A stretch of DNA of 55,090 bases from Nocardia ninae NBRC 108245 (GTDB lineage: Bacteria > Actinomycetota > Actinomycetes > Mycobacteriales > Mycobacteriaceae), in contig NZ_BJXA01000060.1 of NCBI RefSeq assembly GCF_007990755.1, positions 1 to 55,090 of the forward strand, given 5' to 3'. Both the position numbers and the translations under genes were made by a program. Positions 1 through 55,090 of the stretch are shown in pieces; the first letter of the stretch is position 1, and the number at the start of each line of letters is the position of its first letter. Below the pieces are notes generated by a model, which was given only the letters and a program-made list of their open reading frames with translations, searched no databases and was not told the origin of the DNA.

Positions 1-97
1 GCGAGAAAGTGCAGGTCAACCTATGTCCGTGGGACAGATATGGGACCGTGCACTAGATTCGTCCCCCAAATGATGATCCTGGTAGGTTCATCCCCAT

Positions 98-171
98 GCG
101 CGGGTAGCTCAGTCGGTTAGAGCCGCCGACTCATAATCGGTAGGTCGCGGGTTCGAGCCCCGCCCCGCGCA
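98..171 (+). tRNA. tRNA with CAT anticodon (probably elongator tRNA-Met); left attachment site
   Basis: Complete cloverleaf: acceptor GCGCGGG (98-104) with CCCGCGC (164-170), D stem GCTC/GAGC, anticodon stem 125-129/137-141 with loop CTCATAA (anticodon 132-134), and T arm 147-163 with TTCGAGC loop. No CCA is encoded, as is usual in actinobacteria. CAT could also be Ile2 (lysidine), but the body resembles actinobacterial elongator Met. The integrase gene starts 10 bp behind its 3' end, the usual arrangement for a tRNA used as attB, so this is probably attL. Confidence 0.95.
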
Positions 172-181
172 CAAACACCCC

Positions 182-1375
182 TCATGCTGCCGCTGAGCGC
201 TCAGCGCAAGTACAGCTAGGGCAATGCCCGGTCGTGTCTTGCCGGTCGTTCAGGATGGCACGCACGAGCGACCACGATTTCTCGGCCAAATGCCCGTACC
301 ACTTCTTAGTGGTGTCGATACTGCTGTGTCCCATCAACTTCGACAGCTCATCGATGGACAGCCCGCCGAGCAACATGCGCTTGGCGTAGCGATGTCGCCA
401 CATGTACGGGGTCATCCTGCCGACGTTCCGACGTTCCCGACCCTTGCCGACGTAAGCGATCCTCGCCGAGGCGCGGAGCGACTTCCGAAGCTCGGAATCG
501 GAGTAGGGGCGGCCGTTCGGCTGACGCAAAATCAGCCCGGTTTCGACCCTCCGGGACCTTTGAATATAGGTAACCATCGTCGGCGGTTCCCCATACCCGT
601 TCTCACTAAGGCGCCGATCGAAGACGGCAGCGGCGCGGTTGCCGTACGGTACCGCTCGGCACTCGTCGTCCTTCAACTCTTGAATGGTTTGCGTGCTGGG
701 GTCATAGGACCAGTTGATATAGACGATTCGGTTCTTACGGTCGATGTCCTCCGCGTGCAGTGCAGCCGCTTCGCCTGGTCGCATGCCCGTGTCATCAAGC
801 ACGTCGACTACGTCTTGGTACTCCTGCGGCAGGGTCCGTCGAACGGCATGGTGCGCGTCATCCTCGATGAACTTCGGCAGCAGAGGGTGTATGTCAGGCA
901 GGATCACGCCCTTGCACGGGTTGTCGTCGCGAATGCCTTTCTCCACGCAGTAGGCCATGGAGGAACTGAGGTTGTGAACGCACTTGGCGACCGACGACGC
1001 TGATAGCCCCGCCTTGATGATCAAGTCGTCATCAACCCACCGCTGAATGTCCGGGGTACTGATCTTCCTGACGTTCTCCTCGTTCCATCGGGGTTCGAGA
1101 TGGTTGCTGATGCGGCTGTCGTCGCGTCGGGCAGTTCCCGCGCTGACTCGACGTGCCTTGCGCCAATCATCCCGGATGTCACCCCATTTGACGGCTTTCG
1201 CGTATTCCGATTCGCGGCGCGGCCCTTCGGTCTTGGCCTTCTCTTCCGCTGCTATGGCCTTGCGGTAAGCCTCCTGCTGTGTCGGGAAGGTTCCGGGTAC
1301 GTATGCGCGCTTCCCGGCGCCGTCGCGATAGATGCCCCTGTGTTTGCCGGATGGCAGTTGCTCGGTTGAGGGCAC
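182..1375 (-). CDS. int: Tyrosine-family site-specific integrase
   Basis: Integrates and excises the phage genome at the adjacent tRNA gene. About 397 residues with the usual order: an Arm-binding-type N-terminus (IYRDGAGKR...PTQQEA), a SAM-like core-binding domain, and a C-terminal catalytic domain with TGMRPGEA (first catalytic Arg), WRHRYA (His-x-x-Arg region), LMGHSS (second His) and the nucleophile Tyr in KKWYGH. The reading frame stays open to 1477, but the GTG at 1375-1373 is preferred: it has AGGAG 8 nt upstream and the protein then begins at the expected SAP-like N-terminus. Its 3' end abuts the tRNA. Product family is certain; the start is inferred. Confidence 0.95.
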   Translation of the reverse strand: MPSTEQLPSGKHRGIYRDGAGKRAYVPGTFPTQQEAYRKAIAAEEKAKTEGPRRESEYAKAVKWGDIRDDWRKARRVSAGTARRDDSRISNHLEPRWNEENVRKISTPDIQRWVDDDLIIKAGLSASSVAKCVHNLSSSMAYCVEKGIRDDNPCKGVILPDIHPLLPKFIEDDAHHAVRRTLPQEYQDVVDVLDDTGMRPGEAAALHAEDIDRKNRIVYINWSYDPSTQTIQELKDDECRAVPYGNRAAAVFDRRLSENGYGEPPTMVTYIQRSRRVETGLILRQPNGRPYSDSELRKSLRASARIAYVGKGRERRNVGRMTPYMWRHRYAKRMLLGGLSIDELSKLMGHSSIDTTKKWYGHLAEKSWSLVRAILNDRQDTTGHCPSCTCAERSAAA

Positions 1376-1391
1376 TGAATATCTCCTTTTC

Positions 1392-2033
1392 TTATACTCT
1401 GGCCGCACCGGTTGATGCGGCTCGGCGGTTGAGAACGCGTGAAGCGATCGGCGCGAGCCCGTACAGGCAAATCGCAATCGCGGTGCCCTTGAACGCGATT
1501 GGATCAGATGCGGGGTAGCCGACCGGGGATGAAAAGAAGCCGTATACGCCGATGAGGGACACCAGGAATCCGGATAGTCCCATGAGTGCCAAAGTGATTC
1601 GACCGAACCCCGGTGTCGGAAGAACCGCGAAGGTAGAGGCCATGGTGATAAAACCGGTCGCGAAGATGGCGCTACTGATCAATGCTCCGTAGATGAGCAT
1701 GCCTGTCCGGTTGAGGCCCGCGTAGGCGGCTACCGACATGGCGATCAGAAGCGCCGTTGCTAGCAGGGTTCCGACAGCGGTACGCCGCGCTGACCAGGCC
1801 AGCGCCACGTGTACGCATAGACCGCATAGTCCGACGATTCCGGTTGCTTCGCCGACCCATTCGAGCATGGTCGGTATCTGGTTAGGTAAGGCTTGTATGC
1901 CCGAATAAAGGCTGAGAGATGCAAGTCCGATGGTCATTGGCCGACTGCGCGGGCGTGTCCATGATCCGTGACGCATGAGTGCCCCCGCCGCTGCAACGAC
2001 GCAGGCCGCGAGAGCGGCCATTGTGTCGATCAC
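1392..2033 (-). CDS. Multi-pass membrane protein of the lysogeny region
   Basis: Unknown function. 213 residues, very hydrophobic, with about five or six predicted membrane segments (for example near residues 5-20, 65-85, 90-110, 115-135, 145-168, 180-200) separated by short Arg-containing loops. It starts with GTG overlapping the stop of the upstream repressor-like gene and ends 16 bp before the integrase start, so the three genes form one leftward unit that is likely expressed in the lysogen. A role in superinfection exclusion is only an inference from this location. Confidence 0.8.
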   Translation of the reverse strand: MIDTMAALAACVVAAAGALMRHGSWTRPRSRPMTIGLASLSLYSGIQALPNQIPTMLEWVGEATGIVGLCGLCVHVALAWSARRTAVGTLLATALLIAMSVAAYAGLNRTGMLIYGALISSAIFATGFITMASTFAVLPTPGFGRITLALMGLSGFLVSLIGVYGFFSSPVGYPASDPIAFKGTAIAICLYGLAPIASRVLNRRAASTGAARV

Positions 2034-2524
2034 TCCAGTAATCCCCTTCTTAGCTGTGCACGCCGATCCTGGCGCTTTGCTGCGGCCGTGTCTTGCTCTT
2101 TCTGGTCGCTTGATGATCTTTGTGCCCCGTTGCTGCCGGGTGTCGTATTTTCCGTCGCAATTGTTACGCTCGAATCCTCTTCGTTACCAAGACGTTTCGA
2201 TAACTCGGCGGTAGCTGCCTGTATGACCTTGATCAGGTCCGGCGTCGAGGACGCGTCCGGGTCGAGCGTGAGAGCTGCCGCTATGACCTCCCCTGCGGTC
2301 ACGTGCCCGGCGTAGATCAGAGCGAGCACAGGATTTTGTTCGAACGTGTGTGCGAACAATAGCACCGGCTCGCATCCCGGCGCAGGAACCTCGAGGTTGC
2401 GTCGCACATAGGAGTGGTTGCGTCCGATCGTGGCGCCTACCTGGGTCTGAGCACTGCCGCCGGTGATCGAGTCGTACCAATCGAGCCAGGCGGACTGCTC
2501 TGTTGGTTGCTCCGGTGTATCCAT
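2030..2524 (-). CDS. Repressor-like DNA-binding protein (putative immunity repressor)
   Basis: 164 residues from the ATG at 2524 (an open frame extends to 2611 but crosses the operator-like DNA). The N-terminal half (AWLDWYDSITGGSAQTQVGATIGRNHSYV) looks like a HTH in which the TQVGATIGRNHSYVRR stretch would be the recognition part, as in LacI/XRE-type proteins. The C-terminal third is Arg/Gln/Ser-rich and low in complexity. It is transcribed divergently from a Cro-like gene across an intergenic region with several palindromes, and lies upstream of the integrase. No strong ribosome site is visible. Immunity function is inferred from family resemblance and position. Confidence 0.65.
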   Translation of the reverse strand: MDTPEQPTEQSAWLDWYDSITGGSAQTQVGATIGRNHSYVRRNLEVPAPGCEPVLLFAHTFEQNPVLALIYAGHVTAGEVIAAALTLDPDASSTPDLIKVIQAATAELSKRLGNEEDSSVTIATENTTPGSNGAQRSSSDQKEQDTAAAKRQDRRAQLRRGLLE

Positions 2525-2710
2525 AACCAGCAAGTCTGCAACAAATTTGTGCAACCTACAACCTGGGTGAACTGGGCTTTTGCTTCCGGGCTGAACGAAT
2601 CTGTTGAACACATCTGTTCAAGATCGCTTGCAAAACTGTTCAGCCGGTGGTTGACTCATCACCAGATCGAGGCGGTTGGTTGAAAGACCAGGTGAGAGAG
2701 GGTTTTTCGG
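2525..2710. promoter_or_regulatory. Divergent operator/promoter region of the lysogeny switch
   Basis: A non-coding gap between the leftward repressor-like gene and the rightward Cro-like gene. It contains a 10-bp perfect palindrome ACAAATTTGT in a TGCA...GCA context (about 2536-2552) just upstream of the repressor start. It also has three related half-sites: CTGTTGAACA (2601-2610, itself palindromic), CTGTTCA (2614-2620) and CTGTTCA (2636-2642). No near-consensus promoter could be assigned with confidence. Confidence 0.5.
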
Positions 2711-2968
2711 GTGGGTTTGAAGATCGGAACTTCAACATTGCAGATCACGCCGGGCTTGCTTGACGGCGTGCGGGTGGCACGGGGTTTCACCAGTGACACG
2801 GCGTTAGCTGCGGCGTTGGGTGTCAGTCACATGACCCTCAGCCGGGTACGTCGAGGCGCTGAGCCCAGCGGCGTTTTGATCGCGAGTCTTGCGCTGGCGA
2901 CGGGGCTGAGCATGGACAAAATTGTCCGCGTGGTGCCACGGCGCCGGGCGTGCGGGACGGCCGCGTAG
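2711..2968 (+). CDS. Cro-like HTH regulator
   Basis: 85 residues, GTG start at 2711 behind a GAGAGAGGG stretch. It carries one XRE/Cro-type helix-turn-helix: ALAAALGVSHMTLSRVRRG (about residues 31-49), followed by a helix with GLSMDKIVRV. First gene of the rightward early transcript, divergent from the repressor-like gene, so a Cro-type role at the lysis/lysogeny switch is likely. Its stop TAG overlaps the GTG start of the next gene (TAGTG). Confidence 0.8.
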   Translation: MGLKIGTSTLQITPGLLDGVRVARGFTSDTALAAALGVSHMTLSRVRRGAEPSGVLIASLALATGLSMDKIVRVVPRRRACGTAA

Positions 2969-3138
2969 TGGCCGAACGTTGGATGACTGTTGTTGAGGCG
3001 GCGCACTACACACGACGTAGCCCGTGGACGATTCGCAGCGCAGCCCGTGCGGGTGAACTACGCGGACACCAGCGCACGCCCGGCGCGTGCTGGCGGTTCC
3101 GTGACTGGGAACTAGACGTGTGGCTGAAAGGTAGATAG
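2968..3138 (+). CDS. Small MerR/excisionase-type HTH protein
   Basis: 56 residues from GTG 2968, which overlaps the upstream stop. The sequence WMTVVEAAHYTRRSPWTIRSAARAG followed by WRFRDWELDVWL is the HTH_17 pattern of phage excisionases and AlpA-type regulators: a winged HTH with aromatic residues after the wing. Position next to the Cro-like gene fits an Xis (directionality factor) or early regulator. An upstream GTG at 2950 is possible but would lie inside the previous gene. Confidence 0.75.
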   Translation: MAERWMTVVEAAHYTRRSPWTIRSAARAGELRGHQRTPGACWRFRDWELDVWLKGR

Positions 3139-3179
3139 CCCTGCACGGTGCATGACCGGGTTCGACTCCCGGTCAGGGC
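3138..3179 (+). ncRNA. tRNA-like minihelix (acceptor stem plus T arm)
   Basis: GCCCTG (3138-3143) pairs perfectly with CAGGGC (3174-3179). Inside is a perfect T-arm, CCGGG (3156-3160) with CCCGG (3168-3172) around a consensus loop TTCGACT. Only 12 nt replace the D and anticodon arms, so this is not a translating tRNA. A second element with the same plan lies at 19950-20000. It may be a tRNA remnant, a processing signal or a decoy; expression is unknown. Confidence 0.5.
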
Positions 3180-3580
3180 GCGACCGAACCTGATTCACTG
3201 ATCGGTTCGTCATTCCTTTGTTCCCCAACGCATTTCGCTGTGGCTACACCCATGCCGAAAACCGGGTGAACGTGTCGTTTGAAAAATTCATAGAGATAGC
3301 CGAAGTGGCGCACCACTGCGAATACGCATGTGCGTCCCGTGTGAAATCGGTTGAGTATGGCCGCGATTGAGCGGCTAGACCTGCTGCCCGTCGACATGTC
3401 CGGGCGGTGGAGGGAAAGACCGACGTACGACGTTAGCTCGCCAATGGCAAGGCTCGTTGGTCGAGCGGAATTCTCTTGACACTCGGGAAAGACCGAGAGT
3501 CTATGCCACCCATTCGGGGTGCGACCCGTGCGAAGTCGGGTCATAGACACGGCCGAAAAGGCATGGAGGAAGGAACAACA
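3180..3580 (+). other. Non-coding leader with strong secondary structure
   Basis: No convincing gene. Consecutive hairpins are visible: GCTCG/CGAGC (3452-3466), CTCGG/CCGAG (3482-3497), and a three-way junction closed by GTCTATG (3499-3505) with CATAGAC (3542-3548) that encloses CACCC/GGGTG (3507-3521) and ACCCG/CGGGT (3524-3541). A TTGACA hexamer at 3475-3480 could be a -35 box, but the matching -10 is poor. The structures end 15 nt before the ribosome site of the beta-helix gene, so they may be a structured 5' leader or a small RNA. Confidence 0.45.
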
Positions 3581-4387
3581 ATGACATATTTCGAGCTCAC
3601 AGAAGAATCGCGGCGCGGCTACTCGGCCGGTAAAGCGCTGCGGCGCATCCGCGCAACAGAAGACCTGCCCCGCCACGGTGTAGCCGCTGGAACTCTCGGC
3701 GGATGGGTAGAACACATCAACAACGTAACCGGCGCCGCGTGGGTCGGCGGCGACGCCACCGTGTTCGGTGAAGCCGTAGTTACAGACAGCGCAACAGTAT
3801 TGGACAACGCAACAGTCTCGGAAGGCGCGAAGGTCTCCGGACAGGCGCGAATCGGAGGCTACGCGTCGGTCAGTGGACGGGCCGCTGTTGGCGAAAGCGC
3901 AGAAGTAGACCAGTATGCCCGCATCGAGGGTGACGCACGCGTGTTCGGTGCTGCACGCATTCGTGGTGATGTTGTCATCACGGATAGCGCTCGCGTCGGC
4001 GGACAAGCCGAAATCGACTATGACGCAATGGTGAGTGGTCACGCACTAGTGGCCGGTCTTGCGTACGTCAGCGGGGCAGCTCGGATCTACGGCCGAATGA
4101 AAATCGACCACGACGCTTACATCGTGGACCCGCAGGACCTTTTCGAGGTAGGCCCTATCGGAAGCGAATGCGCTGGGGTCACCTTGTTTCGCACCAGGAC
4201 CGGCCACGTTCTTCACGTCGGGTGCTGGACAGGCACGATTGACGAGCTCGCCGCAGAGGTAAGCAAGCGCACTGATGGTTGGTATCACGGCAATGCGCAC
4301 GAGCATGCGCGATGGAAGGCCGAATACGCCGCACTTGAATCCCTGTGCCGTGTCCGCGTTTCCGGCTGGAAGCCGGTCCAGTCGTGA
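3581..4387 (+). CDS. Left-handed beta-helix (hexapeptide-repeat) protein
   Basis: 268 residues. The start ATG 3581 is set by GGAGGAAGG 9 nt upstream. After an N-terminal segment (about 1-45) come many tandem hexapeptide turns of the type A-x-V-x-G-x / A-x-I-x-G-D (about residues 45-190), the signature of left-handed parallel beta-helices. The C-terminal 75 residues (GVTLFRTRTGHVLHVGCWTG...) form a separate domain. Similar proteins (YdcK-like, polymer-forming) occur in phages and enterobacteria without a firm function. No acyltransferase active site can be assigned, so it may be structural or nucleic-acid associated. It is the first gene of the early block after a long leader. Confidence 0.75.
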   Translation: MTYFELTEESRRGYSAGKALRRIRATEDLPRHGVAAGTLGGWVEHINNVTGAAWVGGDATVFGEAVVTDSATVLDNATVSEGAKVSGQARIGGYASVSGRAAVGESAEVDQYARIEGDARVFGAARIRGDVVITDSARVGGQAEIDYDAMVSGHALVAGLAYVSGAARIYGRMKIDHDAYIVDPQDLFEVGPIGSECAGVTLFRTRTGHVLHVGCWTGTIDELAAEVSKRTDGWYHGNAHEHARWKAEYAALESLCRVRVSGWKPVQS

Positions 4388-4779
4388 ACCTTCTTCAAAC
4401 GGTGTCGGGGGAGTGGGAACGTCGGCCCGGCAGTGACTACCGGTTGCAGGTCGGCGGCTATGTGGCGGACGCGTGGACACTCGCATTCGATTCGTTCTGG
4501 GTTGTCCAGCATGCGGGGCTGGCAGTCGGGAACGGTGTAGCTGACACGCCGGAGGTAGCGCGGGCCGACGCTGAGCAAGCGATCCTGTCCCACTCACTAC
4601 AGGGCCACGGTGTCGCCCTTTATGCGCTGAGCTTGGTTGGCTGCCACGCGACGAACCGTATCGAGCTGCCGTTGCCGTCATACGCGGTCGGTGTCCTCGA
4701 TGGGATAGCCGGAGCGTTCAACGAACCCTATGACGAGCACACACGCGTGCCGACCATGACATTCCGGTTGGCGCAGTGA
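4384..4779 (+). CDS. Hypothetical early protein
   Basis: 131 residues from GTG 4384, which overlaps the stop of the preceding gene (GTGA). Soluble and mixed alpha/beta in appearance; segments such as SGEWERRPGSDYRLQVGGYVADAW and ATNRIELPLPSYAVGVLDG are visible. No recognised family. Translationally coupled on both sides, so it belongs to the early operon. Confidence 0.7.
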   Translation: MNLLQTVSGEWERRPGSDYRLQVGGYVADAWTLAFDSFWVVQHAGLAVGNGVADTPEVARADAEQAILSHSLQGHGVALYALSLVGCHATNRIELPLPSYAVGVLDGIAGAFNEPYDEHTRVPTMTFRLAQ

Positions 4780-4940
4780 TCGCGGTGCCCGCGTTCACAC
4801 GCGATGACATCACGGTTATCGAAGATGCCCAGCGGGCCGTAGCTGACTATCTCGACGCAGTGAGCGACCCACGTTTCAGCGGGCTGCCGACACAGCTCGA
4901 ACGGTTGGCGCGAGACATGGCGCTCACGTTCACGGAGTAA
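4776..4940 (+). CDS. Hypothetical small acidic protein
   Basis: 54 residues from GTG 4776, overlapping the previous stop by the GTGA arrangement and ending in TAA at 4938-4940. The sequence (AFTRDDITVIEDAQRAVADY...LPTQLERLARDMALTF) is predicted helical and acidic. No family recognised. Kept because of the exact start/stop overlap and the absence of any other gene here. Confidence 0.6.
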   Translation: MIAVPAFTRDDITVIEDAQRAVADYLDAVSDPRFSGLPTQLERLARDMALTFTE

Positions 4941-4963
4941 CAATCTCACTAGATGAGGGATAT

Positions 4964-5674
4964 ATGCTCGCTCATGCGTTGGCCTATGCGCGGGCCAACA
5001 TTCACGTCATCCCCCTTCGCGGGAAGATCCCACTCACTGAGCACGGCAAAGATGATGCCACCACCGACGCATCCGTCATCGAAGAGTGGTGGCAGCGATG
5101 GCCGTTCGCGAACATCGGGCTACGGCCCCCGCGCGGCATCGTCATTCTCGACATCGACCCTCGTAATGGGGGAACAGTCGAATCCTTGGGGCATATACCG
5201 CCAACCCGGACAGCGCGCACAGGTTCGGGCGGCTGGCATATGTGGCTGCGCTACCCACATCCGGTACGCGGCAAAGTAATCGACGCGCCCGGCGTCGACG
5301 TGAAGACACACACGGGCTACGTCGTCGCGCCTCCATCCATTCACCCCGAAACCAAACGCAAGTACCAATGGATCAACCAGGCACCAATACAGCAGTTGCC
5401 CCATCACCTACGCGACCGCATCCGCATACCGGACGAACGTCTCACGCGGACAACGGAACACGCGAAGTCAAGCGACAGTACCGGGCTCGCTAAGCGCGTC
5501 TCGGAAGCTCAACCGGGCGAACGGAACAACATCCTGTTCTGGGCGTTCGCATGCGCATTCGAAGAGGGCGCCAGCCCGGAAGCTCTCGCCGCAATCGTGG
5601 ACGCGGCACGTTCGATCGGACTATCCGACACCGAAATCACTCGCACCATGCAATCGGCGGAACGGCGCCGGTAA
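4964..5674 (+). CDS. Bifunctional DNA primase/polymerase (archaeo-eukaryotic primase, Prim-Pol domain)
   Basis: 236 residues. It makes primers and short DNA at the phage fork. It matches the Prim-Pol N-terminal domain: HVIPLRGKIP near residue 14, the metal-binding DID in ILDIDPRNGG (Asp63, Asp65), the SGGWH motif (residues 88-92, catalytic His), and GVDVKTHTGYVVAPPSIH near 108-125. The helicase domain often fused to it is absent; a separate RepA/DnaB-like ATPase is encoded at 9953. The C-terminal tail (ERNNILFWAFACAFEEGASPEAL...) resembles the primase C-terminal helical segment of such proteins. Confidence 0.9.
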   Translation: MLAHALAYARANIHVIPLRGKIPLTEHGKDDATTDASVIEEWWQRWPFANIGLRPPRGIVILDIDPRNGGTVESLGHIPPTRTARTGSGGWHMWLRYPHPVRGKVIDAPGVDVKTHTGYVVAPPSIHPETKRKYQWINQAPIQQLPHHLRDRIRIPDERLTRTTEHAKSSDSTGLAKRVSEAQPGERNNILFWAFACAFEEGASPEALAAIVDAARSIGLSDTEITRTMQSAERRR

Positions 5675-5689
5675 GAAAGGAACACACCC

Positions 5690-6379
5690 ATGACAAGCAC
5701 GGACGACAAGTTGGTGTACGTCGCGTACACGCAGGCCAAGGTGATTGACCATCTGCTAGGAGAATTGAAGCAACAAGGCGAGTTCTACGCGGACGCAATA
5801 CTCTTCCCGTTCAACCTGCCCGCGCTGAATCTGTTGGAGTCGGACACGTCGGATGCTGCCGTTGCGGCGCAGGCGGAAACAGGCAATAACTCTTGGGAAT
5901 TCACCGATGGCGACCCTGAGCCAAACGACGTGCGTTTCGTCGCCACAGGGTCGGGTGATACCTACGAGCGACGGGCGGACGGCTGGCAGCTGTATGTCAA
6001 TGACGTGCAGGGCGAACGGTGGGGCGTGCCTGCCAAGACATGGGCGCAACTGCTCACCGAAGCAACAGCGTTCGGCCCCCTCTACGCAGTGAAGCCGGAC
6101 ACGGCAACGGCGTCTGCCGAGCCTGCCGAGTACTCGCTTGCCGACGCGGCGGAGGTCTTGAAGGCGCACGGCATCAAATCAGGTCAGCGCCGATTGAAGG
6201 CCCGCCTGTACGCGATCGGCTGGACTGACGGGTTGAATCTGCCGACACGTGAAGGTGCGCCGCACCTGGTAATCGCTGAGCCTGCGAACCCGGACACCGG
6301 GCGCAACGCCGTTGTGAGGGTGAGGGATTCGGGTGTGCGTGCGCTGATCGAAGGCTACGGGGTGACGTGGCAGCGATGA
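5690..6379 (+). CDS. Phage protein with KilAC/antirepressor-like C-terminus
   Basis: 229 residues, ATG 5690 behind AAGAAAGG. The N-terminal half is acidic and not recognised. From about residue 147 the pattern YSLADAAEVLKAHGIKSGQRRLKARLYAIGWTD ... RVRDSGVRALIEGYG resembles the C-terminal DNA-binding domain of phage antirepressors (KilAC type). Role inferred: early regulator or DNA-binding accessory factor. The family call is tentative because the N-terminal Bro/Ant domain is absent. Confidence 0.6.
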   Translation: MTSTDDKLVYVAYTQAKVIDHLLGELKQQGEFYADAILFPFNLPALNLLESDTSDAAVAAQAETGNNSWEFTDGDPEPNDVRFVATGSGDTYERRADGWQLYVNDVQGERWGVPAKTWAQLLTEATAFGPLYAVKPDTATASAEPAEYSLADAAEVLKAHGIKSGQRRLKARLYAIGWTDGLNLPTREGAPHLVIAEPANPDTGRNAVVRVRDSGVRALIEGYGVTWQR

Positions 6380-6726
6380 CGTACACAGAGGACGACATCG
6401 AGGCAATCGACCGGGCAACAGACATCGCACGGAACATGCGGCCAGATGCAGCGTCCGCGCTGCTGGTGATCCGTGATCACGTGCGACAAGCAATCGATGA
6501 GCAGGCGCAAATTACTGCGCTCTCCGACGCGGTCGAGCCGTTCCGGGGTGTTGCCGCGCTCGCGTGGTTGACGTGCCGTGACGCGGGATTGGCCGGTTCG
6601 TTGCGAAAGCTGGCATTCGATGAGCTGCCCGCGCAATTTCAGCTCCGCTATGCGCTGTTCGCGCGAACGGCAATCGAAAACGATCGCATGATGCGAGCGG
6701 CAATGCCGAATGAGGGGTATTTGTGA
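6376..6726 (+). CDS. Hypothetical helical protein
   Basis: 116 residues, ATG 6376 overlapping the previous stop (ATGA). Predicted all-helical, Ala/Arg/Asp-rich (DDIEAIDRATDIARNMRP...LLVIRDHVRQAIDEQAQI). No family recognised. Its stop overlaps the GTG of the nuclease gene that follows, so the genes are translationally coupled. Confidence 0.65.
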   Translation: MTYTEDDIEAIDRATDIARNMRPDAASALLVIRDHVRQAIDEQAQITALSDAVEPFRGVAALAWLTCRDAGLAGSLRKLAFDELPAQFQLRYALFARTAIENDRMMRAAMPNEGYL

Positions 6727-7544
6727 CGGACTACACGGCTAAACGTGACCGGTGGGGGCGCCCACTATTGATCCCTCCGGGCGGTGGGGAACGCGCAGCC
6801 TATATGCGTGCATCCACCTTGGCGAAAGCATTGGATGATGGTTCGACGCTGGCGCGTTGGCAGCGGTCCATGACCATGTTGGGATTGGTCAAAGACGAAT
6901 CTCTCTACGCGCGTGTGGCTTCCCTGCTGTCGCGAGATGGCGACCGAGCGTATGAGAAGAACAGGACCGCACTGCGTGAGATTGCCGACCAAGCAATGTC
7001 GGCGGTTGGAGCGGGGCAGAAGGCCAACAAGGGCACCAGCGTTCATGAGTTCACGGAAGTAATCGATGACGGCCGGTGGCCGGAATTCGTTCCAGCGAAA
7101 CTAGTGCACCCGCTGCACGCGTACCGGAAAGTGATGCTTGACCTGAGTGTCAAGGTTGTTGATACGGAAGTGTTCGTTGCGGTGGACGAGCTGAAAACCG
7201 CTGGGTCGCTTGACCGTTTGGTAGAAATCGACGGACGCGTGCATGTCGCGGACATCAAGACGGGCGCGAACGAACCCGACTATCCGCTTGGCGTGACCAC
7301 TCAGACCGCGATCTATTCGCGGGGTAAACGCTACAACCTGCGTGCTGATGAGCGGTCCGACCTGTGGCCGGGCGGAGTCGACCAGGAACGCGGTGTACTG
7401 ATTCATCTGCCGCTCAATCCCATTGGGACCGAGTACCGCTGTGACCTCTACTGGCTGGACTTGACGCGCGGATGGGAAGCCGCGCAAACGGCACTCGACG
7501 TGCGGGAAATCCGCAAGATTCCAAAGTTGGAGCGAATCTCATGA
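6723..7544 (+). CDS. Cas4/RecB-like PD-(D/E)XK exonuclease
   Basis: 273 residues, GTG 6723. It resembles actinophage Cas4-family/RecB-like nucleases, which process DNA ends for recombination. The core motif is SLDRLVEID (Asp) then VHVADIKTG (Asp-x-Lys) near residues 162-180, followed by TTQTAIYSRG (the Q-x-x-x-Y motif). The Cys cluster of Fe-S Cas4 proteins is not seen. It sits three genes before an Erf-like annealing protein, a typical phage recombination pair. Confidence 0.8.
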   Translation: MTDYTAKRDRWGRPLLIPPGGGERAAYMRASTLAKALDDGSTLARWQRSMTMLGLVKDESLYARVASLLSRDGDRAYEKNRTALREIADQAMSAVGAGQKANKGTSVHEFTEVIDDGRWPEFVPAKLVHPLHAYRKVMLDLSVKVVDTEVFVAVDELKTAGSLDRLVEIDGRVHVADIKTGANEPDYPLGVTTQTAIYSRGKRYNLRADERSDLWPGGVDQERGVLIHLPLNPIGTEYRCDLYWLDLTRGWEAAQTALDVREIRKIPKLERIS

Positions 7545-7699
7545 GCTTGACTCATTTTTCCGAAGTACTGGCGTTGCCCTCGTTTGAAGACAAGCCCGAC
7601 TGTGCGTGCTTCACGGTCGCGGTGAACTGGCGTGACGGACATCGCGTGTTCTCCTGTGGCTGTGGCGATTTCCGGATAAGTAGCACCCGGACCGCGTGA
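7541..7699 (+). CDS. Hypothetical small Cys-containing protein
   Basis: 52 residues, ATG 7541 overlapping the nuclease stop (ATGA). It contains CACF and CGCGDF (four Cys in the pattern C-x-C ... C-x-C), which might bind one zinc. No family assigned. Confidence 0.6.
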   Translation: MSLTHFSEVLALPSFEDKPDCACFTVAVNWRDGHRVFSCGCGDFRISSTRTA

Positions 7700-7711
7700 G
7701 AGCCCACATTG

Positions 7712-7810
7712 ATGCTGGCAACGATTTTGCATATATCTCTGATCATGTGCGCGGTTGCGTGGACGGCTACGGCTGCCGCGTTCATCGCGCTGTTGTGGAA
7801 GGTGCGTTAG
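7712..7810 (+). CDS. Single-pass membrane microprotein
   Basis: 32 residues (start ATG 7712, TAG 7808-7810). Almost the whole peptide is one hydrophobic helix (LATILHISLIMCAVAWTATA...FIALLWKVR) with a basic C-terminus. It fills a short gap in the operon. Function unknown. Support is only its position and hydrophobic composition. Confidence 0.45.
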   Translation: MLATILHISLIMCAVAWTATAAAFIALLWKVR

Positions 7811-7814
7811 TTAG

Positions 7815-8378
7815 ATGGGCTTTGAAAAGAACGATGAGTATGTGGAAGTTCCGGAGCGCATTGTCGAGTTCCGAACGAAGTACCCGGAGGGCTCTTTGCA
7901 GCCTGTCAATCCGGCCGAGCCGTACAAGGTCGAGAACATTGACGGGCAAACGGTGATCACGTACGCGGCTGCCGCGTATCGAACCCCGCACGATCCTCGA
8001 CCAGGAATCGGCGTCGCTCAGGAACCGTTTCCGGGCCGGACTCCATACACCAAGGGGTCGGAGATTCAGAACGCCGAAACAAGCGCGTGGGGTCGGGCGA
8101 TGGTGGCTGCAATGGCTGTCGACACCAAGCGGGGGATCGCATCTGCGGTGGAAGTCCGCAACCGCAAGGCTGAACAGGAGGCCGAAGCGGCTGCACTGAA
8201 TGAACTGCGGGGCAAGGTGGTTGAGGCTTTCAAGGCTTCCGGAATGAACCCCGAGGAGTTGATTGCGCTGTTCGTGGAATGCGGCGGAGCAGGCAAACCG
8301 ACCGCGTCCAACGACACGGAAGCGCTGTCGAAACTGTTGCAGGAGATGACGACCCGTACGGCTGAGGTTCCCGCGTGA
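7815..8378 (+). CDS. Erf-like single-strand annealing protein
   Basis: 187 residues, ATG 7815. The segment SEIQNAETSAWGRAMVAAMA (residues ~82-101) matches the conserved core of Erf/Sak-type phage recombinases (E-x-x-ETSAxGRAL). The start (RIVEFRTKYPEGSLQ) and central YAAAAYR strand also fit. These proteins anneal complementary strands during phage recombination. The C-terminal part (GKVVEAFKASGMNPEELIALF) is a helical appendage. Pairing with the Cas4-like nuclease upstream supports the role. Confidence 0.7.
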   Translation: MGFEKNDEYVEVPERIVEFRTKYPEGSLQPVNPAEPYKVENIDGQTVITYAAAAYRTPHDPRPGIGVAQEPFPGRTPYTKGSEIQNAETSAWGRAMVAAMAVDTKRGIASAVEVRNRKAEQEAEAAALNELRGKVVEAFKASGMNPEELIALFVECGGAGKPTASNDTEALSKLLQEMTTRTAEVPA

Positions 8379-8461
8379 TGGGCCTGTGGGAGTTCCTTGC
8401 ATGGGTCTTTATGACTGCGTGCGTGATCGTGTTGTGCGGGGTGGTTGACGGATGGCTGTAG
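8378..8461 (+). CDS. Membrane microprotein
   Basis: 27 residues: ATG 8378 overlaps the TGA of the annealing protein, and the TAG at 8459-8461 overlaps the start of the WhiB gene. One hydrophobic helix (FLAWVFMTACVIVLCGVV). Coupled on both sides, which is the only evidence that it is translated. Confidence 0.45.
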   Translation: MGLWEFLAWVFMTACVIVLCGVVDGWL

Positions 8462-8706
8462 CCGATTGGCGGACGCGGGGGCTGTGCACTCAGCCCGGCG
8501 CAAATCCGTCCGCGTGGTACGTCGAGAATCTGCCAGCGAACAACCGGGACGCCGCTGCTGCCCGCTTGTGTGCCGGTTGCCCTGTGCCTGTCGAATGCGC
8601 TTCTGACGCAATCGAACCGATAGACATGACGGCTCTGTTGGGCACCGACGAACCACCCGACGTTATCGAGGTGTCCGGCGTGGTTCGCGCCGGAGTGCCC
8701 ACCTAA
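8452..8706 (+). CDS. WhiB-family Fe-S transcription factor
   Basis: 84 residues, ATG 8452. Four conserved Cys at residues 12, 40, 43 and 49 fit the WhiB pattern C-x(n)-C-x2-C-x5-C (GLC ... LCAGCPVPVEC) that holds a 4Fe-4S cluster. DW at residues 5-6 is also typical. The G(V/I)WGG turn of host WhiB proteins is missing or replaced (TALLGTDEPPDV). Actinophages carry such genes; WhiB of phage TM4 is known to interfere with host WhiB2. Regulation of host or phage promoters is the likely role. Confidence 0.85.
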   Translation: MAVADWRTRGLCTQPGANPSAWYVENLPANNRDAAAARLCAGCPVPVECASDAIEPIDMTALLGTDEPPDVIEVSGVVRAGVPT

Positions 8707-8710
8707 GCCG

Positions 8711-9541
8711 ATGAACGCGATTCGGGCGCTGGCGTCCATCGCGGGCGCACAACCGGGCTGTAATGCCGACATCATCGAGCGCGTACGTCAGTACGGCCGT
8801 AGCTGCCTGTCGTGTGAGGTCCCGTTGCTGCCGGTGGCGCGCGTGAGCGAACTACCGCAGTGGGTGCGCAGGCATCGTGGACGCGGTCTCTGTGACAGTT
8901 GCTATTCGGCAGCCGCGAGGGCGGCGCCGCGTAAGGCTGGGGCGCCGCCCTCGCATTGCCGGGGATGCTGTGAACCGTTGATCACCCGTCGGCAGAAGCG
9001 TGACGGTGCGCCCGGCAAAGTGCACGACCACCGGGGTTTGTGTGCGCGGTGCTCGTCACGCGTCCGGCGCAGCTCGCGGGCGGCTGCGCGGGCAGCCGAA
9101 CCGGTCCGGCAATCACCAGTTGCCCGGCTGGCGGCTATCGCTGGCGTGGCCGCGTCATCGGACGCGGCGGAATACGAGCGCGCGGCGAAGTACGACCGTC
9201 GCTGTAGAGGGTGCGCCGCAACGCTGACGCAATCGCGGTCGAAACAGTTGCCGCAAGACCTGAAAAGACACCGGGGGCAAGGGTTTTGCAACGCGTGCTA
9301 CATCCGCGAACGCACTAGCGGAAGGCTCACGACGGTAGCGCCGAAAGGGTCGCGTCCAGCCAAATGCATTGAGTGTCAACGACCTTTGGTGACACGAAAG
9401 CAACAACTCAACGGCGAGACCGGCGCGTTGCATCGCGCTGGCGGGATGTGCGCCACGTGTCACAAGCGGGCCGAGCGAGACAAGGAATCCGAAAAATTCT
9501 TAGCCGGGTTCCGTGAGAAATACGGGGACGAGGGTAGATGA
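8711..9541 (+). CDS. Four-zinc-ribbon protein with internal duplication
   Basis: 276 residues, very basic. Four C-x2-C ... C-x2-C units are visible: Cys 32/35/61/64, 83/86/111/114, 165/168/193/196 and 219/222/247/250. Units 1 and 3 share the RHRGxGxC-x2-CY pattern. Units 2 and 4 share C-x2-C-x2-PL(I/V)TR(R/K)Q and (R/A)GG/L-C-A-x-C. The protein is thus two copies of a two-ribbon module joined by an Arg/Ala-rich linker. A nucleic-acid-binding role is inferred. No named family recognised. Confidence 0.75.
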   Translation: MNAIRALASIAGAQPGCNADIIERVRQYGRSCLSCEVPLLPVARVSELPQWVRRHRGRGLCDSCYSAAARAAPRKAGAPPSHCRGCCEPLITRRQKRDGAPGKVHDHRGLCARCSSRVRRSSRAAARAAEPVRQSPVARLAAIAGVAASSDAAEYERAAKYDRRCRGCAATLTQSRSKQLPQDLKRHRGQGFCNACYIRERTSGRLTTVAPKGSRPAKCIECQRPLVTRKQQLNGETGALHRAGGMCATCHKRAERDKESEKFLAGFREKYGDEGR

Positions 9542-9966
9542 AGGTCGAGAGCGAAACATTCGAAAAGCATGTGCGCCGACTGGCGGCGGAAAGTCCGGAC
9601 TACGTGTATCGCACCACTCAGGGGTGCACGTACGTCCGCTACGGCCGTGACGGCGAGTGGTGTGGTGACTGCCTGATCGGCGGCGCGCTCATCGCGTGCG
9701 GTGTTCCAGCGAACGAGCTGCACGCGATCGACGCGGCGGAGTACACCACAGACGACGAATGGGAACTGGCGCCGAGCGCGCGAATCGTCCTGCGGCACTA
9801 CGGGATTAGTCCCGAAATGGCTGACTGGGGTGACATCGTGCAGCAGCACCAGGACCACAGGCATTCGTGGGGCGATTCGGTGCGGGCGGCTGACCGGTTG
9901 ATGTTGATTCCTAAGCCGGGGCGTGCGATCGAGGTCCGGCGCAGCGTGCACCTTGATAGCGCCTAG
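9538..9966 (+). CDS. Hypothetical protein
   Basis: 142 residues, ATG 9538 overlapping the preceding stop (ATGA). Contains DGEWCGDCLIGGALIACG (a C-x2-C pair, residues ~42-45), an acidic middle and a basic C-terminus. Similar small proteins (CLIG...L motif) occur in actinophages; function unknown. It lies directly before the replicative ATPase. Confidence 0.7.
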   Translation: MKVESETFEKHVRRLAAESPDYVYRTTQGCTYVRYGRDGEWCGDCLIGGALIACGVPANELHAIDAAEYTTDDEWELAPSARIVLRHYGISPEMADWGDIVQQHQDHRHSWGDSVRAADRLMLIPKPGRAIEVRRSVHLDSA

Positions 9967-11236
9967 TGATGTCTGGGCCGAGCGCTCGCTGATCGGGCTA
10001 GCGCTCACCCACCCGCAAACGCGTGACACGTTCCTGACGTTGCGTGCTGGCGACTGGTTCCAAGCTGCACACGCGGACGTGGCAGCCGTGATCGGGGACA
10101 TGTTCCGTGATGACATTCCGGTCAGCGCGGTCACTGTTCATGGTGAGTTGGCGCGGCGTGGCAAGGCTGTTGTCACGGACCAGTGGCTAACCGAGGTAGC
10201 GCAAGAGGCATGGCAGCCGGAAACGGCTCCTAGGCTCGCGGAGACCATCAAACGGCACGCGGGCAGCCGGACCCTGATTCGATCGCTCAGGGACGCTCTA
10301 GGGGCGCTGGAATCACCGGATGCGGCTGCGGACGTGCGAGCGATCACAGCGCAGCTGCGCGGCGGGCTCGACCGAGCCGAATCCACTGTGACCCCATCGG
10401 CCAACGCGATCGGCCCGACACCGCTGGGTGAATTTCTGGCGGTCGAGGACCGGTACAACTGGCTGGTTCCCGGAGTGCTCGAGCATGGCGAACGGTTGGT
10501 GCTCACGGGCGGTGAGGGCGGCGGCAAGTCTGTGCTCATTTCGCAGATGGCGGCAACGATCGCTGGCGGGGTGCACCCGTTCACGGCGGACGTGATGCCG
10601 AATCAACCGGCGCACCGCGTATTGGTGATCGATTGCGAGAACTCGGCGGCACAGTCACGGCGCCGGTACAGGTGGATCACTCGCAAAGTCGACCAGGTCA
10701 GAGAGCAGGCGGGAGCCGACCCGGTTCGCTGGTCGGATCGGATCGCTATCGACATGCGCCCGGCTGGAATCGATCTGTGCAACGCCGCTGACGCGGCATG
10801 GCTGGAGAATCATGTATCCGCTTGGGAGCCTGACGTTTTGGTGCTCGGGCCGTTGTACAAGCTCCATCACCAAGACCCAAGCTCTGAGACTGCCGCGCGT
10901 GAAATCGCCTGGCGCATAGACGGGCTCAGGGAACGGCACGGGTTCACGCTGTTCACCGAAGCGCACAGCGGCAACGGGACGGACGTAGCGGGACGCCGGA
11001 ATATGCGCCCCATCGGTTCGTCTCTGTGGCGTAGGTGGAGTGAGTACGGGTTCGGTCTCGCGCCAAGTGAGGGAAAAGCGCTAGTGAATGGTCGCGCTCA
11101 ACACGTGGATGTTGTGGCGTGGCGTGGTGCACGCGAGGAACGGTGTTGGCCCACATCGTTTCGATGGGGCGAATTGCTCCCGTGGTGGCCTGACGACGAA
11201 TATTTCGACAGAGCAAGCGAATGGAGTAACAAGTAA
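9953..11236 (+). CDS. RepA/DnaB-like replicative ATPase (AAA_25/RecA fold)
   Basis: About 427 residues from TTG 9953; an open frame reaches GTG 9923 but that would overlap the upstream gene further. The N-terminal DnaB-type helical domain (WAERSLIGLALTHPQTRD) is followed by a RecA-fold core: Walker A GGEGGGKS, then RVLVIDCEN (motif 2), VLVLGPLYKL (Walker B region) and FTEAHSG (sensor). It likely unwinds or loads at the phage origin together with the Prim-Pol and SSB. Confidence 0.85.
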   Translation: MIAPSDVWAERSLIGLALTHPQTRDTFLTLRAGDWFQAAHADVAAVIGDMFRDDIPVSAVTVHGELARRGKAVVTDQWLTEVAQEAWQPETAPRLAETIKRHAGSRTLIRSLRDALGALESPDAAADVRAITAQLRGGLDRAESTVTPSANAIGPTPLGEFLAVEDRYNWLVPGVLEHGERLVLTGGEGGGKSVLISQMAATIAGGVHPFTADVMPNQPAHRVLVIDCENSAAQSRRRYRWITRKVDQVREQAGADPVRWSDRIAIDMRPAGIDLCNAADAAWLENHVSAWEPDVLVLGPLYKLHHQDPSSETAAREIAWRIDGLRERHGFTLFTEAHSGNGTDVAGRRNMRPIGSSLWRRWSEYGFGLAPSEGKALVNGRAQHVDVVAWRGAREERCWPTSFRWGELLPWWPDDEYFDRASEWSNK

Positions 11237-11662
11237 ATGGCAACAGCTTTGATTTCCTCGGGTACCGGTTTCATCATCGGCGATATCGACTTGCGGATGA
11301 TGCCGAATGGGCAAGCGGTGCTGAACATGCCGCTTGCATTCTCGCAGTCCTACAAGGATGAGCAGTCCGGTGATTGGAAGAAGACGAACGAAATCGTTGT
11401 CCGGGCTGCGCTGTTCGGTCCGCTCGCTGAGTGGGCTGCCGACAACGTCCAGACCAAGACCGAGGTGTTCGTTTCCGGCGTGGTGTACGAACGAGAATGG
11501 ACCGATGGTGAGGGCGCGAAGCGCAAAAGCGTTGAGATGAAGATTCATTCGTTCGGCCCGGCGCCACGCAAGGGCTCCAACGGCAGCGGCGGCAAGTCCG
11601 GCCGGAAGTCGAGCGGCGGCGCGGCTAGCCCGTGGGATTCGGAAGATTCGGGCGGCATCTAA
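11237..11662 (+). CDS. ssb: Single-stranded DNA-binding protein
   Basis: 141 residues. OB fold of the SSB family: GFIIGDIDLRMMPNGQAVLNMPLAF, W-K-K-TNEIVVRAALFGPLAEWA, KTEVFVSGVVYEREW. The tail is Gly/Ser/Lys-rich and ends in an acidic tip (SEDSGGI) that lacks the usual DDDIPF, so interactions with host partners may differ. It begins 1 nt after the ATPase stop and is followed by a strong terminator. Confidence 0.93.
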   Translation: MATALISSGTGFIIGDIDLRMMPNGQAVLNMPLAFSQSYKDEQSGDWKKTNEIVVRAALFGPLAEWAADNVQTKTEVFVSGVVYEREWTDGEGAKRKSVEMKIHSFGPAPRKGSNGSGGKSGRKSSGGAASPWDSEDSGGI

Positions 11663-11682
11663 CCGTCATGTGACAGTTCTGT

Positions 11683-11720
11683 AGGTGGGGCATCCGTCGA
11701 GGGTGCCCCACCTTTTCTAT
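11683..11720 (+). terminator. Rho-independent terminator after ssb
   Basis: AGGTGGGGCA (11683-11692) pairs with TGCCCCACCT (11704-11713), with an 11-nt loop, followed by TTTTCTAT. Confidence 0.85.
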
Positions 11721-11739
11721 ATCTAAGGGAGGTAAGACA

Positions 11740-12222
11740 ATGAGATTGGCTGATTTGTCGTGGAGCTCCAGCGAACTTGGGCGGCTTGCTGCCGAGCTGC
11801 GCCACGCCGGTTATCCCGAACCCGCGCGCACGATTGACTTCGTGTCGAAGCGCATGACTAGCGACGAGTTCAATGCATCGTTGGCGACTGCGCTGCAAGA
11901 AACCCACAGCGGCAACGTTGAGCAGATGTGTGAAAGTGGCGTGTGGCCGTACTTGGCCGGGGTAGCTCGCGATTTCATCGATCATGAGAAGTTCGATGCG
12001 GTGGCAGATCTTCCGTCCGATCGCTATTTCTGGGCTGAGGGTGTAGGGCCGTGGACTATCTACCGATTCACGCCGACTGGCGGCCGTGCCGTTGAGGCAA
12101 GGTCTTTCGGCAATCTGAGTGTGCACGGTTGGCAACATGCTCGACAGTTGGCGGTCGCGGAGCGTGGCCCGTTCCGCCTGGTTCCCACTGAGATGGTGAA
12201 GGCGTTGGAGCGTGGGCAATGA
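11740..12222 (+). CDS. Hypothetical protein
   Basis: 160 residues, ATG 11740 behind a strong GGGAGGT. First gene after the ssb terminator, so it probably has its own promoter. Mixed alpha/beta, soluble, with several Trp (WSSSELGRL, WPYLAGVARDF, GWQHARQL). No family recognised. Confidence 0.75.
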   Translation: MRLADLSWSSSELGRLAAELRHAGYPEPARTIDFVSKRMTSDEFNASLATALQETHSGNVEQMCESGVWPYLAGVARDFIDHEKFDAVADLPSDRYFWAEGVGPWTIYRFTPTGGRAVEARSFGNLSVHGWQHARQLAVAERGPFRLVPTEMVKALERGQ

Positions 12223-12398
12223 CCGAGGACGAATACACGACGCGTGTTCTTGAGCAAATCGCGGTCTTTGATGAAGCCCGACCGGTCTTCCAGGAGGCTC
12301 GCGGGCGCATGGACCGCGCCGTTTCTGAAATGCGGGTGCTGCGTGAACAGTGGAGAGAAGAGAACCCCGACGTGCCGATTCCGAAGGTGACCGTCTGA
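12219..12398 (+). CDS. Small helical protein, paralogue A
   Basis: 59 residues, ATG 12219 overlapping the previous stop and TGA overlapping the next ATG. One long helix ending in LREQWREENPDVPIPKV. The C-terminal motif recurs in the next protein, so the two look like diverged tandem copies. Function unknown. Confidence 0.65.
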   Translation: MTEDEYTTRVLEQIAVFDEARPVFQEARGRMDRAVSEMRVLREQWREENPDVPIPKVTV

Positions 12399-12628
12399 TG
12401 TCTCCTCTTGCGTACCCGGAACCGAAGGACCGGATAACGGAGGGAGAGTTTCGCGCGCTGTACGGACCCCTGCAAGCGGAGATCACCGCGAATCTGGACG
12501 CGACGATTGCCGCCACGGAAGTACTCGAGGCGCACGCCAAACTCGCAGAGGCACTGAGGTTGCTACGGCTGCGGTGGGTCCGGGAGAACCCTGGTGTGCC
12601 TGTGCCTTACGTCGACATCGGCGACTGA
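12398..12628 (+). CDS. Small helical protein, paralogue B
   Basis: 76 residues, ATG 12398 (ATGT) overlapping the preceding TGA. Long helix then LRWVRENPGVPVPYVDIGD, matching the C-terminal W-x-x-ENPxVPxP motif of the gene before it. Unknown function. Confidence 0.65.
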   Translation: MSPLAYPEPKDRITEGEFRALYGPLQAEITANLDATIAATEVLEAHAKLAEALRLLRLRWVRENPGVPVPYVDIGD

Positions 12629-12645
12629 GGTTAACGGGGGGCGCG

Positions 12646-12810
12646 TTGCCGAAAAGAGCGGGGGAGAAGGTGACGCCGGAACCAACCGGCGCACCGTTGG
12701 TCGCGACTCCTAATCGTGGCCTTGATCAATGGTTGCGGTCCGGTCGAATGCTGGAACCGGCGACATCAGAAGTCATTCGTCGTTTGAAAGCTGAGGGAAA
12801 GATTGTTTGA
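12646..12810 (+). CDS. Hypothetical small protein
   Basis: 54 residues, TTG 12646 behind a G-rich ribosome site. Basic N-terminus; helical C-terminus (SEVIRRLKAEGKIV). It overlaps the next start. No family recognised. Confidence 0.5.
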   Translation: MPKRAGEKVTPEPTGAPLVATPNRGLDQWLRSGRMLEPATSEVIRRLKAEGKIV

Positions 12811-13045
12811 AGTACAGGCTGCGGCTCTGCGCGTGCAGATCGCACCCGATACCAGCGCGGTCGGATCTGTGACCGACGTTGCCACCTTGTTCAGTGATGC
12901 GGCAATCATCGATCGCGTGATCGGCTTGATCGATACCTACAACGATGACCCGTTCATCACGTCGCCGTTGTCCGCGTTCATGCGTCAATTCCGGGACGTG
13001 TACATCCGGGACCGTATTCACGCTATGAACGGCGGGAGATCATGA
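12803..13045 (+). CDS. Hypothetical protein
   Basis: 80 residues from TTG 12803, overlapping the previous gene by 8 nt. Sequence VTDVATLFSDAAIIDRVIGLIDTYNDDPF ... SAFMRQFRDVYIRDRI is helical and acidic. Unknown. Confidence 0.6.
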   Translation: MFEVQAAALRVQIAPDTSAVGSVTDVATLFSDAAIIDRVIGLIDTYNDDPFITSPLSAFMRQFRDVYIRDRIHAMNGGRS

Positions 13046-13527
13046 GTGCCAGCTTCGAATTTCTGACGGAACTGCGGGACATGGCACGAACAGATTGGGG
13101 AAACATGGATATCCGGATCGCGTCAACCGTCGAAGATATCGCACGGCTCGATGGTGCGATTGATGTTTTGCGGCTAGAGCGCGAATACACCTTGGCGGAC
13201 AGCGTCGCAAGGTTGCGTGTCGACATGTTGCGTCGTGTCGCGCTGTTTGAAAAAGAACAGATCGAGCGTGAACAGCAAGCCGAGCTAGCCAGCGTCGGCG
13301 GTGTCGCTGCGGCACGCAAAGGATGGGAAGCGCTTCGAGCTCGTAACCCGAAATTCGATGGTGCGACAGAGTTTCCGACGTTCGACAGTCTTCCGCACCC
13401 GAAGAAAATGGAGTACGCGACGTTCGCGCACGCCGTGCTGTCCGGCATCTATGAATGCTCGGCGGCCAACGACACGCTGACATGGACCTACCGCGATGGC
13501 ACATCCGTGACCACCACTGCCCCGTAG
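13042..13527 (+). CDS. Coiled-coil protein
   Basis: 161 residues, ATG 13042 (ATGA overlap). A charged heptad-like region spans about residues 30-90 (RLDGAIDVLRLEREYTLADS ... LFEKEQIEREQQAEL), then a small C-terminal domain. Function unknown; part of the early operon. Confidence 0.65.
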   Translation: MSASFEFLTELRDMARTDWGNMDIRIASTVEDIARLDGAIDVLRLEREYTLADSVARLRVDMLRRVALFEKEQIEREQQAELASVGGVAAARKGWEALRARNPKFDGATEFPTFDSLPHPKKMEYATFAHAVLSGIYECSAANDTLTWTYRDGTSVTTTAP

Positions 13528-13692
13528 ATGTCTCGTCCGTGCACGTGGCCTACATGTCTCAGCGACGCGCAGGCCACCCAACTTGCAGCAGACATCGTGA
13601 CGGAGCTGTGCGGGCGCACGGCTCCGATCCGACCAGACAAAACCATCGAATGCGGATGTGTAGATGAAGGGCAGTCATGCCGAACGCTATGA
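13528..13692 (+). CDS. Small Cys-rich protein
   Basis: 54 residues, ATG 13528 directly after the preceding stop, ending at TGA 13690-13692 inside the next gene. Six Cys: C5, C10, C28, C43, C45 and C51. A zinc-binding role is inferred. Confidence 0.55.
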   Translation: MSRPCTWPTCLSDAQATQLAADIVTELCGRTAPIRPDKTIECGCVDEGQSCRTL

Positions 13693-14240
13693 AACGTAAG
13701 GGCGACGTTTACGAGCGCGCTTTGCTGAAATACCTACGGGCGAACGGATTTCCGGGAGCCGAACGAACCAGGGCAGGTTACGAGCGTGACGGCGGAGACT
13801 TCCACTTAGATCCCCTGGTGGGGACGGCGCCGGGGGTGATCGGGCAAGCGAAGAACGTCGTCACCCCGCGTTGGCGGGAATGGCTCGATGGCCTGAGCGA
13901 CCAGATCAAGAACTCACGCGCCGAGCTCGGGTTTCTCATCTGGAAGCGGAAAGGCATCACAGACCCGGCTGAACAGCTTGCGGTAATGCCGTTGCGTGAG
14001 TTCCTGACACTGCTGCGTCGCGCCGGATACGGTACGCCACTTGATATTTGGACACAGTGTGAGGACTGCGGCGGGCGTATCAACTGGCTCGCAGCTCCTA
14101 CTGGTGGTTGGTGGGCACATTCCGCACATCCCGCCGACAACCACGATGCGGTGACTTCCCTGCGGGTGGATGAAGACATGAACAGCCGTGGTGAGTGGGT
14201 GACCGCACGCAATCAGAGAGGAGGTCTCATCGATGCATGA
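13677..14240 (+). CDS. Holliday-junction-resolvase-like PD-(D/E)XK nuclease
   Basis: 187 residues, ATG 13677. The N-terminal ~75 residues fit an Hjc/Mrr-type nuclease: KGDVYERALLKYLRANGF (catalytic Glu region), ERDGGDFHL (Asp) and GVIGQAKN (Q-x-K). The C-terminus has a C-x2-C (CEDCGG) that may form a zinc knuckle with WWAHSAHPADN. Likely resolves branched replication intermediates before packaging. Confidence 0.75.
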   Translation: MPNAMKRKGDVYERALLKYLRANGFPGAERTRAGYERDGGDFHLDPLVGTAPGVIGQAKNVVTPRWREWLDGLSDQIKNSRAELGFLIWKRKGITDPAEQLAVMPLREFLTLLRRAGYGTPLDIWTQCEDCGGRINWLAAPTGGWWAHSAHPADNHDAVTSLRVDEDMNSRGEWVTARNQRGGLIDA

Positions 14241-14273
14241 GGCAGTGAAAACGTTTGTGGTGGAGGGCGACGC

Positions 14274-14831
14274 GTGAACGGTCAGGTTGTGCCGTCGCTG
14301 CGGTGTGCTCGGCACACGTCGGCGGAACCGGTGATGGTGTGGAGGCCGGGCAGCTGGCTATGCCGTGACTGCACGGACCGGCTGGCATTTCTGATTGATC
14401 AAACGCCCCGGATGGTCGAGTGGATCAGGGCCAACATTGAACGAGGCGCGCGTATCGATCGGGAAGGATCGAACCCGAATGGCGCGAGTTCGCAAGCGCC
14501 GTGCGATGTAGACGCGATAGACCAGGCCGACGCGGAGCTGAGGATGCTTTCGCGCTGGTGTGCATATGCGGGGCTGCGGCGTCTGCCGGGACCAGTGCAT
14601 CGTGACAACCACGGGGTTGCGCGCATGATTCGCGCCGGGGATACCGGTGTTGTTGTGTTCGCGGCGCGTTGGTTGTCGGCGGAGCTGCCGAAGTTCGAGA
14701 CTCGCGGTTGGGTGGTGGAGATGTTCGCGGATGTCGAGAAGGTTCGGCGCCGGTCTGAACGCCGGTGGCCGCTGGCGGAGAAGGTTCGTGCTGAACCGGG
14801 TCCGGAGTTGCAAGGCGCTCTGTTCGCGTAG
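14274..14831 (+). CDS. Zinc-finger-like protein of the late-early region
   Basis: 185 residues, GTG 14274. The N-terminus has C11, H14, C30 and C33 (RCARH ... WLCRDC), likely one zinc site. The remainder is helical and basic. Proteins with this N-terminus are common before the terminator of actinophage early operons; function unknown. Confidence 0.7.
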   Translation: MNGQVVPSLRCARHTSAEPVMVWRPGSWLCRDCTDRLAFLIDQTPRMVEWIRANIERGARIDREGSNPNGASSQAPCDVDAIDQADAELRMLSRWCAYAGLRRLPGPVHRDNHGVARMIRAGDTGVVVFAARWLSAELPKFETRGWVVEMFADVEKVRRRSERRWPLAEKVRAEPGPELQGALFA

Positions 14832-14868
14832 TATTGGTGGCGCGATCTTCCGGTGGTAGGTACTGCCG

Positions 14869-14923
14869 GGGGCGTGATTACCCCCGTTGAAAAGCCTCTC
14901 AGATTCGCTCTGGGGGGCTTTTC
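14869..14923 (+). terminator. Terminator of the early operon
   Basis: Two hairpins in tandem: CGGGGG/CCCCCG (about 14868-14886), then GAAAAGCC (14889-14896) with GGCTTTTC (14916-14923) enclosing CAGATTCGCTCTG. Both follow the last early gene. The second hairpin is nearly the same as the one at 48062. Confidence 0.85.
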
Positions 14924-15265
14924 TCGTTGGTGGGGTAGTTCGGGGTGGATCTGGGGTGGTCGTGGTTCACGGAATCAAACAGCGGCGTCCCTACCATGTC
15001 ACTGTGACTGACCTCACAACGTCATGTTGGTGCTGGCAGACGGGTTCTAGTCTCGCTATGTCGTAAGTCGGTGGCCGCGACGGCTTTACAACACTCGGTA
15101 GGGGGCATGCGACTATTCCTTATGTCGAGCGAAGCGAGACACCAAACGAGCGAAGCGAGAGCGGTAGAAGAGTGAAGGTTCACCTACACGCCATTTGAAG
15201 AATCACCAGGCCCCGAAGGGGTAAAGAGACTAATCAACTTCTAATTATGTTGTGGGAGTAAACCA
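14924..15265. other. Non-coding region with short direct repeats
   Basis: No gene seen in about 340 bp. It contains two perfect 14-bp direct repeats CGAGCGAAGCGAGA (15126-15139 and 15147-15160), 21 bp apart (two helical turns), a palindrome GTCACTGTGAC near 14998 and a GGTTCACC-type hairpin near 15170. It may be a control region for the next gene or part of an origin. Confidence 0.45.
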
Positions 15266-15613
15266 GTGCTCGACGCATTGATGCGACTGCGTGAGATTGC
15301 CGAATCGTCCGCCGCTCAACCAAACCCGACAAGTGTTCGCGGCGCAGACCTTCCCGTTCAACCGAAGATCGCGCGCACGTGGCTCACAGAGGCCGAAGCG
15401 GTAGAGCTCACCGGCCGGTCACGATGGACTATCAGGGATTGGCGACTAGGCGGCTTGCTCACGTGCCAGAGCGGCTACGGTGCTCGGATGTACCGGCGAG
15501 ACGAGTTGATCGCTGTGCGGGACGCTCAGGCCGAGAACTACCGGCGCGGAGTGACGCGACCACGCCACCCGCGTGTGCCGACGTGCGCCGGACAGCTGGC
15601 GCTAGCGGTCTAG
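15266..15613 (+). CDS. MerR/HTH_17-type DNA-binding protein
   Basis: 115 residues, GTG 15266 with GGGAGT upstream. WLTEAEAVELTGRSRWTIRDWRLGGLL ... ARMYRRDELIAVRDAQ (about residues 39-85) is a winged HTH of the excisionase/MerR class, with an N-terminal 35-residue extension. Monocistronic: its own leader upstream and a strong terminator right behind. Possible regulator of the adjacent modules or a second directionality factor. Confidence 0.75.
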   Translation: MLDALMRLREIAESSAAQPNPTSVRGADLPVQPKIARTWLTEAEAVELTGRSRWTIRDWRLGGLLTCQSGYGARMYRRDELIAVRDAQAENYRRGVTRPRHPRVPTCAGQLALAV

Positions 15614-15619
15614 AACGCG

Positions 15620-15662
15620 AGAAGGGCCACCCCGCGATGCTGGGGTGGCCCTTCTTCTTTTG
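15620..15662. terminator. Strong terminator
   Basis: GAAGGGCCACCCC (15621-15633) pairs with GGGGTGGCCCTTC (15642-15654), followed by TTCTTTT. Lies between the rightward HTH gene and the 3' end of the leftward block, and may serve both. Confidence 0.9.
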
Positions 15663-15665
15663 GTA

Positions 15666-15824
15666 CTAGTCGAATTTCTGATTGACGATTTCGTCTAGAT
15701 TCCCCTGATGAGCCTTGACGAAATCCGTGCACTGGCCCAATGTCCAGTCCTGCGGATAGACCTGCTCGAAATTGTTGTAGATGTACCGTCGAAGCTGTTG
15801 CCGACGCTGCTCAATGGTGCTCAT
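15666..15824 (-). CDS. Small hypothetical protein
   Basis: 52 residues, ATG 15824-15822 overlapping the stop of the upstream gene (ATGA) and ending at TAG 15668-15666. The sequence is hydrophilic (QRRQQLRRYIYNNFEQVYPQ ... LGQCTDFVKAH). Last gene of the leftward accessory block. Unknown. Confidence 0.65.
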   Translation of the reverse strand: MSTIEQRRQQLRRYIYNNFEQVYPQDWTLGQCTDFVKAHQGNLDEIVNQKFD

Positions 15825-16198
15825 GCGATTGCCTCTGTGTCCACGTTGGTAAGGGTGAGTTCGGGAAAGCTGGCGCTGATGATCTTAGGTAGCCAGATGT
15901 CGTGACCGAACCCCCAGTACTGCACCCGTATACGGTTCGCGGAAGCGTTAGACGGATGTACGTGCAGGGCGGTCACTATCACCGTTGTTGTTGTCTGCTC
16001 AGTGCCACTGTTCCAGGTAAGCACGATCGGATTGCCGGTGAGCGACGCAGATATGAGCATGCTGCACCTGTCGAGATCCATGCTCGTAAGGTCTTGCAGT
16101 TCGTGCGCCAGGTCTGATTGGTTCGGCCAGTGCATTTCGGTCCGAGCGTTCAGCCCCTGCGGGAAATCTGCCCACGTTGTCGTCGTGAATGGCGCCAT
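15821..16198 (-). CDS. Hypothetical accessory protein
   Basis: 125 residues, beta-rich and Thr-rich (TTTTVIVTALHVHPSN ... YWGFGHDIWLPKII). It follows the 109-aa gene closely and is coupled to the 52-aa gene. No family recognised. Under the operator-linked promoter near 16951 if the block is one operon. Confidence 0.65.
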   Translation of the reverse strand: MAPFTTTTWADFPQGLNARTEMHWPNQSDLAHELQDLTSMDLDRCSMLISASLTGNPIVLTWNSGTEQTTTTVIVTALHVHPSNASANRIRVQYWGFGHDIWLPKIISASFPELTLTNVDTEAIA

Positions 16199-16199
16199 G

Positions 16200-16529
16200 C
16201 TAGTTCCCCTTGTTCGTTTTGATCATAGCGGTAATTCGATCGTAGTCTTTTCTGATTGCGCGTCCCTGTCGACGGGTGAACTCATCCACATCAGGCCCTA
16301 GAAAATTGTCTACGTGCAGCTCGAGGTGATACAGAAGCTTGTCTATCTTTTCGGTATCGAGCTGGCCGTAGTGGGCTCTCCATCCTCGGCCGACACGCTT
16401 GAATTCTGGCTCTGGAATATCTGGATTCTCGCGGTGAAATTCGGAGCAACCTGGGTCAAGGCAAGCGTCATAGGTTGTGCCGCTGACGATCACCTCGACC
16501 CGGTTGCTTCCGCTGCGTGGTTCGGTCAT
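16200..16529 (-). CDS. Hypothetical accessory protein
   Basis: 109 residues, overlapping the upstream gene by 4 nt. Beta N-terminus (VEVIVSGTTYDACLDPGCSEFH) and helical C-terminus (IDKLLYHLELHVDNFLG...RQGRAIRKDYDRI). Unknown function; second gene of the leftward block. Confidence 0.7.
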   Translation of the reverse strand: MTEPRSGSNRVEVIVSGTTYDACLDPGCSEFHRENPDIPEPEFKRVGRGWRAHYGQLDTEKIDKLLYHLELHVDNFLGPDVDEFTRRQGRAIRKDYDRITAMIKTNKGN

Positions 16530-16915
16530 CCGAAAGCGATGTCTCCGAGCATCGCGACTTGAAGCACCGCGTCAGCGTCGACCGCGTCCATGTCTGCCTC
16601 ATCCACGTTCAACAGCATATTCCGGCACTGTTTCTTGAGGCTGGCCCTCGCCTCAAAATCTTTGCCACTGATCTTCCGGAATGCCGCCATGAGATCCTTG
16701 TGCCGGATTTCCTTCGTGATGGTTTCGCCGTCCCGCGTGGGGTCCTCGATGGTGACACGCCACATCCAGCCTGCGGGGGCATCGAACGGGAATTCAGCCG
16801 GATACTCCCAGTCTCGATCGAGGCTCACCCACCAAGACCAGTTTGCCGGGAATCCGGTACCGAAGATCATGGTTTCGCTGTCGGTCTCTGTGGCCGCTTT
16901 GATCGTGGTCGACAT
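16526..16915 (-). CDS. Hypothetical accessory protein, first gene of operator-controlled leftward operon
   Basis: 129 residues from ATG 16915, chosen because AGGGAGGAAAATTC precedes it; the open frame to 16978 crosses the promoter. Tail-like tube or coat resemblance was considered: it contains DPTRDGETITKEIRHKDLMAAFRKI and LLNVDEADMDAVDADAVLQVAMLGDIAFG, but no family is certain. A promoter with TTGACA, 17 bp and TACAGT lies just upstream with a 19-bp palindrome in the spacer. Confidence 0.7.
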   Translation of the reverse strand: MSTTIKAATETDSETMIFGTGFPANWSWWVSLDRDWEYPAEFPFDAPAGWMWRVTIEDPTRDGETITKEIRHKDLMAAFRKISGKDFEARASLKKQCRNMLLNVDEADMDAVDADAVLQVAMLGDIAFG

Positions 16916-16949
16916 GAATTTTCCTCCCTGGCGTGTTCGTTCCAGTGCG

Positions 16950-16978
16950 ACTGTATAGACCCTATACAGGACTGTCAA
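16950..16978 (-). promoter_or_regulatory. Promoter with operator palindrome (site 1)
   Basis: Reading leftward: TTGACA (16978-16973), 17 bp, TACAGT (16955-16950). The spacer and -10 carry CTGTATAGACCCTATACAG (16951-16969), a perfect 8-bp inverted repeat with a 3-bp centre. A bound protein would block RNA polymerase. The -35 overlaps the stop codon of the regulator gene. Confidence 0.75.
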
Positions 16979-17430
16979 CGGTTCTTTCTCGATGACTTGA
17001 AGTTCGGGCTGGCCTTTCCGAGGAAGTTCCGGATGGTGGGCCTGGTCATTCGGAACATCGTTGCCAGCTGCGTCTCTGGTACGCCCTTGCCGTTCGCGTT
17101 CAGGTCGGTCATCTCCGCACTCAGCGCCGCGCGTACGTCCCTCAGTCGGTCTTGTGCCGCGTCGTACTGGCCTCGTAGCAGGGCTGCACGCAGCTCGATC
17201 ACTGCGCGTTGCTGGTCATCCGCGACAACGCTTGGTGTCAAGAAGGGGAGCAGTTCGAGCGGGTCGGCAACCTCCGCGCCCGTCGCAATCGTGACCGCGT
17301 CGACGCCGGACAGCAGGGCTTGTGTAACTGCGTGCTCGACATCCGGCAACGGCGTGTGGTCCGGGGTGTCTCGGCGCGCTAGAAGGGCCTCTATCGCCGC
17401 CCGGCGTAGTTCGATCAGGTCTGTCGGCAT
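16975..17430 (-). CDS. C-terminal HTH regulator, probable autoregulated repressor of the 16-19.5 kb module
   Basis: 151 residues. The N-terminal ~110 residues are helical (IELRRAAIEALLARRD ... QYDAAQDRLRDVRAALSAEM) and may dimerise. The C-terminus carries a helix-turn-helix VPETQLATMFRMTRPTIRNFLG (about 118-139) and a basic tail. A promoter CTGACA-17 bp-TATAGT ends 8 bp before its ATG, so its transcript is probably leaderless, and an inverted repeat overlaps that -10. Three related palindromes lie at neighbouring promoters. That it binds them is inferred from location. Confidence 0.75.
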   Translation of the reverse strand: MPTDLIELRRAAIEALLARRDTPDHTPLPDVEHAVTQALLSGVDAVTIATGAEVADPLELLPFLTPSVVADDQQRAVIELRAALLRGQYDAAQDRLRDVRAALSAEMTDLNANGKGVPETQLATMFRMTRPTIRNFLGKASPNFKSSRKNR

Positions 17431-17473
17431 GTATAGGGACTATACGCAGGGGATTTGTGTATGTCAGCGGTCT
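17431..17473 (-). promoter_or_regulatory. Leaderless promoter with operator (site 2)
   Basis: Leftward -35 CTGACA, 17 bp spacer and -10 TATAGT, only 8 bp before the regulator ATG. The -10 lies inside GTATAG-GGA-CTATAC (17431-17445, plus-strand reading), a shorter version of the palindrome at site 1. Suggests autoregulation. Confidence 0.7.
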
Positions 17474-17499
17474 GAATTGATCTGAAGTTCTGCTATCGG

Positions 17500-17528
17500 T
17501 TGCGCTGGCTGTATAGACCCTATACAGT
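17500..17528 (+). promoter_or_regulatory. Promoter with operator palindrome (site 3)
   Basis: Rightward TTGCGC (17500-17505), 17 bp, TACAGT (17523-17528), with CTGTATAGACCCTATACAG at 17509-17527. The layout is identical to site 1. Would drive the rightward genes from 17635, leaving a leader of about 100 nt. Confidence 0.7.
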
Positions 17529-17634
17529 CGAACTCGCTTGAGTTGATTACGTGGTCCGTACCGGCAATGGTGCGGGTTGCGTTGGCAACTCCATGCATTC
17601 ATAACGTTTCCCACGCACAGGAAGAACGCACCCA

Positions 17635-17901
17635 ATGATCACTCAGGATGACGCGCGCAACGGATACGTGTTTCTCGACGGCCGTATCGGCATCGATGGC
17701 GCAATGCTGTTGCTCAGCACGGAGAACGGTGTAGCTCATGTGACCGAGCATGGCGACGGCTTCCATATTGACGTGTTCCCGTCGCATGCTCCGCGCGGTA
17801 AGCGGCATCCGGGCTATTTCATCGCGTGGAAGCTCGAAAACGCATTGCGTGTAGGTGCACGCATGCTTGAATTCATAGGAAAGGGATACGAAATTGGATA
17901 G
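17635..17901 (+). CDS. Hypothetical accessory protein, first gene of rightward operator-controlled operon
   Basis: 88 residues, ATG 17635 with AGGAAG 12 nt upstream. Small beta-rich domain (GYVFLDGRIGIDGAMLLLS ... DGFHIDVFPSHAP) and a C-terminal helix. Similar Nocardia/Gordonia phage proteins may exist but no function is recognised. Confidence 0.7.
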   Translation: MITQDDARNGYVFLDGRIGIDGAMLLLSTENGVAHVTEHGDGFHIDVFPSHAPRGKRHPGYFIAWKLENALRVGARMLEFIGKGYEIG

Positions 17902-17947
17902 GCGCGATGCTGCTAGAATCGCCTCAACATCGGAAGGAGTCGGAGCC

Positions 17948-18169
17948 GTGACGTACACCTACACGTGGACTGTCGAGCGCAGGGAAGACGAAAACAGTCC
18001 GTGGTTGCTACTCGACATGGGCACGGAATCGTCTTCGCTCGATATTCATCTCTTCTTGTCCCGTAAGCGCGACGAGTTGGAAGCGTGGGACTTTGACGAG
18101 CCGAACATGGATCTGAAGGTGTACGACTGGCCCGTGGAGAAGCGCCGGAAGCGGGATAACGCGGCATGA
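17948..18169 (+). CDS. Hypothetical small acidic protein
   Basis: 73 residues from GTG 17948, preferred over an upstream frame opening at 17894 because GGAAGGAG lies 11 nt before it. Sequence TYTYTWTVERREDENSPWLLLDMG ... charged tail EKRRKRDNAA. Its stop overlaps the next ATG. Confidence 0.65.
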   Translation: MTYTYTWTVERREDENSPWLLLDMGTESSSLDIHLFLSRKRDELEAWDFDEPNMDLKVYDWPVEKRRKRDNAA

Positions 18170-18462
18170 AGACTGAACGTTACTGGCTTGCGCAGGAATT
18201 GACAGACGAAGTCAACCGGCATTACGCCTGGTGCATCGGGGTCGCAGGTGGTTTCCAAGTCCGGGTGGCTGCACAGAAGCAAACGGCAACCGCTAAGGCG
18301 CGCACGGCAGGGAAGATCGAGGGTTTGCGCTTGGCCGCCGCGCACGCTCTGACTGTCGCGCAAGGTCTGTCGGAGGAGGAAGCCGAAGTGATAGTGCGAA
18401 ACGACTTCAAGCGCTACCTTGCTGCTGCGGCGATAGATGCCGAGAAGAGCGAAACGCTGTGA
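18166..18462 (+). CDS. Hypothetical helical protein
   Basis: 98 residues, ATG 18166 overlapping the preceding stop. Helical, Ala-rich (KARTAGKIEGLRLAAAHALTVAQGL ... EEEAEVIVRNDFKRYL). Unknown function; third gene of the rightward accessory operon. Confidence 0.65.
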   Translation: MKTERYWLAQELTDEVNRHYAWCIGVAGGFQVRVAAQKQTATAKARTAGKIEGLRLAAAHALTVAQGLSEEEAEVIVRNDFKRYLAAAAIDAEKSETL

Positions 18463-18484
18463 GGAGCAACAGAAGGCGTACGCC

Positions 18485-19036
18485 ATGGCCGAATTGAAGC
18501 TGACACCGCAACAAATTCAGATCCTTCGACGCATGCGCAACATCGAAGCAGGGACGAGCCGCAAAGTGCGACCGTTCAATGAGAACGGCACATTAGCGGA
18601 TACCGAGGTTGCGATACATGAATCTGGGACCATTGGCGACTCAAGCGGCATCCATCTTTCAACGGTTAAAGCGTTCGCGCGTCTCGGGCTCTGTACAGAA
18701 GTCAAAGTGTGGTCAGACTACGACGATTGGCTTACGCGAACCGGCACACGTCGGCGGATGTGGGAAACCAAGCTCACCGCCCTCGGTAAGACGCTGAAGC
18801 TGGACGAACAAACGGAACAGGTTCAGATCCGCGTATTTCGGAAGGATGTCTACAGCGGGTCCGGTTCCGTATCGGTTGACGACGCGCGAAAGTCGATAGC
18901 GCATTGCGAGTCGGACCCCGGAAGGTTCGAAGTGACGCGCGCCGGTGTGCTGGTTCAGGTGCAGGATTTGAGCGAAGAGACGCTGTTCGCCTACTGGTTC
19001 CCCAACGATGAAGAGACCACACAGTCGAGCAACTGA
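18485..19036 (+). CDS. Putative winged-helix-like accessory protein
   Basis: 183 residues from ATG 18485 (GAGGAGCAAC upstream). The first ~105 residues (LKLTPQQIQILRRMRNIEAG ... GIHLSTVKAFARLGL ... RRRMWETKLTALGKTL) look like a winged-helix module of the restriction/MarR kind. The C-terminal part is beta-rich (VLVQVQDLSEETLFAYWF). Function unknown. Operator site 4 begins within its last codons. Confidence 0.6.
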   Translation: MAELKLTPQQIQILRRMRNIEAGTSRKVRPFNENGTLADTEVAIHESGTIGDSSGIHLSTVKAFARLGLCTEVKVWSDYDDWLTRTGTRRRMWETKLTALGKTLKLDEQTEQVQIRVFRKDVYSGSGSVSVDDARKSIAHCESDPGRFEVTRAGVLVQVQDLSEETLFAYWFPNDEETTQSSN

Positions 19037-19051
19037 ATAGACCCTATACAG
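19033..19051 (+). promoter_or_regulatory. Operator palindrome (site 4)
   Basis: CTGAATAG-ACC-CTATACAG; differs from the perfect sites at a single position. Located 53 bp before the next gene and overlapping the end of the previous one. A TACAGG hexamer at 19047 takes the place of the -10 seen at sites 1 and 3, but no good -35 is present. Confidence 0.6.
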
Positions 19052-19103
19052 GATAGGGCGTAGCTGTTACGCTCGTTCCATATTCCGACAAGGAGCAAAC
19101 ATT

Positions 19104-19457
19104 ATGCGCACAGTAACGCTTTACGGAACCGACGCGATCGCAGCGGCCAAGACGCTTCCGAATGGGGCGGTTATCCGGGAATCCGAGCTTTTTAGTGACG
19201 GGACGCGCGAGTACGACCATAACCACGGGCAAGTCAGTGTGGACACCATGGTTTCCGCTCTGGAAGGATGGGCACGCAAATTCAGAACTGCTGATTCCGT
19301 GCACTTCACGTACACGCCCGATGGCGAGGGGAAGCCCAGTGCGGCGCACGAGAGCATTGCTGTTGTGAACATCCTTTGTGATGGTGAACAGTATGTTCGG
19401 TTCTTCGAGGTCAACAACCCGTTTAGTCGCGCTACGGCTGAGTTGGTAGATTTGTAG
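19104..19457 (+). CDS. Hypothetical accessory protein
   Basis: 117 residues, ATG 19104 with AAGGAG 9 nt upstream. Mixed alpha/beta (RTVTLYGTDAIAAAKTLPNG ... ESIAVVNILCDGEQYVRFFEV). Unknown. It stands alone between operator site 4 and a terminator. Confidence 0.7.
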   Translation: MRTVTLYGTDAIAAAKTLPNGAVIRESELFSDGTREYDHNHGQVSVDTMVSALEGWARKFRTADSVHFTYTPDGEGKPSAAHESIAVVNILCDGEQYVRFFEVNNPFSRATAELVDL

Positions 19458-19538
19458 ACAGCGGGACAGACCGCAGGCCGTAAGCGCCTCGCAGCACCAA
19501 GCAAAGGTGCTGAACGACAACTAAATACATGCATCGCA

Positions 19539-19580
19539 GACCCCCGGACGCCAGCGCGGCACCGGGGGTCTTGCTGTTTC
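19539..19580 (+). terminator. Terminator of the accessory module
   Basis: ACCCCCGG (19540-19547) pairs with CCGGGGGT (19562-19569) around a 14-nt loop, followed by CTTGCTGTTTCTAT. Confidence 0.8.
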
Positions 19581-19683
19581 TATACCGCTCCCCAGTGGAG
19601 AGCTGGCAGCTTCCCCCCGATGTTGGGGTGTGGCATCGGCGTGCGATTGAGGCGTGGTCAGCAATCAACGTTTGGAGGAAATC

Positions 19684-19791
19684 ATGAGTGCAGGCATGAG
19701 CTTTGATCAGTGGGTGGAGATCGGTAAGGCTGCCGTCGCTATCGGCAAGCTCGTTCTTCCCATCCTGGGGGCGATTCTGAGCGCCCTCTAG
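19684..19791 (+). CDS. Hydrophobic/amphipathic 35-residue peptide
   Basis: ATG 19684 with a near-perfect GGAGGAAATC ribosome site, TAG 19789-19791. The N-terminus is polar (MSAGMSFDQWVEIGK); the rest is a hydrophobic helix with two Lys (AAVAIGKLVLPILGAILSAL). Isolated between two strong hairpins, so it is a one-gene transcript with strong translation signals. It could be a membrane-active peptide (toxin, holin-like or porin-like); no family is identified. Confidence 0.65.
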   Translation: MSAGMSFDQWVEIGKAAVAIGKLVLPILGAILSAL

Positions 19792-19804
19792 CCCTTCGGG
19801 GCGT

Positions 19805-19851
19805 CCCGGTGTCGGCCGGGGGAGCTTCGGCAACCTCCGGCCGACACCGGG
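19805..19851 (+). terminator. Very strong hairpin behind the peptide gene
   Basis: A perfect 13-bp stem, CCCGGTGTCGGCC (19805-19817) with GGCCGACACCGGG (19839-19851), and more pairing inside (GGGAG/CTCC type). No U-tract follows, so it may be an intrinsic-like terminator, a processing site or an mRNA-stabilising end. Confidence 0.65.
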
Positions 19852-19858
19852 CCATACA

Positions 19859-19929
19859 GGCGTGTAGCTCAACGGGTAGAGCGCCGGTCTCATAAGCCGG
19901 AACGCGGTGGTTCGAGCCCACCCATGCCA
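19859..19929 (+). tRNA. Phage tRNA with CAT anticodon (Met or Ile2)
   Basis: Acceptor GGCGTG/CATGCC (6 bp plus an unpaired seventh position), D stem GCTC/GAGC, anticodon stem 19884-19888/19896-19900 with loop CTCATAA (anticodon 19891-19893), T arm GGTGG-TTCGAGC-CCACC. Slightly short acceptor. Different from the host tRNA at 98, so phage-borne. Confidence 0.85.
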
Positions 19930-19949
19930 ACGAAGCCACGGGTACCCAA

Positions 19950-20000
19950 CCTCTAGCGAGTGTGGCACGGGATACCGGTTCAACTCCGGTCCGCTAGAGG
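19950..20000 (+). ncRNA. tRNA-like minihelix (9-bp acceptor plus T arm)
   Basis: CCTCTAGCG (19950-19958) pairs perfectly with CGCTAGAGG (19992-20000). Inside is ACCGG-TTCAACT-CCGGT (19974-19990), a T-arm with a near-consensus loop. Only 15 nt stand where D and anticodon arms would be, so it cannot decode. Same plan as 3138-3179. It lies inside the tRNA cluster between two good tRNAs. Confidence 0.6.
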
Positions 20001-20044
20001 ACACAAGCAACCCAATCCGGTAGTGGGTGAATATCCGGAGCGTT

Positions 20045-20069
20045 TTGCCGTGCGGAGGGGTCACGGCAA
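20045..20069 (+). other. Perfect hairpin before tRNA-Lys
   Basis: TTGCCGTG (20045-20052) pairs with CACGGCAA (20062-20069) with a 9-nt loop. It ends 3 nt before the tRNA-Lys 5' end and may guide 5' processing or spacing in the polycistronic RNA. Confidence 0.5.
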
Positions 20070-20072
20070 GCC

Positions 20073-20145
20073 GGGCGCGTAGCTCAACTGGTAGAGCAGG
20101 CGACTTTTAATCGTCGGGTTCGGGGTTCGAGTCCCTGCGCGCCCA
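20073..20145 (+). tRNA. tRNA-Lys (TTT)
   Basis: Acceptor GGGCGCG/CGCGCCC perfect, D stem GCTC/GAGC, anticodon stem GGCGA/TCGTC, loop CTTTTAA with TTT at 20106-20108, T arm CGGGG-TTCGAGT-CCCTG, discriminator A. Reads AAA/AAG. Lys-UUU is the classical target of the PrrC anticodon nuclease. Confidence 0.95.
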
Positions 20146-20151
20146 CTCGTT

Positions 20152-20222
20152 TCCCCCGTGGTGTAACGGCAGCACATCGGATTTTGGTTCCGATAGTTCA
20201 GGTTCGAAACCTGGCGGGGGAG
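20152..20222 (+). tRNA. tRNA-Gln (TTG)
   Basis: Acceptor TCCCCCG/CGGGGGA, anticodon stem TCGGA/TCCGA, loop TTTTGGT with TTG at 20184-20186, T arm with TTCGAAA loop. Discriminator G. Reads CAA, a rare codon in a high-GC host. Confidence 0.95.
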
Positions 20223-20267
20223 CGTTGAAAGCTGCTGCGGCGTAGAGGGTTCTCGTCGTGAGGGTAA

Positions 20268-20338
20268 GCGGATGTAGCTCAGTGGTAGAGCGGCGGTCTC
20301 CAAAACCGTTGGCGCGGGTTCGATTCCTGCCATTCGTG
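20268..20338 (+). tRNA. tRNA-Trp (CCA)
   Basis: Acceptor GCGGATG/CATTCGT (includes G-U pairs), D stem GCTC/GAGC, anticodon stem GCGGT/ACCGT, loop CTCCAAA with CCA at 20300-20302, T loop TTCGATT, discriminator G. Confidence 0.93.
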
Positions 20339-20404
20339 CTAGTCCATCAGTTCGGATGCATACGAGCTGAAAACTCTGGAAGTAGCTAACCAGGGGGACA
20401 AATA

Positions 20405-20475
20405 ACGGTAGTCGTCTAGTGGCCTAGGACTCTCCCGCTGAGGGGGCAACGTCGGTTCGAATCCGACCTACCGTG
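20405..20475 (+). tRNA. tRNA-Glu-like with a 5-nt anticodon loop
   Basis: Body like tRNA-Glu: acceptor ACGGTAG/CTACCGT, D arm GTCT...GGAC, T arm GTCGG-TTCGAAT-CCGAC. The anticodon stem CTCCC (20432-20436) with GGGGG (20442-20446) is fully paired but encloses only GCTGA. A normal 7-nt loop and U33 are missing, and the variable loop CAAC is normal, so two loop bases appear deleted. Probably unable to decode. It could be a pseudo-tRNA or a decoy for anticodon nucleases. Confidence 0.7.
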
Positions 20476-20484
20476 CTTAGCGGT

Positions 20485-20505
20485 CCGTGAACAGGGAGTT
20501 CACGG
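20485..20505 (+). other. Hairpin after the tRNA cluster
   Basis: CCGTGAA (20485-20491) pairs with TTCACGG (20499-20505), loop CAGGGAG. No U-run. Possible processing signal at the 3' end of the tRNA transcript. Confidence 0.5.
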
Positions 20506-20536
20506 GGCAACAGGGGCATGCACTCCCCGCCGCGTT

Positions 20537-20681
20537 GTGGAGGTTCCAAGTCGGTACAAGGGCATGTCCCGTTGCGCGACTAGGTACGTCGAAGGGTCAC
20601 CCGGCATATGGAGGCATCCGCCGGGCGGACGTTCGCTTGCTTGGAACTTAAGAACGAGGCGCCGCTACGCGCCTACTCCAC
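20537..20681 (+). ncRNA. Structured RNA candidate closed by two long-range helices
   Basis: GTGGAG (20537-20542) pairs with CTCCAC (20676-20681), and directly inside, GTTCCAAG (20543-20550) pairs with CTTGGAAC (20640-20647). The 28-nt bulge contains an AGGCG/CGCCT hairpin, and the interior holds a CCGGC/GCCGG hairpin. About 14 bp of perfect long-range pairing in a gene-free stretch suggests a folded RNA of about 145 nt downstream of the tRNAs. No known family recognised; no gene seen here. Confidence 0.5.
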
Positions 20682-20720
20682 ACCTTCCGTCTAGCCAGTG
20701 GTGACAGTCGCGGGGGTGAG

Positions 20721-21149
20721 ATGTTCACACGCTCACCCCTACGCCTTGCCCTCGAATCAGGCGACCGTAAAGCCATCATCAAAACGGTTCGGGCGAGAGC
20801 TCATGTCGACCCCGTTTCCGGCTGCCACATTTGGCCGCTACGTCCCAAGGACCCGTATCCGAGGGTCACTGTCGGGCGCCGCACAATCGACGTTCACAGG
20901 GCCGTTCTGGAAGCGCGCCTAGGTTATCCGCTCGGGGACATGGCCGCACACCACCGTTGCAGCGTCGCCCGTTGCGTGAATCCTGATCACCTACAGCCGG
21001 TTACGCAAGCGTCGAACGTCGCAGAGATGTTGGCGCGCACCTATTACGTGTCGCGCATTCGAGCGCTAGAAGCCGCGTTGTCCGCGATCCGCCCATGCCA
21101 TGAGTTATTGCGTGGGTACCCCGATTCTGATGTCGCAAAACCCGTCTGA
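20721..21149 (+). CDS. HNH homing-type endonuclease
   Basis: 142 residues. HNH_3-type core: SGCHIWPL, VTVGRRTIDVHRAVLEARLGYPLG, AHHRCSVARCVNPDHLQPVTQASNVAEM with the catalytic His and the Cys/Asn/His residues present. Such genes are free-standing mobile nucleases of phages. It follows the RNA cluster and may have brought or maintained it. ATG 20721 follows a GGGGGTGAG ribosome site. Confidence 0.88.
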   Translation: MFTRSPLRLALESGDRKAIIKTVRARAHVDPVSGCHIWPLRPKDPYPRVTVGRRTIDVHRAVLEARLGYPLGDMAAHHRCSVARCVNPDHLQPVTQASNVAEMLARTYYVSRIRALEAALSAIRPCHELLRGYPDSDVAKPV

Positions 21150-21163
21150 CCTGCGGTTATATG

Positions 21164-21185
21164 CCAGCCGGCCGCGGCCGGCTGG
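21164..21185. terminator. 22-bp perfect palindrome behind the HNH gene
   Basis: CCAGCCGGCCGCGGCCGGCTGG is self-complementary over its whole length. In RNA it forms a very stable hairpin; no U-tract follows. Likely a transcription end or processing element. Confidence 0.5.
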
Positions 21186-21236
21186 GACTGCGGGGTCACT
21201 TGCAGTTAACCCCGATCGAGACCGGAGGCACGCGGG

Positions 21237-21416
21237 TTGAGCCGCACCTACAGAGACCGAGACAACTACCGCGAACACCGACACGAAAGCGGCTTCTCGC
21301 GACGCAACACGCGTCGGCAAGAACGCAACAAGGTTCGGGACCACATCCGGCATGAGCGGTTCGAAGACGCGGATACGCGACAGACGAAAAACACCGAAGG
21401 GTGGCTAAGCCATTGA
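21237..21416 (+). CDS. Arg/His-rich small basic protein
   Basis: 59 residues from TTG 21237, supported by GGAGGCACGCGGG just upstream. About one third Arg, His or Lys (YRDRDNYREHRHESGFSRRN), with no hydrophobic core. Probably binds nucleic acid or is intrinsically disordered. It lies between the HNH and RNA-repair genes. No family recognised. Confidence 0.55.
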   Translation: MSRTYRDRDNYREHRHESGFSRRNTRRQERNKVRDHIRHERFEDADTRQTKNTEGWLSH

Positions 21417-21501
21417 GCACTACACAGCGTGACGAAACAGGCTGAGCACTAACAGGTTTCGCAACGATCACACCTGCACACCAACCGTGAGGACGCCAAA
21501 C

Positions 21502-21678
21502 ATGCTCAACCGCAACAAGCGCAAGCCGACCCGTACCAGCTCGACCCCCCGTAGCGCCAACGACCAGGCCGCGCCGGTCACCTACTTCGGTGGCGGTTCC
21601 GTCGAGGCCACTCACACCGCGCCCAGTGCACCCAGCTGTGACACTTCGTTCAGCGCAGGGGATTGCGGCGCGTTCTAA
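21502..21678 (+). CDS. Small Ser/Thr/Pro-rich protein
   Basis: 58 residues from ATG 21502 (GTGAGGA upstream; a GTG at 21487 is the alternative). Basic N-terminus (RNKRKPTRTSS), low-complexity body and two Cys near the end (SCDTSFSAGDCGAF). Precedes the kinase gene by 16 nt. Unknown. Confidence 0.5.
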   Translation: MLNRNKRKPTRTSSTPRSANDQAAPVTYFGGGSVEATHTAPSAPSCDTSFSAGDCGAF

Positions 21679-21694
21679 ATCGAGGTAACCACGA

Positions 21695-22603
21695 ATGCCT
21701 GATCTGGTGATCACGCGAGGGTGGCCCGGCAGCGGCAAAACAACCTACGCCCGGCAATGGGTCACTGAAGCACCACGCCGAGTAAAAGCGCCCTCCCGCG
21801 ACGACTTACGCGCCACCCTCTACAACGGCGCTGGCGTACTCGCCTACCCACAAGAAGACCTCATCACCGAAGTGCAAGAACAAGCCGTACGGACCCTGAT
21901 CAGGGCCGGGCACTCAACCGTCGTTGATGACACAAACTTGCGTACGAGCTATGCGCAGCGCTGGGCGACCCTGGCGGACAAGCTCGGCGCCGGATTCCAC
22001 GTGATCGACATGGAATCCGACCTTGCAACCTGCCTGGCGCACAACGAAGCGCGGCGCGCAGCTGGCGGACGGTACACAGACCCTCGCGCCATCGAAGGAA
22101 TCGCACAGCGGTTCCCGATAACCCAGTGGCAGCCGATCACAGCACGGCCCGCGCTTGAGGTGGAACCGTACGTGAACGACGCGACCAAACCGGACGCGTA
22201 CATCGTTGACGTAGACGGCACCATCGCGCACATGCACGGGCGCGGCCCGTTCGACTGGACGCGCGTAGGTGAGGACTCCCTAGATTTCGAGGTCGTAGAC
22301 CTACTGCTCACGCTGAAACTCGGCAACCCGAACGCTCAATTCATTGTCGTATCCGGCAGATCCGATATTTGCCGTCCGGAGACTCTCGAATGGATTCGCC
22401 GCTATTGGGCGGAACCGGACGCGCTGCACATGCGCCGACATGGCGACGTACGCCGAGACGACATTGTCAAGCTCGAAATCTTCAACACCCACATCCGGCA
22501 TCAGTTCAACGTGCTCGGCGTTTTTGACGACAGGAACAGTGTCGTAGCGATGTGGCGACAACTCGGACTCAAATGCTTCCAAGTAGCCGAAGGTGACTTC
22601 TAA
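21695..22603 (+). CDS. pnk: Polynucleotide 5'-kinase / 3'-phosphatase
   Basis: 302 residues in the T4 Pnkp order. The kinase domain has the P-loop GWPGSGKTT (residues 9-17) and VVDDTNLR. The HAD-type phosphatase has DVDGT (172-176), VSGRSD, and GVFDDRNSVVAMWRQLGLKC near the C-terminus. It heals broken RNA ends (2',3'-cyclic phosphate and 5'-OH) so that a ligase can seal them. The adjacent RNA ligase and the tRNA cluster support tRNA repair after anticodon cleavage. Confidence 0.95.
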   Translation: MPDLVITRGWPGSGKTTYARQWVTEAPRRVKAPSRDDLRATLYNGAGVLAYPQEDLITEVQEQAVRTLIRAGHSTVVDDTNLRTSYAQRWATLADKLGAGFHVIDMESDLATCLAHNEARRAAGGRYTDPRAIEGIAQRFPITQWQPITARPALEVEPYVNDATKPDAYIVDVDGTIAHMHGRGPFDWTRVGEDSLDFEVVDLLLTLKLGNPNAQFIVVSGRSDICRPETLEWIRRYWAEPDALHMRRHGDVRRDDIVKLEIFNTHIRHQFNVLGVFDDRNSVVAMWRQLGLKCFQVAEGDF

Positions 22604-22605
22604 CA

Positions 22606-23946
22606 GTGAAATTCGACGCACCCAAGAACCCGAACTACGCAGCCACAGTCACGGCAGTCAGGGTGATCAAACCGCTTCCCGGACGCGACAAGATTGTCTC
22701 TGTTCCCTTGTACGGATACGAAGCGATCGTGCCCAAGGCATGGCAGCCGGGCGAACTCGGCGTGTTCATCCCGGCGGAATGTCAGCTGTCGCACGACTAC
22801 GCCACCGCAAACAACATGTACCGGCACTCCGATCTGAACGAGAACCCCGAAGTAACCGGATACCTCGAAGACAACCGGAGAGTCAAAGCTATTCGTCTCG
22901 GCGGGCATCCATCGAACGCATTGTTCATGCCACTCGAATCTCTAGCGTTCACCGGTGTCGACGTGAGCGAGCTCCGTGAAGGTGACACATTCGACGTACT
23001 GAACGGAGTTGAAATCGTCCGCAAGTACGAGCGTCCCCGCAAGAGCAACGGCATGAGCACAAGCGGAAACCAGGCCCCGAAGTCCTCACGTATCGACAAG
23101 TTGCACTTTCCGGAACATCTCGACACGTCGAACTACTTCCGCATGTCCAACAGGATCGAACCGAGCGACTTCCTGTGGGTCAGCCAGAAATTGCACGGAA
23201 CAAGCGTGCGGTTCGGGCGCACCGTTGTGCAACGCAAGCTCACCCTCCGGGAACGTCTCGCACGACGCTTCGGCGTCTCGGTACAAACCACCGAATACGC
23301 GAACGTGTACGGCAGCCGACGCGCCATCAAGGACGCATCAAACCCCGACCAGGCGCACTACTACACCACCGACATTTGGACTATCGCCGGACGCAAATAC
23401 GACGAGGTCATACCCTCCGGATACCTGGTGTACGGCGAACTCATCGGATGGACACCAGACGGCACGCCACTACAGACGGGCTACACCTACGGGGTACCTC
23501 CGGGCCGATCCGACCTGTACGTGTACCGCGTCGCCACCATCAACCCGCAAGGGTTCATGACTGACCTGTCATGGCCGCAAGTCGAAGAGTTCTGCACAAA
23601 CCATGGGCTTGCGACAGTACCGCTGCTGTGGGCTGGATACGCAGAGAACTTCGACGCTGACGCGTGGATGAACAAACGCTACGCAGATCAGGGATATCGA
23701 GCCGTACCACTCGAACCAGGCGACACCGTAGATGAAGGCGTAATCGTCCGCATAGACGGACTCACACCACGCATCTACAAAGCAAAAGCGAGCCGCTTCC
23801 TTGAGCACGAAACCAAGTCGCTGGATGACGACAACGCAATAGACATGGAAGAACTCGGAAGCCTCACCGAACAAGCGACGCACACAGCAACCGACACGGT
23901 AGAAGCGCGTGCGTCCACTGGTGAACTTGTGAGCAGCGTTCCATAG
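22606..23946 (+). CDS. RNA ligase (Rnl-type with N-terminal OB-like domain)
   Basis: 446 residues, GTG 22606. Nucleotidyltransferase motifs: KLHGTS (motif I, adenylated Lys195), NVYGSRR, YLVYGELIGW (IIIa), DEGVIVRIDG (IV), IYKAKASR (V). The first ~150 residues form a separate beta-rich domain (YAATVTAVRVIKPLPGRDKI ... PGELGVFIPAEC), as in Deinococcus/Naegleria-type RNA ligases. The ~40-residue C-terminal tail is acidic. Starts 2 nt after the kinase-phosphatase stop, so the two are one repair unit. Confidence 0.92.
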   Translation: MKFDAPKNPNYAATVTAVRVIKPLPGRDKIVSVPLYGYEAIVPKAWQPGELGVFIPAECQLSHDYATANNMYRHSDLNENPEVTGYLEDNRRVKAIRLGGHPSNALFMPLESLAFTGVDVSELREGDTFDVLNGVEIVRKYERPRKSNGMSTSGNQAPKSSRIDKLHFPEHLDTSNYFRMSNRIEPSDFLWVSQKLHGTSVRFGRTVVQRKLTLRERLARRFGVSVQTTEYANVYGSRRAIKDASNPDQAHYYTTDIWTIAGRKYDEVIPSGYLVYGELIGWTPDGTPLQTGYTYGVPPGRSDLYVYRVATINPQGFMTDLSWPQVEEFCTNHGLATVPLLWAGYAENFDADAWMNKRYADQGYRAVPLEPGDTVDEGVIVRIDGLTPRIYKAKASRFLEHETKSLDDDNAIDMEELGSLTEQATHTATDTVEARASTGELVSSVP

Positions 23947-23959
23947 AACGGAATGCGCA

Positions 23960-24280
23960 ATGAGCAGACGCAAACGTAAACCAAGCGGAGGTCTCGACAG
24001 TCGCGCATACCGCAAAGCGCGGGACAGGCTCCGCAAGCAATCACAAATCTGTCATCTCTGCGGCAACCCAATCGACTTGACGTTGCCGCACACCGACGCT
24101 CAGTCATGGACAGCAGACCACATCAACCCCCGATCACTCGGCGGTCACATCCTCGGAGAGATGCGGGCAGCTCATCGCAGCTGTAACAGCTCCAGAGGCA
24201 ACGGAACTCGGCAAGTGCACGACGCACTACCGACAACGCGAGATTGGTTCGGCACGGGGCAGCTAGAGGGCAAGGCGTAG
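23960..24280 (+). CDS. HNH endonuclease next to terminase
   Basis: 106 residues. CHLCGNPID, W-T-ADHINPRSLGG, AHRSCNSSRGN: an HNH core with a C-x2-C ... H-x2-C zinc site. HNH proteins encoded just before the terminase assist cos cleavage in phages such as HK97, so this suggests cohesive-end packaging. Basic N-terminus. Confidence 0.88.
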   Translation: MSRRKRKPSGGLDSRAYRKARDRLRKQSQICHLCGNPIDLTLPHTDAQSWTADHINPRSLGGHILGEMRAAHRSCNSSRGNGTRQVHDALPTTRDWFGTGQLEGKA

Positions 24281-24404
24281 CTACTACGTCGGGGGAAGTG
24301 CACGGGATTGGGTGATGGGTGGGGGTACCTCCCTCCCCATGCTCGGCAGGCCCACCCCTCAGTCATACGGGCCGAAAAGCAAGCAGACAGGGGGAGGGGG
24401 GTCT
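24281..24404. other. G-rich intergenic stretch before TerS (possible cos region)
   Basis: No gene is assigned; the TerS frame is open upstream to 24312 but lacks a good start. It contains GGGTGGG...CCCACCC inverted pairs, GGGGGTACCTCCCTCCCC and runs of 5-7 G before TerS. In cos-type phages the cohesive-end site often lies here; not provable from sequence alone. Confidence 0.35.
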
Positions 24405-24698
24405 ATGGAAGATGACGACACTGCAATTCAGCGCTCAGCGGAGCAACTAGCGGCCATTGCGGCTACAGGTGACCGACTGGCGACGCTGAAACTGCTGCGG
24501 GATCACATAGCCCTCTCTTTCAAAGTCACATCGGCGGGAGTCCTGCCCCAACTTACAAAGCAATTCACTGACCTTCTGGCGCAGATAGCAGAGCTTGAGC
24601 CACCTGTCCGGGAGGAGTCTGCAATTGACGAATTCCAATCAGGAATCCAAGCGGCCATCGGACGCGGTAGCAGCGATTCTGTCGAGGCTGAAGACTGA
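24405..24698 (+). CDS. terS: Terminase small subunit (probable)
   Basis: 97 residues from ATG 24405, placed behind GGGGGAGGGGGG (an in-frame ATG at 24312 would add a low-complexity Gly-rich extension). Helical: RSAEQLAAIAATGDRLATLKLLRDHIALSF ... QLTKQFTDLLAQIAEL, as in short actinophage TerS proteins. Overlaps the large subunit gene, which supports the call. Confidence 0.65.
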   Translation: MEDDDTAIQRSAEQLAAIAATGDRLATLKLLRDHIALSFKVTSAGVLPQLTKQFTDLLAQIAELEPPVREESAIDEFQSGIQAAIGRGSSDSVEAED

Positions 24699-26142
24699 CG
24701 GGATCAAAGGTGCTCAACTCCCGTACATTCGGGTTGAACAGCTGGGCAATCTTCACCCCGCTGAAATGGGTATTGCGTTCGTCGCCAAGTACGGCTTAGA
24801 ACTCGACCCGTGGCAGAAACTCGTACTTCGTTCGTGGCTGTCGTTCGACCAGCGAGGGAAGTACTCCCATAGCCGTTGCGGTTTATCTGTGCCGCGCCAA
24901 AACGGAAAATCGGCTTTGCTCGAGGCGCGTGCCCTGATTGGCATGGTGTTGCTGGGTGAGCGCATACTGTTTACCGCACAGAACACGCGGACGGCAGAGG
25001 CGTTCTTTCGTCGGCTGAGTGGTTTCTTTGAAGATCGGGAACGTTACCCCGACCTAGCTGAACGCGTCGCGAAGATCGGGCGTGTGACCGGCCGGAACTA
25101 CATTTTCCTGCGGCGCCGAAACGCTGACGGAGAATGGGAACCGGGCGGAAGCCTGCAAGTCATCGCACGGTCGAAGTCCTCGGGCCGTGGCCTGACAGTC
25201 GACGTTATTTTGATGGATGAAGCGCAAGAACTCAGCGCCGAATCCATGGAAGCGTTGGGGCCGACCACTGCGGCGGCGCCGTTGGGCAACCGACAACACA
25301 TCTACTGCGGCACACCTCCGAACGAGGTAGCGAACAGCGAGGTGTTTACCCGCGTCCGTGCCGAAATACTCGCCGGGAACGCGCTGCGTGCGTCATGGCT
25401 CGAATGGTCCATGTCTGAGGGGGCCGGGCTCGATGATCCGCAACAGTGGGCGCAAGCCAACCCCGCGTTGGGCTATCGGCTCGATTGGGAAGAACTGGCG
25501 GAGTCCCGCGCGGATTACAGCGATGAGGGCTTTGCCCGCGAGCGTGGCGGGATGTGGTCGGCGGCTGTATCGGCTGCGGTCATTGATGCCGCTAGCTGGT
25601 CGCTGATCAAAGATTCTGGGTCGCTGGTGACCGACCCGGTTGCTTTCGCGGTGGATGTCGCACCCGATCGCAACATGGCGTCGATCGCGATTGCCGGGGC
25701 ACGCGCTGACGGCACGTACCACGTGGAGATCATCGCGTCACGGCGCGGAACCGACTGGGTAGTGCCCGCGCTGGCAATGCTGGTCGCGCAGTGGTCGGCC
25801 GTCGCGGTGGTGGTGGATGGTCCAGCGGCGTCGATGGTTCCGGAGCTGTCCGGGCTGCGGGTACCGGTACACAAGCTCGGTCTAGCTGAGTTCGCGGCGG
25901 CGTGTGGGTTGTTCTTCGACTCGGTGATGGGGCGGAGCGTGCGTCACCCCGATCAACCGGCGTTCACGACTGCTGTAGAGGCCGCGCGTAAGCGCCTGGT
26001 CGGTGATCTGTGGGTGTGGGGGCGCCGGAGCGCGACAAGCGATATCACGCCCGTCGTAGCGGCCACCTTGGCGCTGTACGGGTTCGTCCAAGGCAGGCCG
26101 GTTGTGGTGCGCAAGACGAAACGTAAAGCGGTCACATTGTGA
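24625..26142 (+). CDS. terL: Terminase large subunit
   Basis: About 505 residues from TTG 24625, set by GGGAGGAG 8 nt upstream. ATPase: SVPRQNGKS (Walker A), VILMDEAQEL (Walker B), IYCGTPPNE (motif III). The C-terminal nuclease domain has AVDVAPD, VVVDGPA and a final Asp region (SDITPVVAATLALYG). Packages DNA into the prohead. Overlaps TerS by 74 nt. Confidence 0.95.
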   Translation: MTNSNQESKRPSDAVAAILSRLKTDGIKGAQLPYIRVEQLGNLHPAEMGIAFVAKYGLELDPWQKLVLRSWLSFDQRGKYSHSRCGLSVPRQNGKSALLEARALIGMVLLGERILFTAQNTRTAEAFFRRLSGFFEDRERYPDLAERVAKIGRVTGRNYIFLRRRNADGEWEPGGSLQVIARSKSSGRGLTVDVILMDEAQELSAESMEALGPTTAAAPLGNRQHIYCGTPPNEVANSEVFTRVRAEILAGNALRASWLEWSMSEGAGLDDPQQWAQANPALGYRLDWEELAESRADYSDEGFARERGGMWSAAVSAAVIDAASWSLIKDSGSLVTDPVAFAVDVAPDRNMASIAIAGARADGTYHVEIIASRRGTDWVVPALAMLVAQWSAVAVVVDGPAASMVPELSGLRVPVHKLGLAEFAAACGLFFDSVMGRSVRHPDQPAFTTAVEAARKRLVGDLWVWGRRSATSDITPVVAATLALYGFVQGRPVVVRKTKRKAVTL

Positions 26143-26164
26143 ATCCGCGTGGGGGGTGGGGTAA

Positions 26165-27622
26165 TTGGCTGTAGCGCTCTCGCTACCGAAATTGGGATTG
26201 AACGATGATGAGCAACGCCTAGTTGGTCAAATGCGTTCCCGTATAGGTCGATACGCGAAGAAGAACCAACGCAAGCAAGACTTCTACGAAGCAAAACAGA
26301 AGATCACGCACCTTGATATCGCTGTGCCTCCGCAACTGCGGGACTTGGCTGTTGCGTGTGGTTGGCCGGGCACGGTGGTTGATGTTCTGGAAGAACGGCT
26401 TGATTGGTTGGGGTGGGCAACCAACAACGACGATGCGTTGGGGTTGGACGATATCTATCGGGACAACTATCTACAACTCGAATCGTCACGGGCGCATACG
26501 GATACGCTCATTGTAGGTACCGATTTTGTAGCGGTGGGTAAGGGTGACGAATCGGCGGGGGAACCGGAAGTGCTGGTTACTGTCGAGTCTCCATCGTCGT
26601 GTACGGCGATATGGAATTACCGGACACGGCGCAACGACGCTGCTCTGTCCCAAACGCGGGATGAGCACGGGCATGTTGTTCTCGAATCGCTGTATGTGCC
26701 GAACGCAACGGTTCGGTTCGAGCGTGGTCCGGGGAAGAAACTCGTTGTGGTTGATCGCGACGATCATGGATTGGGGCGGGTTCCGGTGGCGCGCATGCGG
26801 AACCGTGACCGCGCCTCCGATCTAGAGGGCCGCTCGGAGATCACGCGCGCAGTGCAGTACTACACCGACGCGGCGTGCCGGACGTTGCTCGGAATGGAAA
26901 TCAACAGGGAGTTCTATACGGCTCCACAGAGATACGCGCTCGGCGCCGACCCGGAACAGTTCGGTGTGGACGCTGACGCGAGTCCGTACGAAAAGATCAT
27001 GGCTGGCTGGCATGCCGCTATGGGTCGGCTCAACATCGTTCCGCGCGATGATGACGGCGAGCTTCCCGAAATGGGCCAATTCCCAAGCAATCCGCCAACG
27101 CCATACATTGAGCAACTGCGCGTCTATTCCCAGTTCGTTTCGAGCGAAAGCGGTATCCCGTCCCCATACCTCGGGTTTGTCACGGACAATCCCCCGTCTG
27201 CGGATGCGATCAGGCAAGCCGAATTCCGATTGGTGAAGCGCGCGGAGCGCAGGCAAGCAGCATTCGGCGTGGCGTGGCGCGAGGTTGGGTACCTGGCGCT
27301 GTTGGTGCGAGACAAGAAGGTGGACCCGGAGGCGTTCCGGCGCATCTATGTGAACTGGCGTGATGCGAGTACGCCAACGCGTAGCGCGACGGCCGATGAG
27401 GCGCTGAAATTGGTGACTTCCGGTGTGCTGCTGCCGGATTCGCGGGTCACCTATGACCGCATCGGGTTGGCTCCGCAAGACCAAGAGCGGTTGGAGGAGG
27501 AGAAGCGCCGGGCTCGCGTCGACGCGGTCATCCGCAATCTGCCCGCTGCGGGAGCTGCGGCTCGGCGAGATCCTGACGTTGCTTCGGCGGTGTCGGCACA
27601 GGGGACGGCGGACGCTGAATGA
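26165..27622 (+). CDS. Portal protein
   Basis: 485 residues, TTG 26165 behind GGGGGGTGGGG. SPP1 gp6-type portal common in actinophages: N-terminal YEAKQKI, central VESPSSCTAIWNYRTRR, RSEITRAVQYYTDAACRTLLGMEI, and a C-terminal helical part with PPSADAIRQAEFRLVKRAERRQ. Forms the dodecameric channel. The C-terminal tail is Arg-rich then low complexity. Confidence 0.93.
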   Translation: MAVALSLPKLGLNDDEQRLVGQMRSRIGRYAKKNQRKQDFYEAKQKITHLDIAVPPQLRDLAVACGWPGTVVDVLEERLDWLGWATNNDDALGLDDIYRDNYLQLESSRAHTDTLIVGTDFVAVGKGDESAGEPEVLVTVESPSSCTAIWNYRTRRNDAALSQTRDEHGHVVLESLYVPNATVRFERGPGKKLVVVDRDDHGLGRVPVARMRNRDRASDLEGRSEITRAVQYYTDAACRTLLGMEINREFYTAPQRYALGADPEQFGVDADASPYEKIMAGWHAAMGRLNIVPRDDDGELPEMGQFPSNPPTPYIEQLRVYSQFVSSESGIPSPYLGFVTDNPPSADAIRQAEFRLVKRAERRQAAFGVAWREVGYLALLVRDKKVDPEAFRRIYVNWRDASTPTRSATADEALKLVTSGVLLPDSRVTYDRIGLAPQDQERLEEEKRRARVDAVIRNLPAAGAAARRDPDVASAVSAQGTADAE

Positions 27623-28335
27623 GCGTGGCGCTTCTCGATGAGGCCGACACCTTCCGGGGTCTCATGCTCGATCTGACATCGGTGATGATGCGCGATGTCA
27701 ACGCGGAGTTCCGCCGCGTCGGTCATCTCGACCAGGACCAGCAACAGCGGTGGATGACATCGGCGTATCCGGAGGTATGGACACCTCACGCGGCCGTGGC
27801 GTCTGATCTTGCGGTGGACTGGTATCAGTCAGCGGCGCCGGAAATCGCCTACAGCGCAGTACGTTTGCTGCTGCCGACACCACAAACGCTTGCGGGACAG
27901 GTGGTTTGGGCGTTCGGACAGCATGCGATCAGGCATGCGCTGTTGGCGGCGGCGCAGCGCGACATGTGGGCTGAGTTCCGGCGCACCGTGGCGTCCAACG
28001 CTGAACGTGAAGTCGGGGCACGGTGGGCGCGGCATGCGTCCGCGTCGGCGTGCCGGTGGTGTCAGATGCTGTCGACGCGCGGGCCGGTTTACGGGTCGAA
28101 AAAGACTGCGTCGAAAGATGGTGACAGCGCGGGATTGCTTGGGTTGAAACAGGATTACCACAAGCATTGCAAATGCATGGCCGTACCGGTTCGTCCCGGT
28201 CGCACCTATGAGCCACCGCCGCACGTCGAGGAATGGACGGCGGATTACGAACGGGCTGCGCAACTGGCCGGTGGCGCGCGTGACGTGAAGTCGATCATGG
28301 CCGCGTATCGGCAAATGGACAAAGAGAGTTCCTGA
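27619..28335 (+). CDS. MuF-like head morphogenesis protein
   Basis: 238 residues, ATG 27619 overlapping the portal stop. Signature CRWCQMLSTRGPVY ... YHKHCKCMAVPVR near the C-terminus, typical of actinophage MuF minor capsid proteins. Role: head assembly, possibly injected. Confidence 0.88.
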   Translation: MSVALLDEADTFRGLMLDLTSVMMRDVNAEFRRVGHLDQDQQQRWMTSAYPEVWTPHAAVASDLAVDWYQSAAPEIAYSAVRLLLPTPQTLAGQVVWAFGQHAIRHALLAAAQRDMWAEFRRTVASNAEREVGARWARHASASACRWCQMLSTRGPVYGSKKTASKDGDSAGLLGLKQDYHKHCKCMAVPVRPGRTYEPPPHVEEWTADYERAAQLAGGARDVKSIMAAYRQMDKESS

Positions 28336-28358
28336 TTCAGATTCGGAGTGATTCACAC

Positions 28359-28979
28359 ATGACTATTTCTCTGCCAGTGCATCCGGTGTCGGGTGTGCGC
28401 GCGCTGGGTGTTGGTAAACGCGGTCCAATCTGGCCCGTGATGGGCGGAAGCGGTGAAGGTGACCCTTCGGGTACCGGCGACGCCTCAGACGCGGCTGAGG
28501 GCAACGCAGGCGGCAAGGTGGCGGGCGCTGAGGGTGACTCGTTCGCGCCGATCACCTCGAAAGCTGACCTTGACGCCGCGATTCAGGCGGCTGTAGATGC
28601 TGCTGTCGCGCCGTTCGCCGACTATGCCGAGGTGAAGACCCGTGCAGCCGCGTTCGACCAGGCGGAAGCCGAGAAGCTGCCGGAGTTGGAGCGTGAGCGG
28701 CAAAGGGCTGACCAGGCCGAGCGGGCTGCGGCCGAGTTGCGCAGTCAGAACGCACGTCACGCGGTCGCGGAGGCTACGAGCGTTCCCGCTGACATTCTCG
28801 CCGGTCCGGCCGGTGCCGATGACGCGGCATTGCAGGCGTACGCGGCGCGAGTCATCGCCTGGCGCGACACGAAACCCGGTATGCGACCCAACCCGCAACA
28901 GGGCCAACCGTCCGAAACCACGAAAGCGCAGACGCTGTCGAGTGGACGCGAGCGTTTCGAGTCTCGGCGCAAGAAATAA
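28359..28979 (+). CDS. Scaffolding protein
   Basis: 206 residues. Acidic, disordered N-terminus (GGSGEGDPSGTGDASDAAEGN), central coiled coil (LPELERERQRADQAERAAAE) and a basic C-terminus ending in RKK. This composition and place between MuF and capsid are typical of capsid scaffolds. Confidence 0.85.
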   Translation: MTISLPVHPVSGVRALGVGKRGPIWPVMGGSGEGDPSGTGDASDAAEGNAGGKVAGAEGDSFAPITSKADLDAAIQAAVDAAVAPFADYAEVKTRAAAFDQAEAEKLPELERERQRADQAERAAAELRSQNARHAVAEATSVPADILAGPAGADDAALQAYAARVIAWRDTKPGMRPNPQQGQPSETTKAQTLSSGRERFESRRKK

Positions 28980-29008
28980 AGCAACACAACAACTTTGGGG
29001 GGTAGACC

Positions 29009-29377
29009 ATGCAGCTTTCGCCACGTAGGGAGAGTTTCACAAGTGGTGACCAAGCTTGGCTTGGCAGTTCGCACGGAACCGGAAACGCACGCACCTTCAC
29101 GATCGACGTGACCGCGTCGGCGGCGAAGATTTCGCAGGGGCGCATCAAATCCGGTGAACCGTTCGCGATCGTTAACGGGCTCGGTGTGCCGTACAACGCA
29201 AGCGGGTCCGCTGGCACAAACATTCTGGCCGTCTTCTTGCTGACCGATATTCCGGTCACGGCGGGCGCTGGGAACGTCGTTGCCGCTGGGCTCGACCACG
29301 GTCGTATCCGGTTGTCGCGCTTGCCGTCGACTGTCGCTGCTGACGCGACTACTAGCGGTCAATTCGTTTTCGTCTAA
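29009..29377 (+). CDS. Head decoration protein (probable)
   Basis: 122 residues, beta-rich (TFTIDVTASAAKISQGRIKSG ... AVFLLTDIPVTAG). Lambda gpD-like in size and position, directly before the major capsid gene. Start: the ATG at 29009 follows GGGGGG. Confidence 0.75.
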   Translation: MQLSPRRESFTSGDQAWLGSSHGTGNARTFTIDVTASAAKISQGRIKSGEPFAIVNGLGVPYNASGSAGTNILAVFLLTDIPVTAGAGNVVAAGLDHGRIRLSRLPSTVAADATTSGQFVFV

Positions 29378-29387
29378 GGGGGCTTTA

Positions 29388-30428
29388 ATGCTGTGGACTG
29401 ACATTGTTACTCCGGCTGAGCTGACGGGCTACGCTCGCGCTGCGGTCGAGGACTACGAGGCTAAAAAGGGCTCGCTTGCACGTTGGCTCCCGAATCGGTT
29501 TGTTGCCGATATCGTGGCGCGGTTCATCATCGGCCAGTCGGGTTTGCTGCCTGCGGCCGAGTACCGAGGTTATGACGCGGAAACCCCGACCGGTGGCCTG
29601 CCGGGTGGCGAGCGCGTCACTGTCGAGCTGCCTCCGCTGGGTCAAAAGATCCGGGTTTCGGAGTATGACCAGCTGCGGCGCCGGGGCAAGGATGCACCCG
29701 AAGCGGTCAAGAACATCATCGAGCGTGCTGCGGCGGTGAATGCGCGTGCTATCTCCGACCGTTTGGAGGTTGCGCGCGGACAAGCTCTCGAGACCGGCGC
29801 ACTGTCGATTGACGAGAACGGTTTCCGGCAGACCGGGTCGTGGTCGCGGAACCCGAGCCACACCGTGACAGTGGGAACGCTGTGGTCCGACGCGGCCAAC
29901 GCTAAGCCGTTGGATGACATGTTGGCGTGGAAAGAGCTCGCGATTGCCGACACCGGCGAAGCGCCGGGCGCTTTCCTGATGTCGACCAAGGCGTCCATCG
30001 CGCTGACTCGCACCGCTGAAATGCGTTCTCTGTCTGCCACTCTCGCCGGTACCCCGTCGCGGGTGACTCTCGATAGTGTGCAAGCGGTTCTCGCGGCTCA
30101 TTCGCTGCCCCCGATTCACCTGTACGACCGACAGATCAAGGTCGGTGCGGTACAGAAAAAGGTGCTGACCGATTCCAAGGTGTTCGCGCTGCCTGCGCCG
30201 GTCGACCCGGACGATTGGGAGGGCACCGACCTTGGGGCGACGTTCCTTGGTCTGACGCTGGAATCCGAGGAAGCCGACTACGGGCTGAGCGCGGAGGAAC
30301 AGCCGGGCATTGTCGTGGGTGCGTGGAAGACGCGTGACCCGATCGCGGTGTGGACCCACAGTGCGGCGATTGGCCTTCCGGTGCTGGCGAATTCGGATCT
30401 GTCGATCGTGGCAAGCGTTCTCGCCTAA
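29388..30428 (+). CDS. Major capsid protein
   Basis: 346 residues from ATG 29388 (AAGGGGG upstream; the frame opens further upstream inside the decoration gene). Lambda gpE/HK97-class actinophage capsid: LPNRFVADIVARFIIGQSGLLPAAEYRGYDAET, the E-loop region PLGQKIRVSEYDQLRRRG, and a C-terminal beta domain with VWTHSAAIGLPVLAN. Shell subunit. Confidence 0.93.
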   Translation: MLWTDIVTPAELTGYARAAVEDYEAKKGSLARWLPNRFVADIVARFIIGQSGLLPAAEYRGYDAETPTGGLPGGERVTVELPPLGQKIRVSEYDQLRRRGKDAPEAVKNIIERAAAVNARAISDRLEVARGQALETGALSIDENGFRQTGSWSRNPSHTVTVGTLWSDAANAKPLDDMLAWKELAIADTGEAPGAFLMSTKASIALTRTAEMRSLSATLAGTPSRVTLDSVQAVLAAHSLPPIHLYDRQIKVGAVQKKVLTDSKVFALPAPVDPDDWEGTDLGATFLGLTLESEEADYGLSAEEQPGIVVGAWKTRDPIAVWTHSAAIGLPVLANSDLSIVASVLA

Positions 30429-30450
30429 GAGCGGTCGGAGGGGACAACAC

Positions 30451-30732
30451 GTGAAGATTCGAGGGGACCTGATCGGGGTTGTCTTGGTGCAGACGGACGC
30501 GGGTTTGCTGACGTTGGCGGCGGGTGACGTTGTGCCGGACGGTGTGAGCGTGGGCAACCACGTTCTTGCCGACCAGGTGACCGAACCCGCACCCGTCGAC
30601 GCGGAGCCGATTGCAGACGACCTGGTTCCGGCCAGTGAGCTAGACCCACGACCGATATCGGAAAGCGTTGCGCCGCAACCGCGTAGGCGGGGAAGGCCAC
30701 CGAAGAACCGGGGGCCGAATGCTCCTCTGTGA
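30451..30732 (+). CDS. Small head-region protein with AT-hook-like tail
   Basis: 93 residues from GTG 30451 (GGAGGGGAC upstream). Short beta domain (DLIGVVLVQTDAGLLTLAAG), acidic Pro-rich linker, then RRRGRPPKNRG, which resembles an AT-hook (RGRPP). Lies between capsid and connector; function unknown. Confidence 0.7.
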   Translation: MKIRGDLIGVVLVQTDAGLLTLAAGDVVPDGVSVGNHVLADQVTEPAPVDAEPIADDLVPASELDPRPISESVAPQPRRRGRPPKNRGPNAPL

Positions 30733-31087
30733 TGAAAGCGACGTTGAGCAACGACTACGCAGGGCCGTCACAACCGTTGAGGGCGAATATCTTTCAGGGT
30801 TGATCGAGGAAGCGTCTGAATTGGTGGTGGCTCACTGCGGGCGCAACCGGTCATACACTCCGGTGCCTGACGCGGTGCGGTTGGTTACCTCACGCATGGT
30901 TGCTCGGGTGCTCGACGCACCGCGCGAGGGTACGAACGTCGAGTCAGCGCAGGCTACGGCCGGGCCGTTCCAATGGTCGCAGCGGTACACGGCGGAGTCG
31001 CGAACAGGCGGGCCATGGCTGACGAGCGCGGACCGGAAAACGTTGCGGGGCATGCGCCCTTGGGCGTTTTCGGTCCGCACGTGGTGA
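30719..31087 (+). CDS. Head-tail adaptor
   Basis: 122 residues from ATG 30719. Helical adaptor pattern: ESDVEQRLRRAVTTVEGEYLSGLIEEASELV then VPDAVRLVTSRMVARVL, as in SPP1 gp15/HK97 gp6-class connectors. Overlaps the preceding gene. Confidence 0.8.
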   Translation: MLLCDESDVEQRLRRAVTTVEGEYLSGLIEEASELVVAHCGRNRSYTPVPDAVRLVTSRMVARVLDAPREGTNVESAQATAGPFQWSQRYTAESRTGGPWLTSADRKTLRGMRPWAFSVRTW

Positions 31088-31099
31088 GCGGAGGATCCA

Positions 31100-31444
31100 G
31101 TGATTTTCCCGACACCGTACGTCGTGCAGTCGCGTCGTTTCAGTGAGGGGCCGGAGAAGGACGCACGCGGAAATCTGATCAAGAAATGGGCTGCGCCGTT
31201 CGCTCAACCGGCCATTGCTTTCGGGCCACCGCAGTCAGCGGAGCCGAAACTTGCGGGACACGACCGCACTGTGGTCGAACTCGAATTGTTCGTACCATCC
31301 GGATTCGTTGCGGGGCACCAGGACAAACAGACCCTGCCGGACGGTTCTGTGTGGTCGGTGATCGGTCCGATCGAGGACTACACAAAAGGTCCGTGGGGAT
31401 TCGCGCCCGGTGGCGTGGTGAACCTGAAAAGAGTTGAGGGGTAG
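31100..31444 (+). CDS. Head closure (stopper) protein
   Basis: 114 residues, GTG 31100. Small beta barrel (TVVELELFVPSGFVAG ... DGSVWSVIGPIEDYTKG), typical of SPP1 gp16-like stoppers in actinophages. Position after the adaptor agrees. Confidence 0.75.
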   Translation: MIFPTPYVVQSRRFSEGPEKDARGNLIKKWAAPFAQPAIAFGPPQSAEPKLAGHDRTVVELELFVPSGFVAGHQDKQTLPDGSVWSVIGPIEDYTKGPWGFAPGGVVNLKRVEG

Positions 31445-31449
31445 GGGAT

Positions 31450-31623
31450 ATGAGCGTCCGTGTATTCACCGAAGAGGCAGGCAATTTCGACTTCCCGACC
31501 GGTGAGAGCGTCAGGACCGAACCGGAGTTCAACAACCTAGAAGTTGTCGACAGTGACGGGCGGATCGTGGGGGTGTACGCACGTTGGGTTGGCGCGTGGA
31601 TCGAGCACGACAGTGGCGGGTAA
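31450..31623 (+). CDS. Small neck-region protein
   Basis: 57 residues, ATG 31450 to TAA 31621-31623. Beta-rich and acidic (NNLEVVDSDGRIVGVYARWVGAWIE). Often seen as a separate small gene between stopper and HK97 gp10-like gene. Function unknown. Confidence 0.7.
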   Translation: MSVRVFTEEAGNFDFPTGESVRTEPEFNNLEVVDSDGRIVGVYARWVGAWIEHDSGG

Positions 31624-31882
31624 GCCGCGTATCCAGTGGCGCCCGAACGGACTGCACGAGCTGCGTGAAGCACCAGGACCGGTCAAGGATCTCGAAGCGC
31701 GCGGACGGCGGGTCCTGCGGGCCGCTGAGCGTTCCGGAGGCAAGTACGTGTTCCGGTCTGCGAAGGGTGAAAAGGCTCCCTCTGGACGACACCGTGTGTC
31801 CATCACGACGGCGGATTGGAAAGCGCGCCGGACCAACGCACGTAACCACACGCTGATACGGGCGGTGGACAGTGGCCGGTAA
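31613..31882 (+). CDS. HK97 gp10-like neck protein
   Basis: 89 residues from GTG 31613, overlapping the previous gene. Sequence LREAPGPVKDLEARGRRVLRAAE ... HRVSITTADWKARRTNARNHTLIRAVDSGR fits the actinophage minor neck/tail-completion family (basic, R-T-N-x-x-NHTLIRA). Confidence 0.75.
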   Translation: MAGKPRIQWRPNGLHELREAPGPVKDLEARGRRVLRAAERSGGKYVFRSAKGEKAPSGRHRVSITTADWKARRTNARNHTLIRAVDSGR

Positions 31883-32282
31883 CGCGCGCAAACCAGCCGT
31901 GAGCGTTGTAATCGCCTACCTGTCAGCGCATTTGGCGGTGCCGGTATTCGATCGTGTGCCGATGGACCGGCCGGAATCGTATGTGCTGGTCCGCCGCGTC
32001 GGTGGCGTGCGTATCAACGCCGTGACTGACGGTCCGTGGGTGTTGTGTGAGTGCGTGGCACCGGTCAGCGCGGAAACACTCGCGATGCGGGTAGCTGACC
32101 TGCTGGAGGCGGCGCCCGGTGAGTACGTGGCGTATCTGAATGACGACATGACCACGGCACAGGCATGGATTGCCAGTTACGCGGAGGTGGGCGCGCCAGC
32201 GCAGAACCCGGATGAGGATTTGCAGCCGGAATACGACCGGTGGACGCTGACAGCACAACTCGGCATTTCAAGCCATATTTAA
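31872..32282 (+). CDS. Tail terminator protein
   Basis: 136 residues, GTG 31872. Pattern ERP-like MDRPESYVLVRRVGG ... LAMRVADLLEA ... WTLTAQLGI is typical of actinophage tail terminators (lambda gpU role). Caps the tail tube. Confidence 0.8.
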   Translation: MAGNARKPAVSVVIAYLSAHLAVPVFDRVPMDRPESYVLVRRVGGVRINAVTDGPWVLCECVAPVSAETLAMRVADLLEAAPGEYVAYLNDDMTTAQAWIASYAEVGAPAQNPDEDLQPEYDRWTLTAQLGISSHI

Positions 32283-32296
32283 CCAGTAATTGTTTT

Positions 32297-32336
32297 CGAG
32301 GCTCCACCTGGGGAGGTACGGGGCCTCGGCTATTTC
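32297..32336 (+). terminator. Hairpin before the major tail gene
   Basis: CGAGGC (32297-32302) pairs with GCCTCG (32323-32328); an inner ACCT/AGGT stem is present and CTATTT follows. May be an attenuator that separates head and tail transcripts. Confidence 0.55.
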
Positions 32337-32348
32337 GAGGGGGGCTCA

Positions 32349-32948
32349 ATGCCAACTGATACCAGCAAGGTCTATACACCACAGCCGCCGAAGGTTCGCG
32401 GCGTTATCTATCGTGCGCCGCTCGGTACCACGGTGCCCACGGACGCGACTACGCCACTGCCCGCCGCGTACCTTGATCAGGGCGGCATTTCCGACGCGGG
32501 CATCGTGAATTCGCAGGCACGCGAAGTCACAAAGATCAAGGATTTCGGCGGTAAAACGATCGCGACTCCGCAGAACGACTACACGGAGACGCTGAAAATC
32601 GTGTTTGTCGAGTCGACCAATCTGAATACGCTCAAGTCCGTGTATGGCGACGACAACGTGGTTTTCACACCTGCTACCGCGACCAAGGGTGCAGTGATTC
32701 GCGTCGATCATAGTGCGGCTGCGCTGCCGGAAAGCGTGTGGATTACTGAGACCGTTCAGGGTAAGTCGATCAAGCGTCAGATTGTGCCGATCGGCAAGCC
32801 AATCACGGTCGGTGATGTCGTGCAGATCAACAACGACGTGGTCAAGTACGAAGTGACCATCGAGGCATACGAATTCTCGAACGGTACCGATTCGTTCTTT
32901 ATTCGTGAGTACCACGATGACGGCACGCCGAGCGGCGGCGGCGCGTAA
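32349..32948 (+). CDS. Major tail protein
   Basis: 199 residues. Phi-type tube protein: YLDQGGISDAGIVNSQAREVTKIKDFGGK ... ETLKIVFVEST ... YEVTIEAYEFSNG, common in actinophage major tail subunits. The Gly/Ser tail may be flexible. Confidence 0.88.
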   Translation: MPTDTSKVYTPQPPKVRGVIYRAPLGTTVPTDATTPLPAAYLDQGGISDAGIVNSQAREVTKIKDFGGKTIATPQNDYTETLKIVFVESTNLNTLKSVYGDDNVVFTPATATKGAVIRVDHSAAALPESVWITETVQGKSIKRQIVPIGKPITVGDVVQINNDVVKYEVTIEAYEFSNGTDSFFIREYHDDGTPSGGGA

Positions 32949-32981
32949 CTGATGCTCGCCCGGTAGTGATTTTCTCTGACC

Positions 32982-33017
32982 GGACCTCAATCCCTGCCGG
33001 GCGGGCATCTGAGGTCC
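32982..33017 (+). terminator. Stem-loop after the major tail gene
   Basis: GGACCTCA (32982-32989) pairs with TGAGGTCC (33010-33017); inner G/C-rich pairing. Phages often put an attenuator here so that the tail subunit is made in excess of tape measure and fibres. Confidence 0.65.
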
Positions 33018-33055
33018 ATTCACACACCTACACACATTTCTTGGAGGTTCGGTCA

Positions 33056-33379
33056 ATGTCTGACGTTTACACGGTCCCGAAGTCGCAGGGCGCGAAGCGC
33101 GAGAACCGTTTCTATTTCCGCGCGAAGGACGGCGGCAAGGTCTACAGCGTCCCGAAATTGCAATACCTGTCCGGCGACGGCAGCGACTACATCGAGCAGG
33201 CTATTGCTGACGAGGTGGATGAAATCCGCATGACCCGGCGCCTTCTGATCGTGGAGTGCCCCGCCGCTGAACAAGATATTCGCCGCATGGCTGGCGATCA
33301 GATTGCGGACCTGTCGGTTGCGTGGGCTGAAAAGAGCACGGTCGACATGGGGGAATCGGACGGCTCCGACGACTCTTAA
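33056..33379 (+). CDS. Tail assembly chaperone (gpG-like)
   Basis: 107 residues from ATG 33056 (TTGGAGG upstream). Acidic; KLQYLSGDGSDYIEQAIADE ... CPAAEQDIRRMAGDQIADLSVAWAEKS. Lies between the major tail and tape measure genes. It has a candidate slippery run GGGGG near its end that would allow a -1 frameshift into the next frame. Confidence 0.85.
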   Translation: MSDVYTVPKSQGAKRENRFYFRAKDGGKVYSVPKLQYLSGDGSDYIEQAIADEVDEIRMTRRLLIVECPAAEQDIRRMAGDQIADLSVAWAEKSTVDMGESDGSDDS

Positions 33380-33771
33380 GAGAGTATTCGGGGCCGATTG
33401 AGGCCGAGTTGCTGTATCGGGGATACCACGTGTCCGATATCGGCACAGATCGCTTGGATTGGCACGAATTCGGGGTGTTCGTCGCACAACTCCCACCGGT
33501 CAAGGAATCGCCCCTATACCGAGCGCGGTACCCCCGATCGTGGCATTGGACCTCTGACATGGAACTGCTCGCGCTCATCCTGTACGCCGTGCAGGGCGCG
33601 AACTGGCAGCGGTCCGGGGGTAAGGGCGAACAACCGGAATTGATCACACGCCCGGCAGAAGACGCAGAGTCGCCGGTCGAACCAGTGGACGAAGAAGCCG
33701 GGTACGAGCTGCACGAAATTCGAGAAGTGATCGCGCGTCGACAGGCGGAAATCAACGCGCTCAGGGGGTGA
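33056..33771 (+). CDS. Frameshifted tail assembly chaperone (gpGT-like)
   Basis: The downstream frame (open from before 33376 to 33771) is -1 relative to gpG and lacks its own good start. A slip on ATG-GGG-GAA (GGGGG, 33349-33353) would read GIGRLRRLLREYSGPIEAELLYRGYHVSDIG, then WHWTSDMELLALILYAVQGANWQRSGG. The segment YSGPIEAELLYRGYHV is typical of the T part. Total about 238 residues. The slip site is inferred. Confidence 0.75.
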
Positions 33772-33777
33772 TCGGGC

Positions 33778-36700
33778 ATGGCTGTTGGGACGGGGCGCGG
33801 CGTCGAGCTGGCGACTGCGTATGTGTCGCTTGTGTTGGCGACGGACAAGATTCCGGGGCAACTGGACAAGTCGCTGGCGTACGCGCCGATCGCTGCTGAA
33901 CGCGCGGGCCGGACCGCTGGCTCACGGCTCGCTGCCGGTATCGGTGCGACGCTGCGGGTTGGTGCGCGAACTGCCGGGCTCGCAGCTGGGTTGGTGATCG
34001 GTTCGGCGCTCAGTCAGGGCATGCGCCGGTTGACTGCGATCGATGACGCTAAGGGCAAGCTGGCTGGACTCGGCCACGACGCGGCCGGTGTCGCGACGAT
34101 CATGGAGTCTGCGCTTGCGTCGGTGCGCGGCACCGCTTTTGGGCTCGGTGATGCCGCGACGATCGCGGCTAGCGCTGTGGCAGCCGGGGTGAAACCTGGT
34201 GAGGCACTGACGAAGTACCTCCGATTGACTGCCGACGCGGCAACGATCGCTGGTACGTCGTTGGGTGACATGGGCAGCATCCTGAACAAGGTCACGACAT
34301 CGGGACGGGCGTACACCGATGATCTGAACCAGCTGAGTGACCGTGGTCTCCCGATCTTTCAGTGGCTCCAAAAGGAATACGGCAAATCTGCTGACGGACT
34401 GGCGAAAATGGTCCAGACCGGCAAGGTTGATGCCGCGACCTTCCGCAAGGTCATTGAAGAGAACATCGGCGGTGCGGCGCTGCAATCGGGTAAGACCCTG
34501 CGCGGTGCTTGGGCGAATACCCAAGCGGCACTTGGCCGAGTCGGCGAAGGGGCGCTAACACCGTTCCTGCCGATGATGAAAGACGGGCTCAAGAAGGCAA
34601 CCGAATGGGCCGACGCTATCGCACCGAAAGTCAAAGCTGGTGCAACCGCAATCGCCAGCGGGCTTACCGAAATGGGGCGCGCGTTCCAATCCTCGGGTGC
34701 CTCTGTCGAGGGACCGATCAGCAATTGGGAACGCGCTGGCGTTCGTGCTCGCAAGGTCGCTGACGGCATCTCCGGAATCTGGTCTATCCTGCGTGGCGGA
34801 CAGTACCGGGGCGCGGATAGCACCTTTGGGTTGCAAGAGGATTCGGGCGTGGTCCGGTTCCTGTTCCGTGTCCGAGAGTCTGCTATTGCGCTGTGGGCCG
34901 CGTTGAAAAATCCAGCGGCGGACAAGTTCCGTGAGTTCTGGCATACGTTGAGCGGTTCGGGCAGCAAGGCAGCAGACGGAATGCGCAGCGCTCAGAGCGC
35001 GGGTGAAGGTCTGCAATCGGCTCTGGGGAAGTTGGCGAGCGCGGGCCGTGACATCGGTACATCGCTGCTGGGTTTGACCGGCGACACGGGCACGGTGGTA
35101 GCTACTGGAATTCGGCTCGTTGGCTCGGCTATGGGGTATCTCGCTGAGCACACCACGTTGGCAGCCGGTGCAATGGTGGCCTACGGGGCAGCGATAGTCG
35201 CACAGAAAGTCGTGCACACGGCATTCGAGGCGTCGCGCATTGTGCAGACCGCGTTGACTCCGGCTGACATCGCGTCGCGGTGGGCTCTGACGCGGGCAAT
35301 CATCACTCAAACGGCGGTGATGCGCGCTCATATTGTGGCGCTCGGCGGTGAGATTCCGGTCCAGCAAGCCAGCATCCGGCAACGGTTCGCGGCGGCCGTG
35401 GCGTCGGCTCGGGTTGCGGTGTCGGTGCGTGCGGCCACCAGTGCGCTCGCACACTTCGCGATGGCGCAACGCGCTGCTGCGGCATCCTCGGGCCTGCTGG
35501 TCGGCGGACTGCAACGGACTGCGGCGGGCGCGGCAATGCTGGGTGCGCGCGTGCAAGCCACGGGCGCAGTTGCTCTGGCGCGGTTGAGGGCTGCGGGCAG
35601 CTCGGCAATGTCGCTGTTCGGCGGCCCGTGGGGGTTGGCGCTGGCTGCGGGTGCGGCTGCGGTCATCAAGTTCAGTGGCGATATCCGTGACCATGAGAAC
35701 CGCGTCCGCGCCATGAACGAGGCATGGAAATCGGTTGCGGCGTCGCGCAATGAGATGGGCGATATTCTCGGTCTCTCGCAAGGCGAAATCAACGATGACG
35801 CGTTGGGCAATATCACCCAGCAAGTCAGGGATTTGAACTCTGCGATCGAGTCGAGCGCGGGCAACAAGACTGCGTGGCATGAGTGGCGCGCTCTGACGCA
35901 AGCACCGTGGAACGACAACATCAGCAAAGAGAACAACATTGCTGACCAGTACGCAGAGGCTAAGAAGGCGCTCGAAGAACTGGGAATGTCGGATCGTAAA
36001 GTGGCAGAAGCACTGTCGAACGATGGTGCATGGGCTGACCTTGACGCGAAACTGCGCGGAATGGGCGACGGTGGCGCGTTCGCCGCCAAGAATCTTGCGT
36101 GGTTGCGAGACAACGTCCAGAAGGCACAGCAGGTTGCCGCCAATACGACGCGTGGATTCGTGCCGCTGTCGCAGGCGGTAAAGACCCTGTCGGACGAATC
36201 CGCGTCCGCATCTGACCGGTTGTCGGCCATGAAAACGGCGCTAGATGTGCTGACCGGCAAGCCGATTGCGTTGGCAGATGCCACACAACGGTTGAACGAA
36301 AAGCTTCGCGAGTTCAAGTCTGCGGCATCGGAAACGTGGGACTCGAAAGATGGTTTCGGTGAGTCGCTGATCAACCGGGACGGCTCGGTCAATACCGAGC
36401 TGGAGAACGGCGCACGCCTGCGCACGATGCTGCTCGATTTGAAGGCTGCGGCCCTCGATGTGGGCACCGCTGGCGGCGATTTGGCGCCGGTATTCGCGCG
36501 TAACGATCAAGCGCTGACCGAGCTGGCGCCGAAACTGGGCCTGACGGTTGAGCAATTGCGTGCCATGGCTGCGGAAGCCGGGTACATCCCGGACAAGATC
36601 GAGATTCTTGCGTCGTTGCCGGGCGCGCGGGACACCACGCAACAGCTGACGACAATCGCTGCGCTGCTGGACAAGAACCGTGCCGGTGTCGAGGTACCGG

Positions 36701-38556
36701 TTAGCGCGTACACACAGGACGCGATCACGGCTCTAGAGGCAGCCGGGGCGACGGTCAACAAGCTGACCGACAAGCCAGGCATCATGCGTATCGAGGCCCC
36801 GACAGATGAAGTGCTGCGCAAGCTCAATGAACTTGTGCGGCTGCGGATTCCGGATAAGAAGTTTCTTGTCACTGCGGCGTTCGAGGACGCCAAGGCGCGT
36901 GAAGCGTACTTCGGGAACACGAATGTGCAAGGGCCGGTGCCTGTTCCGCGCCGGGCTATGGGTGGTGGCATCTTCGGTGCTGGCGGCCCTACGTCGGATT
37001 CGATTCCGGCGCTGCTGTCCAACAACGAACACGTGTGGACCTCCAACGAGGTGGACGCGGTCGGCGGACACGGTGCGATGTACCGGATTCGGCAGATGGC
37101 GCGATCGGGCATGCTGCGCTTCGCTGAGGGTGGCGCTGTCCTGCCACGGGGCATCAAGGACGCGTTGAAGTCGGCGCGTGGGGTGAACGGCAACGAATAT
37201 GTCTGGGGCGGTACAGGTCCCACCGGATTCGATTGCAGCGGGTTCATCGGCTGGCTTCAACAAATCGCTATGGGCATCGTCGGTTCAACCAAACGTCTCT
37301 ATGACACGCTGGCGGTGCTTGCTGGCAACGGTGCGGGCCTAGAGCCTGGTGCGGGTCCTGCGGGCACCCTGTTCCGGGTTGGCGTCAACACGGACCATAT
37401 GGCGGGCACTATCGACGGTCACAAGGTCGAGGCGGGCGGTAACCGGGGCACGGTCGGAATCGACGGCGACAAGGCCGGGTACAACGATCCTCAGTTCACC
37501 AACGTATTTCATCTTCCGAACAAGCTGATTGCCGGATACAAGGCAGGCAAGCGCAAGGGGGATGAGAAGGAGTGGACCGAAAAAGATGAACTCGACCTCG
37601 AGCAACAGCGGCTCGACCTACAGGACGCGATAGAGGACCGAGACAAGGTCTATGCCGACGAGGAGAAGACTCCGAACGAGCGCAAACGCGCTGAAAACAG
37701 AGTGCGCCGGGCCGAACTCGATTTGAAAGACAAGGAAAAAGAGAAGGCGGATGCGACCGGGGAAAAGGTTGGTGATCTGCCGTCCGAAGCGCCTCCGTTG
37801 GCGAAAGCGTACAGCGAACGTGAACTCAACCTCATCGATAAGGATGCTGCGGTCGAGGACGCGAAAGAACGTCGCGACGAGGTGTACGCGGATGAGGACG
37901 CGACCGAGCTAGACCGGTTGAAGGCGGACGCGGAATATCAGCGGGCGTTGATGGAGCGGCAGAAAGCGACCACCGGCAAGGATGAGACCGCAAAGGGCTT
38001 GAAGGGTACCTTGCGGGACGCGGTCACCAATTTCGCGGGCATCGCGTTCGACGCGGTCACGGAGCAACTTCCGGAACCGATCAGTCAATCGCGTTGGCTG
38101 ACAACCGATTGGGGCTCGCTGGTACCGGACAAGGAATCCGGCGCCAGCGATGACGCGCAAGCCGCGCTGGCGGGTGCCGGGTCGTTCACCGATGACGACT
38201 TGTCGGGGCAACTCGGCTACACGCCGAAACCCGGTGGTGTGATCCCTGATTGGGTCGCGCAAATGTGGAAGATGTTCCCGAAGGTGGGTATTCACGATTC
38301 GGGCGGTTGGTTGAAGCCGGGCGAAATGGCGTTGAACCTGTCGAACAAGCCGGAGCCGATTTTCAACTCTCCGGCGCAGTTGCAGCAGTTCGCGGGCGGA
38401 TTGCAACCCATGCAGCAATCGGGCATCTCGCTCGATGACTTGGCGCGTGTGCTCGGAGACCGGCCGAACATCACGTTCAACGGCTACGACATGCAACGCG
38501 CTATGCGGGAGATGCGAGCCGAACAGCAACGCTCGACGGCCGGATACCGGCGATAA
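33778..38556 (+). CDS. Tape measure protein with NlpC/P60-like peptidase domain
   Basis: 1592 residues. N-terminus typical of actinophage tape measures (GVELATAYVSLVLATDKIPGQLDKSL; the TGS-type domain 80-240 has SAVAAGVKPGEALTKYLRLTADAA). Hydrophobic stretches lie near 450-480 and 610-640. An NlpC/P60-type module follows: YVWGGTGPTGFDCSGF with Cys1153, and DHMAGTIDGHKVEAGG with His1207. A charged coiled coil occupies about 1270-1420. It measures tail length and, with the peptidase, probably opens the cell wall during DNA entry. Confidence 0.95.
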   Translation: MAVGTGRGVELATAYVSLVLATDKIPGQLDKSLAYAPIAAERAGRTAGSRLAAGIGATLRVGARTAGLAAGLVIGSALSQGMRRLTAIDDAKGKLAGLGHDAAGVATIMESALASVRGTAFGLGDAATIAASAVAAGVKPGEALTKYLRLTADAATIAGTSLGDMGSILNKVTTSGRAYTDDLNQLSDRGLPIFQWLQKEYGKSADGLAKMVQTGKVDAATFRKVIEENIGGAALQSGKTLRGAWANTQAALGRVGEGALTPFLPMMKDGLKKATEWADAIAPKVKAGATAIASGLTEMGRAFQSSGASVEGPISNWERAGVRARKVADGISGIWSILRGGQYRGADSTFGLQEDSGVVRFLFRVRESAIALWAALKNPAADKFREFWHTLSGSGSKAADGMRSAQSAGEGLQSALGKLASAGRDIGTSLLGLTGDTGTVVATGIRLVGSAMGYLAEHTTLAAGAMVAYGAAIVAQKVVHTAFEASRIVQTALTPADIASRWALTRAIITQTAVMRAHIVALGGEIPVQQASIRQRFAAAVASARVAVSVRAATSALAHFAMAQRAAAASSGLLVGGLQRTAAGAAMLGARVQATGAVALARLRAAGSSAMSLFGGPWGLALAAGAAAVIKFSGDIRDHENRVRAMNEAWKSVAASRNEMGDILGLSQGEINDDALGNITQQVRDLNSAIESSAGNKTAWHEWRALTQAPWNDNISKENNIADQYAEAKKALEELGMSDRKVAEALSNDGAWADLDAKLRGMGDGGAFAAKNLAWLRDNVQKAQQVAANTTRGFVPLSQAVKTLSDESASASDRLSAMKTALDVLTGKPIALADATQRLNEKLREFKSAASETWDSKDGFGESLINRDGSVNTELENGARLRTMLLDLKAAALDVGTAGGDLAPVFARNDQALTELAPKLGLTVEQLRAMAAEAGYIPDKIEILASLPGARDTTQQLTTIAALLDKNRAGVEVPVSAYTQDAITALEAAGATVNKLTDKPGIMRIEAPTDEVLRKLNELVRLRIPDKKFLVTAAFEDAKAREAYFGNTNVQGPVPVPRRAMGGGIFGAGGPTSDSIPALLSNNEHVWTSNEVDAVGGHGAMYRIRQMARSGMLRFAEGGAVLPRGIKDALKSARGVNGNEYVWGGTGPTGFDCSGFIGWLQQIAMGIVGSTKRLYDTLAVLAGNGAGLEPGAGPAGTLFRVGVNTDHMAGTIDGHKVEAGGNRGTVGIDGDKAGYNDPQFTNVFHLPNKLIAGYKAGKRKGDEKEWTEKDELDLEQQRLDLQDAIEDRDKVYADEEKTPNERKRAENRVRRAELDLKDKEKEKADATGEKVGDLPSEAPPLAKAYSERELNLIDKDAAVEDAKERRDEVYADEDATELDRLKADAEYQRALMERQKATTGKDETAKGLKGTLRDAVTNFAGIAFDAVTEQLPEPISQSRWLTTDWGSLVPDKESGASDDAQAALAGAGSFTDDDLSGQLGYTPKPGGVIPDWVAQMWKMFPKVGIHDSGGWLKPGEMALNLSNKPEPIFNSPAQLQQFAGGLQPMQQSGISLDDLARVLGDRPNITFNGYDMQRAMREMRAEQQRSTAGYRR

Positions 38557-38574
38557 ACCAACCGGGGGGTTGAT

Positions 38575-39474
38575 GTGGGTTTGACGGTGGAGTTGGAGAC
38601 GTGGCGGGGTGACTGGTTCACCCTCTACGGGCCGGGCCAGGGCGATCGGGGGGTAACCCTTGGGATTGGCCCGGAAGGTCTCTTGAATGATGAGACATGG
38701 GAATCGCGGTGGAACAAGTACGCGAACCAGATCGGTGCGACGTTCGGCGGAATCGTCATTGATGAGAAAGACGTCAAGCTCGGCGTTGAAGTTTTGGCGA
38801 CGCCGGATGCGACCCTTGGGGAGAACTTCAAGGGCTGGAAACGCGCGTGGTCGCGGACTGCTGACTCTCGGTTGTGGCTCGAAACTCCGGACGGGGCGCG
38901 CGGATATCTGCCGTTGCGCCCCCGAAGGACGGCCGGATTCAACCCGGAGACAGACCCGTTCGTTCGTCAACACGGGCACGTCGACACGTTCTTGGTGGCG
39001 GGTGACCCCCGGTGGCGGCAACCGGACACCACACAGAAATGGGTGTCGACAGTCGATACCACCGATGGGTCTTGGACCTTCCATGAGTTCACCGTGGACA
39101 ACCCCTGTGACTATGACCTGTGGCCGCAATACACGCTGCAAGCCTATCCGGGGGTCAAGTACCGGATCGCGGACTATTCGCGCGGGAACAACAAAGAACG
39201 GCGCGCGGTCGAGGATGCGACGCGGGTGATTCAGATGCCCGCGCTGATCGCGGGCGAACATGTGCGCGTCGACACCGACCAGGAAGCCGAGCAGGTTGTT
39301 TCCTCGCTCGACACGCAAATCTATCAGCGGATGAAGGGTGTTCGTTTCCTGTATCCGATCCAAGCGGACACCTATAAGCAAAAGATCGTTGTCGGTGTTT
39401 CCGGCGCGCCTGCGGGAGTCGGTGTTCAGCTGCGCTGTAGGCGCTATTGGTCGAGTCCGCTAGCCATGGTGTAG
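38575..39474 (+). CDS. Distal tail protein (Dit-like)
   Basis: 299 residues, GTG 38575 behind GGGGGG. Features LETWRGDWFTLYGPGQGDRGVTLG, VLATPDATLGENFKGWKRAWS and WPQYTLQAYPGVKYRIADYS match the first minor tail protein after the tape measure in actinophages. Forms the hub connecting tube and baseplate. Confidence 0.85.
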   Translation: MGLTVELETWRGDWFTLYGPGQGDRGVTLGIGPEGLLNDETWESRWNKYANQIGATFGGIVIDEKDVKLGVEVLATPDATLGENFKGWKRAWSRTADSRLWLETPDGARGYLPLRPRRTAGFNPETDPFVRQHGHVDTFLVAGDPRWRQPDTTQKWVSTVDTTDGSWTFHEFTVDNPCDYDLWPQYTLQAYPGVKYRIADYSRGNNKERRAVEDATRVIQMPALIAGEHVRVDTDQEAEQVVSSLDTQIYQRMKGVRFLYPIQADTYKQKIVVGVSGAPAGVGVQLRCRRYWSSPLAMV

Positions 39475-39499
39475 GCGGATGTGCGGGGGGTGAACGACT

Positions 39500-41149
39500 A
39501 TGGCCGCATCTGCGGTTGAGACTATCGATTTCGACGCTGTTTTCGCGGACATCGCGGGACGGTTGGAAGAGGAAAAGACGCACCGTCTTGTCCCGCCACT
39601 TATCAGGGTGTGGGATGGCGATTGGAACTTGCGCGCGGTCGTGAAGAACGAGCGCGTAGGCAAGTTTCCGTTTCTCTTGAACGATGCGGGTATCGGGCAG
39701 CTCGATCTACCGGCCGACTATTTCGTATCCGAATGGCTTATCGATATCGACTCGCGACCGACGACGTCCGTTTTCGTGACAGTCGATAAGGACGGGGCTA
39801 GGTGGGCAGGGCGGCTTACCAAGCTGCAATTGATCGAGGAGGAAGACGACAACTACATCGTACGTTGTACCTTTACTCACGATTTTGACGAGTTGCGCCA
39901 TATTTTGTGTTACGCAAACCCGTGGCTGATGCCGGAACTGCAATTTCCGAAGCTCTGGTTGCTGTGGGGGAAAAGTCGTTGGTGCGTTAAGACGACCGCG
40001 TGGGCGAATATATTCCGCCTGAAGTCTAATATCTGGACGATCCCGCCGAATCCTATGGACCCCGCGTCCTATCTGGATTTGGACATGCGGAATTGGTCTA
40101 TCGTCGTCAAGCCTGATCTGACTCCCGACACGTCCGTAAGTGGACTTGTGTACTCGCGGTTCAAAACGCTCGATGACGCGACGCAAAAGGTCATGGCAGA
40201 TGCCCAGCTCGCATGGGATCTGCGCCGGTATCTGGAGGGGGACGAACCTCCCTGGCCCGGCGCAGTACTCAGGTCCGGGACGCTCGTTGTGGACGTAATA
40301 GAGAATTCTGCGTGGAACACTGGAACGAGTTTCGGCGGTGACGTTTACGCGGGTCTCAAGTACGAAACAACCAATATCGGTTCGGACGGCTGGACGCAGA
40401 CCGTAGACGAAATTCCCGACCCGAACATGCCGTCCGAGTACTATCAGCCGGGATTTCGTGGAACCGTACCCATAGTGCCCGGAGTCATATTCTATGACTC
40501 GGAACACGGCGGCATCAAAACCGCTGAATGGTCCTGGGAACCTGCCGGTCCAGTGGGAATTGTTGCCGGTGGTTCCAGCATGCCCGGCGTGAATGAGGGC
40601 CTGTCGGCATCCATAAGATTGGCGGGGAGCCTCGCGAGCCTTATTCCGGGAGTCCCGGACCTTGGCTCAGTGGCGGACGCGCTATTGGCGCCGATATACA
40701 GTAATGTTTTTCTGGCATTCGGTAAGTGGATAGATCAGCAACGCCGTGCACGGCTCGGATGGAGCCATCTGCACGAGCGATTCCAGCAGGGCAGCGATAA
40801 GGCGTACACGATTGCGTGGCTACTCGCTATGCGCACGGGCCAGTGGGAAACTCGGGAAAAAACGAGCCACCTGATAACCGTGGAGGACGGTGCGTCCGGG
40901 TGGCGTGTCGGACAGCGCGGATTCGGGCATTTCTTTATCGGTGATCGAGTGGGCTCGAATATCCGCAAGGGTAGACGCGGGCGCATCTTTGTCGACCGAG
41001 TCACGGAATTGACTTTGTCGTGGTCGCGGGACCGGTCGCCAGTGTGGGAAATCGTTGTCGGTGAGCGGGAACCGGAAGACCCGCTAGTGAAAGCGTTTCA
41101 AGAGATGATGGAAATTCTAGGATTGTTGCGTGATCTGGGGGTGTTGTAG
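39500..41149 (+). CDS. Minor tail protein (ReqiPepy6 Gp37-like)
   Basis: 549 residues. LPPLIRVWDGDWNLRAVV-type start, SEWLIDIDSRPTTSVFVTVDKDG and a C-terminus with GRIFVDRVTELTLSWSRDRSPVWEIVVGE-REPEDP, characteristic of the Gp37-like baseplate/tail-hub family in actinophages. Stop TAG overlaps the GTG of the next gene. Confidence 0.85.
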   Translation: MAASAVETIDFDAVFADIAGRLEEEKTHRLVPPLIRVWDGDWNLRAVVKNERVGKFPFLLNDAGIGQLDLPADYFVSEWLIDIDSRPTTSVFVTVDKDGARWAGRLTKLQLIEEEDDNYIVRCTFTHDFDELRHILCYANPWLMPELQFPKLWLLWGKSRWCVKTTAWANIFRLKSNIWTIPPNPMDPASYLDLDMRNWSIVVKPDLTPDTSVSGLVYSRFKTLDDATQKVMADAQLAWDLRRYLEGDEPPWPGAVLRSGTLVVDVIENSAWNTGTSFGGDVYAGLKYETTNIGSDGWTQTVDEIPDPNMPSEYYQPGFRGTVPIVPGVIFYDSEHGGIKTAEWSWEPAGPVGIVAGGSSMPGVNEGLSASIRLAGSLASLIPGVPDLGSVADALLAPIYSNVFLAFGKWIDQQRRARLGWSHLHERFQQGSDKAYTIAWLLAMRTGQWETREKTSHLITVEDGASGWRVGQRGFGHFFIGDRVGSNIRKGRRGRIFVDRVTELTLSWSRDRSPVWEIVVGEREPEDPLVKAFQEMMEILGLLRDLGVL

Positions 41150-41691
41150 TGCATAGATTTCCGACCCTGTCCAACTGCGATCAGGGGAAGCCGGAGGACG
41201 CGTTTCAGTGGGCTTTTGTCGCGTTGCCGTTCGAGGGTTCCACTCCGTTCATGATCCAACCGGAGGCGCGGAAAGAGTGGTCGCAGCTGTTCTGGGACTT
41301 GGGTTTTCGGCACTTTCCAGAGCTGCAAACCCGGAAGGTCCGGCCACCGATTCGCGGGGGTACGCATACGTTGAATCCGTCCGTGACGGTTGTCGACGTG
41401 AATGACCCCGACCCCGAAGAATTCAAGGGTCCGGACATGTCGGCGTACACCGTGCATGAGCAAGCGATTGTGGCCGAACAGCTGCGGCACTTGCAGAACC
41501 AGGGCGACCGGCCGGACGTGGACGAGACAGCATCGGTGGTGGCCGACCAGTTCAATCCCGCCGACCACAGCGTTTCCTACGTCCTGGGCTACCTCCATCA
41601 CGCCACCGACTTCGAGCGTCGACGCGTGATCGCGGCGGAGATGACCGGGAAGCGCCGCGACGGGATCATGCGCCGGTACAAGGGCATCTAG
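41149..41691 (+). CDS. Minor tail-associated protein
   Basis: 180 residues, GTG 41149. Pattern EDAFQWAFVALPFEGSTPFMIQPEARKEWSQLFWDLGFRHFP then a helical C-terminus with HHATDFERRRVIAAEMTGKRRDGIMRRY. A conserved actinophage protein encoded after the Gp37-like gene; function unknown. Confidence 0.8.
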   Translation: MHRFPTLSNCDQGKPEDAFQWAFVALPFEGSTPFMIQPEARKEWSQLFWDLGFRHFPELQTRKVRPPIRGGTHTLNPSVTVVDVNDPDPEEFKGPDMSAYTVHEQAIVAEQLRHLQNQGDRPDVDETASVVADQFNPADHSVSYVLGYLHHATDFERRRVIAAEMTGKRRDGIMRRYKGI

Positions 41692-41700
41692 GGGGCAGCA

Positions 41701-42435
41701 ATGACTATGCCGGGGCAGTCGCCCCCGTCCGGTGCCCTAGTGCAGGGCACCCAACTCGGACGCGACATCAACGAGGCATATATCAGGGCACAACTGCGCG
41801 GCACCGTGCTACCAGGCTGGAAGGACGCGCAAACCGGCATCCGCACCGTGCACGACGAGTTCGGCAATCGACTCGATCGGTTCCGGGACTCGCAGCTGGA
41901 CATGATCGACCGGCTAGACCTGCTCGAGGGTGTAGTGGGGTACTGCTCGCTGTGGATGTCGAAGAACTGGGAACTAACCGGGGGAGCGTTCCGGCGGTTG
42001 CCGTTTGATTCGCAGCTGGGACCGCGCAAAGGCACTGAACTTGCCCATGACGGAATCAAATTGCTGGACAAGGGACTGTGGCGAATCGATGCGCACTTGA
42101 CCTGGTATCCGGCGCCGTCCGGGTGGGGACAGAGCAATACGCCCGGCGCGACGAAAATTGTTGTTGCCTACGCCGATACCGGTTCTGTGTACAGCGAGAA
42201 GGAACACGATGGAGTGATCACCCCGTACGGCGCGGAAACATCGGCGTTCTCACACACGCTGGTAATTCCGGAAGATGGGCGGTTCGTCGTTCAGCTGCAC
42301 GCCGGGCACCCGAAGGACGTTCACCGCGTCTACGGCGGAACGGTGAAATCTGCTCTGAGCGTGAACAAGTGGGACTCGGGCACCAACAACAACGTGCTCG
42401 CGCCGACTGTGCCGGACGGAGGTACTTTGTCGTGA
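41701..42435 (+). CDS. Minor tail protein, tandem paralogue 1
   Basis: 244 residues, GGGGGC upstream. Begins MTMPGQSPPSG and ends NNNVLAPTVPDGGTLS. The helical N-terminal half contains a coiled segment (RLDRFRDSQLDMIDRLDLLEG), then a beta C-terminal domain. The next gene has the same start, a related middle (LWRVDAHITT versus LWRIDAHLT) and the same end. Likely side fibre or baseplate components. Confidence 0.8.
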   Translation: MTMPGQSPPSGALVQGTQLGRDINEAYIRAQLRGTVLPGWKDAQTGIRTVHDEFGNRLDRFRDSQLDMIDRLDLLEGVVGYCSLWMSKNWELTGGAFRRLPFDSQLGPRKGTELAHDGIKLLDKGLWRIDAHLTWYPAPSGWGQSNTPGATKIVVAYADTGSVYSEKEHDGVITPYGAETSAFSHTLVIPEDGRFVVQLHAGHPKDVHRVYGGTVKSALSVNKWDSGTNNNVLAPTVPDGGTLS

Positions 42436-43319
42436 CTATGCCGGGGCAGACACGGCCGGATGGCACCATCGTTGAGGGTGGGAACTGGCGCGAGAACGAA
42501 AACCAAGCCTCCGTGGTTGCTGCGGTCGGCGGGCCGGTTAAAGATGCGTGGCAGGGTGCGCAGGACGCGTGGCGGGCGCAATGGGCCAGCAATGAGGGTG
42601 CTTTCGCTTCGGTGCTGGACGGGCAAGACGGAATTTCGAACCGACTTGAACTGCTGCGTGATGTGTCGGGGTATTGCTCGTCGTTCATGGGCCACAACTG
42701 GAGCGTGGCGACGAGCACGAAAGTTGTTGTTCCCTTTGACCGTACGGTCGGCCCGACCAAACGCGCGTCGGTCATAGCACCATCGGGGGACAAGTCGGGC
42801 TGGTTGGTGCTCAAAGCTGGCGGGCTGTGGCGGGTAGACGCTCACATCACAACGTCGGGGTACACGCAGAACGTTACGATCATCCCGGTTTCGTACCCGC
42901 CATACGTGATCTACGTCTACACCTATGACCCGATCGCACCGCGCTTTTGGATCGAAGCATTCAATGCCGCAGGTGACTTGCTTACCGTGCGCCAATTCGA
43001 CGCGCTAGGAAACTATGCGGTGTATTCGGCCGACGTGTTCGGGCAAGTCGCATCCCCGATTTCCACCCACTTTCAACACACGTTCGTAGTGGAAAACATG
43101 CCACCCGAAAACGATCCGACTGCGCCGGACCGCTGGGTGTATGTGCGTCTCTCGATGCAATACGAACCGATCAACACGTCGGGCCAATTCTCGACAGTCG
43201 CGCAATGCAAACTGTCCGGGGGAACAAAGTTTTCGTCTCTGACAGCAACACGCTGGTCCAGAGATGTTCAGAACAACGTCTACGCACCAACTGTGCCGGA
43301 CGGGGGGAGGTTGGAATAG
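42432..43319 (+). CDS. Minor tail protein, tandem paralogue 2
   Basis: 295 residues from GTG 42432, overlapping paralogue 1 (GTGA). MPGQTRPDGT start, SNRLELLRDVSGYCSSFMGHNW (paralogue 1 has IDRLDLLEGVVGYCSLWMSKNW) and NNVYAPTVPDGGRLE end. The middle is longer and Tyr-rich. Confidence 0.85.
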   Translation: MTMPGQTRPDGTIVEGGNWRENENQASVVAAVGGPVKDAWQGAQDAWRAQWASNEGAFASVLDGQDGISNRLELLRDVSGYCSSFMGHNWSVATSTKVVVPFDRTVGPTKRASVIAPSGDKSGWLVLKAGGLWRVDAHITTSGYTQNVTIIPVSYPPYVIYVYTYDPIAPRFWIEAFNAAGDLLTVRQFDALGNYAVYSADVFGQVASPISTHFQHTFVVENMPPENDPTAPDRWVYVRLSMQYEPINTSGQFSTVAQCKLSGGTKFSSLTATRWSRDVQNNVYAPTVPDGGRLE

Positions 43320-44690
43320 ATGACGCGCGTAATGCCGATGAAAGACGGCACATACACAATCAGCAGCGGATTCGGAATGCGTTGGGGGGCAATGCATCGC
43401 GGGCTGGACTTCGCCGCGCAGGACGGCACGCCGTTCTATGCCGCCCAAGCCGGTCGAGTCCAATACATCGGTGCCGCAGAGGGTTTCGGGCAATGGATCG
43501 TGATCGACCATCCGACCGAAGCGGGTGCCGGAACCACGGTGTACGGCCACATGTGGTTTGCGTTCGCGACCGGTTTGCAGGTCGGTTCATGGGTGGAGGC
43601 AGGGCAGCTGATCGGCTATGTCGGCAGCAACGGCGGCTCCACCGGGCCACACCTGCACTTCGAGGTCCATCCGACCGTATGGCGACAAGGCAGCCAGATC
43701 GACCCGGCTGTATGGCTTGAGGGTGCCGCGCAGCCGGACGCGCCGACGCGGGGGCCGGAACCGGCGCACCCCGGCATCCGGACCCACTTCGGAATCGACA
43801 TCGCGAGCTGGCAAGCGGGGCTCGATATGGGCTGCGTGAAATCCGAGGGTTTCGCCTACGTGATTGCCAAGGCGACGGAGGGTTCTTGGTACACGAATCC
43901 GCACTACTGGGCGCAGCGCGACGGCGCACGCGCCCACGGGTTGCACTTCGCGGCGTACCACTACGTGACGACCGACCCTGCGGACGCGCAGGCAGACCGG
44001 TACGAAAGCGTCGAGCCCGATCGGAAGACGCCGGTCATGCTCGACGTTGAGAACGGTTCCGGCGATATCGGCAACGTGTGGGCTGTGCACGACGCGTTCA
44101 CCTCACGCGACTACCGGGTGGCGCTGGTGTATCTGCCCGCCTGGTACTGGTCCAAGATCGGGCGCCCCGACCTTGGCGGGTTGCCGCCGCTCATGTCGAG
44201 TAGTTACGGGCCGGGCAACGGCCGCGCCGGTATCGCATCGGTCATCTATCCGGGTGATTCCGATGTCGGCTGGAACAGTTACGGAGGCAACACGGTTCGC
44301 GTGTTCCAGTTCGCGGAGAAGGGCGCTGTAGCGGGAATGTCGTTGGACGTGAACGCATTCCGGGGGACAGATGACGAGTTGGCCGAGTTCTTCGGCGGGG
44401 AGGGAATAGACATGACTGCTGTTGAGGACATCAAAGCTTTCGTGGCCGCGTTCTGCGGGCCGATCGGAAGCGATGTGAAGGACATCCGGCAACAACTGAC
44501 CGGCGGTCGCGACGCAGGCGACTACAGCGGATGGAAACAACTCGGTGTCAACGCGGACGGCTCCGCAATGACCGTTGTTGATTCTCTGGCGGATTCGCGT
44601 GCGCGCGCCGCGACGGTTGAACAAGACGTTGCAGCTCTGCGGGCGGAAGTCGCTGCGCTGGCTGCACTGGTGAAGGGGGAAAAGGAATGA
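43320..44690 (+). CDS. lysA: Two-domain lysin: M23 peptidase plus GH25 muramidase
   Basis: 456 residues. M23: His26 and Asp30 (HRGLD), His77 (YGHMW), His111 and His113 (GPHLHFEV). GH25: Asp160 (GIDIASWQ), KATEGSW (Glu187), VMLDVENGSG (Asp242, Glu244). The C-terminal ~90 residues include a coiled coil (TVEQDVAALRAEVAALAALV) that may multimerise. No signal peptide, so export relies on the holin that follows. Confidence 0.93.
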   Translation: MTRVMPMKDGTYTISSGFGMRWGAMHRGLDFAAQDGTPFYAAQAGRVQYIGAAEGFGQWIVIDHPTEAGAGTTVYGHMWFAFATGLQVGSWVEAGQLIGYVGSNGGSTGPHLHFEVHPTVWRQGSQIDPAVWLEGAAQPDAPTRGPEPAHPGIRTHFGIDIASWQAGLDMGCVKSEGFAYVIAKATEGSWYTNPHYWAQRDGARAHGLHFAAYHYVTTDPADAQADRYESVEPDRKTPVMLDVENGSGDIGNVWAVHDAFTSRDYRVALVYLPAWYWSKIGRPDLGGLPPLMSSSYGPGNGRAGIASVIYPGDSDVGWNSYGGNTVRVFQFAEKGAVAGMSLDVNAFRGTDDELAEFFGGEGIDMTAVEDIKAFVAAFCGPIGSDVKDIRQQLTGGRDAGDYSGWKQLGVNADGSAMTVVDSLADSRARAATVEQDVAALRAEVAALAALVKGEKE

Positions 44691-44947
44691 CACCTACTCA
44701 GGTAAACCATGGTTGGCGTGCCACCGCACGAACGGCGTTCGCGGTGCTCATCGGCTTGCTGTCGGTACTTCCGGTCGTGCTTGCCACTACCGGACTGGAT
44801 ACCACCGTGTACGGCGCTCAGGTGCTCGCGGTAGCGGCTGCGGTAACCCGCGTGCTGGCTATGCCAGTGGTGAACCAGTTCATTCAGGTGTGGCTGCCGT
44901 GGCTTGCTGCGGCGCCGGGTGCACCGACCGGCCGACACGCAGAGTAA
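44687..44947 (+). CDS. Holin
   Basis: 86 residues, ATG 44687 overlapping the lysin stop. Two hydrophobic segments (FAVLIGLLSVLPVVLATTG and VLAVAAAVTRVLAMPVVNQF), WLPWLAAAP and a short polar C-terminus: typical of actinophage holins. Position right after lysA is decisive. Confidence 0.85.
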   Translation: MTPTQVNHGWRATARTAFAVLIGLLSVLPVVLATTGLDTTVYGAQVLAVAAAVTRVLAMPVVNQFIQVWLPWLAAAPGAPTGRHAE

Positions 44948-44950
44948 CCC

Positions 44951-45409
44951 GTGGAACAGCACCCCTGGGTGTTGTGGGCGGGTGTGGTGGCCGCTGTCAT
45001 TGCGATAGCGGCCACCGCTTTGCCCAAGGTGCGCGAAATGTTCCGCCCGATCTACACATTTTGGGTTGAGCGGGATATCAGGCGCATCGAGAGGCAACTA
45101 CGACTGGACACGGCACGGGATCTTTTGAGCGACTATCGGGCAGGGGCGTTGTCGGCGCAACTGACGGCCGTTTCGGCGCAGGTGGAAAACCTCGCGCGTG
45201 CGCGTTCTGAGGACGCTGAACGGCATGAACGGCAACGGCGAGAAGATCGCACCAGGCATGAATTGGAAATGGCGGAGTTGACGCGCCAGCTTGCAGAAGC
45301 GCGGGCGGAAATCGCAGCCCTGCGTACCGAGCTTGCGCAGTATAGGGGCGTAGGACATGGGGAACAGCGATATCGGGCGTACGGCGCCACGCCGCAAATT
45401 GATACTTAA
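44951..45409 (+). CDS. Membrane-anchored coiled-coil lysis accessory protein
   Basis: 152 residues, GTG 44951. One N-terminal membrane helix (VLWAGVVAAVIAIAATAL), then a long charged coiled coil (RIERQLRLDTARDLLSDYR ... MAELTRQLAEARAEIAALRTEL). Often found downstream of actinophage holins; spanin-like or holin partner by inference. Confidence 0.7.
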   Translation: MEQHPWVLWAGVVAAVIAIAATALPKVREMFRPIYTFWVERDIRRIERQLRLDTARDLLSDYRAGALSAQLTAVSAQVENLARARSEDAERHERQRREDRTRHELEMAELTRQLAEARAEIAALRTELAQYRGVGHGEQRYRAYGATPQIDT

Positions 45410-45689
45410 CACAGGCGAAGATTTCGAGTGGACTTTAGTACTGACCAACGGCACGTTTCCGCCCGGTATGGAGATGTTCATTCATCTACGAAACGGTGCA
45501 GACGGTGCATGGGCTGATAAGTGGCCGTACGCCTTGGCGGGGAACACGGCAACCATTGTCGTTCAATCCGAGATAGCCGACCTGATACCAGACGGGATGG
45601 ACTTTCGGCTCACCGCAAAAGAAACCAACGTCAGTCCGACGCGGGAGAAGCACATTTGCATTGGGGTTGTGAGGAGGGTGGGTAAATGA
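45357..45689 (+). CDS. LtfC-like beta-sandwich protein
   Basis: 110 residues, ATG 45357 overlapping the previous gene by 53 nt. EDFEWTLVLTNGTFPPGMEMFIHLRNG ... IPDGMDFRLTAKETN fits the LtfC/gp6-type beta-sandwich family of actinophages, which accompanies the fibre genes. Stop overlaps the fibre start. Confidence 0.75.
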   Translation: MGNSDIGRTAPRRKLILNTGEDFEWTLVLTNGTFPPGMEMFIHLRNGADGAWADKWPYALAGNTATIVVQSEIADLIPDGMDFRLTAKETNVSPTREKHICIGVVRRVGK

Positions 45690-47551
45690 GTTTGGAGGCT
45701 ATCGAGCCTGACGTTTTGGAGCTCGGCGACGTGCAGCAACGCGAGGGTGATTTGCTGCTTCCGGTTATCGGCCCGGCTGGTCCGCAAGGCGCGAAAGGCG
45801 ACAAGGGTGACAAGGGCGACGCCGGAAACGTCGGTGCACCAGGTGCCCAGGGACCGAAGGGCGATAAGGGTGACAAGGGCGATACCGGGGATGTCGGCCC
45901 GAAGGGGGATGGCCTCCGGATAGATGGGCAAGTCACCACCTACGCCGAGTTGCCGACCTCCGGACTCGCGACGGGCGATGTGTGGCTTGCTGGCGGCAAG
46001 CTGTACCGCTGGGCTGGTGCGTGGCCTGCGGAGGCTGCCGGAACCCCCGTGCAGGGCGCGAAGGGCGACAAGGGCGATGAAGGCGATAAGGGTGACACGG
46101 GTAGCGCGGGTGCACCCGGCGCGGCGGGCGCTGACGGTGCACCCGGTGCGACCGGCCCGAAAGGCGACAAGGGCGACAAGGGCGATACCGGTAGTCAAGG
46201 CGCGCAGGGTATTCCGGGTACGCCGGGAGCTGCTGGGGCAGATGGTGCAACCGGCGCGACGGGACCGAAGGGCGACAAGGGTGACAAGGGTGACCCTGGC
46301 GGGCCGACCCGACCGACTACGCGGCTGATGACCTTCGGCAACGGCGGGATGGATCAAACCGTGGCCGGGAACCTTTCCGCCGCAACGCAATGGGGTATCC
46401 GTATCCCTGTTCGTCTTCCTGTCACACCGACCCGTGCGCGGCTGCGGCTGCGCAACTACGGCATGACCAACGTCGCGAGCGTGAATCTGACCGGTAAAGG
46501 CATCATCATGGGGACTCACACCCTTGACGGTTCCGGAAACGGTACGGGCAACTTCGCGGGTGCAACTGCGACAACGATCGTTGCCGGTGATTTCACGATT
46601 CCGGGTGACGGCAGCTACTACACGTCTCCCTGGTTCAACATGGCGGGCAATACTGATCTGTTGTTCGCGATCGGCTACATGATGGCGTCGACTGCGATGA
46701 AAACCACGATCGGGCAATGCTTTATCTGGAACACGTCGGCGGCAGCGTTGAACCCCGCAACGACGGGTGGGACTGTGCCCGCTGGCATCCCGTTGGATTT
46801 CCTCATCGAGTACGAGGTACCGGTAGCGTCCAATGCGTCAGCGTGGTTGTTCATCGGTGACAGCATCGAGGAGGTTGTTACCGGTCCGCAGGGAACGTCG
46901 GCGAGTTCGATCGTGCCGATTCCGATCCATCAGTGCCAGCCGCAACGGTGGGCTGCCGCGAACAACACTCTTGTCCAGAATCTTTCGATGGCTGGCGTTA
47001 CTGCGGCGGTGTTCGCAGACCCCGCGAGCTTTCCGGAGTTCTGGTCTCGACAGAATATTGTTGCCGCGAACCTTGACGGGGCGATCATCTCGGTAGGCTC
47101 CAACGATGTCTTTCCGGGTGGTCGCACGCTGGCGCAGTATCAGGCTGACATTCAGAAAATCGTCACCAAGGTCAAACAGCTGATTGGTTACGATAAGCCG
47201 ATCTACTTCGGCAACATCATTCCTCGTAACGACAGTTCTGCGAAAAACACTGTCCGGCTGCAAGCTAACGCGTGGCTCGCGACGCTGCCGTTTGGTGCGA
47301 AGGGGTGCATTGATTTCGATGTTGTGATGCGTCAGGGCAGTTCGACAACCACACTCGATCCGGTCAAGACTGTCGACAACATCCATCCGAGCTATGCCGG
47401 TGTCGACGCGATGGTGTCCAAGCTAGCCATGTCGATTGCGACCGCTGTTGCCGCACCACCGGCTAGCCCGTGGGTGGTGATGACGCAGGCCCAATACGAC
47501 GCGCTGAACGGTGCCCGCGATCCGAACCAGCTGTATGTGATTGTGGGGTGA
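45686..47551 (+). CDS. Collagen-repeat tail fibre with SGNH hydrolase domain
   Basis: 621 residues. Two collagen-like blocks of GPKGDKGDKGD type Gly-x-y repeats (about 27-75 and 125-210), separated by a small domain (YAELPTSGLATGDVWLAGGKLYRW). Then a beta domain (215-380), then an SGNH/GDSL hydrolase: FIGDSI with Ser393, SVGSNDV and DNIHPS with Asp564 and His567. Likely a trimeric receptor-binding fibre that deacetylates or de-esterifies a surface glycan. The C-terminal ~25 residues (MTQAQYDALNGARDPNQLYVI) form a small tip motif. Confidence 0.9.
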   Translation: MSLEAIEPDVLELGDVQQREGDLLLPVIGPAGPQGAKGDKGDKGDAGNVGAPGAQGPKGDKGDKGDTGDVGPKGDGLRIDGQVTTYAELPTSGLATGDVWLAGGKLYRWAGAWPAEAAGTPVQGAKGDKGDEGDKGDTGSAGAPGAAGADGAPGATGPKGDKGDKGDTGSQGAQGIPGTPGAAGADGATGATGPKGDKGDKGDPGGPTRPTTRLMTFGNGGMDQTVAGNLSAATQWGIRIPVRLPVTPTRARLRLRNYGMTNVASVNLTGKGIIMGTHTLDGSGNGTGNFAGATATTIVAGDFTIPGDGSYYTSPWFNMAGNTDLLFAIGYMMASTAMKTTIGQCFIWNTSAAALNPATTGGTVPAGIPLDFLIEYEVPVASNASAWLFIGDSIEEVVTGPQGTSASSIVPIPIHQCQPQRWAAANNTLVQNLSMAGVTAAVFADPASFPEFWSRQNIVAANLDGAIISVGSNDVFPGGRTLAQYQADIQKIVTKVKQLIGYDKPIYFGNIIPRNDSSAKNTVRLQANAWLATLPFGAKGCIDFDVVMRQGSSTTTLDPVKTVDNIHPSYAGVDAMVSKLAMSIATAVAAPPASPWVVMTQAQYDALNGARDPNQLYVIVG

Positions 47552-47554
47552 GCG

Positions 47555-48055
47555 ATGCCGGTACGCGCAGGTGATACCAACCCCGCGAAATACTATGTGG
47601 GAGACGCGATTCCGTCCGCTGTGTATTGCGGTGACCTATTGGTGTGGCCGATCTACCCAGCGGTGGGCATGAACAAGTCCGGGACACATACGGTCACAAC
47701 CTCGTTCGCCGATGTGGCCGGATGGGTAGTCGACCCTGAGCGCCCCGGTTCTGCTCTGTCCGGAACCACGGGACTTGTTGTGCAGCAGGGGAAATCGGGC
47801 GCGAAGATCACTGCCAGCCTGTTCGGCACGAATCCCGGTTTCAATGCGGCCACGTTGCAGCTGCGCGCGACTGTCAACAATGCCGTGGTCGGCGCCGCTG
47901 GTACGGCTGTGTCACTGCCGGGGTTCAACGGCACGGGCACGGCGGAGCTGACCGTTACGGGGGTGAACGTCGCGGTTGGTGATGTGGTGCGCCTGCAAGC
48001 GGTCGCGTCGGCCGGTTTGGACGCCACGGCTCCCGGTTGGGTGCGTGTGTCCTAG
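47555..48055 (+). CDS. Tail tip/fibre accessory protein
   Basis: 166 residues. N-terminal GDTNPAKYYVGDAIPSAVYCGDLLVWP motif is often present in actinophage minor tail proteins, followed by a beta-sandwich. Last gene of the late operon; terminator 6 nt downstream. Confidence 0.8.
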   Translation: MPVRAGDTNPAKYYVGDAIPSAVYCGDLLVWPIYPAVGMNKSGTHTVTTSFADVAGWVVDPERPGSALSGTTGLVVQQGKSGAKITASLFGTNPGFNAATLQLRATVNNAVVGAAGTAVSLPGFNGTGTAELTVTGVNVAVGDVVRLQAVASAGLDATAPGWVRVS

Positions 48056-48061
48056 ACGAGT

Positions 48062-48100
48062 GCAAAATGCCCTCCAGATTCGTTCTGGGGGGCATTTTTG
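48062..48100. terminator. Terminator of the late operon
   Basis: AAAATGCCCTCCAGA pairs with TCTGGGGGGCATTTTT around TTCGT. Nearly the same hairpin as at 14889, with U-runs usable on both strands because a leftward gene converges here. Confidence 0.9.
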
Positions 48101-48106
48101 GCGTCT

Positions 48107-48433
48107 CTAGGGCGTCGGGTTGCCTCGCTGGCATGACGGGGTGTGGCGGGGCGCTCCGCTGGCACTCGGCGTCGCTGGTTGTTCCGGGGTGAGCATCCGG
48201 AAGACTCGAAGCGCCTCAGCGATCTTCCCGGCTGCGTGCTCGAGCTGTTCCGGGGGCAGGTACTTCCCGAACGCAGCGGCGTCGAGTAGCTGATCACGGA
48301 CGTTTTCGAGGTTCATGGTTGCCCATTGGCGAGGGGAGAGAGGAGACATGTACCGACGATACCGCGCGTCGAACGGATGTTCGAGTGCGCCGTCCGGCGC
48401 TGTGATTGTCGGTGCGTATCGCGTGCCCTTCAA
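48107..48433 (-). CDS. Hypothetical protein of the moron region
   Basis: 108 residues, ATG 48433 overlapping the stop of the nuclease-like gene. Helical centre (QWATMNLENVRDQLLDAAAFGKYLPPEQLEHAAGKIAEAL), Pro-rich ends. Coupled with the gene before it, possibly its partner. No family recognised. Confidence 0.65.
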   Translation of the reverse strand: MKGTRYAPTITAPDGALEHPFDARYRRYMSPLSPRQWATMNLENVRDQLLDAAAFGKYLPPEQLEHAAGKIAEALRVFRMLTPEQPATPSASGAPRHTPSCQRGNPTP

Positions 48434-49575
48434 CGGATGCGGTCCTGGCCTCGTTCCGTTCCGAGTCCCGCCGCGCGTCCCCCGCGCACGACTTGAGGGG
48501 GGTCCTGCTGGCGCCGTCGCTCGACCTCGGCCGGACTCACCGGGGTCTGACCTAATCCCATGATCTTCTGGACTTGGTCGGGGACGTTGCGCGCGTCCAT
48601 CTCCTTCCGGTTGGCCTCGATCTGTTGGGCATGGGCTTCTTGTGTCTTGGCCTTATCGGCAGCGTCGGCAACCTCCGGAGTAGGCCGTTCCCCGATCTCA
48701 ACAACCGGTTGCTCTCGCGGCAGGTTAGGTACCGGAAACGGGAACTCCCGCACGGCCTTTTCGGCAGCCTCACGGGTAACCCGATCACGCTCGGACTCCG
48801 GCGCTCTAGCCCGGTCAGCCGTAGGCGCTTCAACTCGTCGGAGCTGATCGGGTGCAGGGAACTCCAACGCCACCCGCCTAGCCGCGAGCTCGGCGGCGGC
48901 TCTGGCGCGGTCGGCTTCCTCCCGTGCCTTCACGATCGCCCTGATCTTCACAAGCCGGGCACGGGCGCGCTCTTTGCGGTCACGTATCTTCGCTAGCGCC
49001 GCGATCCTGTCACGCCGCTTCTGTAACTCCTGCGCCTTCTCCTCGCGCGCTTTCTCGCCAACGCCCGGCAATTCAAGCTGCTTGCCTTGCTTGGACAATT
49101 CAACTTGCCTGGTCCGCTCCAAATCTTGGCCTATTGCCCAAATGGCGCGGGCTTCCGTGCGTGAGATGATTCTATGCGTGAACTGGTCGGGGAAGTCCCT
49201 TCGCAATCCGTCGATCAGCTTTTGGCATTCTTTTGAGATCAGCTCGCCCTCAACCGAACGCAAGGTGTGGTGGTTGATCTCGCCTCTTTCGAGGAGTTCG
49301 CGAACTCCTCGGAGCTGCTTTTCGTCTTTTCGTCCTTCGATCCGACCAGATTTTTCTTCGATCGAATCGGTGCGACTGCGGTCGCGCTCATCTTTGATTT
49401 TGTCGAACTCGATCCGTTCCGTGCGACCCTTATCGTCTCGGAATTCGTATTTGCGAGATCCCTGTGTATATCCGTGTTCGCGGTCGTGAAAAAACCTGTC
49501 GGTGCCGCGCTCGAATATCTTGCCGCGCTCATGGTTCGGGACCTGGTCGCGATCCTGGCTGTAGCCATCACTCAT
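48430..49575 (-). CDS. Nuclease-like N-domain plus coiled coil (possible toxin/effector)
   Basis: 381 residues. Residues 35-95 (RKYEFRDDKGRTERIEFDKI ... IEEKSGRIEGRKDEKQLRG) look like a PD-(D/E)XK nuclease core (Asp58, Glu73-x-Lys75) as found in restriction-like toxins. The rest is highly charged coiled coil (150-240) and a Pro/Glu-rich tail with LG-x-TPVSPAEVERRR. It sits before an acidic 168-174-aa gene, suggesting an effector/immunity pair; this is inference. The frame is long and conserved-looking, so it is a real gene. Confidence 0.7.
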   Translation of the reverse strand: MSDGYSQDRDQVPNHERGKIFERGTDRFFHDREHGYTQGSRKYEFRDDKGRTERIEFDKIKDERDRSRTDSIEEKSGRIEGRKDEKQLRGVRELLERGEINHHTLRSVEGELISKECQKLIDGLRRDFPDQFTHRIISRTEARAIWAIGQDLERTRQVELSKQGKQLELPGVGEKAREEKAQELQKRRDRIAALAKIRDRKERARARLVKIRAIVKAREEADRARAAAELAARRVALEFPAPDQLRRVEAPTADRARAPESERDRVTREAAEKAVREFPFPVPNLPREQPVVEIGERPTPEVADAADKAKTQEAHAQQIEANRKEMDARNVPDQVQKIMGLGQTPVSPAEVERRRQQDPPQVVRGGRAAGLGTERGQDRIR

Positions 49576-49590
49576 CAGGGCGCCTAGGAG

Positions 49591-50115
49591 TTACATCAGG
49601 TTATAGTATTTTCGGCGCAGGTCGGCGGTAATATGAATGAAGCCGTCACCGTACTCGATATTGTGATCGATCATGGAATCGATGTAATCGAACACCGAAG
49701 ACTCATCCTCGTCGCCGTCGTAATCCACGTACCGCAACGCCGGATTGACACCGCCACTATAGAATGATTTGTCGGGACCATATTCGGTATGATCTACCCA
49801 TTCGCCACCCACATATTGCATGAAACACGCTCCGAGGAAGCAAATAAAAGCGTCGGTCATGTCCTGGTTTTCGGGCCGGTACGGCGCTTCCGAATCTGGG
49901 AACAACTCCCGGCACAGATCGTTCAAGCGTTGCAGTTCCGGGGAATCCTCCGGCCACAGGTCAGCTGGCAGCCGATCCAATCCCGCATAGTCAAGGAACT
50001 TCCGCACCTGCGCCGCGTGTCGATCCGTGTCGGACCACTTACCCCACTCGGTCCGCTCCACACCGAGATCCATGGTCAGTTGCTCGTCGTCACCCACGTT
50101 TGCCCCTCTCGTCAC
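49591..50115 (-). CDS. Acidic protein, possible immunity partner
   Basis: 174 residues from GTG 50115, or 168 from GTG 50097 which has GAGAGGGG just upstream. Strongly acidic (DGDEDESSVFDYIDSMIDHN), with RPENQDMTDAFICFLGACFMQYVGGEWVDH, a pattern seen in small immunity-type proteins. Encoded directly upstream of the nuclease-like gene in the same direction. Role inferred from pairing only. Confidence 0.65.
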   Translation of the reverse strand: MTRGANVGDDEQLTMDLGVERTEWGKWSDTDRHAAQVRKFLDYAGLDRLPADLWPEDSPELQRLNDLCRELFPDSEAPYRPENQDMTDAFICFLGACFMQYVGGEWVDHTEYGPDKSFYSGGVNPALRYVDYDGDEDESSVFDYIDSMIDHNIEYGDGFIHITADLRRKYYNLM

Positions 50116-50177
50116 GTCCCGAACAGCTCAGTGTCTCGCCTGCACGGGTCAAGATACAAGCATCACCGTGCCTGCCC

Positions 50178-50453
50178 TCACTGCTGGCGGCTCGGCTTGC
50201 CGTCTGGAATCTGGGTGACGCGGAGGATGAATCGACCGGTGGGCGTCTGGACCTGAAACCCCCACTGGTTGACCCACTCGAAAGGCATGCCGCAGTGCTT
50301 CCACACCAGCACTGCCGCTACCAGGCAGGCCCAGCAGACATCTAGAGGGCCGCGAGTGAGGATGTGGCCTTCGTACGGGCTGCTGGGCACGGCCGGAACC
50401 ATCTCGAATGTATAGCCGTCGTTCACGTCTGAGCCACGGCCCGCACTCGCCAC
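50178..50453 (-). CDS. Hypothetical protein
   Basis: 91 residues, GTG 50453 (alternative GTG 50426). One hydrophobic stretch with Cys (GPLDVCWACLVAAVLVWKHCG). Possibly membrane-associated. Unknown. Confidence 0.5.
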   Translation of the reverse strand: MASAGRGSDVNDGYTFEMVPAVPSSPYEGHILTRGPLDVCWACLVAAVLVWKHCGMPFEWVNQWGFQVQTPTGRFILRVTQIPDGKPSRQQ

Positions 50454-50490
50454 AGCGCGATCTTTTCGCGAACTATGGTTTCCACAACCG

Positions 50491-51372
50491 TCATTTGCCT
50501 TTTATCCCTATCCCACCAAGCATGACCAATCGAGTCTCAGGCAAGTCGGGGCGAAGCCATTCCTGTACTGGCACCACCCCAGGTTCGAACAACTCGAAGC
50601 CACTGAATAAAGCCTCTGTCTGTGCTGCGGTCCGAAACTCGACTTGTGCTGACGTGCCGTTGGTGCCGGTGAGCACCTGGAGTACCTCGGGGGAGGAATC
50701 AAGAGAACCGTGAGCGATCGCGAGGTAACTACCTGGTGCCATCTGATCGCGGAAGGCTGCGATGATCCCGGCCGGGTCCTCGGCGTCCATCACGTAATGC
50801 AGCACACCGATGAGCGTGATAGCTACTGGCTCGTTGAAGTCGATCAGGGTGTGATTTTCCAGCAGATCGAGGATGTTGCGCGGATGGCGGATGTCGCCCA
50901 ATAGTGCTGTGACACCGTCTGCCTTGGCCAGCAGCGCATCACAATGCGCATGCACCACCGGGTCGTAGTCGACATACACCACACGCGCCGACGGCTCGAT
51001 CTCCTGAGCTGCCTCATGCACGTTGGGCGAGTTGGGGTACCCGGAGCCCAGATCGACAAATTGCCGGATACCGGCATCTGCGGCCATCTGTACCGCTTTG
51101 AGCCCGAAACTCCGGGTGAACCAAGCCAGGGTCTTGAGTTCGGGTGCGCCAGAGAGCAATTCATCGCCCATGTCGCGGTCGATCTCGCGATTATCTTTTC
51201 CGTCCAACAGATAGTCATAAATTCGGGCAGAGTTCAGCCGACCATGCTCGAACGGTTGCGGCGTTCGGTTGTCGTCTGACGCGGCGCGCTGGCGACCAGG
51301 GCCGAAGTCAACGTAGTCCGAAACCCGCGCACTGCTAGCCGCATTCGAATTCGGGTCTGGATCGCGGCTCAC
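50491..51372 (-). CDS. SAM-dependent methyltransferase (DUF574 / Pfam S-adenosyl methyltransferase)
   Basis: 293 residues from GTG 51372, overlapping the stop of the upstream gene (the open frame reaches 51639 inside that gene). Conserved blocks: NSARIYDYLLDGKDN, FTRSFGLKAVQMAADAGIRQFVDLGSGYP (SAM motif I), VVYVDYDPVV, ALLGDIR and AITLIGVLHYV. The family is abundant in actinobacterial chromosomes near WhiJ-like/DUF397 genes. Substrate unknown. Confidence 0.9.
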   Translation of the reverse strand: MSRDPDPNSNAASSARVSDYVDFGPGRQRAASDDNRTPQPFEHGRLNSARIYDYLLDGKDNREIDRDMGDELLSGAPELKTLAWFTRSFGLKAVQMAADAGIRQFVDLGSGYPNSPNVHEAAQEIEPSARVVYVDYDPVVHAHCDALLAKADGVTALLGDIRHPRNILDLLENHTLIDFNEPVAITLIGVLHYVMDAEDPAGIIAAFRDQMAPGSYLAIAHGSLDSSPEVLQVLTGTNGTSAQVEFRTAAQTEALFSGFELFEPGVVPVQEWLRPDLPETRLVMLGGIGIKGK

Positions 51373-52088
51373 TGGTTGCACCTGTCTGTCGCGCGCTCGC
51401 GAGCGGTGGTCAGTTCGGCAAGGATCGACATACCCGCGATGTTGGGGGTAAGGGGAATGGTGGTGTCGGTGTCGAGGTGATACAACGTCATTCCGGGCGC
51501 TGGAAATGTTCTCGCGTACCAAGCCGTAATGAAAGCGGCCGTCGTGTCGGTGGCGGGGTCGATATACGCGTGAAATCCGTTGTTGGTTAGCGAGATTCCG
51601 ACCGTGGGCAGCGGCGGGGCAGTGATGAGCGCTTGCCATGGCATTACGTCGTGATCATCGAAGCTCACTTCAGCAAGGGTGTAGGGGAAACGCTGGCGGA
51701 CTGTGTGGCGAAACTTCTGCGTCCTGAGGCGTGTGGTCTTGATGTTCTCGCGGGGTTCGTCCGGCGCGGAGATCACGTACTCGGGGACGTGTCCGCGAGC
51801 GCGAGCCATTTTCACGGGGTTGAACTTGCGCAGTGCAGCCGCGCGCGCCTCATACGCTATCGGGGCATGCTGTTCGGCGCGAGTGCGCCTGATAGTGGCG
51901 GAGTCCACCAGGCCGAGCCGCGCCAGCTCGGTCATAGACGCTTTGCGGTGTCGGCAACACTCGGGGTGTGTTTCGTGACTGCGGAATACACTCCAGACCG
52001 CTCGAATGTCTTGCATCTCGAATGGATCGAGGTGACAGGACGTTAGAGGACATGCCCCCTGGCAATCGTCGTCGTCTTCCAAACCCAT
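51369..52088 (-). CDS. Hypothetical protein, partner of the methyltransferase
   Basis: 239 residues from ATG 52088 (AAAGG upstream). N-terminus with Cys/His (DDDDCQGACPLTSCHLDP ... HPECCRHRK), then a basic middle and a C-terminal beta domain (MTLYHLDTDTTIPLTPNIAG). Stop overlaps the methyltransferase start (GTGA). Confidence 0.7.
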   Translation of the reverse strand: MGLEDDDDCQGACPLTSCHLDPFEMQDIRAVWSVFRSHETHPECCRHRKASMTELARLGLVDSATIRRTRAEQHAPIAYEARAAALRKFNPVKMARARGHVPEYVISAPDEPRENIKTTRLRTQKFRHTVRQRFPYTLAEVSFDDHDVMPWQALITAPPLPTVGISLTNNGFHAYIDPATDTTAAFITAWYARTFPAPGMTLYHLDTDTTIPLTPNIAGMSILAELTTARERATDRCNQ

Positions 52089-52126
52089 GTCAGGAGACCT
52101 TTCGGTAATTGTAGTAGCGGGCAGGG

Positions 52127-52528
52127 TTAAGCCGATCGCTTCAACGTGCAGGCGGCATCGCGAATCTCTTCGACGGTCCATTGACCGGTCGTGTAGTCGA
52201 GTGCGTCCACTACCGGCCGGAGACTGTTGAGCCGCGACTCTTCGAGTGGCTGAGTCACATCAAAGAACGCGGCTTCAACCGCTACCCAGAGGTCTTTATG
52301 ATCAGGAAATCTTTCTTCCACCCATGGAAGTTGCGGCCGGTCTTCTCCCTGCCAGAAATACACGACGCCTCGCGCGCCCCTCCCGATATCGGCTATCGAA
52401 CCGTCGATTTCGATACGGTAGGCGGGACCAGGATTCCGCAGAACGGCTAGCGATTCCATCCAGATGCGGTTGTGTTCAATCCACCAAACGGCTTCGCCGC
52501 TCTTTGTCGATGTGATATGCAGCGTCAT
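52127..52528 (-). CDS. Hypothetical protein
   Basis: 133 residues, alpha/beta (MTLHITSTKSGEAVWWIEHNR ... GVVYFWQGEDRPQLPWVEERF). Second gene of the leftward operon. No family recognised. Confidence 0.7.
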   Translation of the reverse strand: MTLHITSTKSGEAVWWIEHNRIWMESLAVLRNPGPAYRIEIDGSIADIGRGARGVVYFWQGEDRPQLPWVEERFPDHKDLWVAVEAAFFDVTQPLEESRLNSLRPVVDALDYTTGQWTVEEIRDAACTLKRSA

Positions 52529-52573
52529 TGCCTTCCGATTCTTTCTCTGTGTTTGAGGGTTAGGTGCGGGCGG

Positions 52574-53062
52574 TCATCTCGCCGCCACGGTGTCGAAGGA
52601 CCTGCCGAGCTTGGCCCCGGTGCACGCGCTGAGCGCGTCAAGTACCAGGACGCCGGAGGGCCGGAAGTCGTTGCATGGTGCCGTCACCCAATGCGGCAGG
52701 TCCCTGGTCGCTTCTATGGGAGATGGCAAGGTAATGGCCGCGCCGGGCGGAACAAGGCTCACGTTCAGGTGGAACAGGTCGTAGAACAGTTGCGTGTCGT
52801 CGGGAGCTATGTCTGGCTGAACAAGGAACATCCACCGCCGTGATTGCGGATGCAACGTGATCGGGACTTCCGGAGTTTTCCGCCGCAACAGGTGCGTTCT
52901 CACTCTGTCGCCGAGATGGGCAGGCATTGTGAGCGCTCCAACGCGCCAAGCGGGCACCAGGATTCGGCCCGCCGGAGGTTCGACGCTGGCGGGCAGTCCG
53001 CATACCGACCGGTAGTACTGACACCTGCTCGTTGGTGTGTCGCCAAAGGGTGTGCGGGACAT
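52574..53062 (-). CDS. Hypothetical protein, first gene of the methyltransferase operon
   Basis: 162 residues. FGDTPTSRCQYYRSVCGLPA ... GRILVPAWRVGALTMPAHLGDRVRTHL ... HPQSRRWMFLVQPDI ... LFHLNVSLVPPGAAITLPSP, a pattern familiar from actinobacterial proteins next to DUF574/WhiJ-like genes; function not known. Divergent from the WhiJ-like gene across a region full of GGGAA motifs. Confidence 0.75.
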   Translation of the reverse strand: MSRTPFGDTPTSRCQYYRSVCGLPASVEPPAGRILVPAWRVGALTMPAHLGDRVRTHLLRRKTPEVPITLHPQSRRWMFLVQPDIAPDDTQLFYDLFHLNVSLVPPGAAITLPSPIEATRDLPHWVTAPCNDFRPSGVLVLDALSACTGAKLGRSFDTVAAR

Positions 53063-53308
53063 AGGGTTAGACCTCTGATCGCAGTGGCGGGCAGTTAGGT
53101 GCGCCCGGCCCTAGCGATTGGAAGGGTTAGGGTGACTCGGTCCGAAGCGAGGCACCTACCGGGCACGTGTCTAGAAGACACGCCGAAGTGCCCGTTTTGG
53201 GACAAGAACTTGGGAATCCCAGAATTTGCCTGTTTTCCCAGCACAGTTCCCGCTCGGCATGCCACGATTTCCCGGAGTGGGAATTTCAACGACCCAGAGA
53301 GGGAATCC
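53063..53308. promoter_or_regulatory. Divergent control region with GGGAA operators
   Basis: Contains CGTGTCT-AGA-AGACACG (53166-53182, perfect), TGGGAATCCCA (53211-53221, perfect), TTCCCA (53235-53240), TTCCCG (53247-53252) and TTCCC-GGAGT-GGGAA (53269-53283, perfect). The repeated TTCCC/GGGAA half-sites are probable binding sites for the adjacent HTH protein and could control both directions. Confidence 0.6.
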
Positions 53309-54205
53309 TTGTCGGCAGATGATGAAGGCGGCAGCACACTCCCGCGTCGATGGCTCGGTCGACACCTACGGGAGGCACGCGAAGCGATCGGCATGACCTT
53401 GGTTGAAGCAGCAGAACTGATGGAGTGGGGTAAGAGCACCCTGCAACGGTTGGAGAAGGGACAAACCGAGCGCGTCCGTGTCCACGACATTCGCCTGATG
53501 TGCGAGGTGTACCAATTGGACGAAGAGAAGACGGCGGACCTTCTAAGGCTCGCCGAACAGACTGCGTTGAAGTCGTGGTGGCACGAATACGGAGCACTCA
53601 TCACGCCAGCGTTCGACGTGTACATGGGGCTGGAGTCCTCTGCGCGCTCGCTCGCTCAGTTCCAGCCGTCAGCCGTTCCGGGTCTGCTCCAGACTGCGGA
53701 CTATGCCCGGTCGCTCGATGTCCTGTACTTCCCCAACGACCTTCCCGAGGAGATCAACCGACGTGTTGAGATTCGTAGCCGTCGTCAAGGTCTGATCACT
53801 CGAAGGACCAAGGCAGCGACCTACACGGCAGTCCTGCACGAAGGTGTGTTGCGAACCGTTATCGGGTCGCGGGATGTAATGGCCGCTCAGCTGCGACATC
53901 TCGCGGACCTGGGTTCCAACACGAACGTGGACATCCGTGTACTGCCGTTCTGGGCGGGGCTGCCGGTGGGCTTGTCGACCGGACCGTTTCTGATACTCGA
54001 CTTCGAGAAGGACAGGAAGGGTCGGCCGGATGAACCAAGCATCGTTTACGTGGAGAGCTTCACGGGCGGCATCTTCCTCGAGAAGGTGCACGACGTCAGC
54101 AGGTACCGTGAGGCGTACATGGTCCTTCAGCGTGCCGCGCTGGATGTCCAACGAAGTAGGGATCTGTTGCGAGAAGTAGCGAAGGAGCACGCGCGTGAAC
54201 GCTGA
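53309..54205 (+). CDS. WhiJ-like XRE regulator (HTH plus DUF5753)
   Basis: 298 residues from TTG 53309 (GAGAGGGA upstream; the frame opens to 53099 across the operator region). HTH_31: LGRHLREAREAIGMTLVEAAELMEWGKSTLQRLEKGQ (about 12-48). The DUF5753 domain follows (YMGLESSARSLAQFQPSAVPGLLQTADYARS ... IRVLPFWAG). Pairs with the DUF397 gene. Such pairs regulate development or act as antagonist modules in actinobacteria; the target here is unknown. Confidence 0.92.
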   Translation: MSADDEGGSTLPRRWLGRHLREAREAIGMTLVEAAELMEWGKSTLQRLEKGQTERVRVHDIRLMCEVYQLDEEKTADLLRLAEQTALKSWWHEYGALITPAFDVYMGLESSARSLAQFQPSAVPGLLQTADYARSLDVLYFPNDLPEEINRRVEIRSRRQGLITRRTKAATYTAVLHEGVLRTVIGSRDVMAAQLRHLADLGSNTNVDIRVLPFWAGLPVGLSTGPFLILDFEKDRKGRPDEPSIVYVESFTGGIFLEKVHDVSRYREAYMVLQRAALDVQRSRDLLREVAKEHARER

Positions 54206-54401
54206 CCTATCCGGGGCGAAATGGTTCACGAGTAGCCACAGCGGCGGGGGTCAAGACTGCGTCGAGGTCGCGTTCCATGGTGGGATTGTTGGAGTCCGTG
54301 ACTCGAAGAACCCGACCGGCCCGGCGCTGGTCTTCACTCCAAGCGAGTGGGCCGCGTTCACCGCTGGCGTGGTCGAGGGTGAGTTCAACCCTCCAGCTTG
54401 A
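54195..54401 (+). CDS. DUF397 protein
   Basis: 68 residues, GTG 54195 overlapping the regulator. WFTSSHSGGGQDCVEVA ... VGVRDSKNPTGPALVFTPSEWAAF is the complete DUF397 signature. Functions with the upstream WhiJ-like protein, probably as its antagonist. Confidence 0.92.
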   Translation: MNADLSGAKWFTSSHSGGGQDCVEVAFHGGIVGVRDSKNPTGPALVFTPSEWAAFTAGVVEGEFNPPA

Positions 54402-54412
54402 TGTGACAAAGA

Positions 54413-54447
54413 AAAGCCCCAGACTCTTTACAGGTCTGGGGCTTTCG
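54413..54447. terminator. Bidirectional terminator
   Basis: AAAGCCCCAGAC (54413-54424) pairs with GTCTGGGGCTTT (54434-54445), 9-nt loop; lies between convergent genes. Confidence 0.9.
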
Positions 54448-54463
54448 TCATCTCTGGTCGCCC

Positions 54464-54835
54464 CTACGACACGTCCGCTTCTGTGATGCCAACCTCGGCG
54501 GTGCCCAACGGGGTCAGGCTTCCGCCTGCGCTGGCGAATCCGACCCGGAACCACATCGTTGACCGTGTGCCGTCCGTGGTCACCACGTCGGCGGGCATGA
54601 TGACTTCCAACGCGGTCGGGAACTTGGGGGTACCGAAGTTCACTGCGGTATATCCACTTCGGCTGACCTGCCCCGTGATCACTCCTCGCGCGGTGGCAAC
54701 CATCTCGGATTTTGCGTTGCTGTCACTGGGCGCGGTCGTGGCCGACGCGGGCGCCGGACTGCTGCTCTGGTCGGTGGAGCAACCCGCGAGGGCAATCAGG
54801 AGTGCGGCAGCGATGGCGGCGCGGCGGATGGTCAT
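54464..54835 (-). CDS. Lipoprotein
   Basis: 123 residues. Signal peptide with KR-rich start and lipobox (IRRAAIAAALLIALAGC, Cys19), followed by a Ser/Ala/Pro linker and a beta domain (VATARGVITGQVSRSGYTAVNFG ... VGFASAGGSLTPLG). Exposed on the outside of the membrane. Being next to the phage end, it may be a lysogenic-conversion or superinfection-exclusion gene, or host DNA if the phage ends earlier. Confidence 0.85.
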   Translation of the reverse strand: MTIRRAAIAAALLIALAGCSTDQSSSPAPASATTAPSDSNAKSEMVATARGVITGQVSRSGYTAVNFGTPKFPTALEVIMPADVVTTDGTRSTMWFRVGFASAGGSLTPLGTAEVGITEADVS

Positions 54836-55077
54836 GAGTTCCCCCTGGGTGGTGAGTGTCGCCCGTCAATCGTGTTGGGCCGCTAGCACGTTACCCCTGA
54901 TCTCGCGTGGGATCGCGATGTCCCACGTGGGTTTGGACATGGGACGCGGGGTGTGCACACTAGGCCACACCCCGCATCAATCCGCACCAATCGGGTACGG
55001 CATCGTCGCTGCTAGTGGATGGTTTCCTTTCCTTGTATTGACTGGTCAGAGAGGGTTTGGTATGGACGAACTCCCTT
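54836..55077. other. Non-coding right end of the prophage
   Basis: No gene seen. GATGTCCCACGTGGG and ATGGGAC motifs (about 54919-54946) form inverted and direct repeats that could be integrase arm sites. The left flank also contains ATGTCCGTGGGACA and ATGGGAC (about 22-48). Confidence 0.4.
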
Positions 55078-55090
55078 GGACTCATAATCC
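55078..55090 (+). other. Probable start of the right attachment site (attR), cut by the window edge
   Basis: GGACTCATAATCC shares GACTCATAATC (11 bases) with the anticodon arm of the tRNA at 98-171 (128-138), then differs by one base. It is a perfect Met-type anticodon hairpin. No D arm lies upstream, so it is not a whole tRNA. The window ends here, so the length of the repeat cannot be measured. Confidence 0.45.

What the first reader, a model, noticed from the sequence alone, without database searches (positions are those of the whole stretch)
16950..19051. Dedicated operator network around a C-terminal HTH regulator
Four palindromes of the form CTGTATAG-N3-CTATACAG occur only at the promoters of the 16-19.5 kb module: 16951-16969 and 17509-17527 (perfect and identical), 17431-17445 (shorter), and 19033-19051 (one mismatch). 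At two of them a TTGnnn, 17 bp, TACAGT promoter has the palindrome in its spacer. The regulator gene lies between them. This looks like a self-contained, probably conditional, accessory regulon separate from the immunity switch, controlling about nine unknown genes.
Basis: partly seen in the sequence, partly recalled or inferred. Interest (0 to 1): 0.8.

Follow-up and report, generated by a model that had tools for sequence, protein, structure and literature searches.

The report
Self-regulated accessory cassette in a prophage
A prophage in an actinomycete carries a small extra gene cassette with its own probable repressor, whose likely binding palindrome lies over the cassette's promoters, including the repressor's own; this looks like a new example of a familiar kind of phage switch.

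Summary
Four copies of CTGTATAG-N3-CTATACAG (two perfect, one with 1 mismatch, one with only a perfect 15-bp core) lie within 2.1 kb; 0.03 are expected in the window. Two sit in the same register inside a TTGnnn-17-TACAGT promoter. The third covers the -10 of the regulator's own promoter (CTGACA-17-TATAGT) with the ATG 8 nt on, so that message is probably leaderless and autoregulated. The fourth overlaps a stop codon; its promoter is unclear. The 3.9-kb cassette is the most AT-rich stretch of its size in the window, is bracketed by probable terminators, and is missing upstream of the terminase in three of four sister prophages; the fourth has two of its genes without palindrome or regulator. 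Best reading: an accessory cassette under a self-contained repressor. Binding by the 151-aa protein is inferred: it has no detectable family and weak helix-turn-helix support. Of 149 other genomes of the genus, one has clustered copies: four palindromes (0, 2, 1, 0 mismatches) just 3' of a plasmid-type parB, without promoters. That leaves open, at low probability, mimicry of a plasmid centromere.

The parts
16951..16969 (.). O1: perfect operator palindrome CTGTATAGACCCTATACAG in the spacer and -10 of the leftward promoter PL (-35 TTGACA 16978-16973, -10 TACAGT 16955-16950)
17431..17445 (.). O2: 15-bp palindrome GTATAGGGACTATAC over the -10 of the regulator's promoter (CTGACA 17467-17462, TATAGT 17444-17439), touching its ATG (17430-17428)
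17509..17527 (.). O3: perfect palindrome, identical to O1, inside the rightward promoter PR (TTGCGC 17500-17505, TACAGT 17523-17528)
19033..19051 (.). O4: palindrome with one mismatch; the mismatch lies in the TGA stop (19034-19036) of the upstream gene; 52 bp before the start of the 19104 gene; promoter unclear
16975..17430 (-). candidate regulator, 151 aa, possible C-terminal helix-turn-helix, no detectable homologue, probably leaderless mRNA
16526..16915 (-). leftward gene 1, 129 aa, PHROG 2355 (unknown); 48% identical relative in sister prophage G019
16200..16529 (-). leftward gene 2, 109 aa, unknown
15821..16198 (-). leftward gene 3, 125 aa, PHROG 7081 (unknown); relatives in 75 phage records, 73 of them named Mycobacterium phages
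15666..15824 (-). leftward gene 4, 52 aa, unknown
17635..17901 (+). rightward gene 1, 88 aa, unknown; 39% identical relative in sister prophage G019
17948..18169 (+). rightward gene 2, 73 aa, unknown
18166..18462 (+). rightward gene 3, 98 aa, unknown (weak EccE-like hit, 17.8 bits, below the Pfam cut-off of 23.7)
18485..19036 (+). rightward gene 4, 183 aa, unknown; 34% over 62 aa to a place in L035 at E 0.03 only
19104..19457 (+). rightward gene 5, 117 aa, unknown, downstream of O4
15619..15656 (.). strong stem (folded 15615-15665, -33 kcal/mol) with T-rich tail, left boundary of the cassette
19537..19572 (+). GC-rich stem (folded 19530-19590, -29 kcal/mol), probable right-hand terminator; not listed by the terminator scan

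Best explanation
The 15.66-19.54 kb stretch is an acquired accessory cassette (a moron) of a temperate actinophage. Its 151-aa protein is a dimeric repressor that binds CTGTATAG-N3-CTATACAG. Bound at O1 and O3 it covers the spacer and -10 of PL (four genes leftward) and PR (genes rightward); bound at O2 it covers the -10 of its own leaderless promoter, so it limits its own synthesis; O4 tunes or blocks expression of the last gene. An unknown signal, or dilution after infection, would release it. Shown: the sites, their register with promoter-like hexamers, clustering, bracketing stems, low GC and absence from sister stretches. Inferred: that this protein is the binder, that it represses, that it is a dimer, the leaderless start, and every step about signals.
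For: Four sites in 2.1 kb against 0.03 expected. A host regulator is unlikely to be the binder, since the rest of the genome has one 3-mismatch match. O1 and O3 lie in the same register inside TTGnnn-17-TACAGT and share flanking TCGnACT. O2 overlaps the regulator's CTGACA-17-TATAGT with the ATG 8 nt on, within the 7-12 bp from -10 centre to start reported for M. tuberculosis (PMC3898074, passages). The two promoter-like matches at 15.3-20 kb are those at O1 and O2, although 1.9 are expected by chance. Stems on both sides; lowest GC of any stretch of this size in the window, 56.6% against 60.6% overall; no cassette gene in L033, L034 or L036 at E 1e-3, nor at E 0.1. Weak HTH support for the protein's C-terminus: PHROG 141 at E 0.007 for the C-terminal piece, 53% over 36 aa to a place annotated 'HTH protein' in phage phiPsal1 at E 0.1, HigA at E 1.
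Against: No homologue or family for the regulator, so neither its HTH nor its pairing with the motif is tested by conservation. Each HTH hit is weak, and one of them (PHROG 16278, 'HTH DNA binding protein', E 0.09) falls on residues 17-59, not on the C-terminus. Pfam finds no HTH domain even in the C-terminal piece at E 10. O4 has no promoter in the common register. Other DNA-binding proteins of the phage could bind instead: the 115-aa HTH_17-like protein at 15266-15613 (24.3 bits, Pfam cut-off 27) or the Cro-like one at 2711-2968. The same palindrome arms occur without this gene beside a parB in G218.
Confidence: 0.58

Rival explanations
1. The palindromes are operators, but of another phage-encoded DNA-binding protein, for example the HTH_17/excisionase-like protein just left of the cassette (15266-15613) or the Cro-like or repressor proteins at 2.0-3.0 kb; the 151-aa protein does something else.
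For: Those proteins have better-supported HTH or repressor families than the 151-aa protein.
Against: Relatives of each are encoded in sister stretches that lack the palindrome at up to 3 mismatches, and no palindrome lies at their own genes. The 151-aa gene carries a site at its own start.
Confidence: 0.17
2. The sites are mimics of a plasmid centromere (parS): a plasmid ParB binds them, so that a resident plasmid would control, or be disturbed by, the cassette.
For: Contig G218:C73 (same genus, 27 kb) has four copies of the palindrome with 0, 2, 1 and 0 mismatches within 166 bp just 3' of parB in a parA-parB pair. No match at up to 1 mismatch in 396 other genomes of the order (an even draw that does not include G218). 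SGI1 is a described case of parS mimicry (PMC10954446, abstract and one section).
Against: Four plasmid relatives of that ParB (44-47% identity) carry a different palindrome, GTGGAAAGACTCTTTCCAC or its inner part, in the 3' end of parB, and none of six plasmid loci has this one at up to 4 mismatches. Three of the phage sites sit in promoter-like hexamers while the G218 sites have no -35 in register. The own genome has two ParBs only 33% identical to it and no other site cluster.
Confidence: 0.06
3. The regulator is an activator, or the palindromes act as RNA hairpins (attenuators or processing sites) rather than operators.
For: An 8-bp stem with a 3-nt loop could form in RNA; O4 would be transcribed from the upstream genes.
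Against: At O1-O3 the palindrome lies at or before the predicted start of transcription, so those promoters would not transcribe it; a 17-bp spacer with the site over the -10 fits occlusion better than activation (inference).
Confidence: 0.12
4. Chance palindromes without function.
For: The motif is short; single matches to its 14-base core occur in 85 viral stretches with no gene in common, and the backwards control matches more often than the pattern itself at 2-3 mismatches.
Against: 0.03 expected and four found, clustered and in register with promoter-like hexamers.
Confidence: 0.02

Closest known systems
BPs gp33 repressor regulon of mycobacteriophages (PMC4557955; passages seen)
   Same: small phage-encoded repressor (gp33, 103 or 136 residues) controlling four promoters through a repeated palindrome, with a weaker related sequence at its own promoter
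   Different: gp33 is the immunity repressor with attP inside its gene, 12-bp palindromes paired at 5-8 bp and sites spread along the genome; here sites are single 15-19-bp dyads confined to one accessory cassette, and the immunity-type genes lie elsewhere
Cluster O mycobacteriophage palindromes TGTTCGG-N3-CCGAACA (PMC4351075; passages seen, all map legends)
   Same: a repeated palindrome with 7-bp arms and a 3-nt spacer, marked on actinophage genome maps together with SigA-like promoters
   Different: another sequence; the passages seen name no binder and do not say that the palindromes overlap promoters
SGI1 parS mimicry of IncC plasmids (PMC10954446; abstract and one section seen)
   Same: an integrated element carrying palindromes alike to a plasmid's centromere; the IncC parS before parA also partly overlaps a -10
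   Different: in SGI1 ParB binding was shown by gel shift; here the plasmid-like contig is in another species and no binding is tested
Stoperators of mycobacteriophages (recalled; title and start of abstract of PMC9283540 seen in the listing)
   Same: a repeated repressor site in a phage
   Different: stoperators are asymmetric and distributed across the phage genome; the sites here are symmetric and local

Membership tests
Accessory cassette (moron) of a temperate phage | absent from close relatives at the same locus | tested here: met
   no cassette gene in L033, L034, L036 (tblastn); in L033 and L034 the flanking genes lie 122 and 103 nt apart. L035 has two gene relatives in another arrangement. 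Only up to 20 kb upstream of each terminase was read
Accessory cassette (moron) of a temperate phage | own promoters and terminators | tested here: met
   (sequence prediction only)
Accessory cassette (moron) of a temperate phage | deviating base composition | tested here: met
   56.6% GC against 60.6%; none of the windows of the same size (step 200) is lower
Accessory cassette (moron) of a temperate phage | expressed in the lysogen | not testable with these tools
   no RNA data
Autoregulated dyad-operator repressor | operator overlapping the regulator's own promoter | tested here: met
   O2 over TATAGT and next to the ATG (predicted promoter)
Autoregulated dyad-operator repressor | recognisable DNA-binding domain | tested here: inconclusive
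   sub-threshold HTH-like hits only, one of them on the N-terminal part
Autoregulated dyad-operator repressor | protein binds the palindrome | not testable with these tools
   needs a gel shift or footprint
BPs-type integration-dependent immunity repressor | attachment site inside the regulator gene, beside the integrase | tested here: not met
   the integrase lies at 182-1375 beside a tRNA-Met, over 15 kb from the regulator; the exact attachment core is not proven
Plasmid partition system (parABS) | parA and parB next to the sites | tested here: not met
   none of the ten cassette proteins matches ParA or ParB
Known anti-phage defence system | significant PADLOC match | tested here: not met
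   ten proteins, one hit, DrmC at E 0.05 over 15 residues

The most novel reading that the evidence does not exclude
The cassette's operators are functional look-alikes of the centromere of a plasmid lineage in the same genus (G218:C73). A plasmid ParB would bind and perhaps spread from the promoters of the prophage cassette, so that plasmid presence switches the cassette's genes, or the phage titrates ParB and destabilises the plasmid. The 151-aa protein would be the prophage's own competitor for the same site.
Probability: 0.06. Interest if true: 0.75.

Novelty: new member of a known kind. Interest (0 to 1): 0.4.

Why it matters
It gives a compact, testable repressor-operator pair (four short DNA sites, one 151-aa protein without a known relative) for actinomycete phages, where I recall few characterised regulators outside immunity, and it shows one early/tRNA junction where sister prophages have no cassette or a different one with a different repeated promoter element. 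If the palindrome shared with a plasmid parB locus is not chance, it would be a case of prophage-plasmid cross-talk.

Tried and rejected
Homologue hunts for the 151-aa protein: viral contigs, genome contigs, 198 related genomes (own plus G187 at E 5e-4 through a stop codon), 397 genomes of the order at E up to 0.05 (64 genomes with a match, own included; best foreign one the same G187 place; short fragments mostly inside much longer frames, read as noise), phages, plasmids, Pfam, PHROG, NCBIfam, PADLOC and PDB. Cassette-gene hunts: viral contigs for three genes and genome contigs for one gave none; of three genes searched by protein in phages only the 125-aa one had relatives. DNA-level: the cassette has no match in phages, and the first 25 kb has one, in a tRNA.

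Motif in viral contigs: three exact full-arm matches lie in contigs of 35-39% GC with spacer TTA or TAA and no relative of the regulator or a cassette gene. 85 stretches had the 14-base core (which tabulates 80); all 85 were scanned: two have GC above 55% (L076, L107, one site each), none has two sites at up to 1 mismatch of the 14-base arms, and none encodes a relative of the regulator (tblastn E 1) or of a cassette gene (E 0.01). Read as chance.

Control in the genus scan: the pattern read backwards has about 77 forward matches at up to 2 mismatches (my hand count of the table), the pattern itself 13, of which 3 are in G000 and 4 in G218.

Related ParB loci of six plasmids: motif in 0 of 6 at up to 4 mismatches. 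The 191-base G218 array has no match in the plasmid collection. A text search for the two arms found 577 papers; the 20 listed titles are on other subjects. The titles listed by searches (each a capped list) do not name this system. That is no proof of absence from print.

One of my own notes was wrong: the stretch TACCTTTGTTTTCGTACGAT in sister prophages is coding (end of the excisionase-like gene), as one search shows.
Full report
WHAT WAS CHECKED. The window is contig C60 of a 9.7-Mb genome; the genus is not named to me. Nocardia is my inference from genome size and from the closest plasmid ParBs of a congener. It holds a temperate phage: integrase (182-1375) beside a tRNA-Met, DnaB-like helicase, RusA-like resolvase, terminase and portal.

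THE SITES. At up to 3 mismatches CTGTATAG-N3-CTATACAG occurs four times in the window, all between 16951 and 19051; dinucleotide shuffles expect 0.03. The rest of the genome has one 3-mismatch match; the backwards control has 13 at that level, so the 17431 site (3 mismatches to the full pattern) counts because of its perfect 15-bp core and its place. Four random positions would cluster this tightly with probability 2e-4 (the cluster was noticed first, so this number is descriptive).

THE PROMOTERS. O1 (- strand) and O3 (+ strand) have the same design: a TTGnnn hexamer, 3 nt, the 19-bp palindrome, with TACAGT starting 17 nt after the first hexamer, then TCGnACT. O1's -35 is a perfect TTGACA and overlaps the stop codon of the regulator gene; O3's is TTGCGC. 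O2 overlaps CTGACA-17-TATAGT on the - strand; the A of the regulator's ATG is 8 nt further on and I see no Shine-Dalgarno-like sequence before it, so the message is probably leaderless. The distance fits the 7-12 bp between -10 centre and start reported for M. tuberculosis (PMC3898074, passages). The consensus scan found two promoters at 15.3-20 kb, and both are these (O1, O2), but 1.9 are expected by chance, so the register with the palindrome, not the hexamers alone, carries the argument. O4 does not fit: the same register gives GTCGAG and TACAGG. Its single mismatch lies in the TGA stop of the upstream gene.

THE CASSETTE. Four genes run left from PL (15666-16915), the regulator lies between, and five run right (17635-19457) (a simple coding score of my own). 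Two (125 and 129 aa) match PHROG families of unknown function; the others have no match that I would trust. None has a PADLOC match better than E 0.05. A strong stem at 15619-15656 and one at 19537-19572 bracket it (the second is not in the scan). Its GC is 56.6%, and no stretch of that size in the window is lower (step 200); the regulator gene itself is 63.6%.

RELATIVES. A terminase search in 148 genomes of the genus gave matches in 23, own included. I fetched six stretches upstream of the best relatives' terminases (one only 4 kb long, one beside a broken terminase). The four close ones, at 65-69% terminase identity, are L033-L036. The regulator is in 0 of 6 and the motif at up to 3 mismatches in 0 of 6 (two 4-mismatch matches, L034 and L038). 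Cassette genes are in 1 of 6: L035, with relatives of the 129-aa gene (47%) and the 88-aa gene (39%), and a third at E 0.03 only. In L033 and L034 the excisionase-like gene is followed after 122 and 103 nt by the small peptide gene that lies beyond the cassette here, so the cassette is an insertion here or a loss there. L036 also lacks all cassette genes. The 129-aa gene family is in 2 of 148 genomes of the genus, G000 and G019. In G019 the promoters of that region carry another repeated element, GTTGACACAAAAC, over the -35: 11 exact and 2 one-mismatch copies at C2:7.9-47.6 kb and two matches elsewhere in that genome, none in the window at up to 2 mismatches. Related cassette genes thus occur with two different promoter networks.

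THE REGULATOR. No convincing relative was found. HTH support is weak: PHROG 141 (terminase small subunit) at E 0.02 for the whole protein and 0.007 for the C-terminal piece, 36 aa at 53% to a place annotated 'HTH protein' in phage phiPsal1 (E 0.1), and a PDB HigA alignment at E 1. A PHROG 'HTH DNA binding protein' hit at E 0.09 falls on residues 17-59 instead, and Pfam finds no HTH in the C-terminal piece. No fold could be computed.

THE SAME ARMS ELSEWHERE. Of 150 genomes of the genus, 8 have a match at up to 2 mismatches: G000, G218 and six with a single 2-mismatch match; the backwards control has about 77 matches by my count. G218:C73 has four copies in 166 bp (0, 2, 1, 0 mismatches) immediately 3' of a ParB-family gene (HTH_ParB E 6e-8) in a parA-parB pair. 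None has a good -35 in register (best 3 of 6), so they look like a centromere array. Of 397 genomes of the order at up to 1 mismatch, only G000 matches; G218 was not in that draw. Four plasmid relatives of that ParB at 44-47% identity carry a different palindrome. I estimate the coincidence at between one in two hundred (from the background of 2-mismatch hits) and one in ten (allowing for the many operator families in mobile elements); this is my own estimate, not a computed value. It is noted as a lead, not as evidence of binding.

VERDICT. The most likely mechanism is an autoregulated repressor of an acquired cassette (0.58). This is a new member of a known kind of phage regulation; the orphan regulator, the leaderless autoregulated promoter and the plasmid look-alike are what make it worth keeping.

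Noticed in passing
19858-23946: A tRNA array (Met, Lys, Gln, Trp, Gln) is followed by polynucleotide kinase and RNA ligase genes (PHROG 505, E 1.9e-91; PHROG 968, E 9e-93), which looks like a tRNA supply and repair set.
   Followed up: partly
L035 and G019:C2:7912-47605: Sister prophage has 11 exact and 2 one-mismatch copies of the asymmetric GTTGACACAAAAC; those read in L035 lie over the -35 of leftward promoters, a stoperator-like network.
   Followed up: partly
19684-19791; L033 16351, L034 16817: A short hydrophobic or amphipathic peptide (MSAGMSFDQWVEIGKAAVAIGKLVLPILGAILSAL here) has 46-51% identical relatives in two sister prophages.
   Followed up: no
L033 about 16279-16305, L034 about 16740-16766, L036 about 16870-16895: Short block with GGGAA(A)CCT(C/T)ACGCGGT(A/T)AGCG after the excisionase-like gene in three sister prophages, outside the genes read there.
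   Followed up: no
128-138 and 55079-55089: GACTCATAATC of the tRNA-Met anticodon region recurs at the very end of the contig, a possible attachment core; an 11-base match that may be chance. The host or phage status of 48-55 kb is not settled.
   Followed up: partly
L057-L060: Nocardia plasmid parAB loci carry the palindrome GTGGAAAGACTCTTTCCAC (in L060 its inner part) in the 3' end of parB, and in L057-L059 a longer form of it before parA: a likely parS.
   Followed up: no
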